This document shows positions 1-64,000 of a stretch of 64,000 bases of DNA, piece by piece. Position 1 is the stretch's first letter. Each line of letters opens with the position of its first letter. This stretch comes from Maribellus sediminis (GTDB lineage Bacteria; Bacteroidota; Bacteroidia; Bacteroidales; Prolixibacteraceae). Below the pieces are notes generated by a model. That model was not told the origin of the DNA. It worked only from the letters and a program-made list of their open reading frames with translations, and searched no databases. Made by a program: the position numbers and the translations under genes. The stretch spans positions 806,001 through 870,000 of the forward strand of contig NZ_WXUB01000001.1 of assembly GCF_011799805.1 (NCBI RefSeq), read 5' to 3'.

Positions 1-1226
1 CGCAAGCCATGGAAAACAGCCCGATAAGGGCCAGGGTACAGTTGGGAGCCACATTGACCGAAGGCCGGGGTGCCGGTAACAAACCCGAAGTTGGCAAAAG
101 GGCTGCCGAAGAAAACATCGACGATGTTAAAAAAGCCCTGGGCGAAAACACAAAAATGGTATTTATCACCGCCGGAATGGGTGGTGGTACGGGTACCGGA
201 GGTGCACCGGTTATCGCCCAAGCCTGTCGCGAAAAAGATTATTTAACTGTCGCGATCGTTACTATTCCGTTCCGGAATGAGGGACGCCGACGCGTAAAAC
301 AGGCGATCGAAGGAATAAAGGAACTGGAGCAGTATGTTGATTCGCTGCTTGTAATTAATAACGAACGCATCCGCGAGATGTACGGCGATTTTGGTATCTC
401 AGAAGCTTTTTCGCGGGCCGATAATATTCTGGCAACAGCCGCTCGCGGAATAGCCGAGATCATTACAGTGCCGGGTTACATTAATGTTGATTTTGCCGAT
501 GTAGAAACCGTGATGCGTAGAAGTGGAATGGCGGTAATGGGTACCGGTGTAGCTACCGGCGAAAACCGCGCAGAGGAAGCCGTTGAGCTGGCGTTAAATT
601 CACCCTTATTGAACAACAACGATATTCGCGGTGCACGCAATGTTTTGGTGCACATTACTTCGGGCGATAAGGAAGTAACCATGGACGAAGTGGGCCGTAT
701 TACCGATTATGTGCAAAACAAAGCCGGATTCGATGCGGATATGATCTGGGGTAACGGATTCGATGAAAACCTTGATGAGGAGTTGTCGGTAACCGTAATT
801 GCAACAGGTTTTCCGAGTAGTATTCTTTCAAGCTTTAGTGAGGAAAAACAGGAAAAAGAAACCGTTGTACTTGATTCTTCGGGTCATCAGAACGAAGGCG
901 GAACTTCAATAAACAGTGGAAGACCGGGGCAAAAAACCATCGAGTTCGATATCCGGAAGGAGCGTGAAAAGGAAGACATGGAGTTTGAAAACCTCTATCC
1001 GAATACGTCGAAAAAGCGAACGCAAAATGATCATCATCTGGAAATCAAAGACTTTTCTACGATGAGCGAAGAGGACATGGATGATTTGGACAAAACGCCG
1101 GCATACATGCGCCGAAAGATCAGAATGAATGATCCGAAGTTTCAGAAAAATAATTCGAAATATTCGGTGAACCGGAACAACCAGATTTCAGACAGAAACA
1201 GTTATTTACACGATAAAGTAGATTAA
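1..1226 (+). CDS. ftsZ: Cell division protein FtsZ (5' partial)
   Basis: FtsZ is the tubulin-like GTPase that forms the division ring at midcell. The reading frame is open from the window edge; the first in-frame ATG (position 9) is internal, because the preceding codons and the stretch ALENSPV-like region belong to the GTPase core. The tubulin signature GMGGGTGTG lies about 56 residues after that ATG. The T7-like region, a long acidic variable linker and a C-terminal tail with the conserved TPAYMRRK peptide that binds FtsA-type partners all follow. The N-terminal part of the nucleotide-binding domain is missing, outside the window. yqeY follows 12 bp downstream, suggesting co-transcription at the end of a division cluster. 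Identity is secure; only the start is unseen. Confidence 0.96.
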   Translation, partial: QAMENSPIRARVQLGATLTEGRGAGNKPEVGKRAAEENIDDVKKALGENTKMVFITAGMGGGTGTGGAPVIAQACREKDYLTVAIVTIPFRNEGRRRVKQAIEGIKELEQYVDSLLVINNERIREMYGDFGISEAFSRADNILATAARGIAEIITVPGYINVDFADVETVMRRSGMAVMGTGVATGENRAEEAVELALNSPLLNNNDIRGARNVLVHITSGDKEVTMDEVGRITDYVQNKAGFDADMIWGNGFDENLDEELSVTVIATGFPSSILSSFSEEKQEKETVVLDSSGHQNEGGTSINSGRPGQKTIEFDIRKEREKEDMEFENLYPNTSKKRTQNDHHLEIKDFSTMSEEDMDDLDKTPAYMRRKIRMNDPKFQKNNSKYSVNRNNQISDRNSYLHDKVD

Positions 1227-1238
1227 AAATACAAGATT

Positions 1239-1688
1239 ATGACACTATTCGAACAAATCAACAACGACATAAAAGAGGCAATGAAAGCCCGCGAAAAGGA
1301 AAGACTGGAAGCCCTTCGTGGAATAAAAAAAGTAATGATTGAGGCGAAAACCGCCAAAGGTGCGGGTGCTGAACTTAGCGATGACGAGGCACTCAAAATC
1401 ATTTCGAAACTGGCAAAACAGGGTGGCGATTCAGCCAATATTTATAAAGAACAGGGGAGGGAAGACCTCTACGAACAGGAAATGCTGCAGGTAAAAATCT
1501 TTGAATCGTACCTGCCTGCAAAAATGTCGGACGAAGCGCTCGAGGCGGCCGTTAAAGCCATTATCGACGAAACCGGCGCCAGCGGTATGAAAGATATGGG
1601 AAAAGTAATGGGGATTGCTTCCAAAAAATTAGCCGGTCAGGCCGATGGGAAAGACATTGCAGATAAAGTAAAATCAATGCTCGCTTGA
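1239..1688 (+). CDS. yqeY: GatB/YqeY domain protein
   Basis: This 149-residue protein matches the stand-alone GatB/YqeY family, related to the tRNA-binding tail of the GatB amidotransferase subunit. The helical, lysine-rich N-terminal half (MTLFEQINNDIKEAM) and the closing segment with SGMKDMGKVMG and GKDIADKVK are typical of the family and span its full length. The cellular role of free YqeY is not well defined; binding of tRNA or amidotransferase partners is inferred. It starts 12 bp after ftsZ and ends just before a strong terminator, so it is probably the last gene of that transcript. Note that some GlnRS proteins carry a fused YqeY domain; the GlnRS in this window does not. Confidence 0.9.
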   Translation: MTLFEQINNDIKEAMKAREKERLEALRGIKKVMIEAKTAKGAGAELSDDEALKIISKLAKQGGDSANIYKEQGREDLYEQEMLQVKIFESYLPAKMSDEALEAAVKAIIDETGASGMKDMGKVMGIASKKLAGQADGKDIADKVKSMLA

Positions 1689-1719
1689 GAGAGTTGCATA
1701 AATCAGGAAATACAAAAGA

Positions 1720-1748
1720 AAAAGGCTTGCGATTGCAAGCCTTTTTTA
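1720..1748. terminator. Bidirectional intrinsic terminator
   Basis: A perfect 10-bp stem (AAAGGCTTGC with GCAAGCCTTT, 4-base loop) has a run of A on one side and T on the other. It lies between the convergent yqeY and the acidic-protein gene and can serve both. Confidence 0.85.
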
Positions 1749-1752
1749 TTTA

Positions 1753-2130
1753 TTAATCTTCGTCGTCGTCTTCGTCTATTTCTTCTTCCTCTTCTACGTC
1801 ATCTTCGTCTTCGTTAAGCTTATCAGCAATGTGATCAAGTTCTGAATACTTATCTTCGTATTCCTGCTTAACTTCATCTTTCAGGAAGCCGTCATCATCA
1901 TAGTCATCATCTTCATCAACCAGCGCCACAGCTTCGTTCTCGGTCATGCGCAGCATATAATATTTGTCTTCGGTTTCAAAAGGAAGTACGGTTATTTTAA
2001 GCCCGTTTTTATCAAAAAAGTGAATCAGATTGTCGGCAAAACCATCTGCATAAATTAACTTGATCTGCTGCTGCAGATCTTTGTCCAGTTTGTTGTAATC
2101 TTTTATTACCCTGGGTTTGCTGTTTGTCAT
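1753..2130 (-). CDS. Acidic-tail protein of unknown function
   Basis: A 125-residue protein that I recognise only as a Bacteroidota-type conserved hypothetical. The first 75 residues look folded (MTNSKPRVIKDYNKLD, a DLQQQIKLIYADGF helix, then beta-rich FETEDKYYMLRM). The C-terminal 50 residues are almost wholly Asp/Glu. No signal peptide or membrane segment is present, so it is probably cytosolic. The acidic tail could mimic nucleic acid or bind basic proteins, as the delta subunit of RNA polymerase does in Firmicutes, but this is analogy only. It is monocistronic, facing yqeY, with an inverted repeat upstream. Confidence 0.8.
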   Translation of the reverse strand: MTNSKPRVIKDYNKLDKDLQQQIKLIYADGFADNLIHFFDKNGLKITVLPFETEDKYYMLRMTENEAVALVDEDDDYDDDGFLKDEVKQEYEDKYSELDHIADKLNEDEDDVEEEEEIDEDDDED

Positions 2131-2172
2131 CTCTCGATCGTTAAGTATTTGTTTTTAGCCTTAATATACAGC

Positions 2173-2188
2173 GGTTGAAAATTCAACC
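2173..2188. promoter_or_regulatory. Inverted repeat upstream of the acidic-protein gene
   Basis: Arms GGTTGAA and TTCAACC are separated by AA, about 45 bp upstream of the minus-strand start at 2130. The position fits an operator. The rest of the 2131-2441 gap shows no ORF or clear RNA. Confidence 0.3.
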
Positions 2189-2391
2189 CTTCAAAAAAAT
2201 CTAACTGAAGTATGTATAAATTCCTTCAACAAATAAATGTTATCAATTCGACATTTGCAATAGCTCGATGTTATTTTTTTTGATTCTGGCTTTTATTATT
2301 TGTAAACGGCAGAATTACAGGGTTGTTGGCTACTTATTGACATATCTTTTATTTAATTGAGCTAAGTACCAAGCCACGGAATTTCAAAAAC

Positions 2392-2420
2392 AAAAAAAGG
2401 GATCTGTTTTGCAGATCCCC
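2392..2420 (-). terminator. Intrinsic terminator after the cyclophilin gene
   Basis: The stem GGGATCTG/CAGATCCC with a 5-base loop is followed, on the minus strand, by a T-rich run. It lies 22 bp past the stop of the minus-strand cyclophilin gene. Confidence 0.8.
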
Positions 2421-2441
2421 CTTGTTATTGTATTGCTTTTC

Positions 2442-2879
2442 TTAAGCTTCTGAAATAACAATCTTCTCGATTTCATCACCCTGGCGGATGTCGTCGATCA
2501 CATCAAGTCCTTCGTAAACCTTACCGAAGCACGTGTGGTGACGATCGAGATGTTGCGTGTTTTCACGATTGTGACAGATAAAAAACTGTGAGCCGCCGGT
2601 ATTTCTTCCTGCGTGAGCCATCGAAAGAACACCTTTATCGTGATACTGGTTATTTCCATCCAGTTCACATTTTATCGTGTAACCAGGTCCGCCCGCACCT
2701 GTCCCGTCGGGGCAACCACCCTGGATCACAAAATTCGGGATCACACGGTGAAAAGTCAGGCCATCATAAAAACCTTCTTCCGAAAGTTTAATAAAATTAG
2801 CCACAGTTCCGGGTGCGTCTTCCTCGAAGAATTTTACTTTCATTACACCTTTACTGGTATGAATTTCTGCTGTCTTCAT
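2442..2879 (-). CDS. Cyclophilin-type peptidyl-prolyl isomerase, cytosolic
   Basis: This 145-residue enzyme interconverts cis and trans peptide bonds before proline. The cyclophilin motifs are all present: [13 protein letters not shown] holding the catalytic Arg, and [15 protein letters not shown] with the active-site Gln/Phe. The length is that of a single-domain bacterial PpiB. I chose the ATG at 2879 because the family begins with the [11 protein letters not shown] strand; an ATG nine codons earlier (2906) is possible but adds an unconserved stretch. There is no signal peptide, in contrast to the lipoprotein cyclophilin at 23883-24695. It is monocistronic with its own terminator. Confidence 0.92.
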
Positions 2880-3039
2880 ATTAATAATATTCTTAGAATT
2901 CGGCACAAAAGTAGAAAAAGAGATTGGATTTCATAATGAGATTGAATCGCCGCATTAGTTTTAACTTCTTTTAGGAAGAAACATTTTATAGCGTGAATGG
3001 GATATGTAAGCTGTTTTGGTTGATTTTCAGTTTCTTGTA

Positions 3040-3117
3040 AAAGAAAGAAGGAGACTCATCAGTCTCCTTCCTAAATGTTAACCCCCAAACACACAATATG
3101 GGATGAATCCCAAATGC
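3040..3117 (-). ncRNA. Candidate small RNA, about 75 nt
   Basis: On the minus strand a well-formed Bacteroidota promoter (3122-3151) points into a 75-nt stretch with no ORF. The stretch contains a small GGGAT/ATCCC dyad, a G-rich single-stranded segment (GTTTGGGGGTTAAC) and a perfect 10-bp hairpin (3047-3056 with 3061-3070) followed by a pyrimidine-rich tract, TTCTTTCTTTT. That is the layout of a short terminated RNA. I do not recognise an Rfam family in it. The rest of the 2880-3305 gap is AT-rich with nothing further I can name. Confidence 0.45.
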
Positions 3118-3121
3118 AATG

Positions 3122-3151
3122 CAAATATAGTCAAATAAATTTTCCGTCAAA
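3122..3151 (-). promoter_or_regulatory. Bacteroidota-type promoter for the candidate small RNA
   Basis: Read on the minus strand: TTTG at 3151-3148, an 18-base spacer, and TATATTTG at 3129-3122, matching the TTTG/TAnnTTTG consensus exactly. The start would fall near 3116. Confidence 0.55.
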
Positions 3152-3305
3152 AATGATTTTTGTCATTTTAACAATATTCTTCTATATGTTTACATAATTA
3201 TATTATTGCATATTAAAATTTGATTGAAAAGCATTATTTTGTAATATTGATTTTGAAACTTTCTTTATTTGAATTGTTTTAACTTTAGGGCTTAAATTAA
3301 CCGCG

Positions 3306-3950
3306 ATGAAACTAAAGCTAATAATACTACCTCTGATTTTATTTCTATCCTTTGGGCAAACTTTTGCGCAATATCCCCAGGTGGAAACGAAGCTGGATAA
3401 GAAGATTAAAACTTTCCTCGAAGAGAATGCCAGTAATTGGACGGATATGAATGTGCCCTTGTCGGATGGAAAAATTATTTACGATATCATTATAAAAAAC
3501 GGCTATACAAACGCCGTCGAAATTGGAACATCAACTGGTCACTCTGCGATTTGGATTGCCTGGGCGTTAAGTAAAACCGGTGGGAAATTAATTACCATCG
3601 AAATTGATAAAAACCGCTACATACAGGCCAAAGCCAATTTTAAAAAGGCGGGAGTTAGCAAGTATATCGATGTACGTTTGGCCGATGCACACGAACTGGT
3701 TCCGCAACTTGAAGGGAAATACGATTTTGTTTTTTCCGATGCCGACAAATACTGGTACAAGAACTATTTTATTGCCATGGAGCCAAAACTTAAAGTTGGT
3801 GGCTGTTTTGTAGGACACAATGTGGGAATGCGTGCAAACGGAATTCGCGACTTTTTAGACTATATTGAAAACGCTGAGAATTTCGCGACTACCTTTGATA
3901 AAAACAGCCGGGCAGGCATGTCGATTAGTTATAAGCTGAGCGAAAAATAG
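3306..3950 (+). CDS. COMT-like O-methyltransferase with a signal peptide
   Basis: A 214-residue class I SAM-dependent methyltransferase of the caffeoyl-CoA/catechol O-methyltransferase type. The glycine-rich SAM motif VEIGTSTGHS is at residues 71-80, the acidic end of strand 2 (ITIEID) near 97-101, and the metal-site motif DFVFSDADK at 140-148. The odd feature is the N-terminus: residues 1-22 (MKLK, a long hydrophobic core, then TFAQ) form a convincing Sec signal peptide, although SAM is a cytosolic cofactor. The translated start is an ATG with no good internal alternative before the fold. It is followed 7 bp later by an amino-acid permease. The substrate is unknown. Confidence 0.85.
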   Translation: MKLKLIILPLILFLSFGQTFAQYPQVETKLDKKIKTFLEENASNWTDMNVPLSDGKIIYDIIIKNGYTNAVEIGTSTGHSAIWIAWALSKTGGKLITIEIDKNRYIQAKANFKKAGVSKYIDVRLADAHELVPQLEGKYDFVFSDADKYWYKNYFIAMEPKLKVGGCFVGHNVGMRANGIRDFLDYIENAENFATTFDKNSRAGMSISYKLSEK

Positions 3951-3957
3951 CACAAGT

Positions 3958-5319
3958 TTGAATGATTCCAATCATAGACTCCAACGAAAACTAGGACTTT
4001 TCCCTGTTACCAACATCGTTATAGCCAACATTATTGGTGCCGGTATATTTACCACCACAGGTTACCTGATGGGATTTCTTGGGAATGCGATGATAATGTT
4101 AGCGCTTTGGGTCATTGGTGGAATGATTGCACTGTGCGGAGCCATTGCTTTTGGCGAACTCGGCGCTGCTTATCCCGAAGCCGGTGGCGAGTATGTTTTT
4201 ATTTCGAAACTTTTCAATCCCTTATTGGGCTTCTTAAGCGGTTGGCTTTCGTTGATTGTGGGTTTCTCTGCGCCAATCGCTGCCTCTGCAATTGGCTTCA
4301 GCGACTATTTTACCTGGGCATTTCCAAACTTACAGAATTGGTTAATGCTGAATGGAGTGATCAGCGGGCAAAGCTTTAGCCGAATACTGGCCATTGCCCT
4401 GATTTTAATTTTTAGTGTGATTCATTCTCGGGGTGTAGTACTCGGAGCCAGGGTACAAAATATTCTTACTCTGTTAAAAATAGTTTTGGTAGCCGGACTG
4501 ATAATAGCCGGATTTACCGTTGGTGAAGGCAGTTTTTCGCATTTGGAAAACCGTGAAATGCTGAGTTTCGATTTCGAAAACTGGAAGTCGATTGGACTGT
4601 CGCTAATGTTTATCATGTTTGCTTACAGCGGCTGGAATTCGGCTACCTACATCGGATCCGAAATCAGAAATCCGGGAAAAGTCATTCCACGTTCTTTATT
4701 GATTTCAACCTTGGTAGTAACAGTTTTATACGTATTGTTGAATCTGTTTTTTGTATACGCAATTCCTGTGGACCAAATGAAAAATGAACCAGAAATTGGC
4801 GGACTGGCAGCCGGTTTTGCATTTGGGGCAACTGCAGAAGTTATTGTCTCCCTGCTTATTTCATTCGCACTTTTCTCATCGCTCAGCGCATTTATTTTGC
4901 TGGGGCCGCGTGTGTATTATAAAATGGCACTGGATGGCTATTTCTTCAAGTCAATTGCAGCAATTCACCTTCGACGAAAGGTGCCGTCGAATGCTATTTA
5001 TTTACAGGCAGCCATTGCCATAATTCTGGTTTTGTCAGGCACATTCGAAGAAATTCTGACCTACATGGGATTCTCCTTAGGGATTTTTCCTCTTTTGGCC
5101 GTGGCTGGAGTTTTTAAGTTGCGCAAGCAGAGAAAGAGTCACCTTAAACTTCCTGGTTTTCCTTTGATTCACATTTTTTTTATCGGTACAAACATTGCCA
5201 TTTTGGTGCTGGCTTATTTTCAAAGGCCTGTTGAATCAACCATTGCGGTAATTACGGCACTGTCAGGAGTGCCGGTCTATTACTGGTTCAGATTTCGAAA
5301 ACGAATTCAGAATTCCTGA
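3958..5319 (+). CDS. APC-family amino acid/polyamine permease
   Basis: A 453-residue inner-membrane transporter of the amino acid-polyamine-organocation family. The first helix contains the family motif IIGAGIF, which shapes the substrate backbone site, and about 12 hydrophobic helices follow (LeuT-type fold). The short N-terminal lead (NDSNHRLQRKLG) and the helix order suggest an L-type or basic amino acid transporter, but the substrate cannot be read from sequence. The start is TTG at 3958, 7 bp after the methyltransferase stop; no ATG exists before helix 1. Its 3' end overlaps the convergent plsC-like gene by 13 bp. Confidence 0.9.
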   Translation: MNDSNHRLQRKLGLFPVTNIVIANIIGAGIFTTTGYLMGFLGNAMIMLALWVIGGMIALCGAIAFGELGAAYPEAGGEYVFISKLFNPLLGFLSGWLSLIVGFSAPIAASAIGFSDYFTWAFPNLQNWLMLNGVISGQSFSRILAIALILIFSVIHSRGVVLGARVQNILTLLKIVLVAGLIIAGFTVGEGSFSHLENREMLSFDFENWKSIGLSLMFIMFAYSGWNSATYIGSEIRNPGKVIPRSLLISTLVVTVLYVLLNLFFVYAIPVDQMKNEPEIGGLAAGFAFGATAEVIVSLLISFALFSSLSAFILLGPRVYYKMALDGYFFKSIAAIHLRRKVPSNAIYLQAAIAIILVLSGTFEEILTYMGFSLGIFPLLAVAGVFKLRKQRKSHLKLPGFPLIHIFFIGTNIAILVLAYFQRPVESTIAVITALSGVPVYYWFRFRKRIQNS

Positions 5320-6053
5320 ATTTCTTCCAGCATGGCATCGATTTTTTCTTTTACCTGCTTTTGAAGTTCTTGGTAGTCGTTTGATGAAATTGGTTCGCCA
5401 AAGCGAACATTCACCCGGGTTACGGGTTTTCCGAGCTGGCGGAAAAAATGACCGATGAAAGTATCATCATCTACCCAGGCATCGTCTTTGTCTTTAAATT
5501 CGATGGCCATCGGGATCACCGGAATTTGAGTATCAGCGGCAATTTTAAAACTGCCGTTTTTAAAATGTTTGGTTAACGGTCCTTTAAAGGTTGTTCCTTC
5601 GGGGAACAGCGTGACAGGAATGCCCTGTGAAACCGAGCTTTTAATTTTCGACATGGTTTGCAACAGGCTGCTGGTGTTTTTACGGTCGACTAAGATCGAA
5701 CCGGTGCCTCTGACTCCCATATTTACAAAGGGCCATTTGGCAACTTCGGCTTTGGCTATCATTGCAGATGGAACGAGGCCTGTCACAATAAAAATATCGA
5801 TGTAACTCCGGTGATTAGGCATCAGAATAAAATTAGTGCTCTGTGGTAACTGATACTTGTTGAGTATAACTCCCAGAATAAACATAATGGCTCTTCCCCA
5901 GTTGCGTTCCATCCAGTTTTGCAGTTTTCGGCTAAATCCGAAAAGCTTTAGCCACAATATGCCAACAATGGTAATGTAAGCGGTGATGGCAAGCAGCAGA
6001 ATAAGGCGAATAAAAGCAAGCGGAAAGAAAAGGATGGTACGGATTAGCTTCAT
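5307..6053 (-). CDS. plsC: 1-acyl-sn-glycerol-3-phosphate acyltransferase (PlsC family)
   Basis: This 248-residue membrane-bound enzyme transfers an acyl chain to lysophosphatidate in phospholipid synthesis. The N-terminal hydrophobic segment (residues 5-38) anchors it. The catalytic HX4D box is H81-RSYI-D86, and the glycerol-phosphate-binding FPEGTT motif is at 150-155, with the expected 64-residue spacing. Other lyso-acceptors, such as ornithine lipids, are possible because Bacteroidota often carry several paralogues. Its 3' end overlaps the convergent permease gene by 13 bp. tRNA-Cys lies upstream on the same strand, with a terminator between them. Confidence 0.9.
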   Translation of the reverse strand: MKLIRTILFFPLAFIRLILLLAITAYITIVGILWLKLFGFSRKLQNWMERNWGRAIMFILGVILNKYQLPQSTNFILMPNHRSYIDIFIVTGLVPSAMIAKAEVAKWPFVNMGVRGTGSILVDRKNTSSLLQTMSKIKSSVSQGIPVTLFPEGTTFKGPLTKHFKNGSFKIAADTQIPVIPMAIEFKDKDDAWVDDDTFIGHFFRQLGKPVTRVNVRFGEPISSNDYQELQKQVKEKIDAMLEEIQEF

Positions 6054-6124
6054 ACCTGCAAATATGGGAAAAGAAATTTTTAGTGATTACAGGGAACTGG
6101 AAAATTATTTGAAGTTGTAGAAAT

Positions 6125-6157
6125 AAAAAAAGGCAGTCAAACTGACTGCCTTTTTTT
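6125..6157 (-). terminator. Terminator after tRNA-Cys
   Basis: Stem GGCAGTCA/TGACTGCC with a 3-base loop, flanked by A and T runs, starts a few bases past the tRNA 3' end. Confidence 0.85.
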
Positions 6158-6158
6158 G

Positions 6159-6229
6159 AGGTTCCTGGCGGAGTCGAACCGCCGTACACGGTTTTGCAGA
6201 CCGCTGCCTAGCCACTCGGCCAAGGAACC
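6159..6229 (-). tRNA. tRNA-Cys (GCA)
   Basis: A 71-nt cloverleaf on the minus strand. The acceptor stem is GGTTCCT/AGGAACC, the anticodon loop is CTGCAAA (anticodon GCA at 6197-6195), and the T-loop is GGTTCGACTCC. The discriminator base is U, as expected for tRNA-Cys. CCA is not encoded. Confidence 0.97.
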
Positions 6230-6295
6230 ATTTGTACGTTTCGGTGTGCAAAAATATAAATTTTTACACATCCTGCAACAGGAAAATTAATTGTA

Positions 6296-6466
6296 TTATT
6301 TTCTCAGGTTTTGCCAGTGTGCATTTACAAGGATTTCGGCCGGTCCTGAAACTTTTGGTTCGTTGATGATTTTTGGATTTTTCCCCTCTTGTAACTCGCG
6401 TTTGCGGCCTCCTGCACAGTTGTCGCGGCAACCGCCTTCATTCAAATTTCGTGTATTTAAAAACAT
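6296..6466 (-). CDS. Possible 56-aa Cys-containing small protein
   Basis: A short frame on the minus strand begins MFLNTRNLNEGG and ends WQNLRK. It has a GCRDNCAGGRKRE segment (Cys at 13 and 17) that could be metal- or RNA-binding. Third codon positions are GC-rich, unlike the AT-rich flanks. A match to the -7 element (TATTTTTG, 6501-6494) lies 28 bp upstream of the ATG, but no good -33 box. I do not recognise a family. It may be a real small gene just upstream of tRNA-Cys, or chance. Confidence 0.45.
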   Translation of the reverse strand: MFLNTRNLNEGGCRDNCAGGRKRELQEGKNPKIINEPKVSGPAEILVNAHWQNLRK

Positions 6467-6574
6467 TGTTTAAAGCTTTAATGGTTCTGTTTTCAAAAAT
6501 ACGAACAAAAAGTTTGAAAAATTTGACTTATGTCATTATCCGGCTGGTAATTAAATATTTAATAACATATGTTT

Positions 6575-7035
6575 TGAAGGGCTGAAAGAAATGCTTTAAT
6601 GCTTAAATGCGGGAATGCTTTAATGTCAAACTGCTAAATTGAAGAATTGCAAAATTGCAATTCCCCAAAAGAAACTGTCTACTGCGACTGTGACTGCCAA
6701 CTGCACAATGCCAATTGCCAACTTGAACATTGAAGGATTGATGGACTGAGGGATTGCTGGAAAGTGCTTTAATAGAAGGTCGTTTAACTGCTAAATTGAA
6801 GAATTGTAAAATTGCATACTTCAAAAAGAAAACTGCGTTGGTGACTGCCAACTGCACAATGCCAATTGCCTACTTAAACGTTGAAGGATTTATGGACTGA
6901 GGGATTGCCGGAAAATGCTTCAATGTTAAACTGCTAAATTGAAAAATGTCAAATTGTAATTTCACAAACAAGTGTACACGGAGACTGAGACTGTAAACTG
7001 CGACTGTCTGCTCCTCTAAACCCTGAACCCTGAAC
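6575..7035. repeat. Mosaic intergenic repeat, family A, three tandem units
   Basis: Three degenerate units are anchored by CTGCTAAATTGAA at 6631, 6788 and 6931, a spacing of 157 and 143 bp. Each unit strings together the same short phrases in the same order: a TGCTTTAATG-type phrase, CTGCTAAATT, a GACTGCCAACTGCACAATG-type phrase, TTGAAGGATT, and TGGACTGAGGGATTG. No ORF of merit runs through it. The same phrases recur in inverted orientation at 63600-63910 and in part at 57688-57800 and 60173-60240. Confidence 0.8.
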
Positions 7036-7039
7036 TCCC

Positions 7040-7390
7040 TCACCGTTCCAAAGTCACACTTACTTTCTCTATTTCGCCACCCATTGGAGGATTCATTTTC
7101 GAGATTTTCACCCGGGCGTGTTCAATAGCCGGGAATTTAGCGTGTAATGCATCCAGCATGCGTTGCGCAACATGTTCGAGTAGTGCTGATGGAATTTTCA
7201 TTTCGGCCTGAAGGGTTTCGTAAACCGACTGGTAGTTCAGTGCATCGTCTAGATTATCGCTGGCGGCGGCTTTGCTACAATCCGTCTCTATGCGAAGGTT
7301 AACCTCAAATTTGTTTCCAACTACCTTTTCAGCTTCAAAATGCCCGTGATAGGCATAGAATTTCATTCCTTCGATTTCGATAACTCCCAT
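7040..7390 (-). CDS. folB: Dihydroneopterin aldolase
   Basis: FolB cleaves 7,8-dihydroneopterin to 6-hydroxymethyl-dihydropterin and glycolaldehyde in folate synthesis. The 116-residue protein has the signature YHGHFEAEKVVGN near the N-terminus, the LLEHVA helix supplying the pterin-anchoring Glu, and KMNPPM with the catalytic Lys. The ATG at 7390 starts the conserved GVIEIEGMKFYAYHG strand; the longer frame back to 7456 adds 22 residues unlike the family and is not favoured. It is divergent from glnS, with about 110 bp between the two starts. Confidence 0.93.
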   Translation of the reverse strand: MGVIEIEGMKFYAYHGHFEAEKVVGNKFEVNLRIETDCSKAAASDNLDDALNYQSVYETLQAEMKIPSALLEHVAQRMLDALHAKFPAIEHARVKISKMNPPMGGEIEKVSVTLER

Positions 7391-7501
7391 GCGATTTTTA
7401 ATTATTGTCAACAAAAGTAATAAATTGAAGTGGGGCTGACCGTTCTCACAAATCATTTTTTAATTTTGTAGCTTCATTTAAAAGGGGTTAATTCAAATAC
7501 A

Positions 7502-9208
7502 ATGACGGATAATAAAACAAATACAGCTACAGAACCGCAGAAGAAATCGAATTTTATTCACATGCAGATCGACGCTGACCTGGCGGCGGGTAAAAACGGA
7601 GGAAGGGTGCATACGCGTTTCCCCCCCGAACCGAATGGTTACCTGCACATAGGGCATGCCAAATCGATCTGTCTGAACTTTGGTTTGGCGCAGAAATATG
7701 GTGGTAAAACCAACCTTCGTTTCGACGATACCAATCCATCGAAAGAGGAGACCGAATATGTTGATTCGATTATGGCTGACGTGCGTTGGTTAGGTTTCGA
7801 CTGGGAAGACCGTTTGTATTATGCATCCGACTTTTTCCCGAAACTGCATGCTTTTGCTATTCAGTTGATCAAGGAAGGAAAAGCTTATGTCGACGATCAG
7901 GATGCGGAAACGATTAGCAGCCAGAAAGGAACACCCCAGAAACCGGGAATGGAAAGTCCGTTCAGAAATCGCACTGTTGAGGAAAACCTCGATCTTTTTG
8001 AACGAATGACAGCCGGTGAATTTAATGAAGGAGAAAAAGTGTTACGCGCCAAAATAAATATGGCATCGCCAAATATGCACATGCGCGATCCGATCATTTA
8101 CCGGATCATGAAAGCGCACCACCACCGCACCGGCGATAAGTGGTGTGTGTACCCGATGTACGATTTTGCCCACGGACAGTGCGATTTTTGGGAAGGAATT
8201 ACCCATTCGATCTGTACCCTGGAATTTGAGGTGCACCGCCCCTTGTACGATTGGTTTGTCGATCAATTGATGGATTCGGATTACCGACCGCGCCAGATTG
8301 AATTTGCGCGTTTGAACCTGACTTATACCGTGATGAGTAAACGTAAATTGCTCGAACTGGTGAAGGACGGTCACGTAAATGGCTGGGACGATCCGAGGAT
8401 GCCCACTATTTCAGGCTTACGCCGCAGGGGATATACACCGGAATCGATCCGTAATTTCTCGGATAAGATCGGAGTGACCAAAGTGGATGGGATGATCGAT
8501 GTTTCACTGCTGGAATTCAGCGTACGTGAGCATCTGAATAAAACCGCACAACGTGTGATGGGAGTGATCAATCCGCTAAAAGTGGTGATTACGAATTATC
8601 CCGATGGAGAGACTGAAGAGCTGGATGCTGTGAACAACCCGGAAGATGAGTTGATGGGAACGCGTAAAGTGCCGTTCTCGAAAGTGCTGTACATCGAACG
8701 CGATGATTTCATGGAAGATCCGCCAAGAAAATTTTTCCGACTTGGTCCGGGCCGCGAAGTACGTTTGCGTTACGCGTATTTTATTACCTGTACCGATGTA
8801 ATCAAAGATGCAGATGGTAATATTACTGAACTGTTGTGTACTTACGATCCGGCGTCAAAAGGTGGTAATTCGCCCGATGGGCGTAAGGTAAAAGCCACAT
8901 TGCACTGGGTTTCAGCTGAACACGCTGTGAAATCGGAAGTGCGTTTATACGATCGTTTGTTTAACGACGAAGATCCGGCAGGACATAAAGATGTGGACTT
9001 TAAGGAATTTATGAATCCCGATTCGCTGAAGATTCTACCGGATTGTTACCTGGAACCGTTTGTGAAGGAATCGAAACCTTTCGATCATTTTCAGTTTGAA
9101 CGTTTGGGGTACTTCAACATGGACCCGGATTCGACACCGGAAAAACCGGTATTTAACCGAACAGTTGCGTTACGCGACTCGTGGGCAAAGGCTCAAAACA
9201 AACAATAA
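7502..9208 (+). CDS. glnS: Glutaminyl-tRNA synthetase
   Basis: A 568-residue class I synthetase charging tRNA-Gln. The ATP-binding HIGH motif is in [12 protein letters not shown] (residues 41-52), and the KMSKS equivalent is VMSKRKL around residue 280. The catalytic Rossmann core is followed by the two-barrel anticodon-binding domain (for example [13 protein letters not shown]). The length matches bacterial GlnRS without extensions, and there is no fused YqeY domain. A -7-like TAATTTTG is present at 7461-7468. A clean terminator follows 4 bp after the stop. Confidence 0.96.
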
Positions 9209-9211
9209 TAC

Positions 9212-9240
9212 AAAAGCGGGATTCTTTCCCGCTTTTTTTG
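9212..9240 (+). terminator. Terminator of glnS
   Basis: Stem AAAAGCGGG/CCCGCTTTT with a 7-base loop, followed by seven T residues. Confidence 0.88.
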
Positions 9241-9374
9241 TTTTTTCAGCTTACTCCCCAATTTTCAAGAGAAACATTATCACATTCACCGATTGATAAC
9301 CTATGTTAACCGAATGTTAAGTCCTCTTGTATTCAAACATCTTTACATTTGAACGGTAATTTAAAAATGGGACT

Positions 9375-9752
9375 ATGGAAAATCGAGTGGAACAACAAGA
9401 CAACTCCAGAAAAGTATTGGCAATCGTACTCATTGTACTGGGTATTTTATTGGTACTGAAAAAAAGTGGTGCGATCTATAATTTTCCATTTTTTCATTTA
9501 AACAATGTGTTTTTCCCCTTTCAGAATGCCTTTCATAGTATCGGGCACGTCGTTTTCTCGTGGCCGGTTATTCTGCTAATCGTCGGAATAGTTTTACTGG
9601 CCGGCCGTCGTTCGGGAGGCTGGGTATTGGTTGTGATTGGCGGCTTATTTTTGCTGCCCAAATTGTTCGTTTTGTCGGGAGCTGCAATTGTACTGTTGTT
9701 ACCACTTATTTTAATTGGAGTGGGAATAGCAATAGTAGCCCGATTGCTTTAG
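9375..9752 (+). CDS. Small membrane protein, DUF5668/LiaF-N-like
   Basis: A 125-residue protein made of short hydrophobic hairpins: residues 14-28, 55-76, 80-96 and 100-124, with glycine-rich turns such as VLIVLGILLVL and VVIGGLFLLP. This is the pattern of the LiaF-type transmembrane domain (often called DUF5668). It lacks the C-terminal sensory domain that the next gene has. A -7-like TACATTTG sits at 9344-9351, 23 bp upstream of the ATG. It is the first of four same-strand genes ending in a two-component pair, so a role in envelope-stress sensing is inferred from context. Confidence 0.75.
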   Translation: MENRVEQQDNSRKVLAIVLIVLGILLVLKKSGAIYNFPFFHLNNVFFPFQNAFHSIGHVVFSWPVILLIVGIVLLAGRRSGGWVLVVIGGLFLLPKLFVLSGAAIVLLLPLILIGVGIAIVARLL

Positions 9753-9845
9753 AGGATAGCTTAACCGACAATAAAAGGTGTTTTACCGATTAAAAATGCA
9801 ACAAACAGAGCTTCAAGAATAGATTTGACACATAAATTTGAAAAA

Positions 9846-10586
9846 ATGGAAAAACCGGAAACATCAAATAAACGAGTTTACTTCGGACTGTTCCTGATCG
9901 TTGTGGGATCCTTGTGGATTCTCGAACGCCTGAACCTTATCCCGTCGTTTTGGAATGACATCCTGATCTCGTGGCAGATGCTGCTGATAGGAATCGGCGT
10001 TTTCTCAATGATTGGAGGAAACAAAACAACCGGTATTATTCTGATTGTCATTGGCGGATTCTTTTTGATCCCGGAACTGACAGATATTCCTTATCAATTA
10101 AGACGAATCGGATGGCCGGTATTGATCGTGGCAGTTGGTTTTGTTCTACTGTTCACACAGGGAGGGAAACATCATAAGGCACACATGCATCCACCTTTCG
10201 AGCCGGGCGATCCGCACCAGCAACATCAACATGCAAACAACGATTATTTCGATGATTTTGTGATCTTCGGCGGACGTGAGGTTTACGTTGATTCGCAGCA
10301 TTTTATCGGCGGAAAAACTACCTCCGTTTTCGGTGGAACCGAGTTCGATCTGCGTCAGGCTAAACTGTCGCAAAACGGAGCAGTAATCGATTGTCTGGCT
10401 CTGTTCGGAGGCTGCGGTTTTAAAGTACCGCCCGACTGGACCGTAAAAAATGAAGTGACAGCTATTTTTGGCGGTTATACCGATAAACGTGGATCATCGC
10501 TCAATCACATTGTGTCTGATCCTACAAAAACACTCGTTATTAAAGGTTTTGCGGCCTTTGGCGGTGTTGAAATAAAGTATATGTAA
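9846..10586 (+). CDS. LiaF-like membrane stress-response protein
   Basis: A 246-residue protein. The N-terminal third has four short transmembrane hairpins like the preceding protein (GLFLIVVGSLWILERL, IILIVIGGFFLIPEL). A His-rich linker (HKAHMHPP, PHQQHQHANN) follows, which could bind metal. The C-terminal domain has repeated IFGG/VFGG/LFGG/AFGG turns (residues about 137-240), the hallmark of the LiaF C-terminal beta-helix-like domain. LiaF proteins restrain LiaRS-type systems in Firmicutes; here the partner kinase is LytS-type, so the mechanism is only analogous. I prefer the ATG at 9846 to a TTG seven codons earlier. It is 7 bp upstream of the kinase. Confidence 0.82.
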   Translation: MEKPETSNKRVYFGLFLIVVGSLWILERLNLIPSFWNDILISWQMLLIGIGVFSMIGGNKTTGIILIVIGGFFLIPELTDIPYQLRRIGWPVLIVAVGFVLLFTQGGKHHKAHMHPPFEPGDPHQQHQHANNDYFDDFVIFGGREVYVDSQHFIGGKTTSVFGGTEFDLRQAKLSQNGAVIDCLALFGGCGFKVPPDWTVKNEVTAIFGGYTDKRGSSLNHIVSDPTKTLVIKGFAAFGGVEIKYM

Positions 10587-10593
10587 AACCTAA

Positions 10594-11643
10594 ATGGACT
10601 TTCGCCATCCTTTTATATCTAATCCAAAGCTGTTAATCGGGTACGGAGCTTTCTGGCTACTGGTTTCGGCGGCGCTAATTGGTACGGCCACAACCATCGA
10701 TGGTATGCCTTTTGGGATGGCAGTGCTCGAAGTTTTTACTTTTGTTATCCTGTATGCCATTATCGGAGCAGCCATCTGGTATGTAATTAAATACAGTTCG
10801 CTCGAAAGCAGCAGCATTATCCGAGTTGTATCGGCCCACCTCATTGCAGCGACCATCATCGTTTTGCTGTGGATGTACCTCGGGGCCGTCTTTATTAAAA
10901 TATTTCATCCGCTCGCGCAGCAATGGCTTGAAAAAGCCGCAGTAACGCGCGTTGTTGCGGGTTACATGATGTACATCGGTTTTGTGATATTCTTTTACGC
11001 TGTAAATTATTATTATGCATTTAAGGAAAAATCGAGAAACGAAACCCGTTTAAAAGCCCTGGTAAAGGAAGCTGAGTTACATGCACTGAAATCGCAAATC
11101 AATCCTCACTTTCTGTTCAATAGTTTAAACAGTATCTCGTCGTTAACGATGACTGATCCGGCTCGTGCCCAGGAAATGGTGATCAACCTGTCGCAGCTGA
11201 TGCGTTATTCCCTGAAACACGATCAGGACGAGAAAGTTACGTTGGAACAGGAGTTGGAGAACAACAAACTTTATCTAAGTATCGAGAAAGTGCGTTTTGG
11301 CTCGAAACTCAATCCGGTTTTTGCCATCGAAAAAGAGTGCCTTAAAGCCAAAATTCCTAATATGATCCTTCAGCCACTGTACGAGAATGCTATTAAATAT
11401 GGCGTTTACGAGGCCATCGATACCGTGGACGTGATTACCCATTGCCGTGCCACAGACAGTATGCTGGAGGTAACCATCAGCAATACTTACGATAAGAATG
11501 TGATGAGCAAAAAAGGTGAAGGAATTGGCTTGCGTAACATTCGCGACCGCCTTCAGGTAATTTATGGAAATCCACATTTATTAAAGGTTGTCAACCAAAA
11601 TAACGAATTTACTGTAACTTTAACCATTCCTCAAAATCTCTGA
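10594..11643 (+). CDS. LytS/YehU-type sensor histidine kinase
   Basis: A 349-residue membrane kinase. Four transmembrane helices fill residues 12-142. The phosphoacceptor region follows as SQINPHFLFNSLNS, with His172, typical of the His_kinase (LytS) family rather than HisKA. The C-terminal ATPase domain has ILQPLYENAIKYG (N box) and GIGLRNIRDRL (G box). No extracytoplasmic sensor domain is visible, so sensing is probably through the membrane helices or the neighbouring LiaF-like proteins. It ends 2 bp before its response regulator gene, so the two are co-translated. Confidence 0.92.
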   Translation: MDFRHPFISNPKLLIGYGAFWLLVSAALIGTATTIDGMPFGMAVLEVFTFVILYAIIGAAIWYVIKYSSLESSSIIRVVSAHLIAATIIVLLWMYLGAVFIKIFHPLAQQWLEKAAVTRVVAGYMMYIGFVIFFYAVNYYYAFKEKSRNETRLKALVKEAELHALKSQINPHFLFNSLNSISSLTMTDPARAQEMVINLSQLMRYSLKHDQDEKVTLEQELENNKLYLSIEKVRFGSKLNPVFAIEKECLKAKIPNMILQPLYENAIKYGVYEAIDTVDVITHCRATDSMLEVTISNTYDKNVMSKKGEGIGLRNIRDRLQVIYGNPHLLKVVNQNNEFTVTLTIPQNL

Positions 11644-11645
11644 AA

Positions 11646-12395
11646 ATGACTGAAAAATTGCGAACCATAATCGTTGAAGACGAAGAACTGGCCCGGAATC
11701 TGATGAAATCCTTTCTGGCGAAAATCGATGCCATCGAGTTAATCGCCGAGTGTGAAAACGGATTTGAAGGGGTGAAAATGATCAATGAATTGAAACCCGA
11801 CCTGGTTTTTCTGGATATCCAGATGCCCAAAATCACAGGTTTCGAAATGTTGGAGTTGCTCGATCATAAACCGCAGATCATATTTGCAACGGCTTACGAC
11901 CAGTATGCATTAAAAGCTTTCGATTACAACGCCGCCGATTACCTCCTAAAACCGTATTCGCAGGATCGTTTGAAAGAAGCCGTTGAAAAAGTGCTGGAAC
12001 GTATTCAAACCGAAGGAAAAGAATCGGATGTGGCAGAAAAAATCAGTGAATTTCCAAAAGAAGAATACCTCGACAGGGTAGTGGTTAAGGACCGCCATAA
12101 AATTCATATCGCCCCGATAGATGCGGTGCGGTACATCGAGTCGATGGATGATTACGTAATGATTTATACCACCGAAGGCCGCTGGATGAAACAAAAGACC
12201 ATGAAGTATTTCGAAAATGCACTGAATCCGAAGGACTTTGTGCGCATTCACCGCAGCTACATTGTTAAGGTAAACGAGATAGGTGAAATTCAGCAGTACG
12301 AAAAAGAGTCGTATGTGGTCATTCTTCACGATAAAACAAAACTAAAGGTTAGTAAAACAGGCTATAAAAACTTAAAAGACGTGCTTAGTTTTTAA
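11646..12395 (+). CDS. LytTR-family response regulator
   Basis: A 249-residue regulator. The receiver domain (residues 5-120) has the acidic pair ED at 11-12, the phosphoacceptor Asp57 in FLDIQMP, and the Lys in LLKPYS. The LytTR DNA-binding domain (about 143-247) contains HIAPIDAVRYIES and FVRIHRSYIVKV. It is the partner of the LytS-type kinase immediately upstream. It is the last gene before a strong terminator. Confidence 0.94.
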   Translation: MTEKLRTIIVEDEELARNLMKSFLAKIDAIELIAECENGFEGVKMINELKPDLVFLDIQMPKITGFEMLELLDHKPQIIFATAYDQYALKAFDYNAADYLLKPYSQDRLKEAVEKVLERIQTEGKESDVAEKISEFPKEEYLDRVVVKDRHKIHIAPIDAVRYIESMDDYVMIYTTEGRWMKQKTMKYFENALNPKDFVRIHRSYIVKVNEIGEIQQYEKESYVVILHDKTKLKVSKTGYKNLKDVLSF

Positions 12396-12426
12396 AAGAA
12401 ATATTCTATTCAAATGATATTTGTAG

Positions 12427-12458
12427 GCCTGCCTGGTGAAACCAGGCAGGCTTTTTTT
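12427..12458 (+). terminator. Terminator of the two-component operon
   Basis: A perfect 10-bp GC-rich stem (GCCTGCCTGG/CCAGGCAGGC, 5-base loop) followed by seven T residues. The 183 bp to the next gene shows nothing else clear. Confidence 0.92.
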
Positions 12459-12641
12459 ATTGTTAGCCGCAACCTTCAGCTGACTCAAAAATCCTTTACT
12501 GACTTTTATGCTGTTTTGTAAAAGGGATAATTATTATCTTCAGCAGCTGCATATGACCTGTACCAACGTAAAATACCTGATTATTCAAGCTGTCTGTGTT
12601 TCAGATCATTCAAATACAAAAACGCTATAAATAATTGCTTT

Positions 12642-15600
12642 ATGAAAAAACTGACACTGTTTCTGATTGCCGTTTTTTTAACCTCTACGGTAATCTTTGC
12701 AAAAAAGAAAGAGGAGGAAAAGAAAGAAGAAGCCAAGCCCTTTATTAATTCGGGCCTGGTGAGTGGACTTAAATGGCGCAGCATTGGTCCGGCATGGGCC
12801 AGCGGGCGTATTGCCGATTTTGCTGTAAATCCAAAAAATCCAAAAGAATATTACGTGGGAGTTGCCAGTGGTAACGTTTGGAAAACCGAAAACAATGGCA
12901 CCACCTGGAAACCGATTTTTGATAACTACGGATCTTATTCCATCGGTATTGTTGAACTCGACCCGAACAATCCGAATGTAGTTTGGGTTGGCACCGGCGA
13001 AAACAATCACCAGCGTGCCCTTGGATATGGCGACGGGGTTTATAAGTCGCTCGATGGTGGAAAGTCTTTCAAAAATATGGGACTGAAAGAAAGCCGCCAG
13101 ATTGGAGGAATCGTTATCGATCCGAGGAATTCTGACGTTGTTTTTGTGGCAGCCGAAGGTTCGGTATGGGGACCGGGTGAAGAGCGTGGCCTTTACAAAT
13201 CGACCGACGGTGGTGAAACCTGGAACCAGGTTCTGTCGATTAGTGAAAATACAGGCGTTAATAATGTGGTGATGGATCCTTCGAATCCCGACATCATGTA
13301 CGCCACATCAGAGCAACGTCGCAGAACTTCATTTACGAAAATTGGCGGAGGACCTGAATCAGCAGTCTATAAATCAACTGACGGAGGTGAAAACTGGCGC
13401 AAGATCATGAAAGGCCTTCCGGGAGTTCATCTTGGAGGAATGGGCATTGATGTTTCACCGGTCGATCCTAACTATGTTTACCTGATTGTTGAAGCTGCCG
13501 ACGATAAAGGCGGATTCTTCCGCTCGACAGATAAAGGCGAAAGCTGGGAGAAAATGAGCGACTACCACAGTAGCGGCCAGTATTACAACGAAATTGTTTG
13601 CGATCCGAAAGATGTTGATAAAGTGTATTCCACTGAAACGGTTTCGAAAGTTACGGTTGACGGTGGTAAAAACTGGAGCAGTATCAGTACCCGCGGCCGT
13701 CATGTTGACGATCATGCGATATGGATCGATCCGGCCGATACCGACCATTATATTATTGGTGGAGACGGTGGTATTTACGAAACCTGGGATGCCGGACAAA
13801 CCTTCGATTTTAAAGAAAATCTGCCGGTTACGCAGTTCTATCGTGTTTTTGTTGACGACGCCGAACCGTTTTACAATGTGTATGGCGGAACTCAGGACAA
13901 CAATTCGATGGGTGGTCCTTCGCGCACGATCAGCCGCAGCGGGGTTGTCAACGACGAATGGTATGTAACCATGGGCGGCGACGGTTTCTGGGCAGCTACC
14001 GAACCGGGGAATCCCGACATTGTTTACACTGAATATCAGTATGGAAACATGTCGCGCTACGATAAAAAGAGTGGCGAAAGAATCAGTATCAAACCCCGCG
14101 AACGGAAAGGGGAGCTAACATATAAGTGGAACTGGAATACACCGCTGATTGTTAGTCCGCACCTGAAAACTCGTTTGTATGTAGCTGCCAATAAAGTTTT
14201 CAGAAGCGACGACCGTGGAAATACATGGGAAGTCATCAGCGACGATCTAACTGCACAGGTTGATCGAAACTCTTTCCCGGTGATGGGAAAATACTGGCCA
14301 TCTGACGCCGTGGCAAAAGATGTTTCCACCTCGCAGTGGGGAACTATTGTTGCGCTCGACGAGTCAAAAATCAAGGAAGGTTTGCTGTATGCCGGAACCG
14401 ATGATGGTGTGATCTCGGTAACTGAAAATGGTGGTGACGACTGGACACAGGTAAAAGCGTTTCCCGGCGTTCCAGAATATACCACAGTGAGTGACCTTGC
14501 TGCCGACCGTTTTGACGAAAATGTGGTATACGCCACTTTTGATAACCTGAAACGCGATGACTTTAAGCCTTACGTGTATAAGAGTTCTGACAAAGGGAAG
14601 ACCTGGGTGAATATATCGGGCAACCTCCCTGAAAATGGTACGGTTTATACGATTGTGCAGGATTACCTACGCCCCGAATTATTGTTTGTGGGTACTGAAT
14701 TTGCTATCTACTTTACTGTTGATAATGGCGAAAACTGGGTGGAACTGAAATCGGGTCTGCCAACTATTCCGGTTCGCGATATTACCATTCAGGAACGTGA
14801 AAGCGATTTGGTGATTGCTACTTTTGGCCGTGGCTTTTATATTCTCGACGATTACAGTCCGTTGCGCCAGGTGAGTGCCGAACTGGAAAATAGTGAGGCA
14901 GAAATTTTCCCGATAAAAGATGCACTGATGTTTATTCAAACCAGTGGTAAAAGCAACCAGGGCAGCACATATTTTACTGCCGACAATCCGGAATACGGAG
15001 CCACTTTTACCTATTTCCTGAAAGAGGTTCCAAAAACCAAAGCGCAATTGAGAAAGGAAGAAGAAAAAGAGCTGTTCAAAGAAGGAAAACCGATTCCGCA
15101 GCCAAGCTGGAGGGAATTGCAACTGGAAGAGCAGCAGGAAAAAACACACCTGATTTTCACCATTTACGATAACAATGGCAATGTGATCGACCAGTTTAGC
15201 AAGGCACCTTCAAAAGGTATCAGCCGGGTGAACTGGAACATGACTTATGCTACTACTGTTAATTCGCGAATTGGTGGAAAATTCAACCCGGTTTCGAATA
15301 CCGGACGAGGAATTATGGTGATGCCCGGAACCTATAAGGTGGGATTAAAAATGTGGCACGAAGGTGAGTTGACCGAGCTGGTTGAACCGGTATCTTTTGT
15401 TTGCAAAAAACTCAATAATACCGTTCTTCCGGCCGAAGATTATAACGAAAATGTTGAATTCGCCGAAAAAGTAAACAAACTGGCGCTCGCTGTTGTAGGT
15501 GCCGGCCGTGTTATTAATGAGAATATTGATAAAGTTGAGAATATCAAACAGGCCATTTATGCCACACCGGGTGCCAGCCAGGAACTAATGGACAAAGCCC

Positions 15601-15917
15601 GCGCATTGGGTGTTGAATTGGAAAAACTCAACTTTACCATGAACGGTTTACCTGCTAAAGCAAGTGGCGAGGAAGTTCCGCCGGCACAAGTACCGTTGAA
15701 CGATCGGCTTGGAAACATTACCTATACCCACATGGGATCGACCAGTGGAATTACTACTACAGAAAAGCAGGCTTACGAGATTTTGAAAGAAGAATTTCCA
15801 CCTGTATTAAGTGCCTTAAAACAACTTGTTGAAAAAGATATTCCGGCTTTGGAAGCTGAGCTGAACAAGATCAATGCTCCGTGGACACCCGGGCGCCTGA
15901 TCGACTGGAAAGAATAA
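12642..15917 (+). CDS. Large exported BNR/sortilin-like beta-propeller protein
   Basis: A 1091-residue exported protein. A Sec signal peptide (residues 1-20) leads into a Lys/Glu-rich spacer and then tandem beta-propellers. At least ten Asp-box/BNR turns are visible, such as SLDGGKSF, STDGGETW, STDKGESW, TVDGGKNW, SDDRGNTW and SSDKGKTW. This is the sortilin/VPS10 and GH74-like fold often named only glycosyl hydrolase in Bacteroidota. I see no clear catalytic signature, so binding or peptidase-like roles remain open. The last 330 residues form a separate domain with a charged helical stretch and no T9SS tail. It is monocistronic with its own terminator. Confidence 0.8.
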   Translation: MKKLTLFLIAVFLTSTVIFAKKKEEEKKEEAKPFINSGLVSGLKWRSIGPAWASGRIADFAVNPKNPKEYYVGVASGNVWKTENNGTTWKPIFDNYGSYSIGIVELDPNNPNVVWVGTGENNHQRALGYGDGVYKSLDGGKSFKNMGLKESRQIGGIVIDPRNSDVVFVAAEGSVWGPGEERGLYKSTDGGETWNQVLSISENTGVNNVVMDPSNPDIMYATSEQRRRTSFTKIGGGPESAVYKSTDGGENWRKIMKGLPGVHLGGMGIDVSPVDPNYVYLIVEAADDKGGFFRSTDKGESWEKMSDYHSSGQYYNEIVCDPKDVDKVYSTETVSKVTVDGGKNWSSISTRGRHVDDHAIWIDPADTDHYIIGGDGGIYETWDAGQTFDFKENLPVTQFYRVFVDDAEPFYNVYGGTQDNNSMGGPSRTISRSGVVNDEWYVTMGGDGFWAATEPGNPDIVYTEYQYGNMSRYDKKSGERISIKPRERKGELTYKWNWNTPLIVSPHLKTRLYVAANKVFRSDDRGNTWEVISDDLTAQVDRNSFPVMGKYWPSDAVAKDVSTSQWGTIVALDESKIKEGLLYAGTDDGVISVTENGGDDWTQVKAFPGVPEYTTVSDLAADRFDENVVYATFDNLKRDDFKPYVYKSSDKGKTWVNISGNLPENGTVYTIVQDYLRPELLFVGTEFAIYFTVDNGENWVELKSGLPTIPVRDITIQERESDLVIATFGRGFYILDDYSPLRQVSAELENSEAEIFPIKDALMFIQTSGKSNQGSTYFTADNPEYGATFTYFLKEVPKTKAQLRKEEEKELFKEGKPIPQPSWRELQLEEQQEKTHLIFTIYDNNGNVIDQFSKAPSKGISRVNWNMTYATTVNSRIGGKFNPVSNTGRGIMVMPGTYKVGLKMWHEGELTELVEPVSFVCKKLNNTVLPAEDYNENVEFAEKVNKLALAVVGAGRVINENIDKVENIKQAIYATPGASQELMDKARALGVELEKLNFTMNGLPAKASGEEVPPAQVPLNDRLGNITYTHMGSTSGITTTEKQAYEILKEEFPPVLSALKQLVEKDIPALEAELNKINAPWTPGRLIDWKE

Positions 15918-15954
15918 GATAGCTTTGAGCTAAGTGCTTTGAGCTACGAGCAGA

Positions 15955-15998
15955 TCACCCGATTTCGGTCATATGACAGAAATCGGGTGAATTTGTTT
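15955..15998 (+). terminator. Terminator of the BNR protein gene
   Basis: An 18-bp-per-arm inverted repeat with one mismatch (TCACCCGATTTC paired with GAAATCGGGTGA, continuing into GTCATATGAC) is followed by ATTTGTTTT. Confidence 0.8.
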
Positions 15999-16022
15999 TA
16001 TCAATATCTTTTTCTATTTTTA
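15992..16022 (+). promoter_or_regulatory. Promoter of the 38-aa membrane protein
   Basis: TTTG at 15992-15995, an exact 19-base spacer, then TATTTTTA at 16015-16022 (seven of eight to TAnnTTTG). Transcription would start near 16029, leaving a 29-nt leader. Confidence 0.5.
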
Positions 16023-16057
16023 GCCTTTAGTTAAATGTACAACCAAAATGCAAACAC

Positions 16058-16174
16058 ATGAACATCAAAGAACTAATTCAGGTTTACAAGCAAGACCCCG
16101 TTGTTAGAACCCTGCTTGTTATTGCCGCAATTTTAGCATCTTTATTACTACTTTTTAGTATTGGAATAAGCTAA
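16058..16174 (+). CDS. 38-aa single-pass membrane protein
   Basis: A very short frame begins MNIKELIQVYKQDPVVR and ends in a 20-residue hydrophobic helix (TLLVIAAILASLLLLFSIG). It therefore has a small polar N-terminal part and one transmembrane segment. It has its own Bacteroidota-type promoter and follows directly after a terminator, which makes chance less likely. It lies upstream of the BlaI/M56 operon on the same strand but is separated from it by about 220 bp with operators. I know no family for it. Confidence 0.5.
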   Translation: MNIKELIQVYKQDPVVRTLLVIAAILASLLLLFSIGIS

Positions 16175-16299
16175 CTGTGTAGGGCGACATAATTGGTGCT
16201 CCTACGAATAGGCCCCGTACTGATTTGAATTTCTGTGCATACATTTTTACTTCATTTATTCAGTGGAATAAATGATTCGAGCGTACTTGAGAATGGATT

Positions 16300-16358
16300 A
16301 ACTATGTGAAATAGTTTAGCAACTATAAAAAATAGTTGCAAAACTAAAAAATATAGTT
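16300..16358 (+). promoter_or_regulatory. Three phased operator dyads for the BlaI-like repressor
   Basis: Three inverted repeats share AACTA(T)/(A)TAGTT half-sites: 16300-16316, 16320-16338 and 16342-16358. Their centres are at 16308, 16329 and 16350, an exact 21-bp step (two helical turns), so they lie on one DNA face. They cover the region up to the -7 box of the blaI promoter. The half-site is an inferred variant of the ACTA/TAGT-type half-sites of BlaI/MecI repressors. The rest of the gap (16175-16299) shows nothing clear. Confidence 0.7.
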
Positions 16359-16365
16359 ATATTTG
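16336..16365 (+). promoter_or_regulatory. Promoter of the blaI-M56 operon
   Basis: TTG at 16336-16338, a 19-base spacer, then TATATTTG at 16358-16365, a perfect Bacteroidota match. The -33 box lies inside operator 2 and the spacer inside operator 3, so repressor binding would block polymerase. Confidence 0.7.
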
Positions 16366-16392
16366 TTTTGTAGTTTAAATCTAAAAATCAGC

Positions 16393-16767
16393 ATGATGCA
16401 AAAACTGACACAAAAAGAAGAGGAAATAATGAACTACTTCTGGGAGAAAGGCCCAATGTTTGTGAAAGAACTCAAAGAATTATACACGGATCAGAAACTG
16501 CATTACAATACCCTTTCAACAATGGTGCGGGCTCTCGAAGAAAAAGGCTTTGTAGGTCATGAGCAGTTTGGAAACACACACCGTTATTTTGCCATTGTCA
16601 GCAAAGAAGAATACAGTAAGGGAACACTTGGGAATGTGGTGAAGAAATACTTTAATAACTCGTATAAAAGTGTGGTGTCGCTGCTGGTTGAAGAAGAAAA
16701 CCTTTCGCTCGATGACCTGAAGAAACTGATTGAAGAAATTGAAAAACAACAAAACAACCTGCAATGA
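16393..16767 (+). CDS. BlaI/MecI-family winged-helix repressor
   Basis: A 124-residue repressor. The winged-helix domain is at residues 2-80 (LTQKEEEIMNYFWEKGP, then NTLSTMVRALEEKGFVGH). A helical dimerisation tail follows (SLLVEEENLSLDDLKKLIEEIEK), where a partner protease would cut. I chose the ATG at 16393 because the predicted transcript starts only about 20 nt upstream; the longer frame from a TTG at 16363 would begin inside the promoter. Its stop overlaps the M56 gene start by 4 bp. Autoregulation through the three upstream dyads is inferred. Confidence 0.92.
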   Translation: MMQKLTQKEEEIMNYFWEKGPMFVKELKELYTDQKLHYNTLSTMVRALEEKGFVGHEQFGNTHRYFAIVSKEEYSKGTLGNVVKKYFNNSYKSVVSLLVEEENLSLDDLKKLIEEIEKQQNNLQ

Positions 16768-19367
16768 ACCCATTCCTGGTTTGGCTCCTAAAATCGAGTG
16801 TAAGTCTGGCGCTGTTGTATGCAGTGTTTAAGCTGGCTGTTTGTCGCGACAAAATGCACACTGCCAACCGCTTTGTATTGCTGGGTATTTTGCTAACATC
16901 GGTAATCCTTCCTTTTGCCAACATCCCACTTATACGCGAAACACAGGTGATTCCGCAGTTCGAAACGATTCACGAGTGGGTGGCTGCACCCGTAGCAAAC
17001 GAGTTAGTAATTTATACCGAAAATCTACCGCTGAGTGAGCCAACTCCCGCGAAAGCGCCGCTTAACCTGTGGCTGTTGTTTTACCTGTCGGTAATCGGGC
17101 TGCTGGTGGTTCGTGTACTCTTTTCGGTGGTGCGGGTGATGCAGCTCATTCGCCGGGCCGAGAAACAAAACTTCAGGGACGTGGTTTTGGCCATTGTAAA
17201 AGATCTTATTCAGCCCTTCTCTTTTTTGCAGCACATTGTTTTGTCGGAAAAGGATTTTACCGAAAACCATGATATTGTGGTGGCCCACGAATACGCACAC
17301 ATTCAGCACAAACACGCGCTCGATCTGATGATCTGCGAGCTGTTTGCGGCCCTTTTCTGGTTTAACCCGGTGGTGTGGCTGTTGCGCCGCGATCTGAAAC
17401 TGATACACGAATACCAGGCCGATGAGGCCGTACTAAATAAAGGCATCGATGCAAAAACATACCAACTGTTGGTTCTTAAAAAGGCCGTAGGCGAAAGACG
17501 TTTTGCCCTGGCCAGCCATTTTACACAAAAACCAATTTTAAAACGAATCAAAATGATGCACATGAAAACAAATCGCCGCCGGACAAGCCTGAAACTGGTT
17601 TTGTTTGTTCCGGTGTTGGCACTGCTCTTACAGGCTTTTGCAAGACCTGAGATGATTCCTAATAAAATCAGTGATCTGGTACCTACAATAGGTGTTCAGA
17701 AAGACAGTTCGGAAGTTTGGCTCGATAACTGGAGCATTCAGCACCTGTCGAAAATAAACGACGGACTGGAGATGAACCAATTTGAGGTGGCACCTCCACC
17801 CCCGGAGAGCAATCAAGAGCGGTTTCCGAAATATGATAAGACAAAACACGGCGATCCAATACCGTCAGAGAATATAATGACGATTCTGGTTAACCGGGAA
17901 AGTCGGATTTTAGCCTGTGGTTCCTTCGCAACTATTGATGGAGTGCTTGATGGAGTAACGAAATTCTTAAACGGAAATCCGCCTTTTGAACAAGTGAAAA
18001 ACGGGCCAGAAGTCATTACCAAAAATCTGCCATTAGTGGGAGATGTGAAAATCTCTAGAGGGGTAATTACCTTGCGATACGATGCTGAAACAGATAAAGC
18101 TTTTGTAGATAAAATGCTTCGCTCCATTGGGAAAATTTATCTTGAAAAGCGTCAACAATTGTCGCAGGCAGAATTCAAACAGGATTATTTCTCCTTGTCT
18201 GCTGAGAAGAAAAATGTGATCAATCAAATGCTTCCGGTGCGGTTTTCGATTATGGAGCCAAAGGTTACGAGTTCAGTAGCTCCACCGCCACCGCCACCAC
18301 CGTTTGTTAATGTAAAAATTACAAAAGAAGGAGCTATTTATGTTGAAAGATATTACGTCGAGCCAAAAGCAAAGGATGAAAAATGGCAGCTAATAGAAAA
18401 CAAAGAACTTACAATCGAAGAACTAAAGGAGTATTTGGCACAACGGAGAAATTTGGTTAATGAAGGAAATCGAAAAACCGGAACTAATCACGAACAGGGA
18501 GTAAATGTAACCGTCGAAAACGGGGCCAGTGATAAGGTTGTTGCCGAGGTAAAAGAAACTTTGTTTTTTACCGGGATAAAAAACGCAAATTTTAGAAGGG
18601 CCTCAGATGATACATCTTCTTCGCAACATATTGGAAAATACGATGTGAGAGTTTATCCTGATAAATTCGAGGTTTTTAACAAAGTATCTACCGTTGAAAA
18701 CGTAAAACAGGAAGTTGAAGAATATTTAAAATCAATGGGTGATAAAACAACGATTTCCGTTTTGTCTTTTAGCGATGTCCCGAAAGAAAGATTGCGTGCC
18801 GTTCTCAATGAACTGAACCAGGTTCCGTTTGTAAAAGTAAGTACAACGGTTCTGAAATTGGAGCAGGAACCGGTTTCCACTGCGCAACACAAAATTCTGT
18901 TAAAAGCCAATGGGAAAATTGATCTGGATAACAAAGAATACAACCTGAACGCGTTTGAAACCAAGATAAACCAAATCGGAAAACAGCCTGGGGAAACCAA
19001 TGTTGTTTTAACCCTTGAAGACGATGTTACTTATCTTCAATCAGAAACGGTATTAAATGTTCTTAGAAAAGCAAACATTAACCAGGTTGGTTATAGCATT
19101 GAAAGGCACTCAGTAAGGGAAACAGAACCAGGAACAAAGATCGGCGAATCGGTTAACATGTTTTGGTTTGGTTGGTCGGGAAATTCTCCTGAATTGGAAA
19201 AAGCAAAACGGGAAGCTAAAAAATTTCTTTCAGGAAAAGGTAATCGGAGTTTGTACGCCGGTATCACACCGGATGAAAATGCAACGTCGGAAGATATTGA
19301 GGCTGTTAAAAATGCGCTGATTGAAGCAGGTTTTCTAAAAGTGGATGTCCGTACGCGTCAGAATTGA
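16764..19367 (+). CDS. M56 (BlaR1-type) membrane metalloprotease with ExbD-like domains
   Basis: An 867-residue membrane sensor/protease. Helices lie at about residues 5-25, 35-55, 100-125 and 275-292. The zinc motif HEYAH (175-179) with downstream HEYQADEA (215-222) marks the M56 protease, predicted to cut the partner BlaI. After the last helix there is no penicillin-binding or TonB domain. Instead about 570 residues hold what I read as a chain of ExbD-like folds: roughly 370-500 (with FKQDYFSLSAEKK and FSIMEPK, very like the tail of Bacteroidota ExbD), 513-612, 624-698, 708-782 and a shorter 790-865. A proline-rich hinge at 505-513 separates the first two. The input signal is unknown. It overlaps blaI by 4 bp and precedes a TPR gene. 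Confidence 0.85.
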   Translation: MNPFLVWLLKSSVSLALLYAVFKLAVCRDKMHTANRFVLLGILLTSVILPFANIPLIRETQVIPQFETIHEWVAAPVANELVIYTENLPLSEPTPAKAPLNLWLLFYLSVIGLLVVRVLFSVVRVMQLIRRAEKQNFRDVVLAIVKDLIQPFSFLQHIVLSEKDFTENHDIVVAHEYAHIQHKHALDLMICELFAALFWFNPVVWLLRRDLKLIHEYQADEAVLNKGIDAKTYQLLVLKKAVGERRFALASHFTQKPILKRIKMMHMKTNRRRTSLKLVLFVPVLALLLQAFARPEMIPNKISDLVPTIGVQKDSSEVWLDNWSIQHLSKINDGLEMNQFEVAPPPPESNQERFPKYDKTKHGDPIPSENIMTILVNRESRILACGSFATIDGVLDGVTKFLNGNPPFEQVKNGPEVITKNLPLVGDVKISRGVITLRYDAETDKAFVDKMLRSIGKIYLEKRQQLSQAEFKQDYFSLSAEKKNVINQMLPVRFSIMEPKVTSSVAPPPPPPPFVNVKITKEGAIYVERYYVEPKAKDEKWQLIENKELTIEELKEYLAQRRNLVNEGNRKTGTNHEQGVNVTVENGASDKVVAEVKETLFFTGIKNANFRRASDDTSSSQHIGKYDVRVYPDKFEVFNKVSTVENVKQEVEEYLKSMGDKTTISVLSFSDVPKERLRAVLNELNQVPFVKVSTTVLKLEQEPVSTAQHKILLKANGKIDLDNKEYNLNAFETKINQIGKQPGETNVVLTLEDDVTYLQSETVLNVLRKANINQVGYSIERHSVRETEPGTKIGESVNMFWFGWSGNSPELEKAKREAKKFLSGKGNRSLYAGITPDENATSEDIEAVKNALIEAGFLKVDVRTRQN

Positions 19368-19427
19368 TGCTTCTGACTTAGGCAATCTGTAGTTATCACT
19401 ATATCATTAACATAAAGAATTAGACCA

Positions 19428-20576
19428 ATGAAACGTTTTGGTATTACCATTGCTATGGTAGTGGTTTGTTATGCATTATTTGCACAAAAAGGGCAGGTAA
19501 ATAAAGCCGCCAATTATTTAGAATCCGGGGATCTGGACAGGGCATTGGAATGTATTCAAATTGCTACTGATTCAACCAGCGAAAAATCATCAAGATCCAT
19601 TAATTGGCCGCGAACCTGGCAGGTCAGGGGCGAAATATTTCAGGCGAATGACAAGAAACTTAAATCAATTACCGATGATCCTTTAACCGAGGCGTTTAAT
19701 TCATACAAAAGGGCAATGGCCTTGGATTTAAACAATAAGTTCTCGAAAAGTTTAAAAGTTAATTTAACCTTACTGATCAACGATCTTCAAAAAGAGGCAA
19801 TTACAGACTACAATGATAGTGCTTATGTTGATGCCGTAAAGAAATTTGAACAAATTTTGGAAATTTACGAGATGTCAGTGTTTCATTCCGATGATAGTTT
19901 TATCGACACAGCAATTATTTACAACTGTGGATTGGCAGCATTAAATGCTGAACAATTCGATAAAGCCATAAAATACTTTAAACAAACATCACAATTGGGC
20001 TATAATCCTGAAGCTTCATATATATGGTCTGCCAAAGCATACAAAAATATAAAGGATTCATTAAATGCCTTGGAAACTCTAAAGGAAGGTTTTAGCATTT
20101 ATCAAAATGATGTTGGAATAATGAACGAGTTGATTCAAATTCTTTTAGAATTGGATAGTAGAGATGAAGCTATAAAATACTTGGATATGGCTATTGAGAA
20201 TAATCCAGAGGTTAATTATTATCTGATAAAAGGAGACTTGTATAAAAAAAATGGCGACGAGGAAAATGCTATTAATTTTTATGAAGAGGCATTAACGATA
20301 AAGCCAGAAAACATAATGGCCCTATACAATCTTGGGGTAATTTATTATAACCGTGGTGTTAAGCAGGTTGAATTGGCCGGAAAGGTTCCAATAAATGATG
20401 AAGTAGCGTATCAAAACGAGATTGATAAATCCAGGATATGGTGGGGAAAGTCGTTGCCTTACATCGAGAAATGCCATCAGTTAGATCCGAGTGATGTTAC
20501 GATTAAAGAAACTTTGAAGACATTGTATTTAAGGCTAAAGCTGATGGAGAAATATCAAACTATAGCAGGGGAGTAA
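19428..20576 (+). CDS. Exported TPR-repeat protein
   Basis: A 382-residue protein with a Sec signal peptide (MKRFGITIAMVVVCYALFAQ). The rest is tetratricopeptide-like helical repeats, clearest at FDKAIKYFKQTSQLGYNPEA, DEAIKYLDMAIENNPE and NAINFYEEALTIKPEN (about residues 175-310). TPRs scaffold protein contacts; the partner is unknown. It starts 60 bp after the M56 gene with no terminator between, so it is probably a third gene under the BlaI-type control. The periplasmic TPR protein could act with the periplasmic ExbD-like chain of the protease, which is inference. Confidence 0.82.
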   Translation: MKRFGITIAMVVVCYALFAQKGQVNKAANYLESGDLDRALECIQIATDSTSEKSSRSINWPRTWQVRGEIFQANDKKLKSITDDPLTEAFNSYKRAMALDLNNKFSKSLKVNLTLLINDLQKEAITDYNDSAYVDAVKKFEQILEIYEMSVFHSDDSFIDTAIIYNCGLAALNAEQFDKAIKYFKQTSQLGYNPEASYIWSAKAYKNIKDSLNALETLKEGFSIYQNDVGIMNELIQILLELDSRDEAIKYLDMAIENNPEVNYYLIKGDLYKKNGDEENAINFYEEALTIKPENIMALYNLGVIYYNRGVKQVELAGKVPINDEVAYQNEIDKSRIWWGKSLPYIEKCHQLDPSDVTIKETLKTLYLRLKLMEKYQTIAGE

Positions 20577-20677
20577 TACATGAAACTAAAAAGTACTTAT
20601 TGTGGAAAAGTATTAGAAAATTAAGAAATCTTAAGGACAATGAAATTTACTCATAAGTTGGTAAATAATGGTTAAAT

Positions 20678-20704
20678 AAAAAGCCCGGAGAGCCGGGCTT
20701 TTTT
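20678..20704. terminator. Bidirectional terminator
   Basis: Stem AAAAAGCCCGG/CCGGGCTTTTT with an AGAG loop sits between the convergent TPR and TonB-receptor genes. Confidence 0.92.
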
Positions 20705-20711
20705 ATAGAGG

Positions 20712-23327
20712 TTAATTAAATATCCTCGAACGTCGTTTTTCTTTTTTGCTGAAATTCCAGGTAAGTTTTGCTCCTACCATTCTGGGAGGGCCGGGTACAA
20801 AAGTTGGTGCTCCAAACAAGCTTCCTGTGTTTCCGGCGCTGGTTATAAATTGCTCATCGAGCACATTGGTTGCCCAAACCGAAAGAATTATGTTGGGATC
20901 CGACATGGCAAGTCCGCCGTTGATATTCAGAATGCCATAGGCATCCTGTTCCAATCCCGGCGAGTTAGCATCTTCAAAGTAGATGTGCGATTTCCAGGCA
21001 TACGAGGGCGTAACAAACAGTTGCATTACCGGAAGTATATTAACCCTTGCACTTAATCCAACATTAAAACTGTGGTCAGGTGCCATTCTGAAAACATTGC
21101 CGGAATATTCCTGTGCCACTCCGTCAACATCGGTTGAATCGAATGCGGTTTTCAGCCAGGCATAATTGGCAAAAAAATCGAGTTGTTTAATGATCGCCAC
21201 CCTCAGATTTGCTTCTGCGCCATAGGATGTTGCTTGTCCGCTGTCCTTAAATTTCAGGTTGAATTCACCCGATTCGGGATCAGCTACCCAGGCCTGCGTC
21301 TGAAAGTTCTTGTAGAGTTGATAGAAACCGGTAACATCCAGATAAATCCGGTCGAAATAAACGCCTTTTACACCCAGCTCAAAATTATCGAGTATTTCGG
21401 CATCCAAAACTTCTTCTTCGCCGGTAGAGGTGAACTGCAGCACATTTGGCCGGCGGCCGCGTGCATAGTTCGCAAATACATTTCCATATTCGTTAAAGCG
21501 GTACTTTAAGCCTCCCTGCCAGGTAAGCGACAACGTGTTCTTTTTAATTTCCTGACGTTCGCCGGGGAGAAAAAATACATTGGGGTAATTCCCTGTGAAC
21601 GAACCAAGGGTAGAAGCTTCACCACCCACAAATGCTGCTTCGTTCGACAGTTTGTAGCGGTCGTAAACGCCACGAACGCCTGCCGAAACAAAAAACTTGC
21701 GCGTAAGCTGGTATGTAATATCAAAGAAAGCTTCGGCAGCCATGTTTTTTGCCTTGCTGTAATTGTCTTCTTCGTGCGTTGTTGGCAGCGGAATATAGAA
21801 TGTTGTATCCAGAACCGGATCGTAATTGGGAATAACCGGAATGGAATTCGGTTGCCCATTTGCATCAACGAGCGGCAGTGGAGGAGAGGCTAACATAAGG
21901 TTCGCCAGGTGTTGTTCGTTTGTCGAGAACCAGTAGCGTTGATCGGCCTTTTCCTGCCAGTAGCTTGCGCCTATCACACCGGTCAGTCTGCTGTTCGAAA
22001 AATTGCCTCGGATTTCCTGGTAGAATTGCGACGCTGCACTGGTTTCTGCCATATCGATAGCTGCCGCTGCAGTTCCGTCGCCGTCCCAGCGGGCATTGGC
22101 ATCGAGCTTGCGGTACGAGGTGATCGAAGTCCAGTATGTTTGCTCGTTAACGTAAAAACGATAATTCAGTGTAGCATCAAACAATTCCTTTCCTGTTCCC
22201 AGGTTCTTGCCCTGTTCGTGCGACGCCACACCGCTGAAAATACCGATGTCGCCATTCGTGTTTGGCAGATCGGCAGGCATAAAAGCAATGCCGGGAGATT
22301 TATCTTTCTGGTAGTTCAAAACCAGGTCGACTCTGTGATTCCATGCCGGACGAAAACGTGTTGAAAACCTTCCGGCAATTGTCTCTTTTCCCATCAAGTC
22401 GCCGCCAAAAGTATTTTCAACATAACCATCGTGCATGTTGTAACTACCGGCTGCGCGAATCATCAGTTTATCCTCAAAAATCGGGACATTAACAAAACCA
22501 CTTACTTCCTTGTGTCCGTAGTCGCCAATACCTGCGGTCAAACTTCCGTACAAATCGCTGGTTGGCATCTTGCTGACGTAATGAAGAGCACCGGCTTGTG
22601 CATTTCGCCCGAAGAACGTGTTTTGCGGTCCTTTCAGTACTTCAACACGTTCCATCTCGTATAATTCGAGAGAAGCCCCGCTCGCACGGTTGATGGGAAC
22701 GCTGTTGAAATAAACCGATACACGCGGCTGTGCACTCGGGCTTACTTCATCGCTGGTCAATCCACGGATAACAAAGGTTGGACGGTTCGCTCCCTGCTCC
22801 CGAATATACAGTCCCGGCACAAATTCGCTCAACTGGCTGAGTTCGGTAATGTTCGATTGTTCCAACATGTTGTCAGTCACCGAGGCAATGGCCGTAGGAA
22901 CATCCATGATTTGTTGCTCGCGTTTTTGTGCATTTACCAAAACCGGCTCCAGGTGCACATTATCAAGCTGCAGCATAACGTTCTTCTCGTTTTGTCCGGC
23001 CCGAAGAATTATGTCGGCAGTGTGGGTTTCGTAACCGATAAAGGATACCCTTACCCGCGCGCGTCCGGTAACCAGCCCGAGAATGAGGTATTCGCCATCC
23101 TCATTGGTATTCACACCTTTGCTCGTTCCGTCAATTGTGACATGGGCTCCGGGAAGCGGAACATAGTTCTCGTCGTAAACAGCGCCGCGAATGATCACGG
23201 GAGGAAGTTCCCTCGAGACAGTTTCGGTATTGCGGTATTTTCGCTTAACCTGACCTCTTTTTTTTGCCTGGCCGTAAGTAGCTGACGAAAATACAAGTAT
23301 TATTAATGCTGAAAGGAGAATTCTCAT
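20712..23327 (-). CDS. TonB-dependent outer-membrane receptor
   Basis: An 871-residue outer-membrane transporter. The signal peptide (residues 1-19) is followed by a carboxypeptidase-regulatory-like domain (about 44-120, with VPLPGAHVTIDGTSKG), the plug domain (about 138-255, with ADDIV-type IMDVPTAIASVTDNML and VEVLKGPQNTFFGRNAQAG), and a long beta-barrel ending in an aromatic-rich strand, LTWNF. It is SusC-like in its N-terminus but no SusD partner is adjacent, so it may import a siderophore, vitamin or small ligand. The iron-type plug sequence QNTFFGRNAQAGAL favours a siderophore-like ligand, which is inference. Confidence 0.9.
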   Translation of the reverse strand: MRILLSALIILVFSSATYGQAKKRGQVKRKYRNTETVSRELPPVIIRGAVYDENYVPLPGAHVTIDGTSKGVNTNEDGEYLILGLVTGRARVRVSFIGYETHTADIILRAGQNEKNVMLQLDNVHLEPVLVNAQKREQQIMDVPTAIASVTDNMLEQSNITELSQLSEFVPGLYIREQGANRPTFVIRGLTSDEVSPSAQPRVSVYFNSVPINRASGASLELYEMERVEVLKGPQNTFFGRNAQAGALHYVSKMPTSDLYGSLTAGIGDYGHKEVSGFVNVPIFEDKLMIRAAGSYNMHDGYVENTFGGDLMGKETIAGRFSTRFRPAWNHRVDLVLNYQKDKSPGIAFMPADLPNTNGDIGIFSGVASHEQGKNLGTGKELFDATLNYRFYVNEQTYWTSITSYRKLDANARWDGDGTAAAAIDMAETSAASQFYQEIRGNFSNSRLTGVIGASYWQEKADQRYWFSTNEQHLANLMLASPPLPLVDANGQPNSIPVIPNYDPVLDTTFYIPLPTTHEEDNYSKAKNMAAEAFFDITYQLTRKFFVSAGVRGVYDRYKLSNEAAFVGGEASTLGSFTGNYPNVFFLPGERQEIKKNTLSLTWQGGLKYRFNEYGNVFANYARGRRPNVLQFTSTGEEEVLDAEILDNFELGVKGVYFDRIYLDVTGFYQLYKNFQTQAWVADPESGEFNLKFKDSGQATSYGAEANLRVAIIKQLDFFANYAWLKTAFDSTDVDGVAQEYSGNVFRMAPDHSFNVGLSARVNILPVMQLFVTPSYAWKSHIYFEDANSPGLEQDAYGILNINGGLAMSDPNIILSVWATNVLDEQFITSAGNTGSLFGAPTFVPGPPRMVGAKLTWNFSKKEKRRSRIFN

Positions 23328-23406
23328 AAGAACAATTTTAATGCTATCCTAAATAACGCAAAAGTTGAAGGAATAATATATGGAGAATTTTGGGGCTGAA
23401 GAAATA

Positions 23407-23886
23407 TTAATGGTGAGGAATGGAATAAACAGGCATTTTTAGCCAGATAGAAAACTCATCGAGGCTTTGCTGACCGAGTTCGGGCGTTTTGCAGGTTTTT
23501 ATTTCGATGGCTGGCTTTTTGGCTTTATTTACGAGGTAGATCCGGTATTCTATTTTCTGCGAAGAATTCACCCGATTGGAGCGGCTGTACATGGTAAGCA
23601 CCTTTTTAATGGGTACCAAAGTAACGCCCAGGTAATCGTCGAGGTTTTGCCACCGACCTGATTTAAACAATGCAAAATGTTTATTGTAAGCTTTGAATTT
23701 TCTGGCTTCGGTGTTGATTTCCACTCCTGAAAAAGTACCAAACAGATATCCGGCAATTATGAGGTTGAATGCTGCAAACCACCATTGGGCCGAGAAGAGA
23801 CTGAGCAGGCCGGTAATTACAAATATCAATCCGAAGAAAATATAAGGACCTGTCAGAAAAGGTGTTATTTTGTTATTGATCGTCAT
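23407..23886 (-). CDS. Membrane protein of unknown function, two helices plus soluble domain
   Basis: A 159-residue protein. Two transmembrane helices lie at residues 12-30 and 34-50 (YIFFGLIFVITGLLSLF, then WWFAAFNLIIAGYLFG). A cytosolic beta-rich domain follows (GVEINTEARKFKAYN to IEIKTCKTPELGQQSL) that resembles bacterial PH-like domains in pattern. I do not recognise a named family. Its ATG overlaps the stop of the upstream cyclophilin lipoprotein gene by 4 bp, so the two are translationally coupled. Confidence 0.75.
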   Translation of the reverse strand: MTINNKITPFLTGPYIFFGLIFVITGLLSLFSAQWWFAAFNLIIAGYLFGTFSGVEINTEARKFKAYNKHFALFKSGRWQNLDDYLGVTLVPIKKVLTMYSRSNRVNSSQKIEYRIYLVNKAKKPAIEIKTCKTPELGQQSLDEFSIWLKMPVYSIPHH

Positions 23887-24695
23887 TCTTCAACAATCCG
23901 TGCAGTAATAATTCTTACATCGTTTAAAGGGCGATCCAGTGAATCGACTGGCTGTGCCGCAATCGAATCTACAATGTTCATTCCCTCGATTACTTCACCA
24001 AAAACCGTATAATTCTGATCGAGGTGTGGGGCACCGCCAATGGTTTTATAAACCTCGCGGTGTGCTTCCGGATAGGAATAACGTTCGAAATTGGTGTAGC
24101 TTTTTCCTCCCGATTGAATGCTGTCGGCCCATTTCATATAGGCCTGTTCGTTTTCAGCTTTCATGGCCGTTTCAAATGAATCGCGAATGGCTTTGTTGGT
24201 CGGATCGTTAACAAAATAATATTCCGCCAGCCAATTGTTGATCCTTTTTTCTGATCGTTCCAAGGTGCTGTCGGTTTGTACTTTACCCTGAACAATAAAA
24301 AACTGTGAACCTGCCGAGGCGCGGTCGGGATTGTTATCGCGGGCAGCATTTAAGGCACCACGTTTATGGAAAAGTTCGGTATTAATTTCCGCCGGAATCG
24401 TATAAACAGGGCCTCCGTTCCCGAGAGCTTCGCCGGGCTTTGCCGTTTTACTGTCGGGATCGCCCGATTGAATTCCAAAACCATTGATGACCCGGTGAAA
24501 AAGCATGCCATCGAAATAGCCTTCATTTGTGAGCTTCACAAAATTATCGCGGTGAAGAGGTGTTTCATCCGATAATTCGAGTATCACATTACCATAACTG
24601 GTAGCCAGTTCAATTTTTACCGGTTTTTGTTTTTTCTGTGAAGAACAAGCGTAGAGCAGGCCAAGTATTAGGACGAGGTATTTGAAGTGCGACAT
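23883..24695 (-). CDS. Cyclophilin-type peptidyl-prolyl isomerase lipoprotein
   Basis: A 270-residue periplasm-facing lipoprotein. The lipobox LLYAC ends the signal at Cys17. The cyclophilin fold follows, with FHRVINGFGIQSGDP and SAGSQFFIVQGK. Between the halves of the fold a helical insertion of about 70 residues (EKRINNWLAEYYFVND to GGKSYTNFERYSYP) is seen, as in many Bacteroidota periplasmic cyclophilins. I prefer the ATG at 24695, which gives a compact lipoprotein signal, over a TTG eight codons earlier. It likely helps outer-membrane protein folding. It is coupled to the membrane protein downstream. Confidence 0.9.
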   Translation of the reverse strand: MSHFKYLVLILGLLYACSSQKKQKPVKIELATSYGNVILELSDETPLHRDNFVKLTNEGYFDGMLFHRVINGFGIQSGDPDSKTAKPGEALGNGGPVYTIPAEINTELFHKRGALNAARDNNPDRASAGSQFFIVQGKVQTDSTLERSEKRINNWLAEYYFVNDPTNKAIRDSFETAMKAENEQAYMKWADSIQSGGKSYTNFERYSYPEAHREVYKTIGGAPHLDQNYTVFGEVIEGMNIVDSIAAQPVDSLDRPLNDVRIITARIVEE

Positions 24696-24749
24696 GGTTT
24701 TGTTTTTGATGCTAGTCAAATCTACTAAATTTGGTGGTTTTTGGGGTGT

Positions 24750-25385
24750 TTATTCCAGCGTTAATTTGCGCTTTTCGATGTAGGCGTGCCACAAAATATA
24801 CGTTGCTACCGAACGGTAAGGCGAAAAGCGTTTCATGTATTCCACAATTTGCTCTTTCGAAGCTTCGGCAGGAACAAGATTGAGTTCGTATACGGCTTTT
24901 ATTGTTGCCAGATCTCCCGGAGGAAAAATGTCGGAAAAATGCAGACTCATTAAAACATACATATCCACAGTCCAGTTGCCAATGCCTTTCAGGTGGATCA
25001 ACTTCTCACGAATTTGCTGTTCGTCGAGCTGATTGATCTGCTGCAGATCAAGGCGGCCTTCAACAATTTCGGTAGCAAGTATGCGGGTGTATTGAATTTT
25101 TTGCCTGCTGAAATAGCATTCCCAGAGTTCCTGGTCGCTAAGTTTTAGCAGGTTTTGGGGTGTTATATCTACAATCCGATCAAGCAATTTCAGGTAGGCA
25201 GCTTTTGCCGAAGCCAGCGAAACCTGCTGTTCGAGAATGGTGAGCACCAGCGTGGCAAAATTGGGATCGCGGTGCCAGAAAGGCGGGTAATCGTATTCAC
25301 TGATCACCGAGGCCAGCCTGGGCTCTTTTTCGGTGCACCAATCGCAAAGCAATTTAAATTCGGCTTCGTTTTTAATTTTCTTCAT
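24750..25385 (-). CDS. DNA-3-methyladenine glycosylase (AlkA-like, HhH-GPD)
   Basis: A 211-residue base-excision repair enzyme that removes alkylated purines. The helix-hairpin-helix LKGIGNWTVDMY lies at about residues 132-143 and the catalytic Asp158 in PPGDLA follows at the expected spacing. Substrate-pocket features such as EQQVSLASA (about 52-60) match the AlkA/MagIII group. There is no N-terminal regulatory or Ada domain. It is downstream of a terminator at 25396-25429 and so has its own promoter. Confidence 0.9.
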   Translation of the reverse strand: MKKIKNEAEFKLLCDWCTEKEPRLASVISEYDYPPFWHRDPNFATLVLTILEQQVSLASAKAAYLKLLDRIVDITPQNLLKLSDQELWECYFSRQKIQYTRILATEIVEGRLDLQQINQLDEQQIREKLIHLKGIGNWTVDMYVLMSLHFSDIFPPGDLATIKAVYELNLVPAEASKEQIVEYMKRFSPYRSVATYILWHAYIEKRKLTLE

Positions 25386-25395
25386 GCCCTAAAAT

Positions 25396-25429
25396 AAAAC
25401 AAAAAGGGAGATGACACGCATCTCCCTTT
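25396..25429 (-). terminator. Terminator after the heme-receptor-like gene
   Basis: Stem AAAGGGAGATG/CATCTCCCTTT with a 5-base loop. Read on the minus strand it is followed by TTTTTGTTTT, about 135 bp past the stop of the TonB receptor gene. Confidence 0.85.
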
Positions 25430-25565
25430 GAAGGCAATACCGAATTAAATAAACTAAATCTTCTCTGATTGAATTTCTGCCTTCTGACTAAAAAAACGGT
25501 AAATAGTTTTATTTATTATCAGACTTTTGATCTTAGAAAGGGGATTTTACGGAACATTCGGACTA

Positions 25566-27965
25566 TCAGAATTTAACAAGCGCCGAAATCGATGCATTTA
25601 TTCCCGGAGCAACTATTCCTGAAGAATATGGCCGATAGCGTTTGTCGAGTATATTTTCGAGCCCGGCACTTAAAGTTACCTTCTGACTGAGCTTGTAATT
25701 CGATTTCAGGTTGATGGTCCACCACGACGGCGAATATGGATTCCCATTTTCGTCGGGCAAATATAAATGTGGTTTGTTTTGTCCGTCGGGAGCCAGTTCG
25801 TCAAAATCGAGTTTGCCATTGTAGTTCACATACAGGTCGACAAACCAAAGTTGATTTTCGTAGATCAGATGCGAACTGCCAAAAGTCGGCGGAACGTGTC
25901 TGATCGGGAGGCCTTCCGAATCTTCGCCTTTGGTGATACTGATGTCGTGACGGGTTCTCATGTGATGATTGAAAAGAAACTCGACGTTCACATTCAGTCC
26001 GTAAATTTTTGCCGACTCGGCATTCACCAGCGCTTCCACCTTGCTCATTTCGCCATCGTACAAAATTGAATCCTGGCCGTTCAAACTAAAGTCACGGCGA
26101 ACCATGGCATCTTTCAACCAGGTATAAAAGCCGGTGAATTCAATTTTAGCTTTGTCGTTGATGTTTCGCAGAACATTAATCTCAAAATTGCGGGCATACT
26201 CGGGTTTCAAGTCCGGATTCGGAACAACCACGTTACCGGGTTCCGAATCGAAAACCTTGGCCACATCGTCGATGTTGGGCGAACGGAAACCGGTTGATCC
26301 GTGCAGGTTAATCTGCCACTCAGGCGTTGGATGCCACACCAAACCCAGGTTACCGTTGAAAGCCGAATTCTGCATGTCGAATCCGTCGAAAGGGAAATTA
26401 TAATATTCCGGATCGAAGGTTCCTTCGAGTTGAGTGACCGTAAAACGGGAACCAACCTGGAAAATGAGTTTCGGGCTGATGTTGTATTTGAATGAATAAT
26501 AAGCAGCAATACTCTGGTAAAGCGATCCGTCGGGATAACGCGGTGCAATGTCCCTGGTTTCGTCGTTGAGCAGATTTTGGGAAACGCCGGTTGATCCTAC
26601 ATTATTCAGGTAGCCTTCAACACCATAAAACAATTCCGCTTTCGTATCGAATGCCTTTCCAAAATCGAGGTTGAAAGAGAAAATGTCCAGATCTTCTTCA
26701 CGGCTGCGTAACCAGTCTTTGTTCACTTTTCTGTCGTTCCGGCTTTCGGTATATCCCTGGTAGCCCAACAACAAACTCATCCGGTCGAAAAGCAGATGTT
26801 GTTGCGTGTAGGCCACACGCCCTGACAACATTGACCAAATTTGAGGTCCATAATACCAGTCGGCATAAGTAAGTTTATCTCCACTGTATTGGATCAGGCG
26901 GTCGTAGCGCGGAATGTCACCTGTTTGCGAGTGATGGGCGCTCAATACAAAATCCCATTTTTCGCTTGGGCGGTAACGCAGTTTTCCCATAATGTTAAAC
27001 TGGTTGTACCCGGTATATTTTTGAATTTTATCATTGCTGTTCTGAACGGTCTTGTCTTCTCCGGTGTATTTTTCATCCAATACATATTCCGGGCGAAGGT
27101 ACGAATCAGGTCCTGAGCTTCCCATGCGCAAATCGTCGAAACCGGTATAAGTTGTACTGATGACAGCCGCCCATTTTTTACCTCCCAGATTATACGAACC
27201 GTGTATTGTTTTTTCGAAATTGGCACTGGAGTAACGTGAGTAGATCTTCCCGAATGATTCCGGTTTGTCGCTGGTAGAAAGTTTTGGCGACAGGGTATTA
27301 AAACTCATTACACCACCAAGCGCATCGCTTCCATAGATCACTGAACCGGGGCCAAAAATAACTTCGGTGCTTTCCAGGCTGTTGGCATCGATCGCTATTA
27401 CGTTTTGCAGGTTTCCACTGCGATAAATGGCATTGTTCATTCTGATCCCATCCACCACAATCAGAACACGATTGGCCGAAAAACCGCGTATCATGGGGCT
27501 TCCACCACCCATCTGACTTTTCTGGATAAAGATTCCCACTTTCGATCCCAGCAGATCGGCAGTAGTTTGCGGGCTGTAATTCAGGACGTCTTCCGGGCCG
27601 ATGGTTTCTATCAGGTGAGGGATCTCCGATTTTGATTCTGCCCAGCGATTCACCGAGATAACCACTTCGTCAATTTTTATGGGATTCTCGATCAACAGTA
27701 TAACATTCCCGTGTTTAGCAATTTTATTTCGGGTACTGGTTGTGCTTAAAAACGATGAATGTTGAAACTTAATGCTTTCATCTTCCTTGAATCCGTCGAG
27801 CCTGGCTTTCCCTTTACCATCGGTTTGCGTGGTATGTTTTTCTGAAATTAAAAGAACACCTTCAACCGGGCTGCCGTTTTTAGCGTCGATAACGGTAACC
27901 AGTTCCTGGCTGAATAGTGTAGATGTAAGAAGTAACAGTACAAAGGTCAGTAGTTGTTTTTGCAT
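25566..27965 (-). CDS. TonB-dependent receptor, haem/haemoglobin-receptor-like
   Basis: A 799-residue outer-membrane receptor. The signal peptide (1-19) precedes a short carboxypeptidase-like domain (20-95) and a plug domain containing GGGSPMIRGFSANRVLIVVD and GPGSVIYGSDALGG. These two segments are the typical signature of TonB-dependent haem or haemoglobin receptors. The beta-barrel runs to the final strand ISALVKF, with a C-terminal Phe. Other ligands, such as cobalamin, are not excluded. It would supply iron or haem, which is suggestive next to a window that encodes about 66 haem sites, though haem in cytochrome c is made internally. Confidence 0.88.
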   Translation of the reverse strand: MQKQLLTFVLLLLTSTLFSQELVTVIDAKNGSPVEGVLLISEKHTTQTDGKGKARLDGFKEDESIKFQHSSFLSTTSTRNKIAKHGNVILLIENPIKIDEVVISVNRWAESKSEIPHLIETIGPEDVLNYSPQTTADLLGSKVGIFIQKSQMGGGSPMIRGFSANRVLIVVDGIRMNNAIYRSGNLQNVIAIDANSLESTEVIFGPGSVIYGSDALGGVMSFNTLSPKLSTSDKPESFGKIYSRYSSANFEKTIHGSYNLGGKKWAAVISTTYTGFDDLRMGSSGPDSYLRPEYVLDEKYTGEDKTVQNSNDKIQKYTGYNQFNIMGKLRYRPSEKWDFVLSAHHSQTGDIPRYDRLIQYSGDKLTYADWYYGPQIWSMLSGRVAYTQQHLLFDRMSLLLGYQGYTESRNDRKVNKDWLRSREEDLDIFSFNLDFGKAFDTKAELFYGVEGYLNNVGSTGVSQNLLNDETRDIAPRYPDGSLYQSIAAYYSFKYNISPKLIFQVGSRFTVTQLEGTFDPEYYNFPFDGFDMQNSAFNGNLGLVWHPTPEWQINLHGSTGFRSPNIDDVAKVFDSEPGNVVVPNPDLKPEYARNFEINVLRNINDKAKIEFTGFYTWLKDAMVRRDFSLNGQDSILYDGEMSKVEALVNAESAKIYGLNVNVEFLFNHHMRTRHDISITKGEDSEGLPIRHVPPTFGSSHLIYENQLWFVDLYVNYNGKLDFDELAPDGQNKPHLYLPDENGNPYSPSWWTINLKSNYKLSQKVTLSAGLENILDKRYRPYSSGIVAPGINASISALVKF

Positions 27966-28175
27966 AAAATACGAATCAGACTTGGTTCATCTTCGCGCAA
28001 GGATAACAAAAATCATACCTTTTTATCTAATTATAGCCGCAATACGAATTTAAGATTGATGAGAATATCTTCGGTCTTTTATTGGTTGGTGTAAATAACA
28101 GATAGACAGCTGATAGAAAAAAAACCGAACTGAAAGATCAATCCGGATTTATCTGAAATGAGAATTTAGTTCTTT

Positions 28176-29531
28176 TTATACCAGTCCCTGAGCCATCATT
28201 GAATTGGCTACTTTTACAAAGCCGCCAATGTTAGCTCCTTTTACATAGTTGGTAAAATCGGAAGATTCAGAGCCATATTTTACACACATTTCATGAATGT
28301 TTTTCATGATTGAATGTAGTTTGGTATCTACCTCTTCGCGGCTCCAGGCCAGGCGCATGCTGTTTTGCGTCATTTCCAGTCCCGATACTGCCACACCTCC
28401 GGCATTGGCAGCTTTTCCAGGTCCATAAAGTATTTTAGTTGCCAAAAAGAGATGAACTGCTTCCTCGTTACTCGGCATGTTGGCACCTTCGGCTACAACA
28501 AAGCAACCATTGGTTATCAGCGTTTTGGCTTCTTCGAGGTTAATCTCATTTTCGGTGGCACATGGCAATGCTACATCGCATTTTATACTCCACGGGCGTT
28601 GACCTTTGAGGTACGGTACTCCATATTTTTCGGCGTATTCCTTGATTCGTCCACGGTGTGCATTTTTTAGTTCCATCACGTAAGACAGTTTTTCAGTGTC
28701 AATTCCATCAGGATCGTGGATTGAACCGCTTGAATCGGAAAGTGTGACAACTTTCCCACCAAGCTCGAGTACTTTTTCGCAGGCAAACTGGGCCACATTA
28801 CCCGAGCCGGAGATGGCAACTGTTTTTCCTTTAAAACTTTCTCCCCGGGTTTTCATCATCTCCTCAGCAAAGTAAACAGCTCCGTATCCGGTGGCTTCGG
28901 GGCGTATCAGCGATCCACCCCATTCTACACCTTTCCCGGTAAGTACTCCCGTGAATTCGTTGCGCAATCGTTTATATTGTCCGAACAAAAAACCGATTTC
29001 TCGTCCGCCAACGCCAATGTCACCGGCCGGAACATCGGTATATTGTCCAATGTGGCGCGAAAGTTCCGTCATAAAACTTTGGCAGAACCGCATCACTTCG
29101 TTATCCGATTTATTTTTCGGATCGAAATCAGAACCACCTTTTCCACCGCCCATTGGCAACGAAGTCAGACTGTTTTTGAGAACCTGCTCAAAAGCCAGGA
29201 ACTTCAGAATACTTTGGTTAACCGTTGGGTGAAAACGCAAGCCGCCTTTGTAGGGACCAATCGCGCTGTTCATTTCAACACGAAAACCCCTGTTGATGTT
29301 AATGTTTCCGCGATCATCAGTCCACGGAACACGGAACTGAATAATGCGTTCGGGCTCAATCAGCCGTTCCAGGATTTTAGCATGAAGGTAACGCGGATTG
29401 TCCAGTAAATAATCGGCCAGCGATTCTACTACTTCATGTACAGCCTGGTGAAATTCAGGTTGTCCCGGATCCTTACTTTTAGCGTATGCCATGAAGTCAT
29501 CCACAAAAGACTTGCTGTTCTTGGTGTTCAT
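28176..29531 (-). CDS. gdhA: NADP-type glutamate dehydrogenase
   Basis: A 451-residue hexameric-type enzyme that aminates 2-oxoglutarate to glutamate, the main ammonium-assimilation step in many Bacteroidota. The N-terminal substrate domain has KNSLTSLPMGGGKGGSDFDP with the catalytic Lys, and VPAGDIGVGGREIG. The Rossmann domain has VAISGSGNVAQFACEK. The length and the EAVHLFL/ANAGGVAVSGLEM tail match the 450-residue class I family. NADP preference is inferred from family. It is monocistronic; no clear terminator is seen downstream. Confidence 0.94.
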   Translation of the reverse strand: MNTKNSKSFVDDFMAYAKSKDPGQPEFHQAVHEVVESLADYLLDNPRYLHAKILERLIEPERIIQFRVPWTDDRGNININRGFRVEMNSAIGPYKGGLRFHPTVNQSILKFLAFEQVLKNSLTSLPMGGGKGGSDFDPKNKSDNEVMRFCQSFMTELSRHIGQYTDVPAGDIGVGGREIGFLFGQYKRLRNEFTGVLTGKGVEWGGSLIRPEATGYGAVYFAEEMMKTRGESFKGKTVAISGSGNVAQFACEKVLELGGKVVTLSDSSGSIHDPDGIDTEKLSYVMELKNAHRGRIKEYAEKYGVPYLKGQRPWSIKCDVALPCATENEINLEEAKTLITNGCFVVAEGANMPSNEEAVHLFLATKILYGPGKAANAGGVAVSGLEMTQNSMRLAWSREEVDTKLHSIMKNIHEMCVKYGSESSDFTNYVKGANIGGFVKVANSMMAQGLV

Positions 29532-29698
29532 TGTTCTGTATTTTGTATTATGCAGTTAAATTACGAAAAAAAAATGTTCTTATGTATTTGTTTTTCAGCA
29601 TGTTGATAATGTGTCGGAAAAACAATTTGATACTTTTTTTATTGGTGAGATATTAATTCCTAACCAATGTGTTCAATTTCTGTGGAATGTGTAATATA

Positions 29699-29735
29699 GG
29701 ATGGTATCCATTGCCGGGGAGGCTGGATGCTATCC
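29699..29735. repeat. REP-like hairpin upstream of the RAYT gene
   Basis: A 12-bp stem, GGATGGTATCCA with TGGATGCTATCC (two G-T pairs), with a 13-base loop, 118 bp upstream of the transposase ATG. It shares the TGGAT/ATCC outer stem and a GCATC core with the hairpin downstream of the gene. The rest of the 29532-29852 gap is AT-rich with no ORF. Confidence 0.65.
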
Positions 29736-29852
29736 GTATCCGTTAATGTTTCAGTTTTGAAATTGAAATGTTTTGAGAATAAAAAGGTAACATGCTCGGT
29801 TCATATACCTTGTTGCTTTCTTATAAATATTTCCCTACTTTCAAGATAAAAA

Positions 29853-30479
29853 ATGCCATCTGTAGAAACTATTACTCCGTTGGTAGGTGGAGGTTACTAT
29901 CATATTTACAATCGAGGTGCTAATAAGGGAAATATTTTTTTTCAGCCAGAAAACTACCAATACTTTTTAGCATTGTTAAAAAAGTACCTGTTGGATTCTG
30001 TTGAAGTTTTGGCATATTGTCTGTTGCCTAATCATTTTCACCTTCTTTTGAGAATTAGAGAATCACTTGATATAATGGATGCTAAAGGTCAGTTAGTTAC
30101 CAGTATTACAGATGAGGCGGAAATTGGAAGGCTTGCATCAGAAAAATTCCGGCGTTTGTTTATTTCATATTCGCAGGCAATAAATCGTCAGGAGAAACGG
30201 ACAGGTGGTCTTTTTAACAGGAATTTCAAACGAATTTTACTTGAAGAAGACGACCACTTAAAATATCTGTTTTTTTACATCCATTATAATCCTCAGAAAC
30301 ACGGTTTCTGCAAGAATTTCAAAACGTATAAATTCAGCTCGTTTCAGGCTTATCTTTCCAACAAATCCAGTTCTGTTTATCGGAAAATTGGATTGGATTT
30401 GTTCGATGGGGTGGATGGCTTTGTAAGATTTCATAATTATTTTCAAAGTGAGCGTGATTATCTGCATTTGGAATCGTAA
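29853..30479 (+). CDS. REP-associated tyrosine transposase (Y1/HUH, RAYT-like)
   Basis: A 208-residue single-strand transposase. The HUH motif is H61-F-H63 in LLPNHFHLLLR, and the catalytic tyrosine is predicted at Y142 in the family box YIHYNP. The N-terminal YYHIYNRGANKG and the central GGLFNRNFKRI are also typical of TnpA_REP proteins. RAYTs act on short palindromic REP sequences as single copies and are usually not in classical IS ends. Here two hairpins bracket the gene, the expected arrangement. The gene is intact. Its codon use is more AT-rich than its neighbours, suggesting a mobile origin. Confidence 0.9.
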   Translation: MPSVETITPLVGGGYYHIYNRGANKGNIFFQPENYQYFLALLKKYLLDSVEVLAYCLLPNHFHLLLRIRESLDIMDAKGQLVTSITDEAEIGRLASEKFRRLFISYSQAINRQEKRTGGLFNRNFKRILLEEDDHLKYLFFYIHYNPQKHGFCKNFKTYKFSSFQAYLSNKSSSVYRKIGLDLFDGVDGFVRFHNYFQSERDYLHLES

Positions 30480-30541
30480 AAATGAAAATCATCCGGTACC
30501 TGCAATATTTTTTGTTTTTTGGGAATTTACGGTTCAAAAAA

Positions 30542-30573
30542 TGGATAGCATCGCTTTGGAGCGATGCCATCCA
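30542..30573. repeat. REP-like hairpin downstream of the RAYT gene
   Basis: A 14-bp stem with one mismatch, TGGATAGCATCGCT with AGCGATGCCATCCA, and a 4-base loop, lying 63 bp after the transposase stop. It sits just upstream of the leuS -7-like box TATCTTTG (30584-30591), so it may also affect leuS expression. Confidence 0.7.
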
Positions 30574-30626
30574 ACAAAATACTTATCTTTGCGGCTTTAA
30601 TTCAGAATCCTGTTCAATAAAGAAAA

Positions 30627-33278
30627 ATGGAATATAAATTCGCAGAAATTGAGCCGAAATGGCAGCGCTATTGGGAAGAAAACAAAACATTTAAAACGGT
30701 CGACGATTATTCTAAGCCAAAATATTATATCCTCGATATGTTTCCGTACCCTTCGGGAGCGGGATTGCACGTAGGGCACCCTGAAGGTTATACCGCAACG
30801 GATATTCTGAGCCGTTACAAGCGGATGAAAGGCTTTAATGTGCTGCACCCGATGGGATATGATGCCTTTGGTTTGCCGGCCGAGCAATATGCCATTCAAA
30901 CCGGTACGCACCCAGCGATTACAACACAAAAGAACTGCGATAATTTCCGTCGCCAGATTAAAGCCATAGGTTTGAGCTACGACTGGGACAGGGAGATAAA
31001 CACTACCGATCCGAAATATTTCAAATGGACACAGTGGATCTTCAAAAAACTTTACGATACCTATTTTGATGAGGAACAGCAAAAAGGCCGTCCGATCTCG
31101 GAATTGGTAATTCCTGAAGCAGTAAAAGTTCAGGGCGAGGAAGCCGTAAAAACATACATCAGCGAAAAACGCCTGGCTTATTACGATAATGCACAGGTTT
31201 GGTGGTGTGATTCATGTAAAACGGTTTGCGCCAACGAAGAGGTGCTGACAGATGGTTCGCACGAAAAATGCGGACACCAGGTAGTTCGCAAAAACCTGAA
31301 ACAATGGTTGCTCCGTATTCCGCATTATGGCGAACGTTTGCTGAGCGGTCTCGAAGGAGTTGACTGGCCGGAAGGTGTAAAAGACATGCAACGCAACTGG
31401 ATTGGCAAATCAACCGGTGCTGAAGTCGATTTCCGGATCGATGGTTTGGATAAAAACCTGCGGGTTTACACCACACGCCCTGATACCTTGTTCGGAGCCA
31501 CCTACATGGTAATTGCACCGGAACATGCCCTGGTAAATGAAATCACTACTGATGAACAACGTTCGTCGGTTGAAGCATATATAAAAGCTGCTGCGTTGAA
31601 ATCGGATCTGGATCGTACCGATCTGGCGAAAGAAAAAACCGGTGTTTTTACCGGAAGATACGCGGTGAATCCTGTCAATAAGGAATTGATCCCAATTTGG
31701 GTGGCCGACTATGTTTTAATGGGCTACGGTACCGGAGCCATTATGGCAGTACCGGCTCACGATACCCGTGACTTTGAGTTTGCCAAGGAATTCAATATTC
31801 CGGTGATTTGCATCCTCGATCCGAAAAATGCGGAAAACCGTGACGAAGTATTGGCCGGCGATGCCTGCTGGACCGAAGACGGAGAATACATCCGTTCTGC
31901 CAGTGCCGAAACCGGACTCGATATTAACGGCCTGAATAAAACAGCAGGTATAGATAAAACTGTTGCCTGGCTCGAAGAAAACGGTCTGGGTAAAGCCACT
32001 GTAAATTTCAAATTGCGCGACTGGCTGTTTAGCCGTCAGCGTTACTGGGGCGAACCATTCCCGGTTATTCACTGGGAAGATGGTGAAGTAACTTTAGTGG
32101 AAGATGAAAATCTGCCATTGCAATTGCCCGAACTGGAAGAATACAAACCGAGCGAAAGCGGTGAATCGCCACTGGCAAATGCCGGTGATTGGTTGACCGT
32201 TACTGATAAAAACGGACGAAAAGGACGCCGCGAAACCAACACCATGCCGCAGTGGGCAGGTTCGTGCTGGTACTACCTGCGTTACATCGATCCGAATAAC
32301 GAAGACAGTATTTTCGATGGTAAAAAAGAACAATACTGGATGCCGGTGGATTTGTATGTGGGCGGAGCCGAACACGCTGTTCTGCACTTGCTTTATTCAC
32401 GTTTCTGGCACAAAGTGCTGTTCGATTTGGGAGTTGTTTCTACTGATGAACCGTTCCAGAAACTGTTTAACCAGGGAATGATCCTGGCTTTTGCATACGA
32501 AACTTCAACAGGTGCCAAAGTGGCCTCGGATTTGGTGGAGGAGAAAGATGGTAAGTATTTCCATACTGAAACCGGTGAAGAACTGAGACAAATTGTGGCA
32601 AAAATGTCGAAGTCGCTTAAAAATGTTGTGAATCCGGATGATGTGATCGAACGTTACGGTGCCGACTCGCTGCGTTTGTACGAAATGTTTATGGGACCAC
32701 TCGATGAGCGTAAACCATGGGCTGAGAACGGTGTAAAAGGAGTGTTCAACTTCCTGGCACGCGCTTACCGTTTCTTCGCAAACACTGAAAATATTGTAGA
32801 AGGAGAGGAAGACAAGGAAGTGGCGAAACTGCTTCATCAAACGATCAAAAAAGTGGCTTTCGATATTGAAAACCTGAAGTTCAATACCGGAATCGCAGCG
32901 CTGATGATGTTTAATAACCTGGCCATTAAAAAAGGCAAGGTAACAAAGGCAACAGCACGCACTTTTGCGAAGATTCTTTCGCCTTATGCACCTCATATGG
33001 GAGAAGAGTTGTGGTCGATGTATGGTGATACGGAAACGCTGGCTTACGAACCGTGGCCTGAAGTTGACGAAAGCCTGTTGCAGGAAGCTACTTACGAGTA
33101 CCCGGTTTCGTTTAACGGAAAAACGCGCTTTAAAATCGAACTTCCGGTGGATATGCCAAAAGAGGAGATCGAAAAAACAGTGCTGGCCGACGAGCGTTGT
33201 GCGAAATGGATGGAAGGAAAAACAGTACGGAAATTCATTTTTGTGCCGAAAAAGATCATCAATATTGCAATAGGTTAA
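30627..33278 (+). CDS. leuS: Leucyl-tRNA synthetase
   Basis: An 883-residue class I synthetase. The HIGH motif appears as LHVGHPEGY (about residues 47-55), and the KMSKS loop as [15 protein letters not shown]. Between them is the CP1 editing domain, with [14 protein letters not shown] and the [17 protein letters not shown] segment that hydrolyses mischarged Ile/Met/norvaline tRNAs. A zinc-binding CDSCKTVC segment is present in the early insertion. The C-terminal anticodon-binding helical bundle and the short terminal domain complete it. The terminator follows 20 bp after the stop. Confidence 0.96.
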
Positions 33279-33298
33279 TATCGAAATCAAAATAAACA

Positions 33299-33331
33299 GA
33301 AAGGGATGGCAAAACTGCCATCCCTTTTTTC
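33299..33331 (+). terminator. Terminator of leuS
   Basis: Stem AAGGGATGGCA/TGCCATCCCTT with an AAAC loop and a T tract. It may also act for the convergent DsrE gene. Confidence 0.92.
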
Positions 33332-33347
33332 ATGAAAAAAGCTTCTC

Positions 33348-33716
33348 TTAGAAACTCAATACCGCAGCTCCTTCTTTTACCCGTTCGTGTATGGCTACCG
33401 AGCCCACGATTTTTACTCCCTCAACCAAGTCTTCCTCGCTGTATCCGCGCACTTTGGCACAAGGTGGACATACGCTGATGCTGCAACCGTTGTTGAATAC
33501 ATTCTGGATCATTTCCTTCATGGTTGGATCTTCAGGATTCGGGCGTGCTTTTTCAGCTGCTCCTTTGCGTACCCAGTCGATGGCTGAGCTGACCAGGAAG
33601 ATGGAAACATCCAGTCCGTTGTTAATACCTCCGTTAGCAATGCTCCATGCTACTGATGAGCGTTCGTCGTCGTGACCTCTCGAAATAACTACTACTAATT
33701 TTTGTTTTGCTTTCAT
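33348..33716 (-). CDS. DsrE-family sulfur-relay-like protein
   Basis: A 122-residue cytosolic protein with the DsrE/F-like Rossmann-type fold: beta strand KLVVVISRG, helix, strand DVSIFLVSSAIDWVRKG, then Cys78, Cys83 and Cys86 (CSISVCPPC). Cysteines at this position carry persulfide in DsrE/TusD proteins, so a sulfur carrier or redox role is plausible. It is 36 bp downstream of the cysteine dioxygenase gene on the same strand, which fits sulfur handling after cysteine oxidation. Which partner it uses is unknown. Confidence 0.85.
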   Translation of the reverse strand: MKAKQKLVVVISRGHDDERSSVAWSIANGGINNGLDVSIFLVSSAIDWVRKGAAEKARPNPEDPTMKEMIQNVFNNGCSISVCPPCAKVRGYSEEDLVEGVKIVGSVAIHERVKEGAAVLSF

Positions 33717-33752
33717 GATGTTAAATTTTAATGGTGAATACTATTTGTATGA

Positions 33753-34409
33753 TTAAAAAATGTTTTCGTTAAATGATTTTGGACTGCCGGGGGTGTAAAC
33801 GTGTAAGCTTACGGCTGAAGCTCCGAAGGGATTGCCAACGGCGTGGTAACCCAGACGATCGTCGATGTAGGCGATGCTGCCTGCCCGGTAACCATTCGAG
33901 CAAAGAATCCGCTGCTTTTCATCGGTGGAATACCTCAGTTCCTCCAGTTTGCCGTGCAGTACCTTAAAAACGCATCCTCCGCTTGGGTGACCGTGAATGT
34001 CACTCACTTTTCCGGGTTTCCAGTGAATCAGCACTACTTTCATCCAGCTGTTGTCAACCAGAACGTGTCGTGTTTCCCTGTTTTTTAAAAATCGTTTTAG
34101 TTGATCGGGATCAAGAGTTGAAACCTGTTGCATTACCGGAACAAACTGAAGTGCTGAATAAGGCGCTTGTTTCGTGTGAAAAGTGTTAAACAATTCGCGG
34201 CAAACTGTTGCCAGGTTCGGAAGACTGCCGTTGCTCATTCCCAACGAGGCTTCCGGAGTTAAGAGCCGGCTTGTACCAAAGTTATTGGAGTTATTTGCCT
34301 GAACATCGTTATTGTTTTCGTAGCTTTTTTTCGATGTTCCTTTCAGAAAGAAGAAAGGAGAGAATCCGTTGTCGGATGTTTTTGCTGTGGTGTAAATCAA
34401 GTTTTTCAT
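33753..34409 (-). CDS. Cysteine dioxygenase-like cupin
   Basis: A 218-residue protein. The C-terminal 130 residues form a cysteine dioxygenase type I cupin. Iron ligands are H139, H141 (DIHGHP) and H189 (LGYHAVGNP). C146 (GGCVFKV) and Y205 (SLHVY) sit where mammalian cysteine dioxygenase has its Cys-Tyr crosslinked cofactor. The reaction would oxidise cysteine to cysteine sulfinate; a related thiol substrate is possible. The first 60 residues are low-complexity (Asn/Ser rich) and not part of the fold. I chose the ATG at 34409; a longer frame to 34433 is possible. It lies between AraC and DsrE genes, all on one strand. Confidence 0.85.
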   Translation of the reverse strand: MKNLIYTTAKTSDNGFSPFFFLKGTSKKSYENNNDVQANNSNNFGTSRLLTPEASLGMSNGSLPNLATVCRELFNTFHTKQAPYSALQFVPVMQQVSTLDPDQLKRFLKNRETRHVLVDNSWMKVVLIHWKPGKVSDIHGHPSGGCVFKVLHGKLEELRYSTDEKQRILCSNGYRAGSIAYIDDRLGYHAVGNPFGASAVSLHVYTPGSPKSFNENIF

Positions 34410-34511
34410 AGTTCTCTGTTTTTGTTGATACAAAGTTGAGAACTATCTGAGCGTCAGACTTTGCTAAAAAGTCCGAAGTATTGACTATTTAGTTCATGAG
34501 CTGAAATTTGA

Positions 34512-35396
34512 TCAAAAAACCATCGATTTTTTGTATTCGGAAGGACTTTTACCTGTGATTTTTTTGAAAACCCGGCTAAAATGAGAGACATCTTCAAAGC
34601 CGGTTTCGTAAGCTATTTGCGTAATACTTTGGTTTGAATTTGCGATTATATTGGCTGCATGTTCTACGCGGCGCCGTGTTATCCATTTTCCGGGCGACTC
34701 GTTAAACAGCTGTTGGAATTCGCGCTTAAACGACGAAAGACTGCGGTGCGAAAGTTCGGCAAAATCTTCCAACTTCAGATTAAAGCAAAAATTCTTTTCC
34801 ATAATCTGTTTAAGAGATGGCCGGTCGGTTTCGGTTAAACCTATAAAATAGGAGGTAAGCACCGGATCGCAATTTACCAGGTTGATCAGCAATTCTTTTA
34901 GTTTTAACACCAGAATCGGATCGGGCGGGCGGTTAACTCCCCTGAAATAGGTGAGCATGGAATTAAAATATCCTTCCAGATAATCGGATTCTTTTACAGG
35001 ACGAGCTGTAAAATCAGCACTGTCATTTCCGGATTTTAAAACCTGATTCCCCTGCAATTCCTTTATGGTTTCGCGGATGAGTTCATCGGAGAGAAAAAAG
35101 CCAAGCATACAGTACTGGTCATCAAAATACTGATGGATAATTTCCGCTCCTTTTTTAAGGTAGAGTGTCTGTCCTGGTTCCAGGGTCCATTCGCCATAAA
35201 GCGTTTTATAGGTTTTCTTACCACTCAATACATATACAATGTAATCGTTTCTCGAAAAAATACCGATCTCTTCAGCCTCAATCGGGCAGGTGTACTCGAG
35301 GCACACTGTTTCCCTGAACTCAAACCGCTTAAAATTCAGGTTTTCCTTTACTATTTTGTAGAAATTAAGCACGGCAATTCGTTTTGGAGAATACAA
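34512..35396 (-). CDS. AraC-family transcription regulator
   Basis: A 294-residue regulator. The N-terminal half is a cupin-like sensing domain (FRETVCLEYTCPIEAEE, DYIVYVLSGKKTYKTL). The C-terminal 100 residues hold two helix-turn-helix motifs: LEDFAELSHRSLSSFKREF and ITQIAYETGFEDVSHFSRVF, followed by the family end GKSPSEYKK. It is the first gene of the minus-strand set AraC, cysteine dioxygenase, DsrE, with 102 bp before the dioxygenase, so it probably controls those genes in response to a thiol or sulfur signal. The effector is unknown. Confidence 0.9.
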   Translation of the reverse strand: MYSPKRIAVLNFYKIVKENLNFKRFEFRETVCLEYTCPIEAEEIGIFSRNDYIVYVLSGKKTYKTLYGEWTLEPGQTLYLKKGAEIIHQYFDDQYCMLGFFLSDELIRETIKELQGNQVLKSGNDSADFTARPVKESDYLEGYFNSMLTYFRGVNRPPDPILVLKLKELLINLVNCDPVLTSYFIGLTETDRPSLKQIMEKNFCFNLKLEDFAELSHRSLSSFKREFQQLFNESPGKWITRRRVEHAANIIANSNQSITQIAYETGFEDVSHFSRVFKKITGKSPSEYKKSMVF

Positions 35397-35667
35397 TTTA
35401 AGATATTTTAGTCGTTAATCAAAGCTGATTGGTTATACAAGGTGTTATTGCATAGTAGTTTAAGAGGAGTGTTGTTTGTTTTGTGCGTACAAAAGTCCGT
35501 GACAAAGCTATTGTTGGAAGTAAGTAATTATTGCCGGGTGACTTCAAAAATACTGAAATGTGTATCAGTAAATAACTGATAATGGGCTTTCGGATTTTGG
35601 AGGTATATGTTCATAATAACATTTTACTTAACTTGACCTTCGATGTTAGTTCAACACCATACTAACT

Positions 35668-37806
35668 GTGAGTAATGAGATAAAATCAATAAGGGAAAAA
35701 ATTACTAATAAGATTATTCTTATTACCGTTGTTTTTTTGACTCCCGGTTACCTGGCATCCATTGCCCGATGGCTGGAATTTGGTTGGAAAGACATTTATG
35801 CCATTCATACAGTGATGTATGTGATGATCCTTACCCTTTATTATTTCCGAAACAAACTTAGTACAGAGTTAAAAGTATACATTCTTACTGCTTCCTACAC
35901 AATCGTGGGTTTGGTTGCGCTTTGGTACCTTAGTTTTAGTGGTGTTCACTATTTTGTGATTATAGCTATTGCAATTGCCACCATATTAACCGAAAGAAGG
36001 ATGGCAATAACTCTGATTTTATTTATTGGCTTCGCATATATAACCATTGCCATTCTGTTTATGATTGGGGCGATAGAGCCTAATTTCGACCTCAATGCAC
36101 TTCCGAATTCCGTCATTCAATGGTCATCTGTTCTTTTCTCACTGCTTGCATTTTCTATAATATTTATTGAAGGTTTTGGGCAATTGTATCATAGGTTGCT
36201 CTTTTCAATTGATGATAAAGGTAAAATTGCAAAAGCACTTGAGCACCAGAACGAAGTTTTGCTAAAAACCCAGGGGCAACTCAACCAGAAAATTGAAGAG
36301 CTCAATAAACTGAATGTTCGCTTACAGGTCAGCGAAGAAAAGTACAGGAACATAGTTGATGTTTTTCCAGATGTACTGTACCGTTATTCGACCAAAAACG
36401 GAGGCTTGTTTTTTTCTGAAAGCATTAAAAATATTCTGGGATACGAGCCTTCGGAATTGGAATACAACGTGGAAAAGTGGCAGCAAATTATTCTGCCGGA
36501 GGATTGGAACACACTACACGAGCAATTAAGGACGTCAGTGATTAACGAAAGAAATTTACTGGAGAACCGGCTGCTGACCAAATCGGGTGAATGGATCTGG
36601 GTAAATAATGCTTTTGTAGTGCTTAAAAAAAATCAGGACGAAATACTTGTTGAAGGTCATTTTTCGGATATAACTGAAAAGAAGCGCATGGAGCTGATGT
36701 TAAAAGACAGCGAACAACGCTGGCAGTTTTCGGTTGATGGCAGCAATTTAGGACTTTGGGACTGGGATATTCCTTCGGGGAAGGTGTTTTTTTCCAGACG
36801 TTGGAAAAGTATGTTGGGGTATGAGGATCACGAAATTGCAGGAGATTTTATCGAGTGGGAAAACCGTGTACATCCGGATGATTTACCCGAAGCTAAAAGA
36901 AAGCTTGAAGAGTGTTTTGCAAATAAAGAAGTTCATTATTTAAGTGAATTCAGAATGCGCTGCAAGGACGGTTCGTATAAATGGATTCTGGACCGAGGAA
37001 AAGTATTGTCGTACGACGAAGATGGTAAGCCGCTGAGAATGATTGGCACACATGCCGACATAACAGAGAAGAAGCTGGCAGAATTTGAATTGAAAAGGAT
37101 AAACAGCACCAAGGACAAGCTGTTCTCCATTATTGCCCACGACCTGAAAAGCCCTTTTAATTCGATGATCGGATTATCGGAAATACTTAAAAACAATTTC
37201 GATGAACTGGATGTGAAAAGTAAAAAGAAATTTGTTAAAGCGGTTCACGGTGGGATTCTGGAAACTTATGATTTGCTCGAAGACCTCCTGCTCTGGGCCA
37301 GTACCCAGCGCGACACTATTGCTTTTAATTCAGAACCGCTGGACCTCCAGAAATTGATAACCCAGGTAAAAGGTACTTTGAAGTTGGCTGCTGATGCGAA
37401 AACTATTAGCATTCTATCGCAGATACCCGCCGGTACAATAGTGAATGCCGACCGCTTTATGCTGGCCGCTATTTTGCGTAACCTGATTTCGAATGCGATA
37501 AAATTCACGCCAAAGGGCGGTGAGATCATTATTAGTCTGGATACACTGTCAAAGGAAAACAAACGGTTTTCAAAAATTGGTGTCCACGATAATGGAGTGG
37601 GTGTTACGCCTGAAAACCAGGCCACTATTTTTGATGTTGACGGAAACACGTCGACAAAAGGTACCGAAAATGAGAAAGGATCCGGAATGGGGCTTTCAAT
37701 TTGTTACGAGTTTGTAAAAAAACATGGTGGTACTATTTGGCTTGAAAGCGAACCCGGAAAAGGATCCAACTTCTATTTTACGCTTCCTGATTCTACGGTG
37801 AGTTAA
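35668..37806 (+). CDS. Membrane PAS sensor histidine kinase
   Basis: A 712-residue kinase. Six or so transmembrane helices fill residues 15-185. A coiled coil follows (GKIAKALEHQNEVLLKTQGQ, about 190-220). Two PAS domains follow (about 225-340 and 350-470), each ending in a DITEKK-type linker. The HisKA domain has His491 in IIAHDLKSPFN, and the ATPase domain has NLISNAIKFTPKGG, DNGVGV and GSGMGLSIC. No response regulator is adjacent, so it is an orphan. The start is GTG at 35668; no ATG precedes the first helix. The 271-bp gap upstream shows nothing clear. Confidence 0.92.
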   Translation: MSNEIKSIREKITNKIILITVVFLTPGYLASIARWLEFGWKDIYAIHTVMYVMILTLYYFRNKLSTELKVYILTASYTIVGLVALWYLSFSGVHYFVIIAIAIATILTERRMAITLILFIGFAYITIAILFMIGAIEPNFDLNALPNSVIQWSSVLFSLLAFSIIFIEGFGQLYHRLLFSIDDKGKIAKALEHQNEVLLKTQGQLNQKIEELNKLNVRLQVSEEKYRNIVDVFPDVLYRYSTKNGGLFFSESIKNILGYEPSELEYNVEKWQQIILPEDWNTLHEQLRTSVINERNLLENRLLTKSGEWIWVNNAFVVLKKNQDEILVEGHFSDITEKKRMELMLKDSEQRWQFSVDGSNLGLWDWDIPSGKVFFSRRWKSMLGYEDHEIAGDFIEWENRVHPDDLPEAKRKLEECFANKEVHYLSEFRMRCKDGSYKWILDRGKVLSYDEDGKPLRMIGTHADITEKKLAEFELKRINSTKDKLFSIIAHDLKSPFNSMIGLSEILKNNFDELDVKSKKKFVKAVHGGILETYDLLEDLLLWASTQRDTIAFNSEPLDLQKLITQVKGTLKLAADAKTISILSQIPAGTIVNADRFMLAAILRNLISNAIKFTPKGGEIIISLDTLSKENKRFSKIGVHDNGVGVTPENQATIFDVDGNTSTKGTENEKGSGMGLSICYEFVKKHGGTIWLESEPGKGSNFYFTLPDSTVS

Positions 37807-38001
37807 GGTGCGTATTGAAGAAAAAGTGATTTTCAAATGCCGGAAATTCGCTTTCAATGATTTCATATTCAGTTTGTTCAATTTATTCTGCATTTCCTAT
37901 TTTTTTTAGTTGAATTATTTTGAAATACTGATAAACTTCAGGCTTTTAACAAGAAACTGTTTGTTTTTTTGCGGCCGAATTTAACCTCAAAAAAGTAAGT
38001 G

Positions 38002-38880
38002 ATGTTTACGAAAATTACTGCAGCTAATCATAACCTTTTTAAAGTAATCGAAGATTACGGAATCATGACCTTTGGCTTGTTTCTGTTTGCCATGTCGTGG
38101 GTAGTTTTTATCATACCTGCTCAGATCACCGGAGGTGGAGTGAGTGGGGTGGCAGCAGTGCTATATTATGCAACAAAGATTCCGGTAAGTATAACCTACC
38201 TCAGTATTAATGCGGTACTTGTGATAATAGCCATAAAAGTACTGGGTGCCAATTTCGGGGTAAAAACCATTTACAGCATCCTGGTTATCACCGCCTTTTT
38301 TGCCATTTTTCAGAATTTGGTTAAGCAGCCTTTGGTTGATGATATGTTCTTATCCTCTGTTTTAGGTGGCGGACTCAGCGGCATCGGGCTGGGGCTTGTA
38401 TTTTCGCGTGGTGGGAGCACTGGCGGTACCGATATTATCGCCATGATAATTACCAAATACAGAAATGTGAGCCCCGGGCGTGTTATTATGCTTTGCGATG
38501 TTATAATAATCGGCTCGGTTTTTCTGGTATTCCGGTCAGTTGAAAAAATGGTTTACGGTTATGTGGTAATGTGGGTGGTTTCTTATGCGCTCGATTCGTT
38601 TCTGAGTGGCGCCAACCGCTCCGCGCAAATGTTTATTATTTCGAAAAAGTACGAGGAAATTTCAGAATTCATCAATAAGGAAGCCATCCGCGGGGTAACA
38701 CTTCTCGAAGGATCGGGGTGGTATACCAAACAGAATGTAAAAGTTATTATGTCAGTTGTCCGTAAAAAAGAGACCGGGGCTATATTTAGAAAAATCAAAC
38801 ATATCGATCCGGATGCTTTTATTTCGATGGGCAGCGTAATGGGTGTTTACGGGCAGGGTTTCGATAAACTTAAACTCTGA
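38002..38880 (+). CDS. YitT-family membrane protein (DUF161/DUF2179)
   Basis: A 292-residue inner-membrane protein. Five or six hydrophobic helices (about residues 20-200) include the family motif ITGGGVSGVAAVLYY and the glycine-rich GGGLSGIGLGLVFSRGGSTGGTDI. The C-terminal soluble domain (RSAQMFIISKKYEEISEFI to DAFISMGSVMGVYGQGF) is the DUF2179 domain, related in pattern to PII-like sensor folds. Its function is not settled. I used the ATG at 38002 over the GTG one codon earlier. It is followed by a separate M23 lipoprotein gene. Confidence 0.9.
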   Translation: MFTKITAANHNLFKVIEDYGIMTFGLFLFAMSWVVFIIPAQITGGGVSGVAAVLYYATKIPVSITYLSINAVLVIIAIKVLGANFGVKTIYSILVITAFFAIFQNLVKQPLVDDMFLSSVLGGGLSGIGLGLVFSRGGSTGGTDIIAMIITKYRNVSPGRVIMLCDVIIIGSVFLVFRSVEKMVYGYVVMWVVSYALDSFLSGANRSAQMFIISKKYEEISEFINKEAIRGVTLLEGSGWYTKQNVKVIMSVVRKKETGAIFRKIKHIDPDAFISMGSVMGVYGQGFDKLKL

Positions 38881-38986
38881 TGTTGAACTTCCGTTAGTCA
38901 GCTCATTCTAAATTACCGCGAAGATGACATACTTAAGTTCCGTTTTAATCAGTTTTCTTATTTTTGCCTAATTAAAGCGAAACAGT

Positions 38987-40261
38987 ATGTTGAAATTTAT
39001 CAGATTGACTTTTGTGGGGCTTGGACTGTTCATCGCATTCTCCCAGTTCTCGTGCAGCTCGAAAGCTGAAAAACGGGTTGAGCAAATTCCTCAGGATACG
39101 ATTGTTCCGGTGAAAGAACCGGTTTTAAAATACGGTTTGCCTGTCGATTCGTTCGACGTGGAATACGGTAAGGTTAGAAACAACCAGTACCTCAGCCAGA
39201 TTTTGAACGAGAAAGGAGTGAGCATGGTCACCATCGACAAGATTGCCCGAAAATCAAGGTCGATATTTGATGTGCGTAAAATTAAAAGTGGCGAACCTTA
39301 TGCCATTTTCTCATCGCGAGATTCAGTTCCCACAGCCAAATATTTTGTTTACGAAAATTCAGCGGTCGACTATACCGTATTCGAACTGTTCGATACGCTT
39401 GGAATTATACAAGGTAGCAAGGAAGTGAGAACCGAAATGCGCACCGCTCAGGGGGTGGTTGAAACTTCGTTGTGGAACAGCATGGTCGACAATGGTCAGG
39501 ATCCGATGCTTGCACTCGAGTTGTCGGATATTTTTGCCTGGACGATCGACTTCTTCGCCATTCAACAGGGCGACCGCTTCCGGGTAATTTACGACGAAAT
39601 GTTTGTCGATTCAGTGCCAATCGGAATTGGCGAAATTTATGCCGTTCAGTTCGATCATTATGGCGAGGAAAACTATGCTTTTCTTTTCGATCAGGATGAT
39701 CGCCTTGATTATTTCGACGATAAAGGGCAAAGTTTGCGGAAAGCATTTTTGAAAGCTCCTTTACAGTTCTCACGTATTAGTTCGCGTTTTTCCAAAAGCA
39801 GAATGCATCCGGTTCTTCGTATTCGCCGCCCACACCAGGGGGTAGATTATGCCGCCGCCAAAGGTACTCCCGTAATGAGTATTGGCGATGGTACTGTAAT
39901 TGCCCGTGCCTATCAGAAAAACGGCGGCGGAAATTACGTGAAAATCAAACATAACTCTGTTTATACTACCACCTATATGCACCTTTCAGGTTTCGGCAAA
40001 GGAGTCAGCACCGGGGCACGAGTGAAACAAGGCCAAGTTATTGGTTATGTTGGTGCTACCGGAATTGCTACCGGCCCTCACCTCGATTTCAGGGTACAAA
40101 AAAACGGAAGTTATGTTGATCCCTTAACTGTAAAAGCTCCGCCGGTAGAACCGGTCAAAGAAGAGAACATGGAACGTTATGTCGTCTTACGAGATTCCAT
40201 GATGAACGAACTTCAGAAGATTAAATGGGCCGAAGATCTGGATGTTCTCGTTAGTAAATAA
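38987..40261 (+). CDS. M23 peptidase lipoprotein
   Basis: A 424-residue lipoprotein. The signal ends at lipobox Cys23 (FSQFSC). Residues about 55-240 form an OapA/LysM-like domain (SVPTAKYFVYENSAVDYTVF, DIFAWTIDFFAIQQGDRFRV). The M23/LytM domain follows, with zinc ligands in RPHQGVDYAA and TGPHLDFRV and the glycine-rich GDGTVIARAY segment. It is predicted to cut peptidoglycan cross-links in the periplasm, or to activate amidases if it were degenerate, but the zinc motifs look intact. A cytochrome cluster starts 231 bp downstream. Confidence 0.93.
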   Translation: MLKFIRLTFVGLGLFIAFSQFSCSSKAEKRVEQIPQDTIVPVKEPVLKYGLPVDSFDVEYGKVRNNQYLSQILNEKGVSMVTIDKIARKSRSIFDVRKIKSGEPYAIFSSRDSVPTAKYFVYENSAVDYTVFELFDTLGIIQGSKEVRTEMRTAQGVVETSLWNSMVDNGQDPMLALELSDIFAWTIDFFAIQQGDRFRVIYDEMFVDSVPIGIGEIYAVQFDHYGEENYAFLFDQDDRLDYFDDKGQSLRKAFLKAPLQFSRISSRFSKSRMHPVLRIRRPHQGVDYAAAKGTPVMSIGDGTVIARAYQKNGGGNYVKIKHNSVYTTTYMHLSGFGKGVSTGARVKQGQVIGYVGATGIATGPHLDFRVQKNGSYVDPLTVKAPPVEPVKEENMERYVVLRDSMMNELQKIKWAEDLDVLVSK

Positions 40262-40434
40262 TTACGACAATTCTTTTATCCGTTTGTTGTTCGATTTCCC
40301 CCGTTGTTTTAATTGGTAAATAGTTCGGATGGATTGATCTGAACTTTAGCTTGTTACGGCTATCCAGTCACTACAGCTTTCTTTTCCTGTACGCCGTTTA
40401 GAATGATTTTAAAATACTAAAGTTCATTGCTTTA

Positions 40435-40460
40435 ACGTATATCTAAATTATTATATACGT
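40435..40460 (+). promoter_or_regulatory. Inverted repeat upstream of the cytochrome cluster
   Basis: Perfect 8-bp arms ACGTATAT and ATATACGT are separated by 10 bases, 33 bp before the first ATG of the conduit genes. The position fits a regulator site overlapping the start of transcription. I cannot name the regulator. Confidence 0.4.
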
Positions 40461-40492
40461 AAATTTAAAGATCAATAAAAAACCAGGAACGG

Positions 40493-41362
40493 ATGGGGAG
40501 GTTGGCACACACTGTTTATCTGGCAGTCTTAACCGGAATTGTAGTATTCGTATTTATTACGCTGGCTTTTTATGGCCGGTCGTATTATACCACACCCTTT
40601 CATGAACGCCATTTCCACGAACAAAATGAGTTGCTGAAACCATCGGGTTTTGTTGGGCACGGAATTGGTATCGCCGGATCAGCTTTTATGGTTATCGGTG
40701 TTTTTGGCTACATGGCACGAAAACGCTTTCGACGCTTATCTCGTATTGGTATCCTTAAGCACTGGCTCGAATTTCATATTTTCCTTTGCACGCTCGGGCC
40801 CGTTCTGGTGCTTTACCACACTTCTTTCAAATTCGGCGGGATAGTTGCCGTTAGTTTCTGGAGCATGGTTGCCGTGGTTGTAAGTGGCATTATCGGCCGA
40901 TATATTTACCTGCAAATACCACGTACTATCGAAGGTCGCGAAATGAGCTTGAACGATCTGAATTCGATGGAAACAGATCTTTACGACCGCTTAAAAGATC
41001 AGTTTCAGGTTGCACCTCAAACACTGACGAAAATGAACACCGCATTGTTGCAGGCTGTGCAGCCAGAAGAAACGAATTACCTGATCCGTATCGTAAAACG
41101 ATTCCTCTTCGAACAAAAACTGGTCAGGCAGATCAAGCAGGAACTCAGGGATCAGGGAATAAAAGGAAGAAACATGCGGAAAGCTACCCGCATTTTCAAA
41201 TCGAAAATAATCCTGAACAGAAGGATCGCCTGGCTTTCGTCGATGCAGAATTTTCTGCGCTACTGGCATGTGGCTCATTTGCCATTTGCCTTGATTATGC
41301 TGGTAATTATGATTGTACACATCGTTATTGCAGCGCTTTTTGGTTACACCTGGATATTTTGA
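40493..41362 (+). CDS. Membrane cytochrome-b-like protein of the multihaem cluster
   Basis: A 289-residue membrane protein. Helices lie at about residues 9-27, 52-74, 90-108, 115-140 and 262-285, with an amphipathic charged segment (140-245) between the fourth and fifth. Histidines inside or near helices (H56, H90, H95, H109, H259, H262, H276) could bind two b-haems, and H95/H109 and H262/H276 are each 14 apart, the usual bis-haem spacing. It does not clearly match a named family. The stop overlaps the TTG-region of the next gene, with the ATG 2 bp later. An inner-membrane quinol or ferredoxin entry point is inferred from context. Confidence 0.7.
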   Translation: MGRLAHTVYLAVLTGIVVFVFITLAFYGRSYYTTPFHERHFHEQNELLKPSGFVGHGIGIAGSAFMVIGVFGYMARKRFRRLSRIGILKHWLEFHIFLCTLGPVLVLYHTSFKFGGIVAVSFWSMVAVVVSGIIGRYIYLQIPRTIEGREMSLNDLNSMETDLYDRLKDQFQVAPQTLTKMNTALLQAVQPEETNYLIRIVKRFLFEQKLVRQIKQELRDQGIKGRNMRKATRIFKSKIILNRRIAWLSSMQNFLRYWHVAHLPFALIMLVIMIVHIVIAALFGYTWIF

Positions 41363-41364
41363 AC

Positions 41365-42702
41365 ATGGAAAATTTCTTGGAAAAAATAATTATCTACGGT
41401 GCCGTCAGCATTTTCCTGATCGGCGTAGTTTATGTATATATCAGGAAGCTGCGTCGGGAGTCGAAAATTGTTGGTGAAAAGATCAGGGTTGCAAAAGAAG
41501 AAGGCCTGCACGAGCCGGTGTCGCTTCATCCGGTGGTGGATGTGAACTCGTGTATTCAGAGTGGTGCCTGCATCCGGGCTTGTCCCGAACACGATATTCT
41601 GGGCATTCAGAACGGAAAAGCTACAGTAATTAATGCCAGCCGCTGTGTGGGTCACGGCGCCTGTTTTCATGCCTGCCCTACACAGGCAATTTCACTTTTT
41701 ATCGGAACGGAAAAACGCGGCGTAGATCTGCCGCATGTAAATCAATTTTTCGAATCGAATGTCAAGGGCATTTTCATAGCAGGCGAAATGGGTGGCATGG
41801 GACTGATTAAAAATGCGGTTGAGCAGGGTCGACAAGCAGTTAATAATCTTGCCCGGGGAATTGACAAGAAAAGTGAAGAGGATTACGATCTGGTTATCGT
41901 TGGTGCCGGGCCTGCCGGTATCGCATCAACACTTGAGGCCCATCGTCTGAAGTTAAAAACCATCACGCTGGAACAGGATTCATTGGGTGGAACTGTTTCC
42001 AGTTTTCCCCGATCAAAAATTGTTATGACTTCTCCGATGGATCTGCCGCTACACGGAAAAGTAAAGCTCTTCGAAACCGGCAAGGCAGAATTGTTGGAGC
42101 TTTGGAACGAGGTGCTTTCAAAAAATGCCATTCAAATTGCAGAGAAAAAGAAAGTCGATCGCATCGTGCAGCAAAACGGCGGTTTCGAAGTACAGTGCAA
42201 CGACGGAAGCAACTTTTCTACCCAACGAGTATTATTGGCGATTGGAAGGAGAGGAACACCCCGAAAGCTCAATGTTCCGGGTGAACATCTGCCTAAAGTT
42301 TTTTACCGTTTACTGGAACCCGAGTTGATCCACAATAAAAATATACTGGTAGTGGGAGGTGGCGATTCGGCCATTGAATCGGCACTTCTGCTGGCTTTGC
42401 AGAATCAGGTTACGCTTTCATATCGAAAGGATACTTTCTCGCGATTAAAGTCTAAAAACAAACAGAATCTCGATACTGCGATTGCTGAAAAGCAATTTGA
42501 GGTGGTGCTGAATTCAAATGTGGTAAAGATTGAAAAGGATTCCGTTCTGCTTGAATTAAATGACCACGAAGAAATTTCAATTCCGAACGATCTGGTGTAC
42601 ATTTTTGCCGGAGGCGAGCTGCCAACCGACTTCCTGAAAAGTGCAGGCATTTTAATAACACGGAAGTTTGGTGAAGCAGTATTGAAACACGAAAAACGAT
42701 AA
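41365..42702 (+). CDS. Ferredoxin-fused flavoprotein (NAD(P)H oxidoreductase-like)
   Basis: A 445-residue protein. One N-terminal transmembrane helix (about 9-27) anchors it. A two-cluster ferredoxin-like domain has CIQSGACIRACP (C63, C69, C73) and CVGHGACFHACP (C94, C100, C104). In each motif the second ligand position is not Cys: it is Ser66 and His97. A two-Rossmann flavoprotein domain follows, with LVIVGAGPAG for FAD and ILVVGGGDSAIESA for NAD(P)H, in the thioredoxin-reductase/YpdA style but without the CxxC disulfide. It probably moves electrons between NAD(P)H and the membrane cytochromes. A TTG two codons earlier is an alternative start. The next gene starts directly after its stop. 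Confidence 0.82.
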   Translation: MENFLEKIIIYGAVSIFLIGVVYVYIRKLRRESKIVGEKIRVAKEEGLHEPVSLHPVVDVNSCIQSGACIRACPEHDILGIQNGKATVINASRCVGHGACFHACPTQAISLFIGTEKRGVDLPHVNQFFESNVKGIFIAGEMGGMGLIKNAVEQGRQAVNNLARGIDKKSEEDYDLVIVGAGPAGIASTLEAHRLKLKTITLEQDSLGGTVSSFPRSKIVMTSPMDLPLHGKVKLFETGKAELLELWNEVLSKNAIQIAEKKKVDRIVQQNGGFEVQCNDGSNFSTQRVLLAIGRRGTPRKLNVPGEHLPKVFYRLLEPELIHNKNILVVGGGDSAIESALLLALQNQVTLSYRKDTFSRLKSKNKQNLDTAIAEKQFEVVLNSNVVKIEKDSVLLELNDHEEISIPNDLVYIFAGGELPTDFLKSAGILITRKFGEAVLKHEKR

Positions 42703-44295
42703 ATGAACGGTGGATTAAAATATGGTGTAATATTTCTGTTGATGCTGGTGAATACCGCGTTACTGGCACAGATCTCGCCAGGCGAGCTTTCAAAAGCTCA
42801 TGCTCATCTCGAAGGTTTGACGAACTGCACCAAATGTCATGTTTTGGGTGAACAGGAAACAACTTCGAAATGCCTCGATTGCCACAAGGAGATCAAAGCT
42901 TTGATCGATCAGAACAAAGGTTATCATGCTTCGGTTGAGGCAAAAGGGAAGAAGTGTGCCCAATGTCACGGCGAGCATTTTGGACGCGATTTCAAAATTG
43001 TGCGTTTCGAGCCGGAGAATTTTGACCACCAGCTAGCAGGTTTTAAACTGGAGGGCAAACATGCTGCGATTAAATGCGCCGATTGCCATAAAGCAGAACT
43101 GATTGCCACAAAATTATCGCAAAAAAAGCAGCCGGGTACTTTTCTGGGAATGGGAACCGATTGTACTTCGTGTCATGAAGATGTGCATCAAAACACGCTT
43201 TCGAAAACCTGTACGCAATGCCACAGTCAGGATGCATTTAAACCGGCAACGGGTTTCGATCATTCAAAAACCGATTTTGTACTGATCGGGCAACACAAGG
43301 GAACAGCCTGTATAAAATGTCACCCTATCACCACACTCAACGAAAAGGAATTTCAGCAGTTTGCCGGCCTCGAATTTGGCACATGCACCAATTGTCACGA
43401 CGATGTACACGATAATAAATTTGGCTCGGATTGCCGGAAATGTCACAACGAATTTTCTTTTAAACAGGTAAATACAGCTTCCACTTTCAATCATAATCAC
43501 ACCGACTATCCTTTGCTGGGTAAACACCTTGGCGTGGATTGTAAAAGTTGCCACAAAAGCGGGAGTTATACACGGGCCTTAAAATTTCAGCGTTGCACCG
43601 ATTGCCACCGTGATTATCACGAAGGACAGTTGGCAAAAAAAGGTGTGTCGCCCGATTGCGAGTCCTGTCATTCAGTAAATGGATTTTCTACTTCGTCATA
43701 TTCAATCATGCGGCACAATCAAAGTCAGTTTGCACTGGAAGGGGCGCACATGGCCACACCGTGTTTTGCCTGCCACAAATCAGGTGAAAAATGGAATTTC
43801 AGCATTCCCGTAAATCGATGTGTCGACTGTCACGAAAACATTCATAGAGATGTGCTGGATAATAAGTACATGCCCGAATCGGATTGCAAGGCTTGTCATA
43901 ACAATGATGTATGGAAGCAAGTTTCATTCGACCATAACACCACCAATTTTAAACTTCTTGGAAAGCATGCACAGCAAACCTGCCGTGATTGTCATTTCCG
44001 GGAAAGCGATGGAATTGTAAAACAACAGTTTTCAACACTTTCTGAGAGTTGTGAAAACTGTCACGAGGATATTCATTTCAAACAATTTGAAGTACTGGGG
44101 AAAAATGATTGCACGCGTTGCCACACCTATAATAACTGGCTGCCCGACAAGTTCAATCATGCTGATGCGCGTTTCAAACTCGATGGGAAACACGAAGGCC
44201 TGCAATGTTTGGCCTGCCACAAGCCCACCGATGGATTGATCAGGAATTACATTGTTTACAAATTTGAAGACATATCATGCAAAAGTTGTCATTAA
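42703..44295 (+). CDS. 20-haem c-type cytochrome
   Basis: A 530-residue exported cytochrome. A Sec signal peptide (1-22) precedes 20 CXXCH haem-binding motifs, about one per 26 residues, with the last one (CKSCH) forming the very C-terminus. Spaced His residues (for example FDHQ, FDHS, FNHN, IHRD) would be distal ligands for low-spin bis-His haems. The pattern CADCHKAE, FKLEGKHAAIKC and similar resembles tandem cytochrome c3/c7-like repeats. It begins immediately at the flavoprotein stop and its end overlaps the next cytochrome by 19 bp. Its role as a periplasmic or outer-membrane electron wire is inferred from the cluster. Confidence 0.9.
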   Translation: MNGGLKYGVIFLLMLVNTALLAQISPGELSKAHAHLEGLTNCTKCHVLGEQETTSKCLDCHKEIKALIDQNKGYHASVEAKGKKCAQCHGEHFGRDFKIVRFEPENFDHQLAGFKLEGKHAAIKCADCHKAELIATKLSQKKQPGTFLGMGTDCTSCHEDVHQNTLSKTCTQCHSQDAFKPATGFDHSKTDFVLIGQHKGTACIKCHPITTLNEKEFQQFAGLEFGTCTNCHDDVHDNKFGSDCRKCHNEFSFKQVNTASTFNHNHTDYPLLGKHLGVDCKSCHKSGSYTRALKFQRCTDCHRDYHEGQLAKKGVSPDCESCHSVNGFSTSSYSIMRHNQSQFALEGAHMATPCFACHKSGEKWNFSIPVNRCVDCHENIHRDVLDNKYMPESDCKACHNNDVWKQVSFDHNTTNFKLLGKHAQQTCRDCHFRESDGIVKQQFSTLSESCENCHEDIHFKQFEVLGKNDCTRCHTYNNWLPDKFNHADARFKLDGKHEGLQCLACHKPTDGLIRNYIVYKFEDISCKSCH

Positions 44296-47200
44296 TGCTT
44301 TTGATTGTATTCTGGGCTTTGTCGGTAAAGGCGCAGGATAATCCGCATGGCGACGATCTGAAGTTTGACTGTTTGGATTGCCACACCACCGAAGGCTGGA
44401 TCTTTTCTGCAGCCACTGCGAAGTTCGATCACAATAAAACCACTTTCAAGTTGGAAGGTCAGCACGTGGCGACGGATTGTAAAGCCTGTCATTCGAGCCT
44501 TGTTTTTTCAGAAGCCAAAACCAACTGCATGGATTGCCACACCGATATGCATAACACTACCCTGGGAATGGACTGCGCACGTTGTCACGACCCGAAATCG
44601 TGGCTGGTTTCAAACATTACCGAAATACACCAGGCAAGCCGGTTTCCTTTGCTGGGAGCACATAATACTGCCGATTGTGCCGACTGCCACACCTCGGCTT
44701 CGAAGCTCGAGTTTCAGCCACTTGGCATAGAGTGTATCGATTGTCACCGGCAGGATTACGAAGCCACTACCAATCCGAATCATGCCCAGGCGGGCTTGTC
44801 AACCGATTGTATTGAGTGTCACAAAATCGATGCTTTTTCATGGAGCTCTCAAGGCTTTAACCACGACTTTTTCCCGTTGAGTAAGGGGCACGAAATTAAT
44901 GATTGTGCGGCCTGTCATACTGCCGGAGTTTTTGAGCCCATTTCTTCGGATTGTTACTCGTGTCATCAAAACGATTATTTAACTGCCGCCAATCCATCGC
45001 ATCAGAATTCCGGCTTTACTACAACTTGCACTGATTGTCATACCACAGCCCCCGGCTGGCAACCTGCTAAATTTGATATTCACGACGATTATTATTTTCC
45101 GATTTTCTCAGGTAAACACCGTGGCGAGTGGGAGAGCTGCACCGATTGTCACACCCAACCCGAAAGCTACGCCGTTTTTAGTTGTACCGGTTGTCACGAG
45201 CACAACCAGAACAAAATGGATGATGAACACCGCGGTATTAACGGGTACTCCTACAATAGCTTAGCTTGTTATGCTTGCCACCCGATGGGAAGGGAAGAAG
45301 GAGCATTTAATCACGAAACCACAGGTTTTTCGTTGAAAGGGGCACATGTCCAAACCGATTGTCTGGAGTGTCACTCCAATGGTTTTTCAGGTACATCAAA
45401 CGAATGTGCAAGTTGTCATATCAATAGTTATAATGAAGCCGCAAACCCGGTGCATCTTACAGCCGGAATTTCCACCGAGTGTCAGGTCTGCCATACTGAA
45501 GAAGGTTGGATTCCATCGCAATTCGATCATACTGCAACCAGTGGGTTTGAACTCACAGGTGGCCATTCAGGAAGACAATGTGCCGACTGCCACCTTGGAA
45601 CCACAACGGCTGCGAGTTCAGAATGCATTACCTGCCACCAGGCCAATTTCAATGAAGCACCCAATCATCTGGCGCAGAATTATCCAACTGAATGTTTGCA
45701 ATGCCACACGGTGAACAGTTGGGAGGCCGTGAATTTTGATCATAACCTGACGAACTTTCCGTTGACTGGAGCACATATTGCCACGGAGTGTTCGGCGTGC
45801 CACTCCGATGGTTACACCGGTACTTCGATGCTGTGTAATTCGTGCCATGCAGAGAATTACAACCAGGCACAAAATCCGATACACAGTACTGCCGGATTAT
45901 CTACCGAATGTGAAAACTGCCATACCACCACCGCGTGGATTCCATCGCAATTTGACCATACAGCAACCAGTGGTTTTGAACTTACTGGCGGCCATTCAGG
46001 AAGACAATGTGCCGACTGCCACCTTGGAACCACAACTGCTGCAAGTTCAGAATGCATTTCCTGTCATCAGGCTAATTTCAACAGTGCGCCCAATCATTTG
46101 GCACAGAATTATCCAACCGAATGTTTGCAATGCCACACTGTGAACAGTTGGGAGGCTGTTAATTTTGATCATAACCTGACGAACTTCCCCTTGACCGGAG
46201 CACATATTGCTACCGAATGTTCGGCGTGCCACACCGATGGTTATACCGGGACTTCGATGTTGTGTAATTCTTGTCATGCAGAGAATTATAACCAGGCACA
46301 AAATCCAATACACAGCACCGCCGGATTATCTACCGAATGTGAAAACTGCCATACCACGACCGCCTGGATTCCATCGCAATTCGATCATACTGCAACCAGT
46401 GGGTTTGAACTCACAGGTGGCCATTCAGGAAGACAATGTGCCGACTGCCATCTGGGAACAACAAGTGCAGCGAGTTCAGAATGCATTTCCTGTCACCAGG
46501 CTAATTTCAACAATGCGCCCAACCATTTGACACAGAATTATCCAACCGAATGTTTGCAGTGCCATACCGTTAACAGTTGGGACGCTGTGAATTTCGATCA
46601 TAGCCTGACGAACTTCCCGCTCACCGGAGCACACATTGCCACGGAATGTTCGGCTTGCCATACCGATGGTTATACCGGTACCTCGATGCTGTGCAATTCG
46701 TGCCATGATGATAATTATAACCAGGCACAAAATCCGATACACAGTACTGCCGGATTATCTACCGAATGTGAAAACTGCCATACCACCACCGCGTGGATTC
46801 CATCGCAATTCGACCATACTGTGACCAGTGGATTTGAACTCACTGGCGGCCATTCCGAAAGACAGTGTGCTGACTGCCACCTTGGAACCACAACGGCTGC
46901 GAGTTCAGAATGCATTACCTGCCATCAGGCGAATTTCAACAATGCGCCCAACCATTTGACACAGAATTATCCAACCGAATGTTTGCAATGCCACACGGTT
47001 AACAGTTGGGATGCTGTAAATTTTGATCATAACCTAACGAATTTCGCGCTTACCGGAGCACATATTGCCACAGAATGTTCGGCATGCCATTCCGATGGTT
47101 ATACCGGGACTTCAATGTTGTGCAGCGCTTGTCATACAGCGGATTACAACGCAAGTATAAACCCAAGTCACGGATCACTGGGGCTCTCTACTTCCTGCGA

Positions 47201-47696
47201 TGATTGTCATACCACTAACCCGGGGTGGGAGCCTGCGCTGTTTCCAAATCACAACGATTATTATGCGCTGAATGGTGATCATGCAACGGTTGCAAGTAAT
47301 TGCTTTTTATGTCACGAGGGAAATTATTCAAACACGCCGAACACCTGTTACGGGTGTCATGCCTCAGATTATAATACTACTACAGACCCTTCTCACCTGG
47401 CGGCAAACTTTCCAACCGAGTGTCAAACTTGTCATACGGAAACGGCCTGGGTGCCTTCTACTTTTGATCACGACGGGCAATATTTCCCCATTTACAGCGG
47501 ACGTCACAATGGCGCTTGGAACTCCTGTGCCGATTGTCATACGCAGGCTACAAATTATGCTGTGTTCTCGTGTATTACCTGTCACGAACACAATCAAACT
47601 GAAACCGACAGCCGTCATACTGATGTGAGCGAATATGTATATACAGCAACCAGTTGCTTTGATTGTCACCCGAATGGATTTGCCGGAGATGATTAG
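44277..47696 (+). CDS. 46-haem c-type cytochrome with tandem repeats
   Basis: An 1139-residue exported cytochrome with a Sec signal peptide (1-19). I count 46 CXXCH motifs, about one per 25 residues, among the larger multihaem proteins. Residues 411-948 contain nearly four copies of a 143-residue unit with six haem sites each (CADCH, CITCH/CISCH, CLQCH, CSACH, CNSCH, CENCH), 429 bp per unit in the DNA. The flanks hold divergent copies of the same design, and segments around 270-300 and 1085-1115 (FPIFSGKHRGEWESCTDC and its later relative) suggest an older duplication. Its start overlaps the 20-haem gene by 19 bp; its end overlaps the porin gene by 8 bp. No lipobox or T9SS tail is seen. Confidence 0.9.
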   Translation: MQKLSLMLLIVFWALSVKAQDNPHGDDLKFDCLDCHTTEGWIFSAATAKFDHNKTTFKLEGQHVATDCKACHSSLVFSEAKTNCMDCHTDMHNTTLGMDCARCHDPKSWLVSNITEIHQASRFPLLGAHNTADCADCHTSASKLEFQPLGIECIDCHRQDYEATTNPNHAQAGLSTDCIECHKIDAFSWSSQGFNHDFFPLSKGHEINDCAACHTAGVFEPISSDCYSCHQNDYLTAANPSHQNSGFTTTCTDCHTTAPGWQPAKFDIHDDYYFPIFSGKHRGEWESCTDCHTQPESYAVFSCTGCHEHNQNKMDDEHRGINGYSYNSLACYACHPMGREEGAFNHETTGFSLKGAHVQTDCLECHSNGFSGTSNECASCHINSYNEAANPVHLTAGISTECQVCHTEEGWIPSQFDHTATSGFELTGGHSGRQCADCHLGTTTAASSECITCHQANFNEAPNHLAQNYPTECLQCHTVNSWEAVNFDHNLTNFPLTGAHIATECSACHSDGYTGTSMLCNSCHAENYNQAQNPIHSTAGLSTECENCHTTTAWIPSQFDHTATSGFELTGGHSGRQCADCHLGTTTAASSECISCHQANFNSAPNHLAQNYPTECLQCHTVNSWEAVNFDHNLTNFPLTGAHIATECSACHTDGYTGTSMLCNSCHAENYNQAQNPIHSTAGLSTECENCHTTTAWIPSQFDHTATSGFELTGGHSGRQCADCHLGTTSAASSECISCHQANFNNAPNHLTQNYPTECLQCHTVNSWDAVNFDHSLTNFPLTGAHIATECSACHTDGYTGTSMLCNSCHDDNYNQAQNPIHSTAGLSTECENCHTTTAWIPSQFDHTVTSGFELTGGHSERQCADCHLGTTTAASSECITCHQANFNNAPNHLTQNYPTECLQCHTVNSWDAVNFDHNLTNFALTGAHIATECSACHSDGYTGTSMLCSACHTADYNASINPSHGSLGLSTSCDDCHTTNPGWEPALFPNHNDYYALNGDHATVASNCFLCHEGNYSNTPNTCYGCHASDYNTTTDPSHLAANFPTECQTCHTETAWVPSTFDHDGQYFPIYSGRHNGAWNSCADCHTQATNYAVFSCITCHEHNQTETDSRHTDVSEYVYTATSCFDCHPNGFAGDD
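45507..47120 (+). repeat. 429-bp tandem repeat inside the 46-haem cytochrome gene
   Basis: Units begin at 45507, 45936, 46365 and 46794, exactly 429 bp (143 codons) apart. Units 1-3 are full and unit 4 stops near 47120. Nucleotide identity is high, so slippage or recombination can add or drop six haems without a frameshift. Confidence 0.95.
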
Positions 47697-49308
47697 CCGA
47701 ATTCCACATAGAAGCTCGTTGGTTTTGCTGATACTGTTTTTTTGCGGGATCATAAATGGCTATTCACAGGAAAAGTACAGGCAGGGAACTGTTTCGTATA
47801 TCAGTGGCGATAACATTTATGTGAAGTTTGAAACCACGGCCGGAATTGAAAACGGGGATACGCTTTTTGTATTTAAGGAACAGGCATACATACCGGCACT
47901 GGTAGTTCAGCATCAATCTTCCATTTCGTGTTTATGTACTGCCCTTGGAGACCTCACTTTCAAAACATCGGATTTGATTTTTAATCGCGAAAAGTCTTTG
48001 CCGAAAAGCGATGTTATTCCCGTTATTGCTGAGCAGGAACTTCCTGAAAAGGATGTGAGCCAGCAAGTGTTGACAGCGACGGAACCAACAAATCAGAAAA
48101 AAAATACGCCGGATTTTTCAGGGAAATTGCGTTTATCGTCATACTCCAATTTCTCGAATGTATCGGACGATATGCATCGCTTTCGTTACACATTTTCGGC
48201 ACTGGCTTCGAATGTTTCAGGTTCAAATCTCTCTGCCGAAACCTATATTTCGTTTACCCATAAATTGAACGAATGGGACGTGGTGAAAGAGAACCTGAAC
48301 GATGCACTTAAAATTTACAGCCTGGCCCTGCGCTACGATTTCACAGAATCAACTTCGCTGTGGCTGGGGCGTAAAATAAATCCACACGTAGCCAATGTTG
48401 GTGCAGTGGATGGTATTCAGTTTGAATACGATTTCAAGAATTTCTACGCGGGTATTATTGCCGGATCGCGCCCCGATTATTACGATTATGGCTATAATTT
48501 CGATCTGTTTGAATATGGTGCCTATTTCGGCCACAGCCGGAAGGTTGAGCATGGTTTTGTGCAGTCGTCGCTGGCTTTTTTCGAACAGCGAAATGCGGGA
48601 AATGTTGATCGCCGCTTTGCTTATTTTCAGCACACCAACTCAGCCGTTAAAAATCTGAATCTTTTTACTTCCTTCGAAATCGATTTGTATAAACTCGAAA
48701 ACAATCAACCCAAAAATACGCTGAGTCTTACCAGTTTATATTTGTCGGCGAATTACCGTTTTTCAAGGCAGTTGTCGCTGTTTGCTTCTTACGATAACCG
48801 GAAGAATGTGATCTACTACGAAACGTTCAGAAACATAACCGACGAAATTCTTCAGCAGGCAAGCCGGCAGGGAGTACGGGTTCGCATGAATTTCCGCCCC
48901 ATAAATTACCTGATCGTAAGTGCCAGCGCTGGCACGCGTTTCAGTGAAAACGATCCGAGACCTACCAAAACAGTAAATGGTTTTGTTACCTGGTCCCGGT
49001 TGCCAGGAATAAATGCGTCTTTAAGTTTAAGCGGAAACCTGATGCAAACCAGCTACCTCGATGGCCAGGTGTACGGTGCACGGTTGTCGAAAGATCTGAT
49101 TGACGGGAAGTTGTATTCCATGCTTTATTACAGGTGGGTTGATTTCAACTATGTCAATTCTCTTTCAAGTTTGAAACAACACATCGGAGAGATCGATTTT
49201 TCTTATCGATTCAACAAAAATTTTTACTTCTCTGTTAACTTTGAAGCCACTATTCAGGAAAAAGATATTTTTAATCGGTTATATTTAAGCCTGAGAAAGA
49301 ATTTTTAG
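47689..49308 (+). CDS. Outer-membrane beta-barrel (porin of a cytochrome conduit, predicted)
   Basis: A 539-residue outer-membrane protein. The Sec signal peptide (MISRIPHRSSLVLLILFFCGIINGYSQ) begins at the ATG at 47689; the longer frame from 47635 lies inside the cytochrome gene. After a periplasmic SH3-like region (SYISGDNIYVKFETTAGIENGD) and a linker, residues 150-539 alternate hydrophobic and polar residues in many amphipathic strands, ending in LYLSLRKNF with a terminal Phe, the outer-membrane insertion signal. No MtrB-type CxxC is seen. By position right after two giant cytochromes it is the likely porin sleeve of a conduit. It overlaps the cytochrome stop by 8 bp. Confidence 0.75.
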   Translation: MISRIPHRSSLVLLILFFCGIINGYSQEKYRQGTVSYISGDNIYVKFETTAGIENGDTLFVFKEQAYIPALVVQHQSSISCLCTALGDLTFKTSDLIFNREKSLPKSDVIPVIAEQELPEKDVSQQVLTATEPTNQKKNTPDFSGKLRLSSYSNFSNVSDDMHRFRYTFSALASNVSGSNLSAETYISFTHKLNEWDVVKENLNDALKIYSLALRYDFTESTSLWLGRKINPHVANVGAVDGIQFEYDFKNFYAGIIAGSRPDYYDYGYNFDLFEYGAYFGHSRKVEHGFVQSSLAFFEQRNAGNVDRRFAYFQHTNSAVKNLNLFTSFEIDLYKLENNQPKNTLSLTSLYLSANYRFSRQLSLFASYDNRKNVIYYETFRNITDEILQQASRQGVRVRMNFRPINYLIVSASAGTRFSENDPRPTKTVNGFVTWSRLPGINASLSLSGNLMQTSYLDGQVYGARLSKDLIDGKLYSMLYYRWVDFNYVNSLSSLKQHIGEIDFSYRFNKNFYFSVNFEATIQEKDIFNRLYLSLRKNF

Positions 49309-49341
49309 AATAGAGGAGTTTAATTTATTAAATAGTGCAAA

Positions 49342-50076
49342 ATGTATAAAACAAGATTATTCTTTTTGGTGATTTTAGTGATCGTATTTTCATCATGTGT
49401 CCGCAATAAAAATCCGCAGCAAATGCAGCAAAGCGTGATTCAACCAACAAATCAACATGTTTTTGAAATAAGCGAAGTGATTCAGGGAAACACCTACACT
49501 TACCTTAAGGTGAAAGAGAACATGATGGAGCGCTGGGTGGCTATCGGTAAAAAAGACGTGAATAAAGGCGATGTATTGTATTACGATGAAGCTTTGCAAA
49601 TGACCGATTTTCACAGTAAAGAAATCGATCGGACTTTCGATGTGATTTATTTTGTGAACCAGGTGAGCACAACACCTTTGAATCAGCAACCCGCAATGAC
49701 TGGTGGAATGCCATCGGCGCATAAAGGTAAAGTAAGTGCAAGCGATGCAGAAGTTGAAATTGACAAGCCGGAGGGTGAATTAAGTATTGCCGATGTGTAT
49801 GCCAACAAGGCCGATTACAGCAGCAAAGAATTTGAAATACGCGGAGTTGTAGTAAAAGTGAACGATCAGGTGATGGGTAAAAACTGGGTGCATATTCAGG
49901 ATGGAACCGGAACCAGTGGAAATTTCGATTTGACTATAACCACGGAAGCTGTTGTAAAGGTTGGCGACGAAGTTGTTTTTAAAGGGAAACTTACTTTGAA
50001 TAAGGATTTTGGTGCCGGTTATTTCTACGATTTAATCATGGAAGACGGTACTTTGGTCAGCAAAAAGGTTTCGTAA
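49342..50076 (+). CDS. OB-fold-like lipoprotein of the multihaem cluster
   Basis: A 244-residue lipoprotein with lipobox Cys19 (VFSSC). Two copies of a small beta-barrel are suggested: residues 42-110 (YTYLKVKENMMERWVAIG) and 148-240 (SIADVYANKADYSSKEFEIRG, WVHIQDGTG, GDEVVFKGKL). The second matches the OB-fold protein often found beside nitrite reductase and multihaem cytochrome genes (NrfJ-like). It may bind haem, nucleotides or a cytochrome; this is not known. It starts 34 bp after the porin gene and closes the cluster. A similar OB protein beside a conduit supports the assignment of the neighbours. Confidence 0.72.
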   Translation: MYKTRLFFLVILVIVFSSCVRNKNPQQMQQSVIQPTNQHVFEISEVIQGNTYTYLKVKENMMERWVAIGKKDVNKGDVLYYDEALQMTDFHSKEIDRTFDVIYFVNQVSTTPLNQQPAMTGGMPSAHKGKVSASDAEVEIDKPEGELSIADVYANKADYSSKEFEIRGVVVKVNDQVMGKNWVHIQDGTGTSGNFDLTITTEAVVKVGDEVVFKGKLTLNKDFGAGYFYDLIMEDGTLVSKKVS

Positions 50077-50082
50077 ACGTAT

Positions 50083-50139
50083 TTTGAAACCGGACTCTAA
50101 ATTTATTTATATATTTGTATCTAAATATATCGATATATT
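50083..50139 (+). promoter_or_regulatory. Promoter and palindromic operator of the small membrane protein
   Basis: TTTG at 50083-50086, a 23-base spacer, and TATATTTG at 50110-50117 form a promoter. A perfect 16-bp palindrome (AATATATCGATATATT, 50124-50139) lies on the start of transcription and touches the ATG at 50140, the usual place for an ArsR- or Fur-like repressor. Confidence 0.5.
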
Positions 50140-50391
50140 ATGATAGAGTTCAAAAAGCTGGAGATTAAGGAAGAAGGAAACCGGTTTCAACGCCTGGTCA
50201 GGAAGCCACATACAAAAAAAACGCTGGTGTATATTCTGATTGGTGCTGTAGCCGGTTTTCTGTTTTATTTTTTTACCGAAGGAATGCACATGGATGCCAT
50301 GCCGGGCCGCGAGATTATTCAAAGTGTGGCAGTGGGAGCTTTTTTCGGATTCTTTGTCACCAACAGTCCGTGTTCACGGGGGCGGTGTTAA
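50140..50391 (+). CDS. Two-helix membrane protein with Cys-rich tail (DUF6132-like)
   Basis: An 83-residue protein. A charged N-terminus (MIEFKKLEIKEEGNRFQRL) is followed by two helices (residues 28-46 and 59-75). The C-terminus is TNSPCSRGRC, with two cysteines. The helical pair and terminal Cys recall the small DUF6132 proteins found near rhodanese and redox genes in Bacteroidota, but I am not sure. A metal- or thiol-responsive role would fit the palindrome at its start. Confidence 0.65.
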   Translation: MIEFKKLEIKEEGNRFQRLVRKPHTKKTLVYILIGAVAGFLFYFFTEGMHMDAMPGREIIQSVAVGAFFGFFVTNSPCSRGRC

Positions 50392-50539
50392 AAAGTCAAC
50401 CGGTTATTTCTGAATTCCCAAACTTAAACACTTGTCTTTAGACAAAGGTGTCTCAATATTTCTTTATGTTGCATGTTGATTTTTGTAACTTTAATCTGAA
50501 AATCAATACAAGTAAGGTATTACGTTTAAACATCCCGCA

Positions 50540-52294
50540 ATGAAGAAATTAGTAGTTATCATTGGCACTTTCTTAATCCTCATGTCCTGCTCTAATCCAA
50601 ACAGCGAACACCAGAAGAAAAAAAATCTTACTCCTGAGGAACAAAAAATGGAGTGGTGGACCGACGCCCGTTTCGGGATGTTTATTCACTGGGGCCTGTA
50701 TGCTGAGCCAGCCGGAGAATGGAAAGGTGAACGTATTCCGGGAATTAGTGAATGGATAATGTGCAATGCAAAAATTCCGGTAAAAGAATACGAAAAGCTG
50801 GCTGAAACTTTTAATCCGGTTAAATTCAATGCCGATGAATGGGTGAAACTGGCCAAATTTGCGGGGATGAAATACATCGTAATCACCTCAAAGCATCACG
50901 ATGGATTTGCCATGTATCATTCTTTGGCCAGCAAGTATAATATCGTTGATGCCACACCTTTCACACGTGATCCGCTAAAAGAATTGGCCGATGCCTGTAA
51001 AAAGTACGATATGCGGCTTGGGTTTTATTACTCGCAGGCACAGGACTGGCACGAGCCGGGCGGAACTTACCGTGGTTACGACGAAGGTAAGCCTCACTGG
51101 GATCCGGATCTTGTACGCGAACCATTTATGGATTATATTGAAGGGAAAGCCATTCCGCAGGTAAAAGAAATTTTGGAAAATTATGGTGGCCTCGATATAC
51201 TTTGGTGGGATACCCCGTTTGGCATGACCGAAGAAGCGGCTGAAAAACTAAAAGCAATAACCGATGATTATCCAAAACTGATTACCAATAACCGATTATA
51301 CAGACCCTGGCCGGGCGATTTTTCGACGCCTGAACAGTATGTACCGCCAACAGGGCTCGATTATAACTGGGAAGTGTGTATGACCATGAACACAAGCTGG
51401 GGCTACAAGTGGTACGACGATAACTGGAAATCGTCGGAAGATTTGATTCGCATGCTGGTTGATATTGCGAGTAAAGGCGGTAATTTCTTGTTGAATGTTG
51501 GCCCTACCGCTGAGGGTGAGTTTCCGGAGCCGAGCGTAGAACGACTTAAAGCAATCGGGACCTGGATGCAAAAAAATGGCGAATCGGTTTACGGTACTTC
51601 CGCGAGTCCGTTTTTTAAGCTGCCGTGGGGGCGTTGCACGGTTAAAAAAGTAAGAGGTGGAACAAATTTTTACCTGCATGTGTTCGACTGGCCCAAAAAC
51701 GGTTTGCTCACCGTGCCGGGTTTCAAGGCAAACGTGAAGGATATTTATCTGCTTTCGAATTCAAACCAGCATTTTGCCTGGAAATTTGATGGGAATAACC
51801 TGGATATTCATGCACCTTCAGTGATCTTCGATGAGGTGAATACCGTAGTGGTAGTGAAGGTAAAAGGACAATATATTGTTGAAAGTAACAAGCCGACTCT
51901 GTTTAATGGCAGCATATTGTTACCGGCCGATTTTGCCGATGTTTATAATCCGGGGTATGGCAGTCATGCTAAGATAGAAGGACAAGGAACAAAATCAGTT
52001 ATTTCAAACTGGGTTGACGGCCGCTCGAAGCTAAAGTGGATTTTTGATGTAAGCGAGCCCGGGAAATACAGGGTAGAAACATTGGTGAATGCTGAAAGTA
52101 GTTCAGGTTTGAACATGGAGATTGGTGACAACAAAATAGCTTCAGAAATTCGTTCAACCGACGGCAAATTTGACGTAGTGAAGCTCGGTGAAATCGAGAT
52201 TAGTGAAACCGGAGATCACATGATTTCCCTGGTCCCCGATCGCGAAAACTGGAATGGTGCCGAGCTGATGTACCTTGAACTGATTAAACTTTAG
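50540..52294 (+). CDS. GH29 alpha-L-fucosidase lipoprotein
   Basis: A 584-residue exo-fucosidase that removes terminal alpha-L-fucose. The lipobox (LMSC, Cys17) places it on the cell surface or in the periplasm. The GH29 barrel starts at WWTDARFGMFIHWGLYAEPAG and has the substrate-binding ITSKHHDGFAMY. The catalytic nucleophile is Asp222 in LDILWWDTPFG. A C-terminal beta-sandwich domain (residues about 460-584, SKPTLFNGSILLPADFADV) could bind carbohydrate. The sulfatase gene is convergent and overlaps by 4 bp; together they suit a sulfated fucan or fucose-containing polymer. Confidence 0.93.
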   Translation: MKKLVVIIGTFLILMSCSNPNSEHQKKKNLTPEEQKMEWWTDARFGMFIHWGLYAEPAGEWKGERIPGISEWIMCNAKIPVKEYEKLAETFNPVKFNADEWVKLAKFAGMKYIVITSKHHDGFAMYHSLASKYNIVDATPFTRDPLKELADACKKYDMRLGFYYSQAQDWHEPGGTYRGYDEGKPHWDPDLVREPFMDYIEGKAIPQVKEILENYGGLDILWWDTPFGMTEEAAEKLKAITDDYPKLITNNRLYRPWPGDFSTPEQYVPPTGLDYNWEVCMTMNTSWGYKWYDDNWKSSEDLIRMLVDIASKGGNFLLNVGPTAEGEFPEPSVERLKAIGTWMQKNGESVYGTSASPFFKLPWGRCTVKKVRGGTNFYLHVFDWPKNGLLTVPGFKANVKDIYLLSNSNQHFAWKFDGNNLDIHAPSVIFDEVNTVVVVKVKGQYIVESNKPTLFNGSILLPADFADVYNPGYGSHAKIEGQGTKSVISNWVDGRSKLKWIFDVSEPGKYRVETLVNAESSSGLNMEIGDNKIASEIRSTDGKFDVVKLGEIEISETGDHMISLVPDRENWNGAELMYLELIKL

Positions 52295-53712
52295 TCGCGC
52301 GGTGCATAGTCGTGATTGGGCACAGGAAACTGTGCATTCGTTTCGGATAAACGTGCTTCCAGCAATTTTTGCAATTCCCTAACTTTCTCCGGATTTTGTT
52401 CGGCTATATTAGTCGATTCTCCCGGATCATTGGCGAGGTTGTATAATTCCACATGATCATCTTCGTAAAAAAGTACCAGTTTCCAGTCACCTTTTCTGAT
52501 GGCCGATCCCGGAGTCCAGGCACTGCCGTGGTAATGCGGGTAATGCCAGAATAATTCGTCACGATTTAGACTTCCCTCGTTGGTGAGAATTGGTAAGAGA
52601 TTCTCCCCGTCGTTATCCTCATGTTCTATTTCAGCCAGATTCAAAATGGTAGTAAAATAATCCATACTAATGGCGGGTGTTTCAGTGCTTCTTCCCGGTT
52701 CAGCCACCTCGGGGCCGGCAATGATCAACGGCACCCGAATCCCGCCTTCGTAACACCAGCCTTTGCCGGCGCGCAACGGCCCGTTGCTTGTTGGAGCATT
52801 GGGGCGGTACAATGTCGATAATCCACCGTTATCGCTTGTGAAAATCACCCATGTATTTTCGTCGAGACCTTGTTCTTTCAGTGCTGCCAGGATTCTGCCG
52901 ACGTTCGCATCCATGGCATTTACCATCGAAGCATAGGGCGCATCTTCCTGCATCATTTTGGTCCAGCCTTCGCCTTCCTCGCGGAACGGAACGTCTTCAA
53001 TATTCATAGCTTCGCGCTTGGCTTCGTATTTTTCTATGCTCGATTTGGCTGCCTGGATAGGTGTATGAACAGTATAAAAAGCCAGGTATAAAAAGAAGGA
53101 ATTTTCTTTATTTTCGGTGATGAACTTGATCCCTTCATTCGTCAGGCGGTCGGTGAGGTACTCACCTTCGGGACCATCCGGAAGTTTCGGATTTTTGTAG
53201 GGCGAATAATAACCCCCCGGAGGATGCCCCATGTGATAACCGCCGATATTGATATCAAAACCCTGATCCTCGGGATAAAAACCTTCGCTGCCCAAATGCC
53301 ATTTTCCTATAAAACCGGTTTTATAGCCTTTCTCTTTTAGTTTTTCGGCAATTGTAATTTCATTCAGTGCCAGCTCGTCGGCATCCTGCGGACCCAGCAG
53401 CGGACGTTTTTTCGGATCGTTACCAGGGATCCAGTCAGTAATATTTACCCGGTTCGGGTGTTTGCCGGTCATTATAGCGGCACGTGTGGGGCTGCATACC
53501 GGGTTGGCCGCATAAGCCTGTGCAAAGCGCACGCCGCTTTTAGCCAGTTTATCGATGTTGGGTGTGTCGTAAAAACTTTCAGGATAATTGCATTTTACAT
53601 CGGCCCATCCCAGGTCGTCAACCAGAATGAATACAAAGTTGGGATCTTTCTTTTTTGAACAGGAAAGAATGCTAATGGCGATGATAAAAAGTAAAAATGC
53701 TTTACGAAACAT
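52291..53712 (-). CDS. Type I sulfatase lipoprotein
   Basis: A 473-residue sulfatase. The lipobox ends in ILSC (Cys18). The catalytic motif CSPTRAAIMTG carries the Cys that becomes formylglycine. Metal and sulfate ligands are visible in VFILVDDLGWAD, GFIGKWHLG and FTSDNGG. The length and ending match arylsulfatases of the S1 family; subfamily and substrate are not readable by eye. It needs a formylglycine-generating enzyme, which is not in the window. It is convergent with the GH29 fucosidase. Confidence 0.93.
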   Translation of the reverse strand: MFRKAFLLFIIAISILSCSKKKDPNFVFILVDDLGWADVKCNYPESFYDTPNIDKLAKSGVRFAQAYAANPVCSPTRAAIMTGKHPNRVNITDWIPGNDPKKRPLLGPQDADELALNEITIAEKLKEKGYKTGFIGKWHLGSEGFYPEDQGFDINIGGYHMGHPPGGYYSPYKNPKLPDGPEGEYLTDRLTNEGIKFITENKENSFFLYLAFYTVHTPIQAAKSSIEKYEAKREAMNIEDVPFREEGEGWTKMMQEDAPYASMVNAMDANVGRILAALKEQGLDENTWVIFTSDNGGLSTLYRPNAPTSNGPLRAGKGWCYEGGIRVPLIIAGPEVAEPGRSTETPAISMDYFTTILNLAEIEHEDNDGENLLPILTNEGSLNRDELFWHYPHYHGSAWTPGSAIRKGDWKLVLFYEDDHVELYNLANDPGESTNIAEQNPEKVRELQKLLEARLSETNAQFPVPNHDYAPRD

Positions 53713-53757
53713 GGCGAATTATTTTAGCCTGAAACTACCACTTTATACGCGAATAAA

Positions 53758-53791
53758 AAAGAACCGTTCTCTCTAAAAAGAACGGTTCTCT
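53758..53791 (-). terminator. Terminator of the outer-membrane protein gene
   Basis: An 11-bp stem (AGAACCGTTCT/AGAACGGTTCT, 8-base loop) with a T run on the minus strand. The same 34 bp is found exactly at 56172-56205. Confidence 0.8.
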
Positions 53792-53821
53792 TAGTATAAA
53801 CAATGGCCAAGTTTTATCCTA

Positions 53822-54382
53822 TTAATTATTTTCGGTACCTTTTCGGTGCAAATAATAACTAAAACCCCAGCGCACATCAAAATTATCACTTGGAAATGTG
53901 GATCCTATCTGGGTAAAATCATCCGCATTTTCTGAATTTCGATAGGAGAGCCAAAGAAATGTACTCAGGTTTTGTGTTATATTCCATGCAACTTTAGGGC
54001 CGATGATAAAAGAGGCATAATCCTTCGACTGAGGATACATATTATTCTTGAGAACGAAATTTACACCTGTTTTAACGGAAATACCAAAATTATTACGATT
54101 TAGCAGGTAGGCTTCTAAAGTTGGCCCTGCCGTTAAGTTATTGATGGTATTAGATTCTTTGTATCCAATATAACTAACTTTAAAACCTGCAGAAAAATGC
54201 TTGAATATGAAATAACTAACATGCGTATTTAGTAAGAAAGTTTTAATTTTCTTTTCGTCTGTGCTATTAACACTGGAATAATTTCCTGATCCGCCCAATT
54301 CAAAAGAGCCTCTGTCGGGCTGAGCAAATGTTTGAATGGATATAAGGCATAAAATTAGAATTGTAAATAATTTGTGTTTCAT
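53822..54382 (-). CDS. Small outer-membrane beta-barrel protein
   Basis: A 186-residue protein with a Sec signal peptide (1-20). The rest has about eight amphipathic strands, for example GSFELGGSGNYSSVN, FSAGFKVSYIGYKES and NLSTFLWLSYRNSE, ending in WGFSYYLHRK. This matches the OmpX/outer-membrane-protein beta-barrel fold. Base use is AT-rich relative to neighbours. It lies 11 bp downstream of the broken T9SS gene and was probably co-transcribed with it. Function is unknown. Confidence 0.8.
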   Translation of the reverse strand: MKHKLFTILILCLISIQTFAQPDRGSFELGGSGNYSSVNSTDEKKIKTFLLNTHVSYFIFKHFSAGFKVSYIGYKESNTINNLTAGPTLEAYLLNRNNFGISVKTGVNFVLKNNMYPQSKDYASFIIGPKVAWNITQNLSTFLWLSYRNSENADDFTQIGSTFPSDNFDVRWGFSYYLHRKGTENN

Positions 54383-54393
54383 GGCAATGATTT

Positions 54394-55980
54394 TTAACGA
54401 ATGATTAATTGTTGTTTTACTAGCTCATTGTTCCAGTTTACATGTAAAAAATAAGTGTCTGGTTCCAGGTCGCGGGTATCAATATTTAGATTTAATGCCT
54501 TGGATTCAATCGATTTTCGCACTCTTCCGTTTTTATCCAAAATTTGTACCAAATATTCATCAATATCTCCATTTTTAAGATTCTTATTTTTATTAACTTT
54601 AATTTTATTCTTTTTTTCTTTCACGTCTTTTTCTTCAATAAAAGTTAATTCAACATACGAATCTGCCGGATTGGGAGACATTAACATATACATGCCGTAA
54701 TCTTCGGTATAAAACATTGCACCCTGCGCCATAATATAGTCTGTTCCGCATTGGTTCTCGGCATTTACCTGAATTACCTGACTTGAAGGAGCTGTATTGT
54801 CCAGATACAAATAAACAGTGTAGTTATCAGGATGGCCACCTCCCGAGCTATATCCTGTTATGTAGTCTGCCCAGGCTTGTCCGGGCCATCCGGTTCCTCC
54901 AAAGTTCCAGTTGTAAGTATTAACACCCTGCACCGTTTCATTTGAATTGTTAAGAATTCCAATAGCAATGGATTCATTTCTTGGCGCTACATATTGATTG
55001 CTTTCAAAATACACTCCAAAGTCTATTTCGTTGTTGCTGGGAATACCATACCAAACAGGTTTATTACTCTCATCGCTGTCAGCATATCCATCCGCAACTG
55101 CTTTTACTTTAACATTTCCACTTCCTGATCCTGAAGGTTTGTGTACGGTAACAGATGTTTCCGGTCCGGTATAAGAAGTAACATATTGTCCTCCCTGGTA
55201 TATCTTTAATCCATTTGTTACTGTCCATGCATATTCTTCAGTGGGCGAGTCACTTGTTGAGATTGAGTAGACTTCAGAACTACAAATAGGTGTATCTCCG
55301 CTAATAGTTGGTGGATTTAATTTACGAGCAATATTCACTGTATCCCATGGTATGAATTCACTGCAAAGATCGGATTGCATATATTTTGTTTTAAAGCTCA
55401 CCCACCCAGGCTGATCACCTGTCATTTTATACTTGTATACATGTTCAATAATATCAGCTTCATTTATAGACCAGCTATATTGGTCTTCATTGATATTGGA
55501 TGATTTTAAATATTCATAAACTACGCCGGGATTCGAATTAAGTCTAACATAAAATACTTTATTATTGCCAACTGGAACTGTTTTCTCGTGTGTTTCTCCC
55601 AGAGTCAACCACGTTGGATGCAAATAATGAATGTCAAATTCTTGAAAGTCTTGTTCTCCTTGCCCATAATTTACAGTAAGTATCCCATCATTTATTATAT
55701 CGTTCCATCGAATACTAATCTCATTATTGGTACTATCAGCATTCATCCTAATTATTGTACTGTCGTTCGAATTTAGATAGTAACTTCACGGTACAATAAA
55801 AACTCCACCGTTCAGAATTAGATCAATATTCCCATATTCATAATAGTTTGAGTCTATGGTATAATTATATTCTTCTCCATAACAAACATCTTCATTATCT
55901 GGAGAAACAATTTGAGCTAAAGAAAAATGAGAAAAGCTAATTAAAAAAGCTGCGAATAAAGTAAATAGAAAATTTTTCAT
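54394..55980 (-). pseudogene. T9SS cargo protein gene interrupted by an in-frame TGA
   Basis: One frame of 528 codons encodes a signal peptide (MKNFLFTLFAAFLISFSHFSLAQ), a long extracellular region with a PKD-like domain (PTISGDTPICSSEVYSIS, YAWTVTNG) and a T9SS type A sorting tail (MSPNPADSYVELTF, ending KQQLIIR). The frame is cut after 64 codons by TGA at 55788-55786; it continues in the same frame for 13 codons before the next ATG at 55746. So this is a nonsense change, not a frameshift. If the stop is real, the product loses its signal peptide and is dead. A sequencing error is the main alternative. Confidence 0.8.
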
Positions 55981-56171
55981 TGGTTTAAAATTTGGGTTTA
56001 TAATTCACATTAATTGTAGTATGATGTATCTGGAATATATTAAGCGCGCGTCCAGGTATCATAGTTCGATAAAGGTATAATACCCCCCCCTGTTTTAATA
56101 TGATAAATATCAGCAGTGTTATGAAGCATAAAAACGTGTGTGGTGTGAACAGATTATGATGATTTAATAAG

Positions 56172-56205
56172 AAAGAACCGTTCTCTCTAAAAAGAACGGT
56201 TCTCT
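56172..56205 (-). terminator. Terminator of the M20 peptidase gene
   Basis: Identical over 34 bp to the hairpin at 53758-53791: 11-bp stem, 8-base loop, T-rich on the minus strand, 31 bp past the M20 stop. Confidence 0.8.
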
Positions 56206-56236
56206 ATCTCATTACTATTATTCTATATACTCAGTA

Positions 56237-57607
56237 CTACTTACTCATCTCCGCAAAATACTTGTAGAAAAGCGGAAGGGTTCTGATGCCGTTAAAGAAT
56301 TGCTCCAGCGGATAATTTTCGTTGGGCGAGTGTATGGCATCCGCTTCGAGGCCAAAGCCCATTAGTACGGTTTTTATACCCAGCACTTCCTCAAAAGTCG
56401 AAATGATGGGGATACTGCCACCCGAACGTATCGGCACCGGACGTTTGCCATAAGTATCCTGATAGGCTTTTTCGGCAGCCTGGTAGGCCGGAATATCAAT
56501 AGGACAAACGTATCCCTGACCGCCATGCAGCGAAGTTACCTCTACTTTTACCGATTTTGGTGCAATGCTCTCGAAATGGTTTTTGAAGAGTACAGCGATT
56601 TTTTCGTGGTTTTGATTGGGGACCAGTCGCGATGAAATTTTTGCAAACGCTTTTGAAGGCAAAACGGTTTTGGCACCTTCGCCGGTGTAACCTCCCCAGA
56701 TGCCGCAAACATCAAACGACGGGCGGATTCCGGTGCGTTCCGAAGGAGTGTATCCTTCTTCGCCGGCTAACTCTTCCACGTCGATGGCTTTTTTATAGGC
56801 CTCTTCATTAAACGGAGCGCGGCCAAGCAGTTCGCGTTCTTTGGCTGAAACTTCCAGCACATCGTCGTAAAAGCCGGGGATCGTAACTTTGCCTTGTTCG
56901 TCTACCATTTGAGTGATCATTTTCGACAACACGTTAATCGGGTTGGCTACCGAACCTCCAAATATTCCTGAGTGCAGGTCTTTGTTGGGGCCGGTAACTT
57001 CTACCTGCCAGTAGGCTAGACCGCGCAATCCGGTAGTAATCGACGGTGTATCGCGGGCGATCATCGAAGTATCGGAAACCAGGATGACATCAGCCTTTAG
57101 CATGTCCTTGTTTGCGGCACACCAATGTCCCAGGTTAGGCGATCCGATTTCTTCTTCGCCTTCAATCATGAATTTTACGTTGCAGGGCAGCGTATTGGTT
57201 TTTACCATCAATTCGAAAGCTTTGGCGTGCATCATTCCCTGACCTTTGTCGTCGTCGGCACCGCGGGCAAAAATTTTTCCATCGCGGATTTCCGGCTGAA
57301 ACGGATCGGAGTTCCACTTTTCAATCGGATCAACCGGCATTACATCCATGTGCGAATAAACCAATACAGTTGGCAGCGCCGGGTCGATGATCTTTTCGGC
57401 ATATGTAACCGGATTCCCTTCGGTTTCAAAAACTTCTGCTTTGTCGGCTCCCGATTTCAGCAGCAGTTCTTTTAAATACTCGGCAGCCCTGTACATATCG
57501 GGCTTGTGGCTTTTTATCGAACTGATTGACGGAATGCGAATCAGTCCAAAAAGTTCTTCCAGAAAACGGTCTTTGTTTTCTTCAATATACTTATTGATGT
57601 GTTCCAT
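56237..57607 (-). CDS. M20-family dipeptidase
   Basis: A 456-residue metallopeptidase of the PepV/CNDP-like group. Zinc ligands and active-site residues are seen in VLVYSHMDVMP and GRGADDDKGQG, then EGEEEIGSPN, and a late His in the FGLEADAIHSPNENYP segment. The middle lid domain (about residues 200-370) contains DLHSGIFGGSV for dimer contacts. It is cytosolic (no signal peptide) and cleaves dipeptides such as Xaa-His or Xaa-Asp; the exact substrate is unknown. It is monocistronic, ending at a terminator hairpin that is duplicated 2.4 kb away. Confidence 0.93.
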   Translation of the reverse strand: MEHINKYIEENKDRFLEELFGLIRIPSISSIKSHKPDMYRAAEYLKELLLKSGADKAEVFETEGNPVTYAEKIIDPALPTVLVYSHMDVMPVDPIEKWNSDPFQPEIRDGKIFARGADDDKGQGMMHAKAFELMVKTNTLPCNVKFMIEGEEEIGSPNLGHWCAANKDMLKADVILVSDTSMIARDTPSITTGLRGLAYWQVEVTGPNKDLHSGIFGGSVANPINVLSKMITQMVDEQGKVTIPGFYDDVLEVSAKERELLGRAPFNEEAYKKAIDVEELAGEEGYTPSERTGIRPSFDVCGIWGGYTGEGAKTVLPSKAFAKISSRLVPNQNHEKIAVLFKNHFESIAPKSVKVEVTSLHGGQGYVCPIDIPAYQAAEKAYQDTYGKRPVPIRSGGSIPIISTFEEVLGIKTVLMGFGLEADAIHSPNENYPLEQFFNGIRTLPLFYKYFAEMSK

Positions 57608-57687
57608 AATAGTGCAAGTTTTAAGCGTTGAAAATAGGGGTTTTCACGGTACTAAAAAAACGCTTTTGTCATGTAGAGGAAGAAAGG

Positions 57688-57800
57688 CGGAAGAGTTCAG
57701 AGTTCAGGATTCAAAGTCGCAGTATCCAGTCTCTGTCAGCAGTTTTCTTTTGATAGTTTGCAATTTGACAATTTATCAGTTGAACAGTTTTGCAATTCTC
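57688..57800. repeat. Mosaic intergenic repeat, family A (partial)
   Basis: Phrases such as AGTTCAGGATTCAAAGTCGCAG, CAATTTGACAATTTATCAG and TTGAACAGTTTTGCAATT-type strings match family A seen at 6575-7035 and 63600-63910. Confidence 0.6.
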
Positions 57801-57805
57801 AGGCT

Positions 57806-57922
57806 TGTCCAATCCATACCGGGTTGCCGGTACTTTGATTCAAATGATTTTACCAAAATCAAATCCGTACCGGATTGCTTCGCATCTCAACGCAGTATGC
57901 GTTAGCTTATGGTAGTAGGTGC
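57806..57922 (+). repeat. Hairpin repeat family B, copy 1 (3' truncated)
   Basis: Contains three short perfect hairpins with 3-base loops: GATTTT/AAAATC (57846-57860), ATCCG/CGGAT (57863-57875) and AACGCA/TGCGTT (57889-57903). It matches copies at 57989 and 59998, and ends before the ACCCT/AGGGT hairpin present in those. With copy 2 it fills most of the 57608-58239 gap. Confidence 0.8.
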
Positions 57923-57988
57923 TGCTTTTCCTTGCAGCGAAGCAGGTGATATGGTGAGTGAAGATGAAACGACTAAGCGCGTTAAGTT

Positions 57989-58165
57989 CTCTCCAACCCA
58001 TACCGGTTTGCCAGGATTATGAGTCTTATGATTTACTAAAATCAAATCCACACTGTATTGCTTCGCGTCTCAACGCAGTATGCGTTGGTTTATAGTAGTA
58101 TGTGCAAATGAATTCGATAAAACCCTGTAAGGGTTTGATAAACGAAGGTTTAACGTTCAGAAATC
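57989..58165 (+). repeat. Hairpin repeat family B, copy 2 (full)
   Basis: About 175 bp with AACGCA/TGCGTT (58072-58086) and AACCCT/AGGGTT (58121-58135) hairpins, ending GTTTAACGTTCAG. It lies 75 bp upstream of the DUF885 gene, in the same orientation as copy 3 on the other side. Confidence 0.85.
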
Positions 58166-58239
58166 TAAGTAACAATAATCGTAAAGTATAATTTGTTATT
58201 ATAATAATTATTAAATTTATGCAACTATGATTCTGCCCC

Positions 58240-59958
58240 TTGAAAAAGTTTATTGCATATATTTTGTTTCTATTACTGCATTCATGTTCAGAATTTAAAT
58301 CTGAGGATGAAAAAGTCATTCACTTAGCCGATTCATATTATGGTCATTATATCAATACCAATCCTGAATATGCTCTAATACAAGGTATTTCGTCTGAACT
58401 TATATTTCAGTTTAACCCGAATAGCTTAGAAGATTTTAAAAGGAATGAATTCTTTGAAGACAGTTTATATACAGAGCTGCTTGCTGTCGATAAAACCCAA
58501 ATAGAAGATAAAGTCAATACAATTACCTATTCGATTCTAAAAGAGCAATTGGAGCGGACTGCCGATCTTCGCATTTGCAAAACATACCTGTGGAATGTGA
58601 GCCATAGATATGGCCTTCATCACAGGTTCTTAAAGCTTGCTGAGCAGCAGCCACTCGAAACCCATTTACAGCGAAATGCAGCTTTAAAACGATGGGCTAC
58701 TTTCCCTGATTACATACAAAATGAACTTAATAACCTGAAAACCGGGATTTCGGAAGGTTACACGATGCCCAAGGAAGTTGTCAGAGCTGTTATCGTTCAG
58801 ATTAACAGAATTTTGGATTATGATTTGGATGACTCCCCATTCGTAAAGCCGGTATTAAAAACCGGAGACAAGATTTTTATTCAGGATTGGAAACAGTTGG
58901 TCGAACAAAAGGTGCTGCCGGCATTAAGTTTATATCGCAACTTTTTAAGTGATACGTATTACAAAGAAGCAAGAACCGATATTTCAATGTTGGAATTGCC
59001 AAATGGAGAGGAATGCTACAATGCATATTTGAGATTAAATATCGGTCCGAATGTATCCGGTGCTGAAATCTACGAACTCGGACAGCAACTGGTTTCCTCA
59101 AATGTTTCAGCAATAAAAGCTCTTGGAAGTGAACTTTACGGAACTGATCAGTTCCCGGAAATTATCCAACATTTGCGTAATGATTCTTTAAATTTCTTTC
59201 ATAGCAAGAATGAACTGATGACTTGTGTGGATTCTGTTCTTCTTTATTCAAAAGAAGAGTGCACATCATATTTCGCCAATTTACCGACCAAAGACATTCT
59301 GATAGACGAATATAAACCTTATGAAAATGGTGCCGGTGAAATGGATCCGGCAACTGGTAATCTGCAGGCATACATTAGAATAAATACCGGTTATCAGCTT
59401 GAATCAACCAAAACCGATTGCGAAAGATTGATTTTTCATGAGGCTTATCCCGGTCATCATTTGCAAATAGGAATTGAGCAGGCACAGATAAAGATGCACC
59501 CTATTTCGAAAATCATTTCCTTTGAAAGTTATACCGAAGGTTGGGCAATTTATGCGGAACAGTTGGCTGAAGAAATGGGGCTATATTCCAGTGAAGCCGC
59601 TACGATTGAGCGACGAAGTGAAATTGGAAGGTTCATGGTAATTGATGCAGGAATTCATTTACATGGTTGGACCAGGGAGCAAGTAGTTGATTATTGTGCA
59701 GAGATTGGCTTGGACCGGAAGGTTGGCCTGGGGATGTACTATAGAAGTGCAGTTTGGCCGGGTCAGTTAGTTGCCTATAATTACGGTGGGGAAGAGATTA
59801 AGTCGCTGAGAAAGCTGGCAGAGGAACAACTGGGTGATAGGTTTGACATTGCAGAGTTTCATACCAAAGTGTTGGAAAACGGTTCTGTTCCTTTAGATAT
59901 TCTGCGTGATAATATTGTGGAATGGATTGCTCTTGACGTTAATTCACAGGGAGATTAA
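58240..59958 (+). CDS. DUF885-family lipoprotein (metallopeptidase-like)
   Basis: A 572-residue lipoprotein of the DUF885 family. The lipobox is LLLHSC (Cys16). The zinc-peptidase-like motif HEAYPGHH (about residue 400) and the later FESYTEGWAIYAEQ match the family, whose members are thought to be metallopeptidases. Function in this organism is unknown. The start is a TTG at 58240; no in-frame ATG lies between it and the lipobox, so the start is weaker than usual. The gene is bracketed by direct copies of repeat B at 57989-58165 and 59998-60172. Confidence 0.85.
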   Translation: MKKFIAYILFLLLHSCSEFKSEDEKVIHLADSYYGHYINTNPEYALIQGISSELIFQFNPNSLEDFKRNEFFEDSLYTELLAVDKTQIEDKVNTITYSILKEQLERTADLRICKTYLWNVSHRYGLHHRFLKLAEQQPLETHLQRNAALKRWATFPDYIQNELNNLKTGISEGYTMPKEVVRAVIVQINRILDYDLDDSPFVKPVLKTGDKIFIQDWKQLVEQKVLPALSLYRNFLSDTYYKEARTDISMLELPNGEECYNAYLRLNIGPNVSGAEIYELGQQLVSSNVSAIKALGSELYGTDQFPEIIQHLRNDSLNFFHSKNELMTCVDSVLLYSKEECTSYFANLPTKDILIDEYKPYENGAGEMDPATGNLQAYIRINTGYQLESTKTDCERLIFHEAYPGHHLQIGIEQAQIKMHPISKIISFESYTEGWAIYAEQLAEEMGLYSSEAATIERRSEIGRFMVIDAGIHLHGWTREQVVDYCAEIGLDRKVGLGMYYRSAVWPGQLVAYNYGGEEIKSLRKLAEEQLGDRFDIAEFHTKVLENGSVPLDILRDNIVEWIALDVNSQGD

Positions 59959-59997
59959 GTTAGAAGTGAACTGGATCTTTGGGAATTCTTTCAACCA

Positions 59998-60172
59998 GCT
60001 CCAGCCTATACCGGGTTGCCGGGACAATGACTCTAATGATTTTACTAATATCAAATCCGTACCGGATTGTTTTGTGGTCAACGCAGTAAGCGTTGGTTTA
60101 TCGTAGTATGTGCAGATGAATGAGAGCGAAAACCCTGTATGGGTTTGATAAACTAGAGTTTAAAGTTCAGGT
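59998..60172 (+). repeat. Hairpin repeat family B, copy 3 (full)
   Basis: About 175 bp with ATCCG/CGGAT, AACGC/GCGTT (60080-60094) and AACCC/GGGTT (60131-60145) hairpins, ending GTTTAAAGTTCAG. It lies 39 bp past the DUF885 stop, in the same orientation as copies 1 and 2. Confidence 0.85.
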
Positions 60173-60240
60173 TTCAAAGCAGGATCATTAGCCAATTATA
60201 CAGTTTTTCAATTTAGCAGTTTCACAATTTATCAGTGTTC
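60173..60240. repeat. Mosaic intergenic repeat, family A (fragment)
   Basis: Phrases such as GCCAATTATACAG, TTTTTCAATTTAGCAGTTTC and ACAATTTATCAG match family A. With repeat B copy 3 it fills most of the 59959-60297 gap. Confidence 0.55.
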
Positions 60241-60248
60241 CGGGAAAT

Positions 60249-60276
60249 AAAAAAGGCAGCCCGAAGACTGCCTTTC
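60249..60276 (-). terminator. Terminator of the OmpA/TPR lipoprotein gene
   Basis: Read on the minus strand, AAAGGCAGTC, loop TTCG, GGCTGCCTTTTTT: an 8-bp stem (plus a G-T pair) closed by a UUCG tetraloop and a T run, 22 bp past the stop. Confidence 0.88.
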
Positions 60277-60297
60277 CTTAAGCTTATCACAACTTAA

Positions 60298-62049
60298 TTA
60301 GTCAACGATTGCCTTGAATTTAGGATCGTTGAAATATTTTGCAAATTCCATGTCAACTTTAGCTGCTTCTTTCAGTTCTGGTTTGATGTCGCAGGCAGCC
60401 TTCAGGCTGTCGAAAAGCAATGCTTCTTTAGCAGTGCGGGCACCAACAACAGCTTTCAGGTATTCAGCCATCCAGCAATTTGGTATTTCGCAAGCTTCCA
60501 GATCTTTTAAAGCACCGTTGTTGTCGCCGGCTAAAATTTTAGCAAGACCGGTGTTCGGATCCTGGTATTTTCCGTAGTAACGAACTGCTTTGTCGTATTC
60601 AGCTTTTTTCACGCTAACGATTCCCAGGTTGTAATTAACCTCGTCGCCGCTTCCGGCTGCTGCACCAAACAGTGTTTCTGCTTTTGCAACATCACCTTCA
60701 GTTAATGCAATGGCACCCAGGTTATTTTTGATAACCGGCTCGTTGTTTTTTAGCGTTTCAGCTTTTTCGAAATAAGGTTTTGCATCGGCATATTTCATTT
60801 GGCTGGCCAGCACATAACCTACGTTGTTTGGTCCACGCCAGTCGTTAGGGTAAGCTTTTACGAATGATTCGTAAACTTCTTTCTGATCGGCTTTGTCGGC
60901 AAACAAAGTAGCAGCGTAAAGCAATTCTGCAGGATTTAATGAAGCGGGATTAGCTTTGGCAGCAGCTTTCAGTTCTTCGTCGGTTTTACCAATCAAATCA
61001 ACGCTGGTAACCAATTTTGCACGACGCAACTGAGGAAGGATCTCTTCAGCAACTTCGGTGAAAGTTTCACTCAGGTTACGGATTTCACGCTCACGAACTT
61101 CAGGATCGTTGTACATTGAAAGTACGCGGAGAATAAGTTCTTTATCCTGAATATTCGATTGTTCCATTTTTTCTTTGAACCCGTCCCAGTCTTCAGGAGT
61201 GTATTTTGTTTTCAGTTCGATATCAACGCCGGCTTCTTTCAGTTTTTTAGCTAAAAACTCTGATGAAGTGCTTTTACGTGCAGCAGCCAGTTCAGTGTTG
61301 AAATCAATGGTACCGTCAGGTGAAGCATAAGCCGAAACTTCAACATCTTTCAGGTCGATTCTTTCGTCTTCGTTTGCTTTTTTAGTATAATCTTCAAGCG
61401 CTTTTACTTCGCTTTTTTCGGTTTCGTCTCTTCTTAGGTTCGAACGGTTGATCAGGTATTTGATGTCAGCCATTTGCTCATCAGGAACAACACGTTGGAA
61501 AGCATCGATATTCGGATCGTATTTGCCCGAATTGTTGGCTTCGCGGGTAACACCCAAAATGGCTTTTGGTACCACTGCTACTCTTTCGCTGGTTGCAAGT
61601 ACACCGTCGGCAATTTTGATTGGCGAGAAATCAACTGATTTTTTGCCTTGTGAAGCAGTAATGTTTACATACAATTCCGATTTAGCCATTGCTTTGTTGT
61701 AAGCAACTGCATCTTTGTAAGTAACGTTACCACCGCTGTTGGCAATAACTTTGTTGTTTGCCTGAACACTTTCGCCCTGAACAGTTACAGGTTGAAATTC
61801 AGTTTCTCCTTCAGCGTATTTCAATACCGGGGTAGCTGTCAGAGTAACTTTTTTATGGAAATATTTTGAGGGAAATCTTCCGGTAATTGCCACATCAACT
61901 TCGCTTGCATGCGCTTCAAGTACTTCCGGAGTAACCTTGAAATTAATTTGATCGGCATTCTTCTTCATTTTATTAAGCCCTGAACAGCTCGACAACACCA
62001 CAGCCACAGCAACGATCAGTGCAAAAGGTTTAAAGTTGATCCTTTTCAT
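60298..62049 (-). CDS. OmpA-like/TPR lipoprotein
   Basis: A 583-residue lipoprotein with lipobox Cys22 (LSSC). Residues about 36-170 are beta-rich. A central segment (about 235-300) with VSAYASPDGTIDFNTELAAARKS resembles the OmpA C-terminal domain (GYASPEG and following RA helix), which binds peptidoglycan. The C-terminal half is tetratricopeptide-like (about 400-560), with NVGYVLASQMKYADAKPYF and NLGAIALTEGDVAKAETLF. It likely links the outer membrane to the cell wall and scaffolds partners. Strong terminator and preferred codons suggest high expression. A -7 box TATTTTTG sits 49 bp upstream of the ATG. Confidence 0.85.
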   Translation of the reverse strand: MKRINFKPFALIVAVAVVLSSCSGLNKMKKNADQINFKVTPEVLEAHASEVDVAITGRFPSKYFHKKVTLTATPVLKYAEGETEFQPVTVQGESVQANNKVIANSGGNVTYKDAVAYNKAMAKSELYVNITASQGKKSVDFSPIKIADGVLATSERVAVVPKAILGVTREANNSGKYDPNIDAFQRVVPDEQMADIKYLINRSNLRRDETEKSEVKALEDYTKKANEDERIDLKDVEVSAYASPDGTIDFNTELAAARKSTSSEFLAKKLKEAGVDIELKTKYTPEDWDGFKEKMEQSNIQDKELILRVLSMYNDPEVREREIRNLSETFTEVAEEILPQLRRAKLVTSVDLIGKTDEELKAAAKANPASLNPAELLYAATLFADKADQKEVYESFVKAYPNDWRGPNNVGYVLASQMKYADAKPYFEKAETLKNNEPVIKNNLGAIALTEGDVAKAETLFGAAAGSGDEVNYNLGIVSVKKAEYDKAVRYYGKYQDPNTGLAKILAGDNNGALKDLEACEIPNCWMAEYLKAVVGARTAKEALLFDSLKAACDIKPELKEAAKVDMEFAKYFNDPKFKAIVD

Positions 62050-62097
62050 AACAGACTAAAAATTAATAAGAGTTTAAAATTCTACGAAATCAGTCCA

Positions 62098-62105
62098 CAA
62101 AAATA
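62098..62105 (-). promoter_or_regulatory. -7 element upstream of the OmpA/TPR gene
   Basis: Minus-strand TATTTTTG, with a TTTC (near TTTG) 18 bases upstream, 49 bp before the ATG. Confidence 0.4.
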
Positions 62106-62146
62106 TAAAGCTTTTTAAGATATGAAAGCTGCTAAGCAGGTTTTTA

Positions 62147-62776
62147 TCACAATATTAGACGGTTTATCCCCAATTCATATTTTTGGTCGAAAATGGCCGT
62201 TTTAAGAAGCTGATATTCATCATGATTTTGCACAAAATCGATGTTGTTGATATCGATGATCAGCACCGGGAACGGGTGTTTCTGTTTCAAAAAACTGAAA
62301 TAACCTTTTTCTATTTTCGAAAGGTATTCTGATGTAATGTGCTTTTCGTAATCGCGACCTCTGCTTGCGATGTTTTTCATCAGGCGGTTCACATCGGCAT
62401 GGAGGTAAACATAGAGGTCGGGTTTGGGCATCGACTCCGAAACCATATCGAAAATTTGCCGAAACAAATGGTACTCATTGCCCTGCAGAGTGTTCTGAGC
62501 AAAAATGGCAGTTTTCGAGAAGTAGTAATCCGATATCAAAAAAGAATGAAAAAGGTCGAGGTTCAGAATCTCTTTTTTGATCTGTCTGTACCGGTCGGCC
62601 AGAAAAGATAATTCAAGTGGGAAAGAGTAGCGTTCCTGGTTTTCGTAAAACTTCGGAAGAAAAGGATTGTCGGCAAATTGTTCCAACACCAACTTGGCAT
62701 TGAATTCCTCAGCCACCATTCCCGACAAGGTCGTTTTCCCGGCTCCAATATTTCCTTCGATTACCAAAAATTGCAT
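62147..62776 (-). CDS. Deoxynucleoside kinase
   Basis: A 209-residue kinase that phosphorylates deoxynucleosides (dAdo/dGuo/dCyd type) for salvage. The P-loop GNIGAGKTT is at residues 8-16. The lid region and ERS-like site are represented by IASRGRDYEKHI (about 137-148), and the YLHADVNRLMKNI segment gives the DR-type nucleotide-base contact. Length matches the dNK/dGK family. It starts 76 bp or so upstream of nothing else on the strand and is probably monocistronic. Base preference cannot be read here. Confidence 0.9.
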   Translation of the reverse strand: MQFLVIEGNIGAGKTTLSGMVAEEFNAKLVLEQFADNPFLPKFYENQERYSFPLELSFLADRYRQIKKEILNLDLFHSFLISDYYFSKTAIFAQNTLQGNEYHLFRQIFDMVSESMPKPDLYVYLHADVNRLMKNIASRGRDYEKHITSEYLSKIEKGYFSFLKQKHPFPVLIIDINNIDFVQNHDEYQLLKTAIFDQKYELGINRLIL

Positions 62777-62903
62777 GTGTTCTTTGCGTTTTCTTAAAGA
62801 ATTAAGTTATTAAATGCAAATACGTTAACTAGCTGTCTGATATAGAATAATAACGTTTGATATATATGAAAATACATGTCACTTTGCTTTGAATACTCAC
62901 CCT

Positions 62904-62948
62904 GATCGTGTCTTCGACACAATCGTCCCTCTCTTCATGCAGAGAGGG
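62904..62948. repeat. Double-hairpin intergenic element
   Basis: Two hairpins sit side by side: GATCGTGTC/GACACAATC (62904-62924, one mismatch, 3-base loop) and CCCTCTCT/AGAGAGGG (62927-62948, 6-base loop). It looks like a REP-type element rather than a terminator, since no T run follows on either strand. The rest of the 62777-63072 gap is AT-rich with no ORF. Confidence 0.6.
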
Positions 62949-63072
62949 AGAAGAGGGAGAGTCAAAGAATATACATGTATAAATAATCTATCAAATTTTA
63001 AATTTAGCTTCTGACAGTTTGAATTTCAAAAATAACGGCTTTTAGCGATTCATCCCCGAAATGTTGAAAACT

Positions 63073-63555
63073 CTACATCAGTTTATTGTCGTTTCTTACT
63101 TTTTTGTCTTTAAAATTTCCTGCGAAGTAGGCGACGACTAATCCGATAGAAATTCCGATAGCAAACATTTCGAGCTTGTGCAGCGGTTGAAGTTTCATGA
63201 AAAGTAAACCGAGTGCTGTACCTGCAATGGCTCCGTATAAGGCGTAAATATAACTGTAATAATATGGGGCATAAAAACCATGCTCTTTTCGCATATGGCT
63301 CGAAAGGCGGCTAATCAGACGATCGTATTCGCGGCGCTTTCTACCGGGAACATCCACTGCCACATCAATGCTTTCAACCACCTCGGCAATGTCGATCATT
63401 TCTTTTTTACAGGAGGGACAGGAAGTTGAAAATTCATCAACGCGCTCTATGTTTCGCTTAAATTCTTTTATTCTGAAAAAGATGATGTCTTTATCGCGTG
63501 CGCTTTCCAGTTTGCTGTCAATTTTTGCAGTAATTTCTTCCGACCAGTTTCCCAT
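63073..63555 (-). CDS. Membrane protein with a zinc-ribbon-like pair and two helices
   Basis: A 160-residue protein of unknown function. A soluble, charged N-terminal half (residues 1-95) has a CPSC pair (46-49) and HMRKEHGF (His 87, His 91), which could bind zinc. Two transmembrane helices follow at about 103-121 and 129-147. The short C-terminus KDKKVRNDNKLM is basic. I recognise no named family. It is monocistronic. Confidence 0.7.
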   Translation of the reverse strand: MGNWSEEITAKIDSKLESARDKDIIFFRIKEFKRNIERVDEFSTSCPSCKKEMIDIAEVVESIDVAVDVPGRKRREYDRLISRLSSHMRKEHGFYAPYYYSYIYALYGAIAGTALGLLFMKLQPLHKLEMFAIGISIGLVVAYFAGNFKDKKVRNDNKLM

Positions 63556-63599
63556 GATTGCAATTTTGATGCGAAGTTAATGAAAGGAGAGAAATGAGT

Positions 63600-63910
63600 T
63601 TAAAGTTTAGGGTTTAAAGTTCAGAGTAGTCTCAGTTTTCAGTCGCAGTCGGCAGTCACAGTTTTCAGTCTCAGTCTCAGTGAGCAGATATGATTATTGA
63701 ACTACAATTTTTCAATTCAACAATTTTTCAATTTAGCAGTTTAACATTGAAGCATTCCCGCATTTAAGCAATAAAGCATTTCCTTTAGCCCTTCAATCCA
63801 TCAGTCCTTCAATGTTCAAGTAGGCAATTGGCATTATACAGTTGGCAGTCTCAGTGAACAGTTTTGTTTGTTAAACTACAATTTTTCAATTTAACAATCT
63901 TCCAATTCTT
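63600..63910. repeat. Mosaic intergenic repeat, family A, inverted copy
   Basis: Reverse complements of the phrases at 6575-7035 occur in reverse order: CAATTTAGCAGTTTAACATT, GCATTCCCGCATTTAAGC, CCATCAGTCCTTCAATG, AGGCAATTGGCATTATACAG, and CAGTCTCAG strings. It fills most of the 63556-63970 gap. Confidence 0.8.
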
Positions 63911-63914
63911 CCAT

Positions 63915-63943
63915 AAAAAACGCCCCACCAACTGGCAGAGCGT
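63915..63943 (-). terminator. Terminator of the partial gene at the right edge
   Basis: Minus strand: ACGCTCTGCC, loop AGTT, GGTGGGGCGT (10 bp with G-T pairs), then TTTTTTA. It lies 28 bp past the partial gene stop. Confidence 0.7.
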
Positions 63944-63970
63944 TTTATATGTTTTTGAAAATCAATTCAA

Positions 63971-64000
63971 TTAATCGTTGTCGCGACGCGGACGGAAGTC
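63971..64000 (-). CDS. C-terminal end of an unidentified protein (partial)
   Basis: The minus strand reads DFRPRRDND then TAA, ending at 63971, before a terminator. The basic, Arg/Asp-rich tail is common in RNA-binding proteins such as DEAD-box helicases, but nine residues cannot support a family name. The rest lies beyond the window. Confidence 0.5.
   Translation of the reverse strand, partial: DFRPRRDND

What the first reader, a model, noticed from the sequence alone, without database searches (positions are those of the whole stretch)
40435..50076. Six-gene porin-cytochrome conduit cluster with 66 c-type haem sites
Seen: five overlapping or near-overlapping genes plus a lipoprotein gene on one strand, encoding a His-rich membrane protein, a ferredoxin-flavoprotein, a 20-CXXCH and a 46-CXXCH exported cytochrome, a beta-barrel with a C-terminal Phe, and an OB-type lipoprotein. 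Known: porin-cytochrome complexes (MtrABC, Omb-Oma-Omc types) carry electrons across outer membranes. Inferred: this is a Bacteroidota conduit that joins NAD(P)H or quinol to an outside acceptor or donor, with a flavoprotein module I have not seen in described conduits.
Basis: partly seen in the sequence, partly recalled or inferred. Interest (0 to 1): 0.9.

Follow-up and report, generated by a model that had tools for sequence, protein, structure and literature searches.

The report
Bacteroidota trans-envelope electron wire operon
Five linked genes, kept together in many Bacteroidota, look like a complete electrical wire from NAD(P)H inside the cell to the outside, with one near-constant 20-haem segment and one segment that evolution lengthens or shortens, mostly three haems at a time.

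Summary
In detail: 20 + 46 CXXCH in a tight same-strand operon at 40493-50076. It is a conserved system. Of 70 distinct loci not near a locus end, 61 keep A-B-C-D-E(-F) and 7 have A-C-D-E-B. A is a 5-helix membrane protein with two invariant H-X13-H pairs; B a membrane-anchored FAD/NAD(P) enzyme with ferredoxin domain; C a cytochrome of 20 (sometimes 23) haems; D one of 10-88 haems; E a confidently modelled 22-strand barrel without a plug. E tracks A: of 61 relatives 24 have both, 34 neither; the 3 discordant genomes are 70-86% complete. 71 of 83 D proteins have 3n+1 haems; D's number changed at least 47 times over 68 tree rows. Best reading: NAD(P)H -> FAD/FeS -> two b haems -> C across the periplasm -> D through E -> outside. 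It works like a porin-cytochrome conduit; Mtr-family membership was not met by sequence, and Geobacter barrels were not compared. No binding, location or activity is shown. Putative Bacteroidetes conduits and giant Saprospiraceae cytochromes are in print; ten paper searches did not turn up this operon.

The parts
40493..41362 (+). Gene A: 5-helix inner-membrane protein, candidate di-b-haem cytochrome; invariant His 56, 95, 109, 259, 262, 276; H95/H109 and H262/H276 are H-X13-H pairs
   Evidence: each of the six His in 53 of 53 rows of A6; helices (weak model); DUF4405 hits in 37 and cytochrome b561 hits in 7 of 53 members, weak
41359..42702 (+). Gene B: N-terminal membrane anchor, two Fe-S motifs, FAD/NAD(P) pyridine nucleotide oxidoreductase domain (nearest YpdA-type)
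   Evidence: the second position of both CxxCxxCxxxCP motifs is usually not Cys: S/H in 47, T/H in 38, C/H in 8, A/H in 1 of 94 B proteins of 380 aa or more from L084-L183
42703..44295 (+). Gene C: exported 20-haem c-type cytochrome, haem number nearly constant
   Evidence: 20 haems in 65 and 23 in 8 of 77 C reading frames, the other four 19, 19, 14 and 5; nearest solved chain 3ov0 E 4.7e-7
44277..47696 (+). Gene D: exported 46-haem c-type cytochrome
44277..45311 (+). D part 1: 13-haem core shared with the 343-aa short forms
   Evidence: same 12 haem spacings in the window and in the 13-haem homologues; alignment of L042 with the window
45579..46865 (+). D part 2: three near-identical 143-aa six-haem units (two three-haem sub-units each), part of the longer repeat array
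   Evidence: 92-98% aa and 88-90% nt identity between units
47635..49308 (+). Gene E: 22-strand outer-membrane beta-barrel, likely start ATG 47689, signal peptide, C-terminal Phe
   Evidence: AlphaFold2 mean pLDDT 84.3, pTM 0.66; structural neighbours are outer-membrane barrels; no Pfam/NCBIfam family at E<=1
47767..47991 (+). E N-terminal small beta domain (mature residues 1-75), taken as periplasmic
   Evidence: strands 4-74; location inferred
48112..49302 (+). E barrel proper, 22 strands (mature residues 116-512)
   Evidence: strands counted from the listed elements
49342..50076 (+). Gene F: lipoprotein of unknown role, optional member
   Evidence: lipobox-like FSSC in the window; a lipobox pattern in 10 of 19 F homologues; found in 25 of the 61 A-B-C-D-E clusters not near an end

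Best explanation
A-B-C-D-E is a self-contained trans-envelope electron wire. NAD(P)H is oxidised in the cytosol by B (FAD, then two Fe-S clusters), which is anchored to the inner membrane beside A. A carries the electrons across the inner membrane through two stacked b haems (H95-H262 near the cytosol, H109-H276 near the periplasm). C, a rod of about 20 bis-His haems, bridges the periplasm. The conserved 13-haem core of D sits in or under the plugless 22-strand barrel E and takes the electrons through the outer membrane; the extra three-haem repeats of D extend the wire beyond it. The acceptor outside is unknown (metal oxide, humic quinone, another cell). Shown: gene content, synteny, co-occurrence, haem counts, barrel model. 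Inferred: haem ligation, location of C and D, E-D contact, electron source, direction.
For: Synteny: 61 of 70 distinct unclipped loci are A-B-C-D-E(-F), 7 A-C-D-E-B. Barrel tied to A: of 61 relatives 24 have both, 34 neither, 3 discordant and 70-86% complete; in the phylum sample of 395, A in 42, E in 36, both in 35. E is a confident 22-strand barrel with no plug family matched. His content is close to two per haem (His minus 2n is 1-9 in 106 C and -1 to 6 in 99 of 101 D, outliers 9 and 17, duplicates of the same genomes included), as for all-bis-His electron carriers. D shows neither a lipobox (79 of 80) nor a long C-terminal tail (78 of 80 end within 21 residues of the last haem motif), so no surface-export signal of its own was seen. 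A has two H-X13-H pairs invariant in 53 of 53 rows; B has FAD, NAD(P) and Fe-S domains. C stays at 20 or 23 haems in 73 of 77 reading frames while D ranges widely, as expected if C spans a fixed gap and D ends free. The window's genome has two cytochrome-c assembly matches.
Against: No experiment. A's model is weak (pTM 0.47) and its fold searches were inconclusive; profile comparison gave only 19.6% probability with DUF4405 and 0.3% with ferric reductases, on rough alignments. No complex could be predicted. 22 strands (computed radius about 20 A with an assumed shear) is tighter than the 26 I recall for MtrB, so fit of a cytochrome is not assured. D lacks the surface lipid anchor usual in known conduits (PMC6148476 abstract). 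In some genomes the best E match is not beside A: on another contig in G382 and G142, about 20 kb off in G354. One genome has A and E without B, C and D at that place (L054). The genome also has three haem-copper oxidase genes, so the wire is not its only respiratory exit.
Confidence: 0.57

Rival explanations
1. Periplasmic electron store: C and D act as a haem capacitor that absorbs NAD(P)H-derived electrons when acceptors run short; E is a pore or anchor and nothing leaves the cell.
For: D's haem number is hugely variable (10-88), which suits a store better than a fixed-gap bridge; no surface signal on D. PMC11495043 (passages) speculates on a capacitor role for giant secreted cytochromes.
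Against: The barrel E follows A closely, which a pure store would not need; a 13-haem form occurs in 12 of 68 tree rows.
Confidence: 0.17
2. Quinone-linked conduit: A takes electrons from menaquinol rather than from B, and B is a side entry or a regulator.
For: Known inner-membrane partners of conduits are quinol oxidases (PMC6295460, passages); A has extra invariant His 56 and 259.
Against: B is in 68 of 70 unclipped loci and carries NAD(P), FAD and Fe-S domains plus a membrane anchor.
Confidence: 0.2
3. Inward wire: electrons from an outside donor (Fe(II), metal, another cell) enter and reduce NAD(P)+.
For: Known conduits can be bidirectional (PMC8258643, passage).
Against: Delivery from such donors to NAD(P)+ is uphill in potential and against the membrane potential (general knowledge); no Cyc2-like gene was sought here.
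Confidence: 0.08
4. Assimilatory surface ferric reductase for iron supply, not respiration.
For: NAD(P)H-flavin-b-haem modules serve ferric reduction elsewhere (recalled).
Against: 66 haem irons per set is a poor bargain for iron supply; none of the 14 largest neighbour families printed looks by eye like iron uptake.
Confidence: 0.06

Closest known systems
MtrCAB / MtoAB / PioAB porin-cytochrome conduits
   Same: Barrel gene beside exported multihaem cytochrome genes; presumed path across the outer membrane
   Different: C matches the DmsE-family decahaem model far below its cut-off (49.6 vs 192.2 bits) and E matches no NCBIfam model at E<=1; 22 strands against 26 recalled; no lipoprotein cytochrome seen; inner-membrane NAD(P)H module in the operon
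Geobacter Omb-Oma-Omc and Ext conduits
   Same: Barrel plus large cytochromes in one operon
   Different: Those carry outer-membrane redox lipoproteins (PMC6148476 abstract); C and D show no lipobox apart from 5 of 169 pattern hits. Direct sequence comparison with OmbB or Ext barrels was not made
Three-haem c7-type nanowire cytochromes (chain 3ov0, which I recall as GSU1996)
   Same: C aligns to 3ov0 (E 4.7e-7); C and D hit Cytochrome_C7; D grows mostly in three-haem steps
   Different: Recalled Geobacter forms are stand-alone with 12 or 27 haems; here 10-88 haems and tied to a barrel
Giant Saprospiraceae cytochromes of activated sludge (PMC11495043) and putative Bacteroidetes porin-cytochrome clusters of Trout Bog (PMC6344600)
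   Same: May include members of this system (inference): loci titled Saprospiraceae or Lewinella here carry D of 43 (L140), 61 (L151) and 82 haems (L169); Trout Bog reports a 51-haem conduit cytochrome on an unbinned contig
   Different: The passages I read describe neither the five-gene set, the A/B module nor the three-haem ladder; their supplements were not readable here

Membership tests
Porin-cytochrome conduit (functional class) | Outer-membrane barrel gene next to exported multihaem cytochrome genes | tested here: met
Porin-cytochrome conduit (functional class) | Cytochrome physically inside the barrel; electron passage across the outer membrane | not testable with these tools
   complex prediction and assays not available
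Porin-cytochrome conduit (functional class) | Outer-surface redox lipoprotein | tested here: not met
   pattern test on L084-L183: no lipobox before the first haem in 79 of 80 D and 85 of 89 C
MtrAB/MtoAB/PioAB | Periplasmic cytochrome of the MtrA/DmsE decahaem family | tested here: not met
   TIGR03508 49.6 bits for C, 60.3 for D, cut-off 192.2
MtrAB/MtoAB/PioAB | Barrel of the MtrB/PioB family by sequence | tested here: not met
   E has no NCBIfam or Pfam match at E<=1; its profile finds six PDB sequences at E<=10, best 0.15, none an outer-membrane barrel
MtrAB/MtoAB/PioAB | Barrel fold of MtrB | tested here: inconclusive
   MtrB not among the 50 rows shown in each; absence there is no evidence
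Geobacter Omb/Ext conduits | Homologous barrel (OmbB, ExtB/E, ExtI) | not tested
   no such sequence compared
Ferric reductase / NOX-type di-haem cytochromes | Two helices each with H-X13-H (recalled criterion) | tested here: met
   H95/H109 and H262/H276 invariant in 53 of 53 rows
Ferric reductase / NOX-type di-haem cytochromes | Sequence homology to PF01794 | tested here: inconclusive
   no PF01794 hit for the window's A nor among the 25 of 48 families shown for 53 members; hhalign 0.3% on a rough alignment
Ferric reductase / NOX-type di-haem cytochromes | Fold | tested here: inconclusive
   low-confidence model; only generic helical matches shown
DUF4405 / cytochrome b561-like membrane proteins | Profile match | tested here: inconclusive
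   DUF4405 in 37 and PF01292 in 7 of 53 at E<=1, best 2.2e-4 and 0.0069, neither for the window's A itself; hhalign 19.6% against 0.15% for a YitT control
YpdA bacillithiol disulfide reductase | TIGR04018 above cut-off | tested here: not met
   155.3 bits, cut-off 339.9
Three-haem nanowire cytochromes | Tandem three-haem units | tested here: met
   D haem number 3n+1 in 71 of 83; spacings
Three-haem nanowire cytochromes | TIGR04257 above its cut-off | tested here: not met
   22.3 (C) and 27.6 bits (D), cut-off 40

The most novel reading that the evidence does not exclude
A Bacteroidota-wide wire in which cytosolic NAD(P)H is connected directly to the outside without the quinone pool: a flavo-iron-sulfur/b-haem relay, a near-fixed 20-haem periplasm bridge and a plugless 22-strand barrel holding a cytochrome whose outer part is a length-tunable nanowire, lengthened and shortened in three-haem steps by tandem duplication and loss, from about 10 to about 90 nm.
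Probability: 0.33. Interest if true: 0.9.

Novelty: new variant of a known kind. Interest (0 to 1): 0.72.

Why it matters

Tried and rejected
Rejected: chance motifs (no other frame in the window has two CXXCH). Rejected: E as an unrelated barrel (co-occurrence). Rejected: E as a TonB receptor, since no plug or receptor family matched, although its fold neighbours include such receptors. Rejected: MtrA/DmsE and YpdA membership (below cut-off). Rejected: F as a core part.

Led nowhere: sequence search of the PDB with A, E and D; Foldseek and VIA-align with A's model, where the 50 rows shown were generic helical proteins; MtrB was not among the 50 rows shown for E. Foldseek TM-scores for E were low (TMq at most 0.50 in the rows shown). 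Ten paper searches did not turn up a description of this operon; the library is open-access papers only, supplements were not readable, and I read passages, abstracts and one results section, not whole papers.

Limits of counts: the 80 loci are the best of 483, so biased to close relatives. One search started from 120 loci, kept 109 as distinct and set 39 aside as near an end; F and divergent E or B are called by BLAST at 1e-5 and can be missed. Its 83 D proteins come from the 76 loci with A, C, D and E, unclipped and of at least 8 haems. One search counts reading frames of L084-L183 only, near-duplicates and fragments included. One search used 68 rows, dropping loci with two D genes, clipped D, or short A or B; its tree is FastTree with 21 open forks, so 47 and 9 hold for that tree. 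A6 has 53 rows (52 of 80 A homologues plus the window), A5 48 rows (47 of 48 E homologues plus the window). Against the ladder: 12 of 83 D do not fit 3n+1 (six of the eleven loci are one lake clade, L125, L130, L132, L139, L143, L154; L049 and L102 are frames that overlap). Some short forms could be assembly collapse, but 13 and 28 haems occur in single-contig genomes (G008, G013). The last haems of short D were not consistently nearer to the internal or the terminal cap of long D, so the direction of change is open. The highest between-species unit identity (0.98) exceeds the within-species mean.
Full report
What is there. The window lies in a 5.6-Mb, 99.96% complete genome of 13 contigs. Six genes run on one strand: A 40493-41362, B 41359-42702, C 42703-44295, D 44277-47696, E 47635-49308 (likely start 47689) and F 49342-50076. 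C holds 20 and D 46 CXXCH; no other frame in the window holds two. In one search the nearest named carriers include Draconibacterium, Maribellus and Mariniphaga, all Prolixibacteraceae, Marinilabiliales.

Conservation. In 20 loci fetched from the same genus and order, 19 keep A-B-C-D-E and one (L054) has A cut short and running into E with B, C and D missing. Over 109 distinct loci, 70 were not near an end: 36 A-B-C-D-E, 25 A-B-C-D-E-F, 7 A-C-D-E-B, 1 A-E-F (L054), 1 with A alone. The last is L091; in its genome (G354) an E lies about 20 kb away on the same contig. A profile of A finds 42 of 395 genomes of the phylum; E finds 36 of 395, of which 35 also have A. The single E-only case is a 30-residue match with a stop codon inside. 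Of the seven A-only genomes two have only a partial, weak A match, two have a divergent E beside the cluster (L099, L100) and three were not examined further. E is not always beside A: in G382 and G142 the best E match is on another contig. In 61 relatives A is in 25, E in 26 and both in 24; the discordant three are 70, 75 and 86% complete.

A. Five helices, with positive loops placing the N-terminus and the long 140-257 stretch in the cytosol (my reading of the sequence). His 56, 95, 109, 259, 262 and 276 are invariant in 53 of 53 rows. H95/H109 and H262/H276 are both H-X13-H, the arrangement I recall for ferric reductase and NADPH oxidase di-haem cores. Homology to them was not shown: PF01794 was not among the families shown, and hhalign gave 0.3%; DUF4405 is the nearest, weakly. 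The fold search was inconclusive.

B. An N-terminal membrane anchor, two Fe-S motifs and a pyridine-nucleotide oxidoreductase domain. The Fe-S motifs keep three Cys each; the second position is Ser or Thr in the first motif and His in the second in 85 of 94 homologues (S/H 47, T/H 38), with C/H in 8 and A/H in 1, so unusual ligation is possible. The YpdA model is far below cut-off.

C and D. Both match Cytochrome_C7; C's nearest solved chain is 3ov0. Total His is close to twice the haem number, so all haems can be bis-His, fit for transfer rather than catalysis. C has 20 haems in 65 and 23 in 8 of 77 reading frames. D is a ladder: a 13-haem core of fixed spacings, alone in short forms, followed in long forms by units of about 72 residues and three haems. 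In the window three 143-residue double units are 92-98% identical in protein. Within-genome units average 0.87 identity (32 pairs) against 0.73 between genomes (319 pairs, maximum 0.98), a sign of recent duplication or conversion. Haem number fits 3n+1 in 71 of 83 D proteins, protein length rises 24.6 residues per haem, and haem number changed at least 47 times over 68 rows, with at least 9 switches between 13 and any other number. Close pairs differ: C 93% identical with D of 40 and 28 haems (L041, L044). The largest D has 88 haems in 2204 residues (L175, titled uncultured Bacteroidetes); on the A+B tree it pairs with a Saprospiraceae MAG (L169, 82 haems).

E. AlphaFold2 with 48 sequences gives mean pLDDT 84.3: a small N-terminal beta domain, a disordered linker and 22 strands (my count from the listed elements). 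Its structural neighbours are outer-membrane barrels: OprD/Occ porins, TonB receptors and pilus ushers (strand numbers of 18, 22 and 24 recalled). No plug family matched. An open 22-strand lumen would leak, so a guest is likely, and the guests on hand are C and D. This is inference.

How it most likely works. NAD(P)H to FAD and Fe-S in B, to b haems in A, to C, to D, through E. At about 1 nm per haem (recalled for the 12-haem, 12-nm nanowire protein) C would span about 20 nm, near a periplasm's width, and D about 10 to 88 nm. A near-fixed C and a free-length D fit a bridge and an outward extension. D shows no lipobox (79 of 80) and no long C-terminal tail (78 of 80 within 21 residues), so it would have to reach the outside through or with E. 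Outward flow is favoured because NAD(P)+ reduction from outside donors is uphill.

Context. The genome has two cytochrome-c assembly matches and three COX1 genes, so the organism probably also respires oxygen. A wire for electron overflow or low-oxygen life is plausible.

What is known. Putative novel porin-cytochrome clusters in Bacteroidetes and a 51-haem conduit cytochrome on an unbinned contig were reported from Trout Bog (PMC6344600, passages). Saprospiraceae proteins with very many haem motifs were reported from sludge, with a capacitor idea (PMC11495043, passages). An uncharacterised Bacteroidetes cluster of seven genes, six of them multihaem cytochromes, was reported from an anode community (PMC8258643, passages); its make-up differs from this one. 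MHCscan surveyed about 60,000 genomes (PMC11475568, abstract passage and results section); the main text has no word beginning with 'bacteroid'. PMC7399161 (passages) calls haem-number variation among homologues unexplored. Ten paper searches did not turn up this operon; that is not proof of absence.

Verdict. Real, conserved and coherent; works like a porin-cytochrome conduit, with an added NAD(P)H module and a variable wire; not a member of the MtrAB family by the sequence tests made; function untested.

Noticed in passing
L054 3300-3520: Gene A is cut near codon 137 and runs straight into a later part of E, with B, C and D missing: an internal deletion of the operon or a misassembly in a 350-contig genome.
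   Followed up: partly
L094-L096, L098-L103: A second architecture, A-C-D-E-B, with B moved behind E, and E only 22-24% identical to the window's.
   Followed up: partly
17 loci, e.g. L085 12523-13113: A short TPR-like protein with an N-terminal anchor recurs near A, in several clusters between A and B.
   Followed up: no
L122, L131, L136, L145, L153: A small cytochrome b561-like membrane protein (by eye) recurs within about 6 kb upstream of A in five loci.
   Followed up: no
L166, L169: Two contigs of one Saprospiraceae MAG both carry A-B-C-D, with D of at least 72 haems (clipped) and of 82 haems.
   Followed up: no
G000 contig 6, 1079374-1088901: Several Cytochrome_C7-like frames close to a cytochrome-c assembly match, perhaps an alternative complex III locus.
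   Followed up: no
window 41359-42702 (B) and homologues: His in place of the second Cys of the second Fe-S motif in 94 of 94 B homologues counted, while the first motif varies Ser/Thr/Cys/Ala.
   Followed up: partly
window 50540-53712: A gene (50540-52294) whose homologue follows the operon in four of the 20 fetched relatives (L035-L038), then a sulfatase-like gene (by eye) on the other strand.
   Followed up: no
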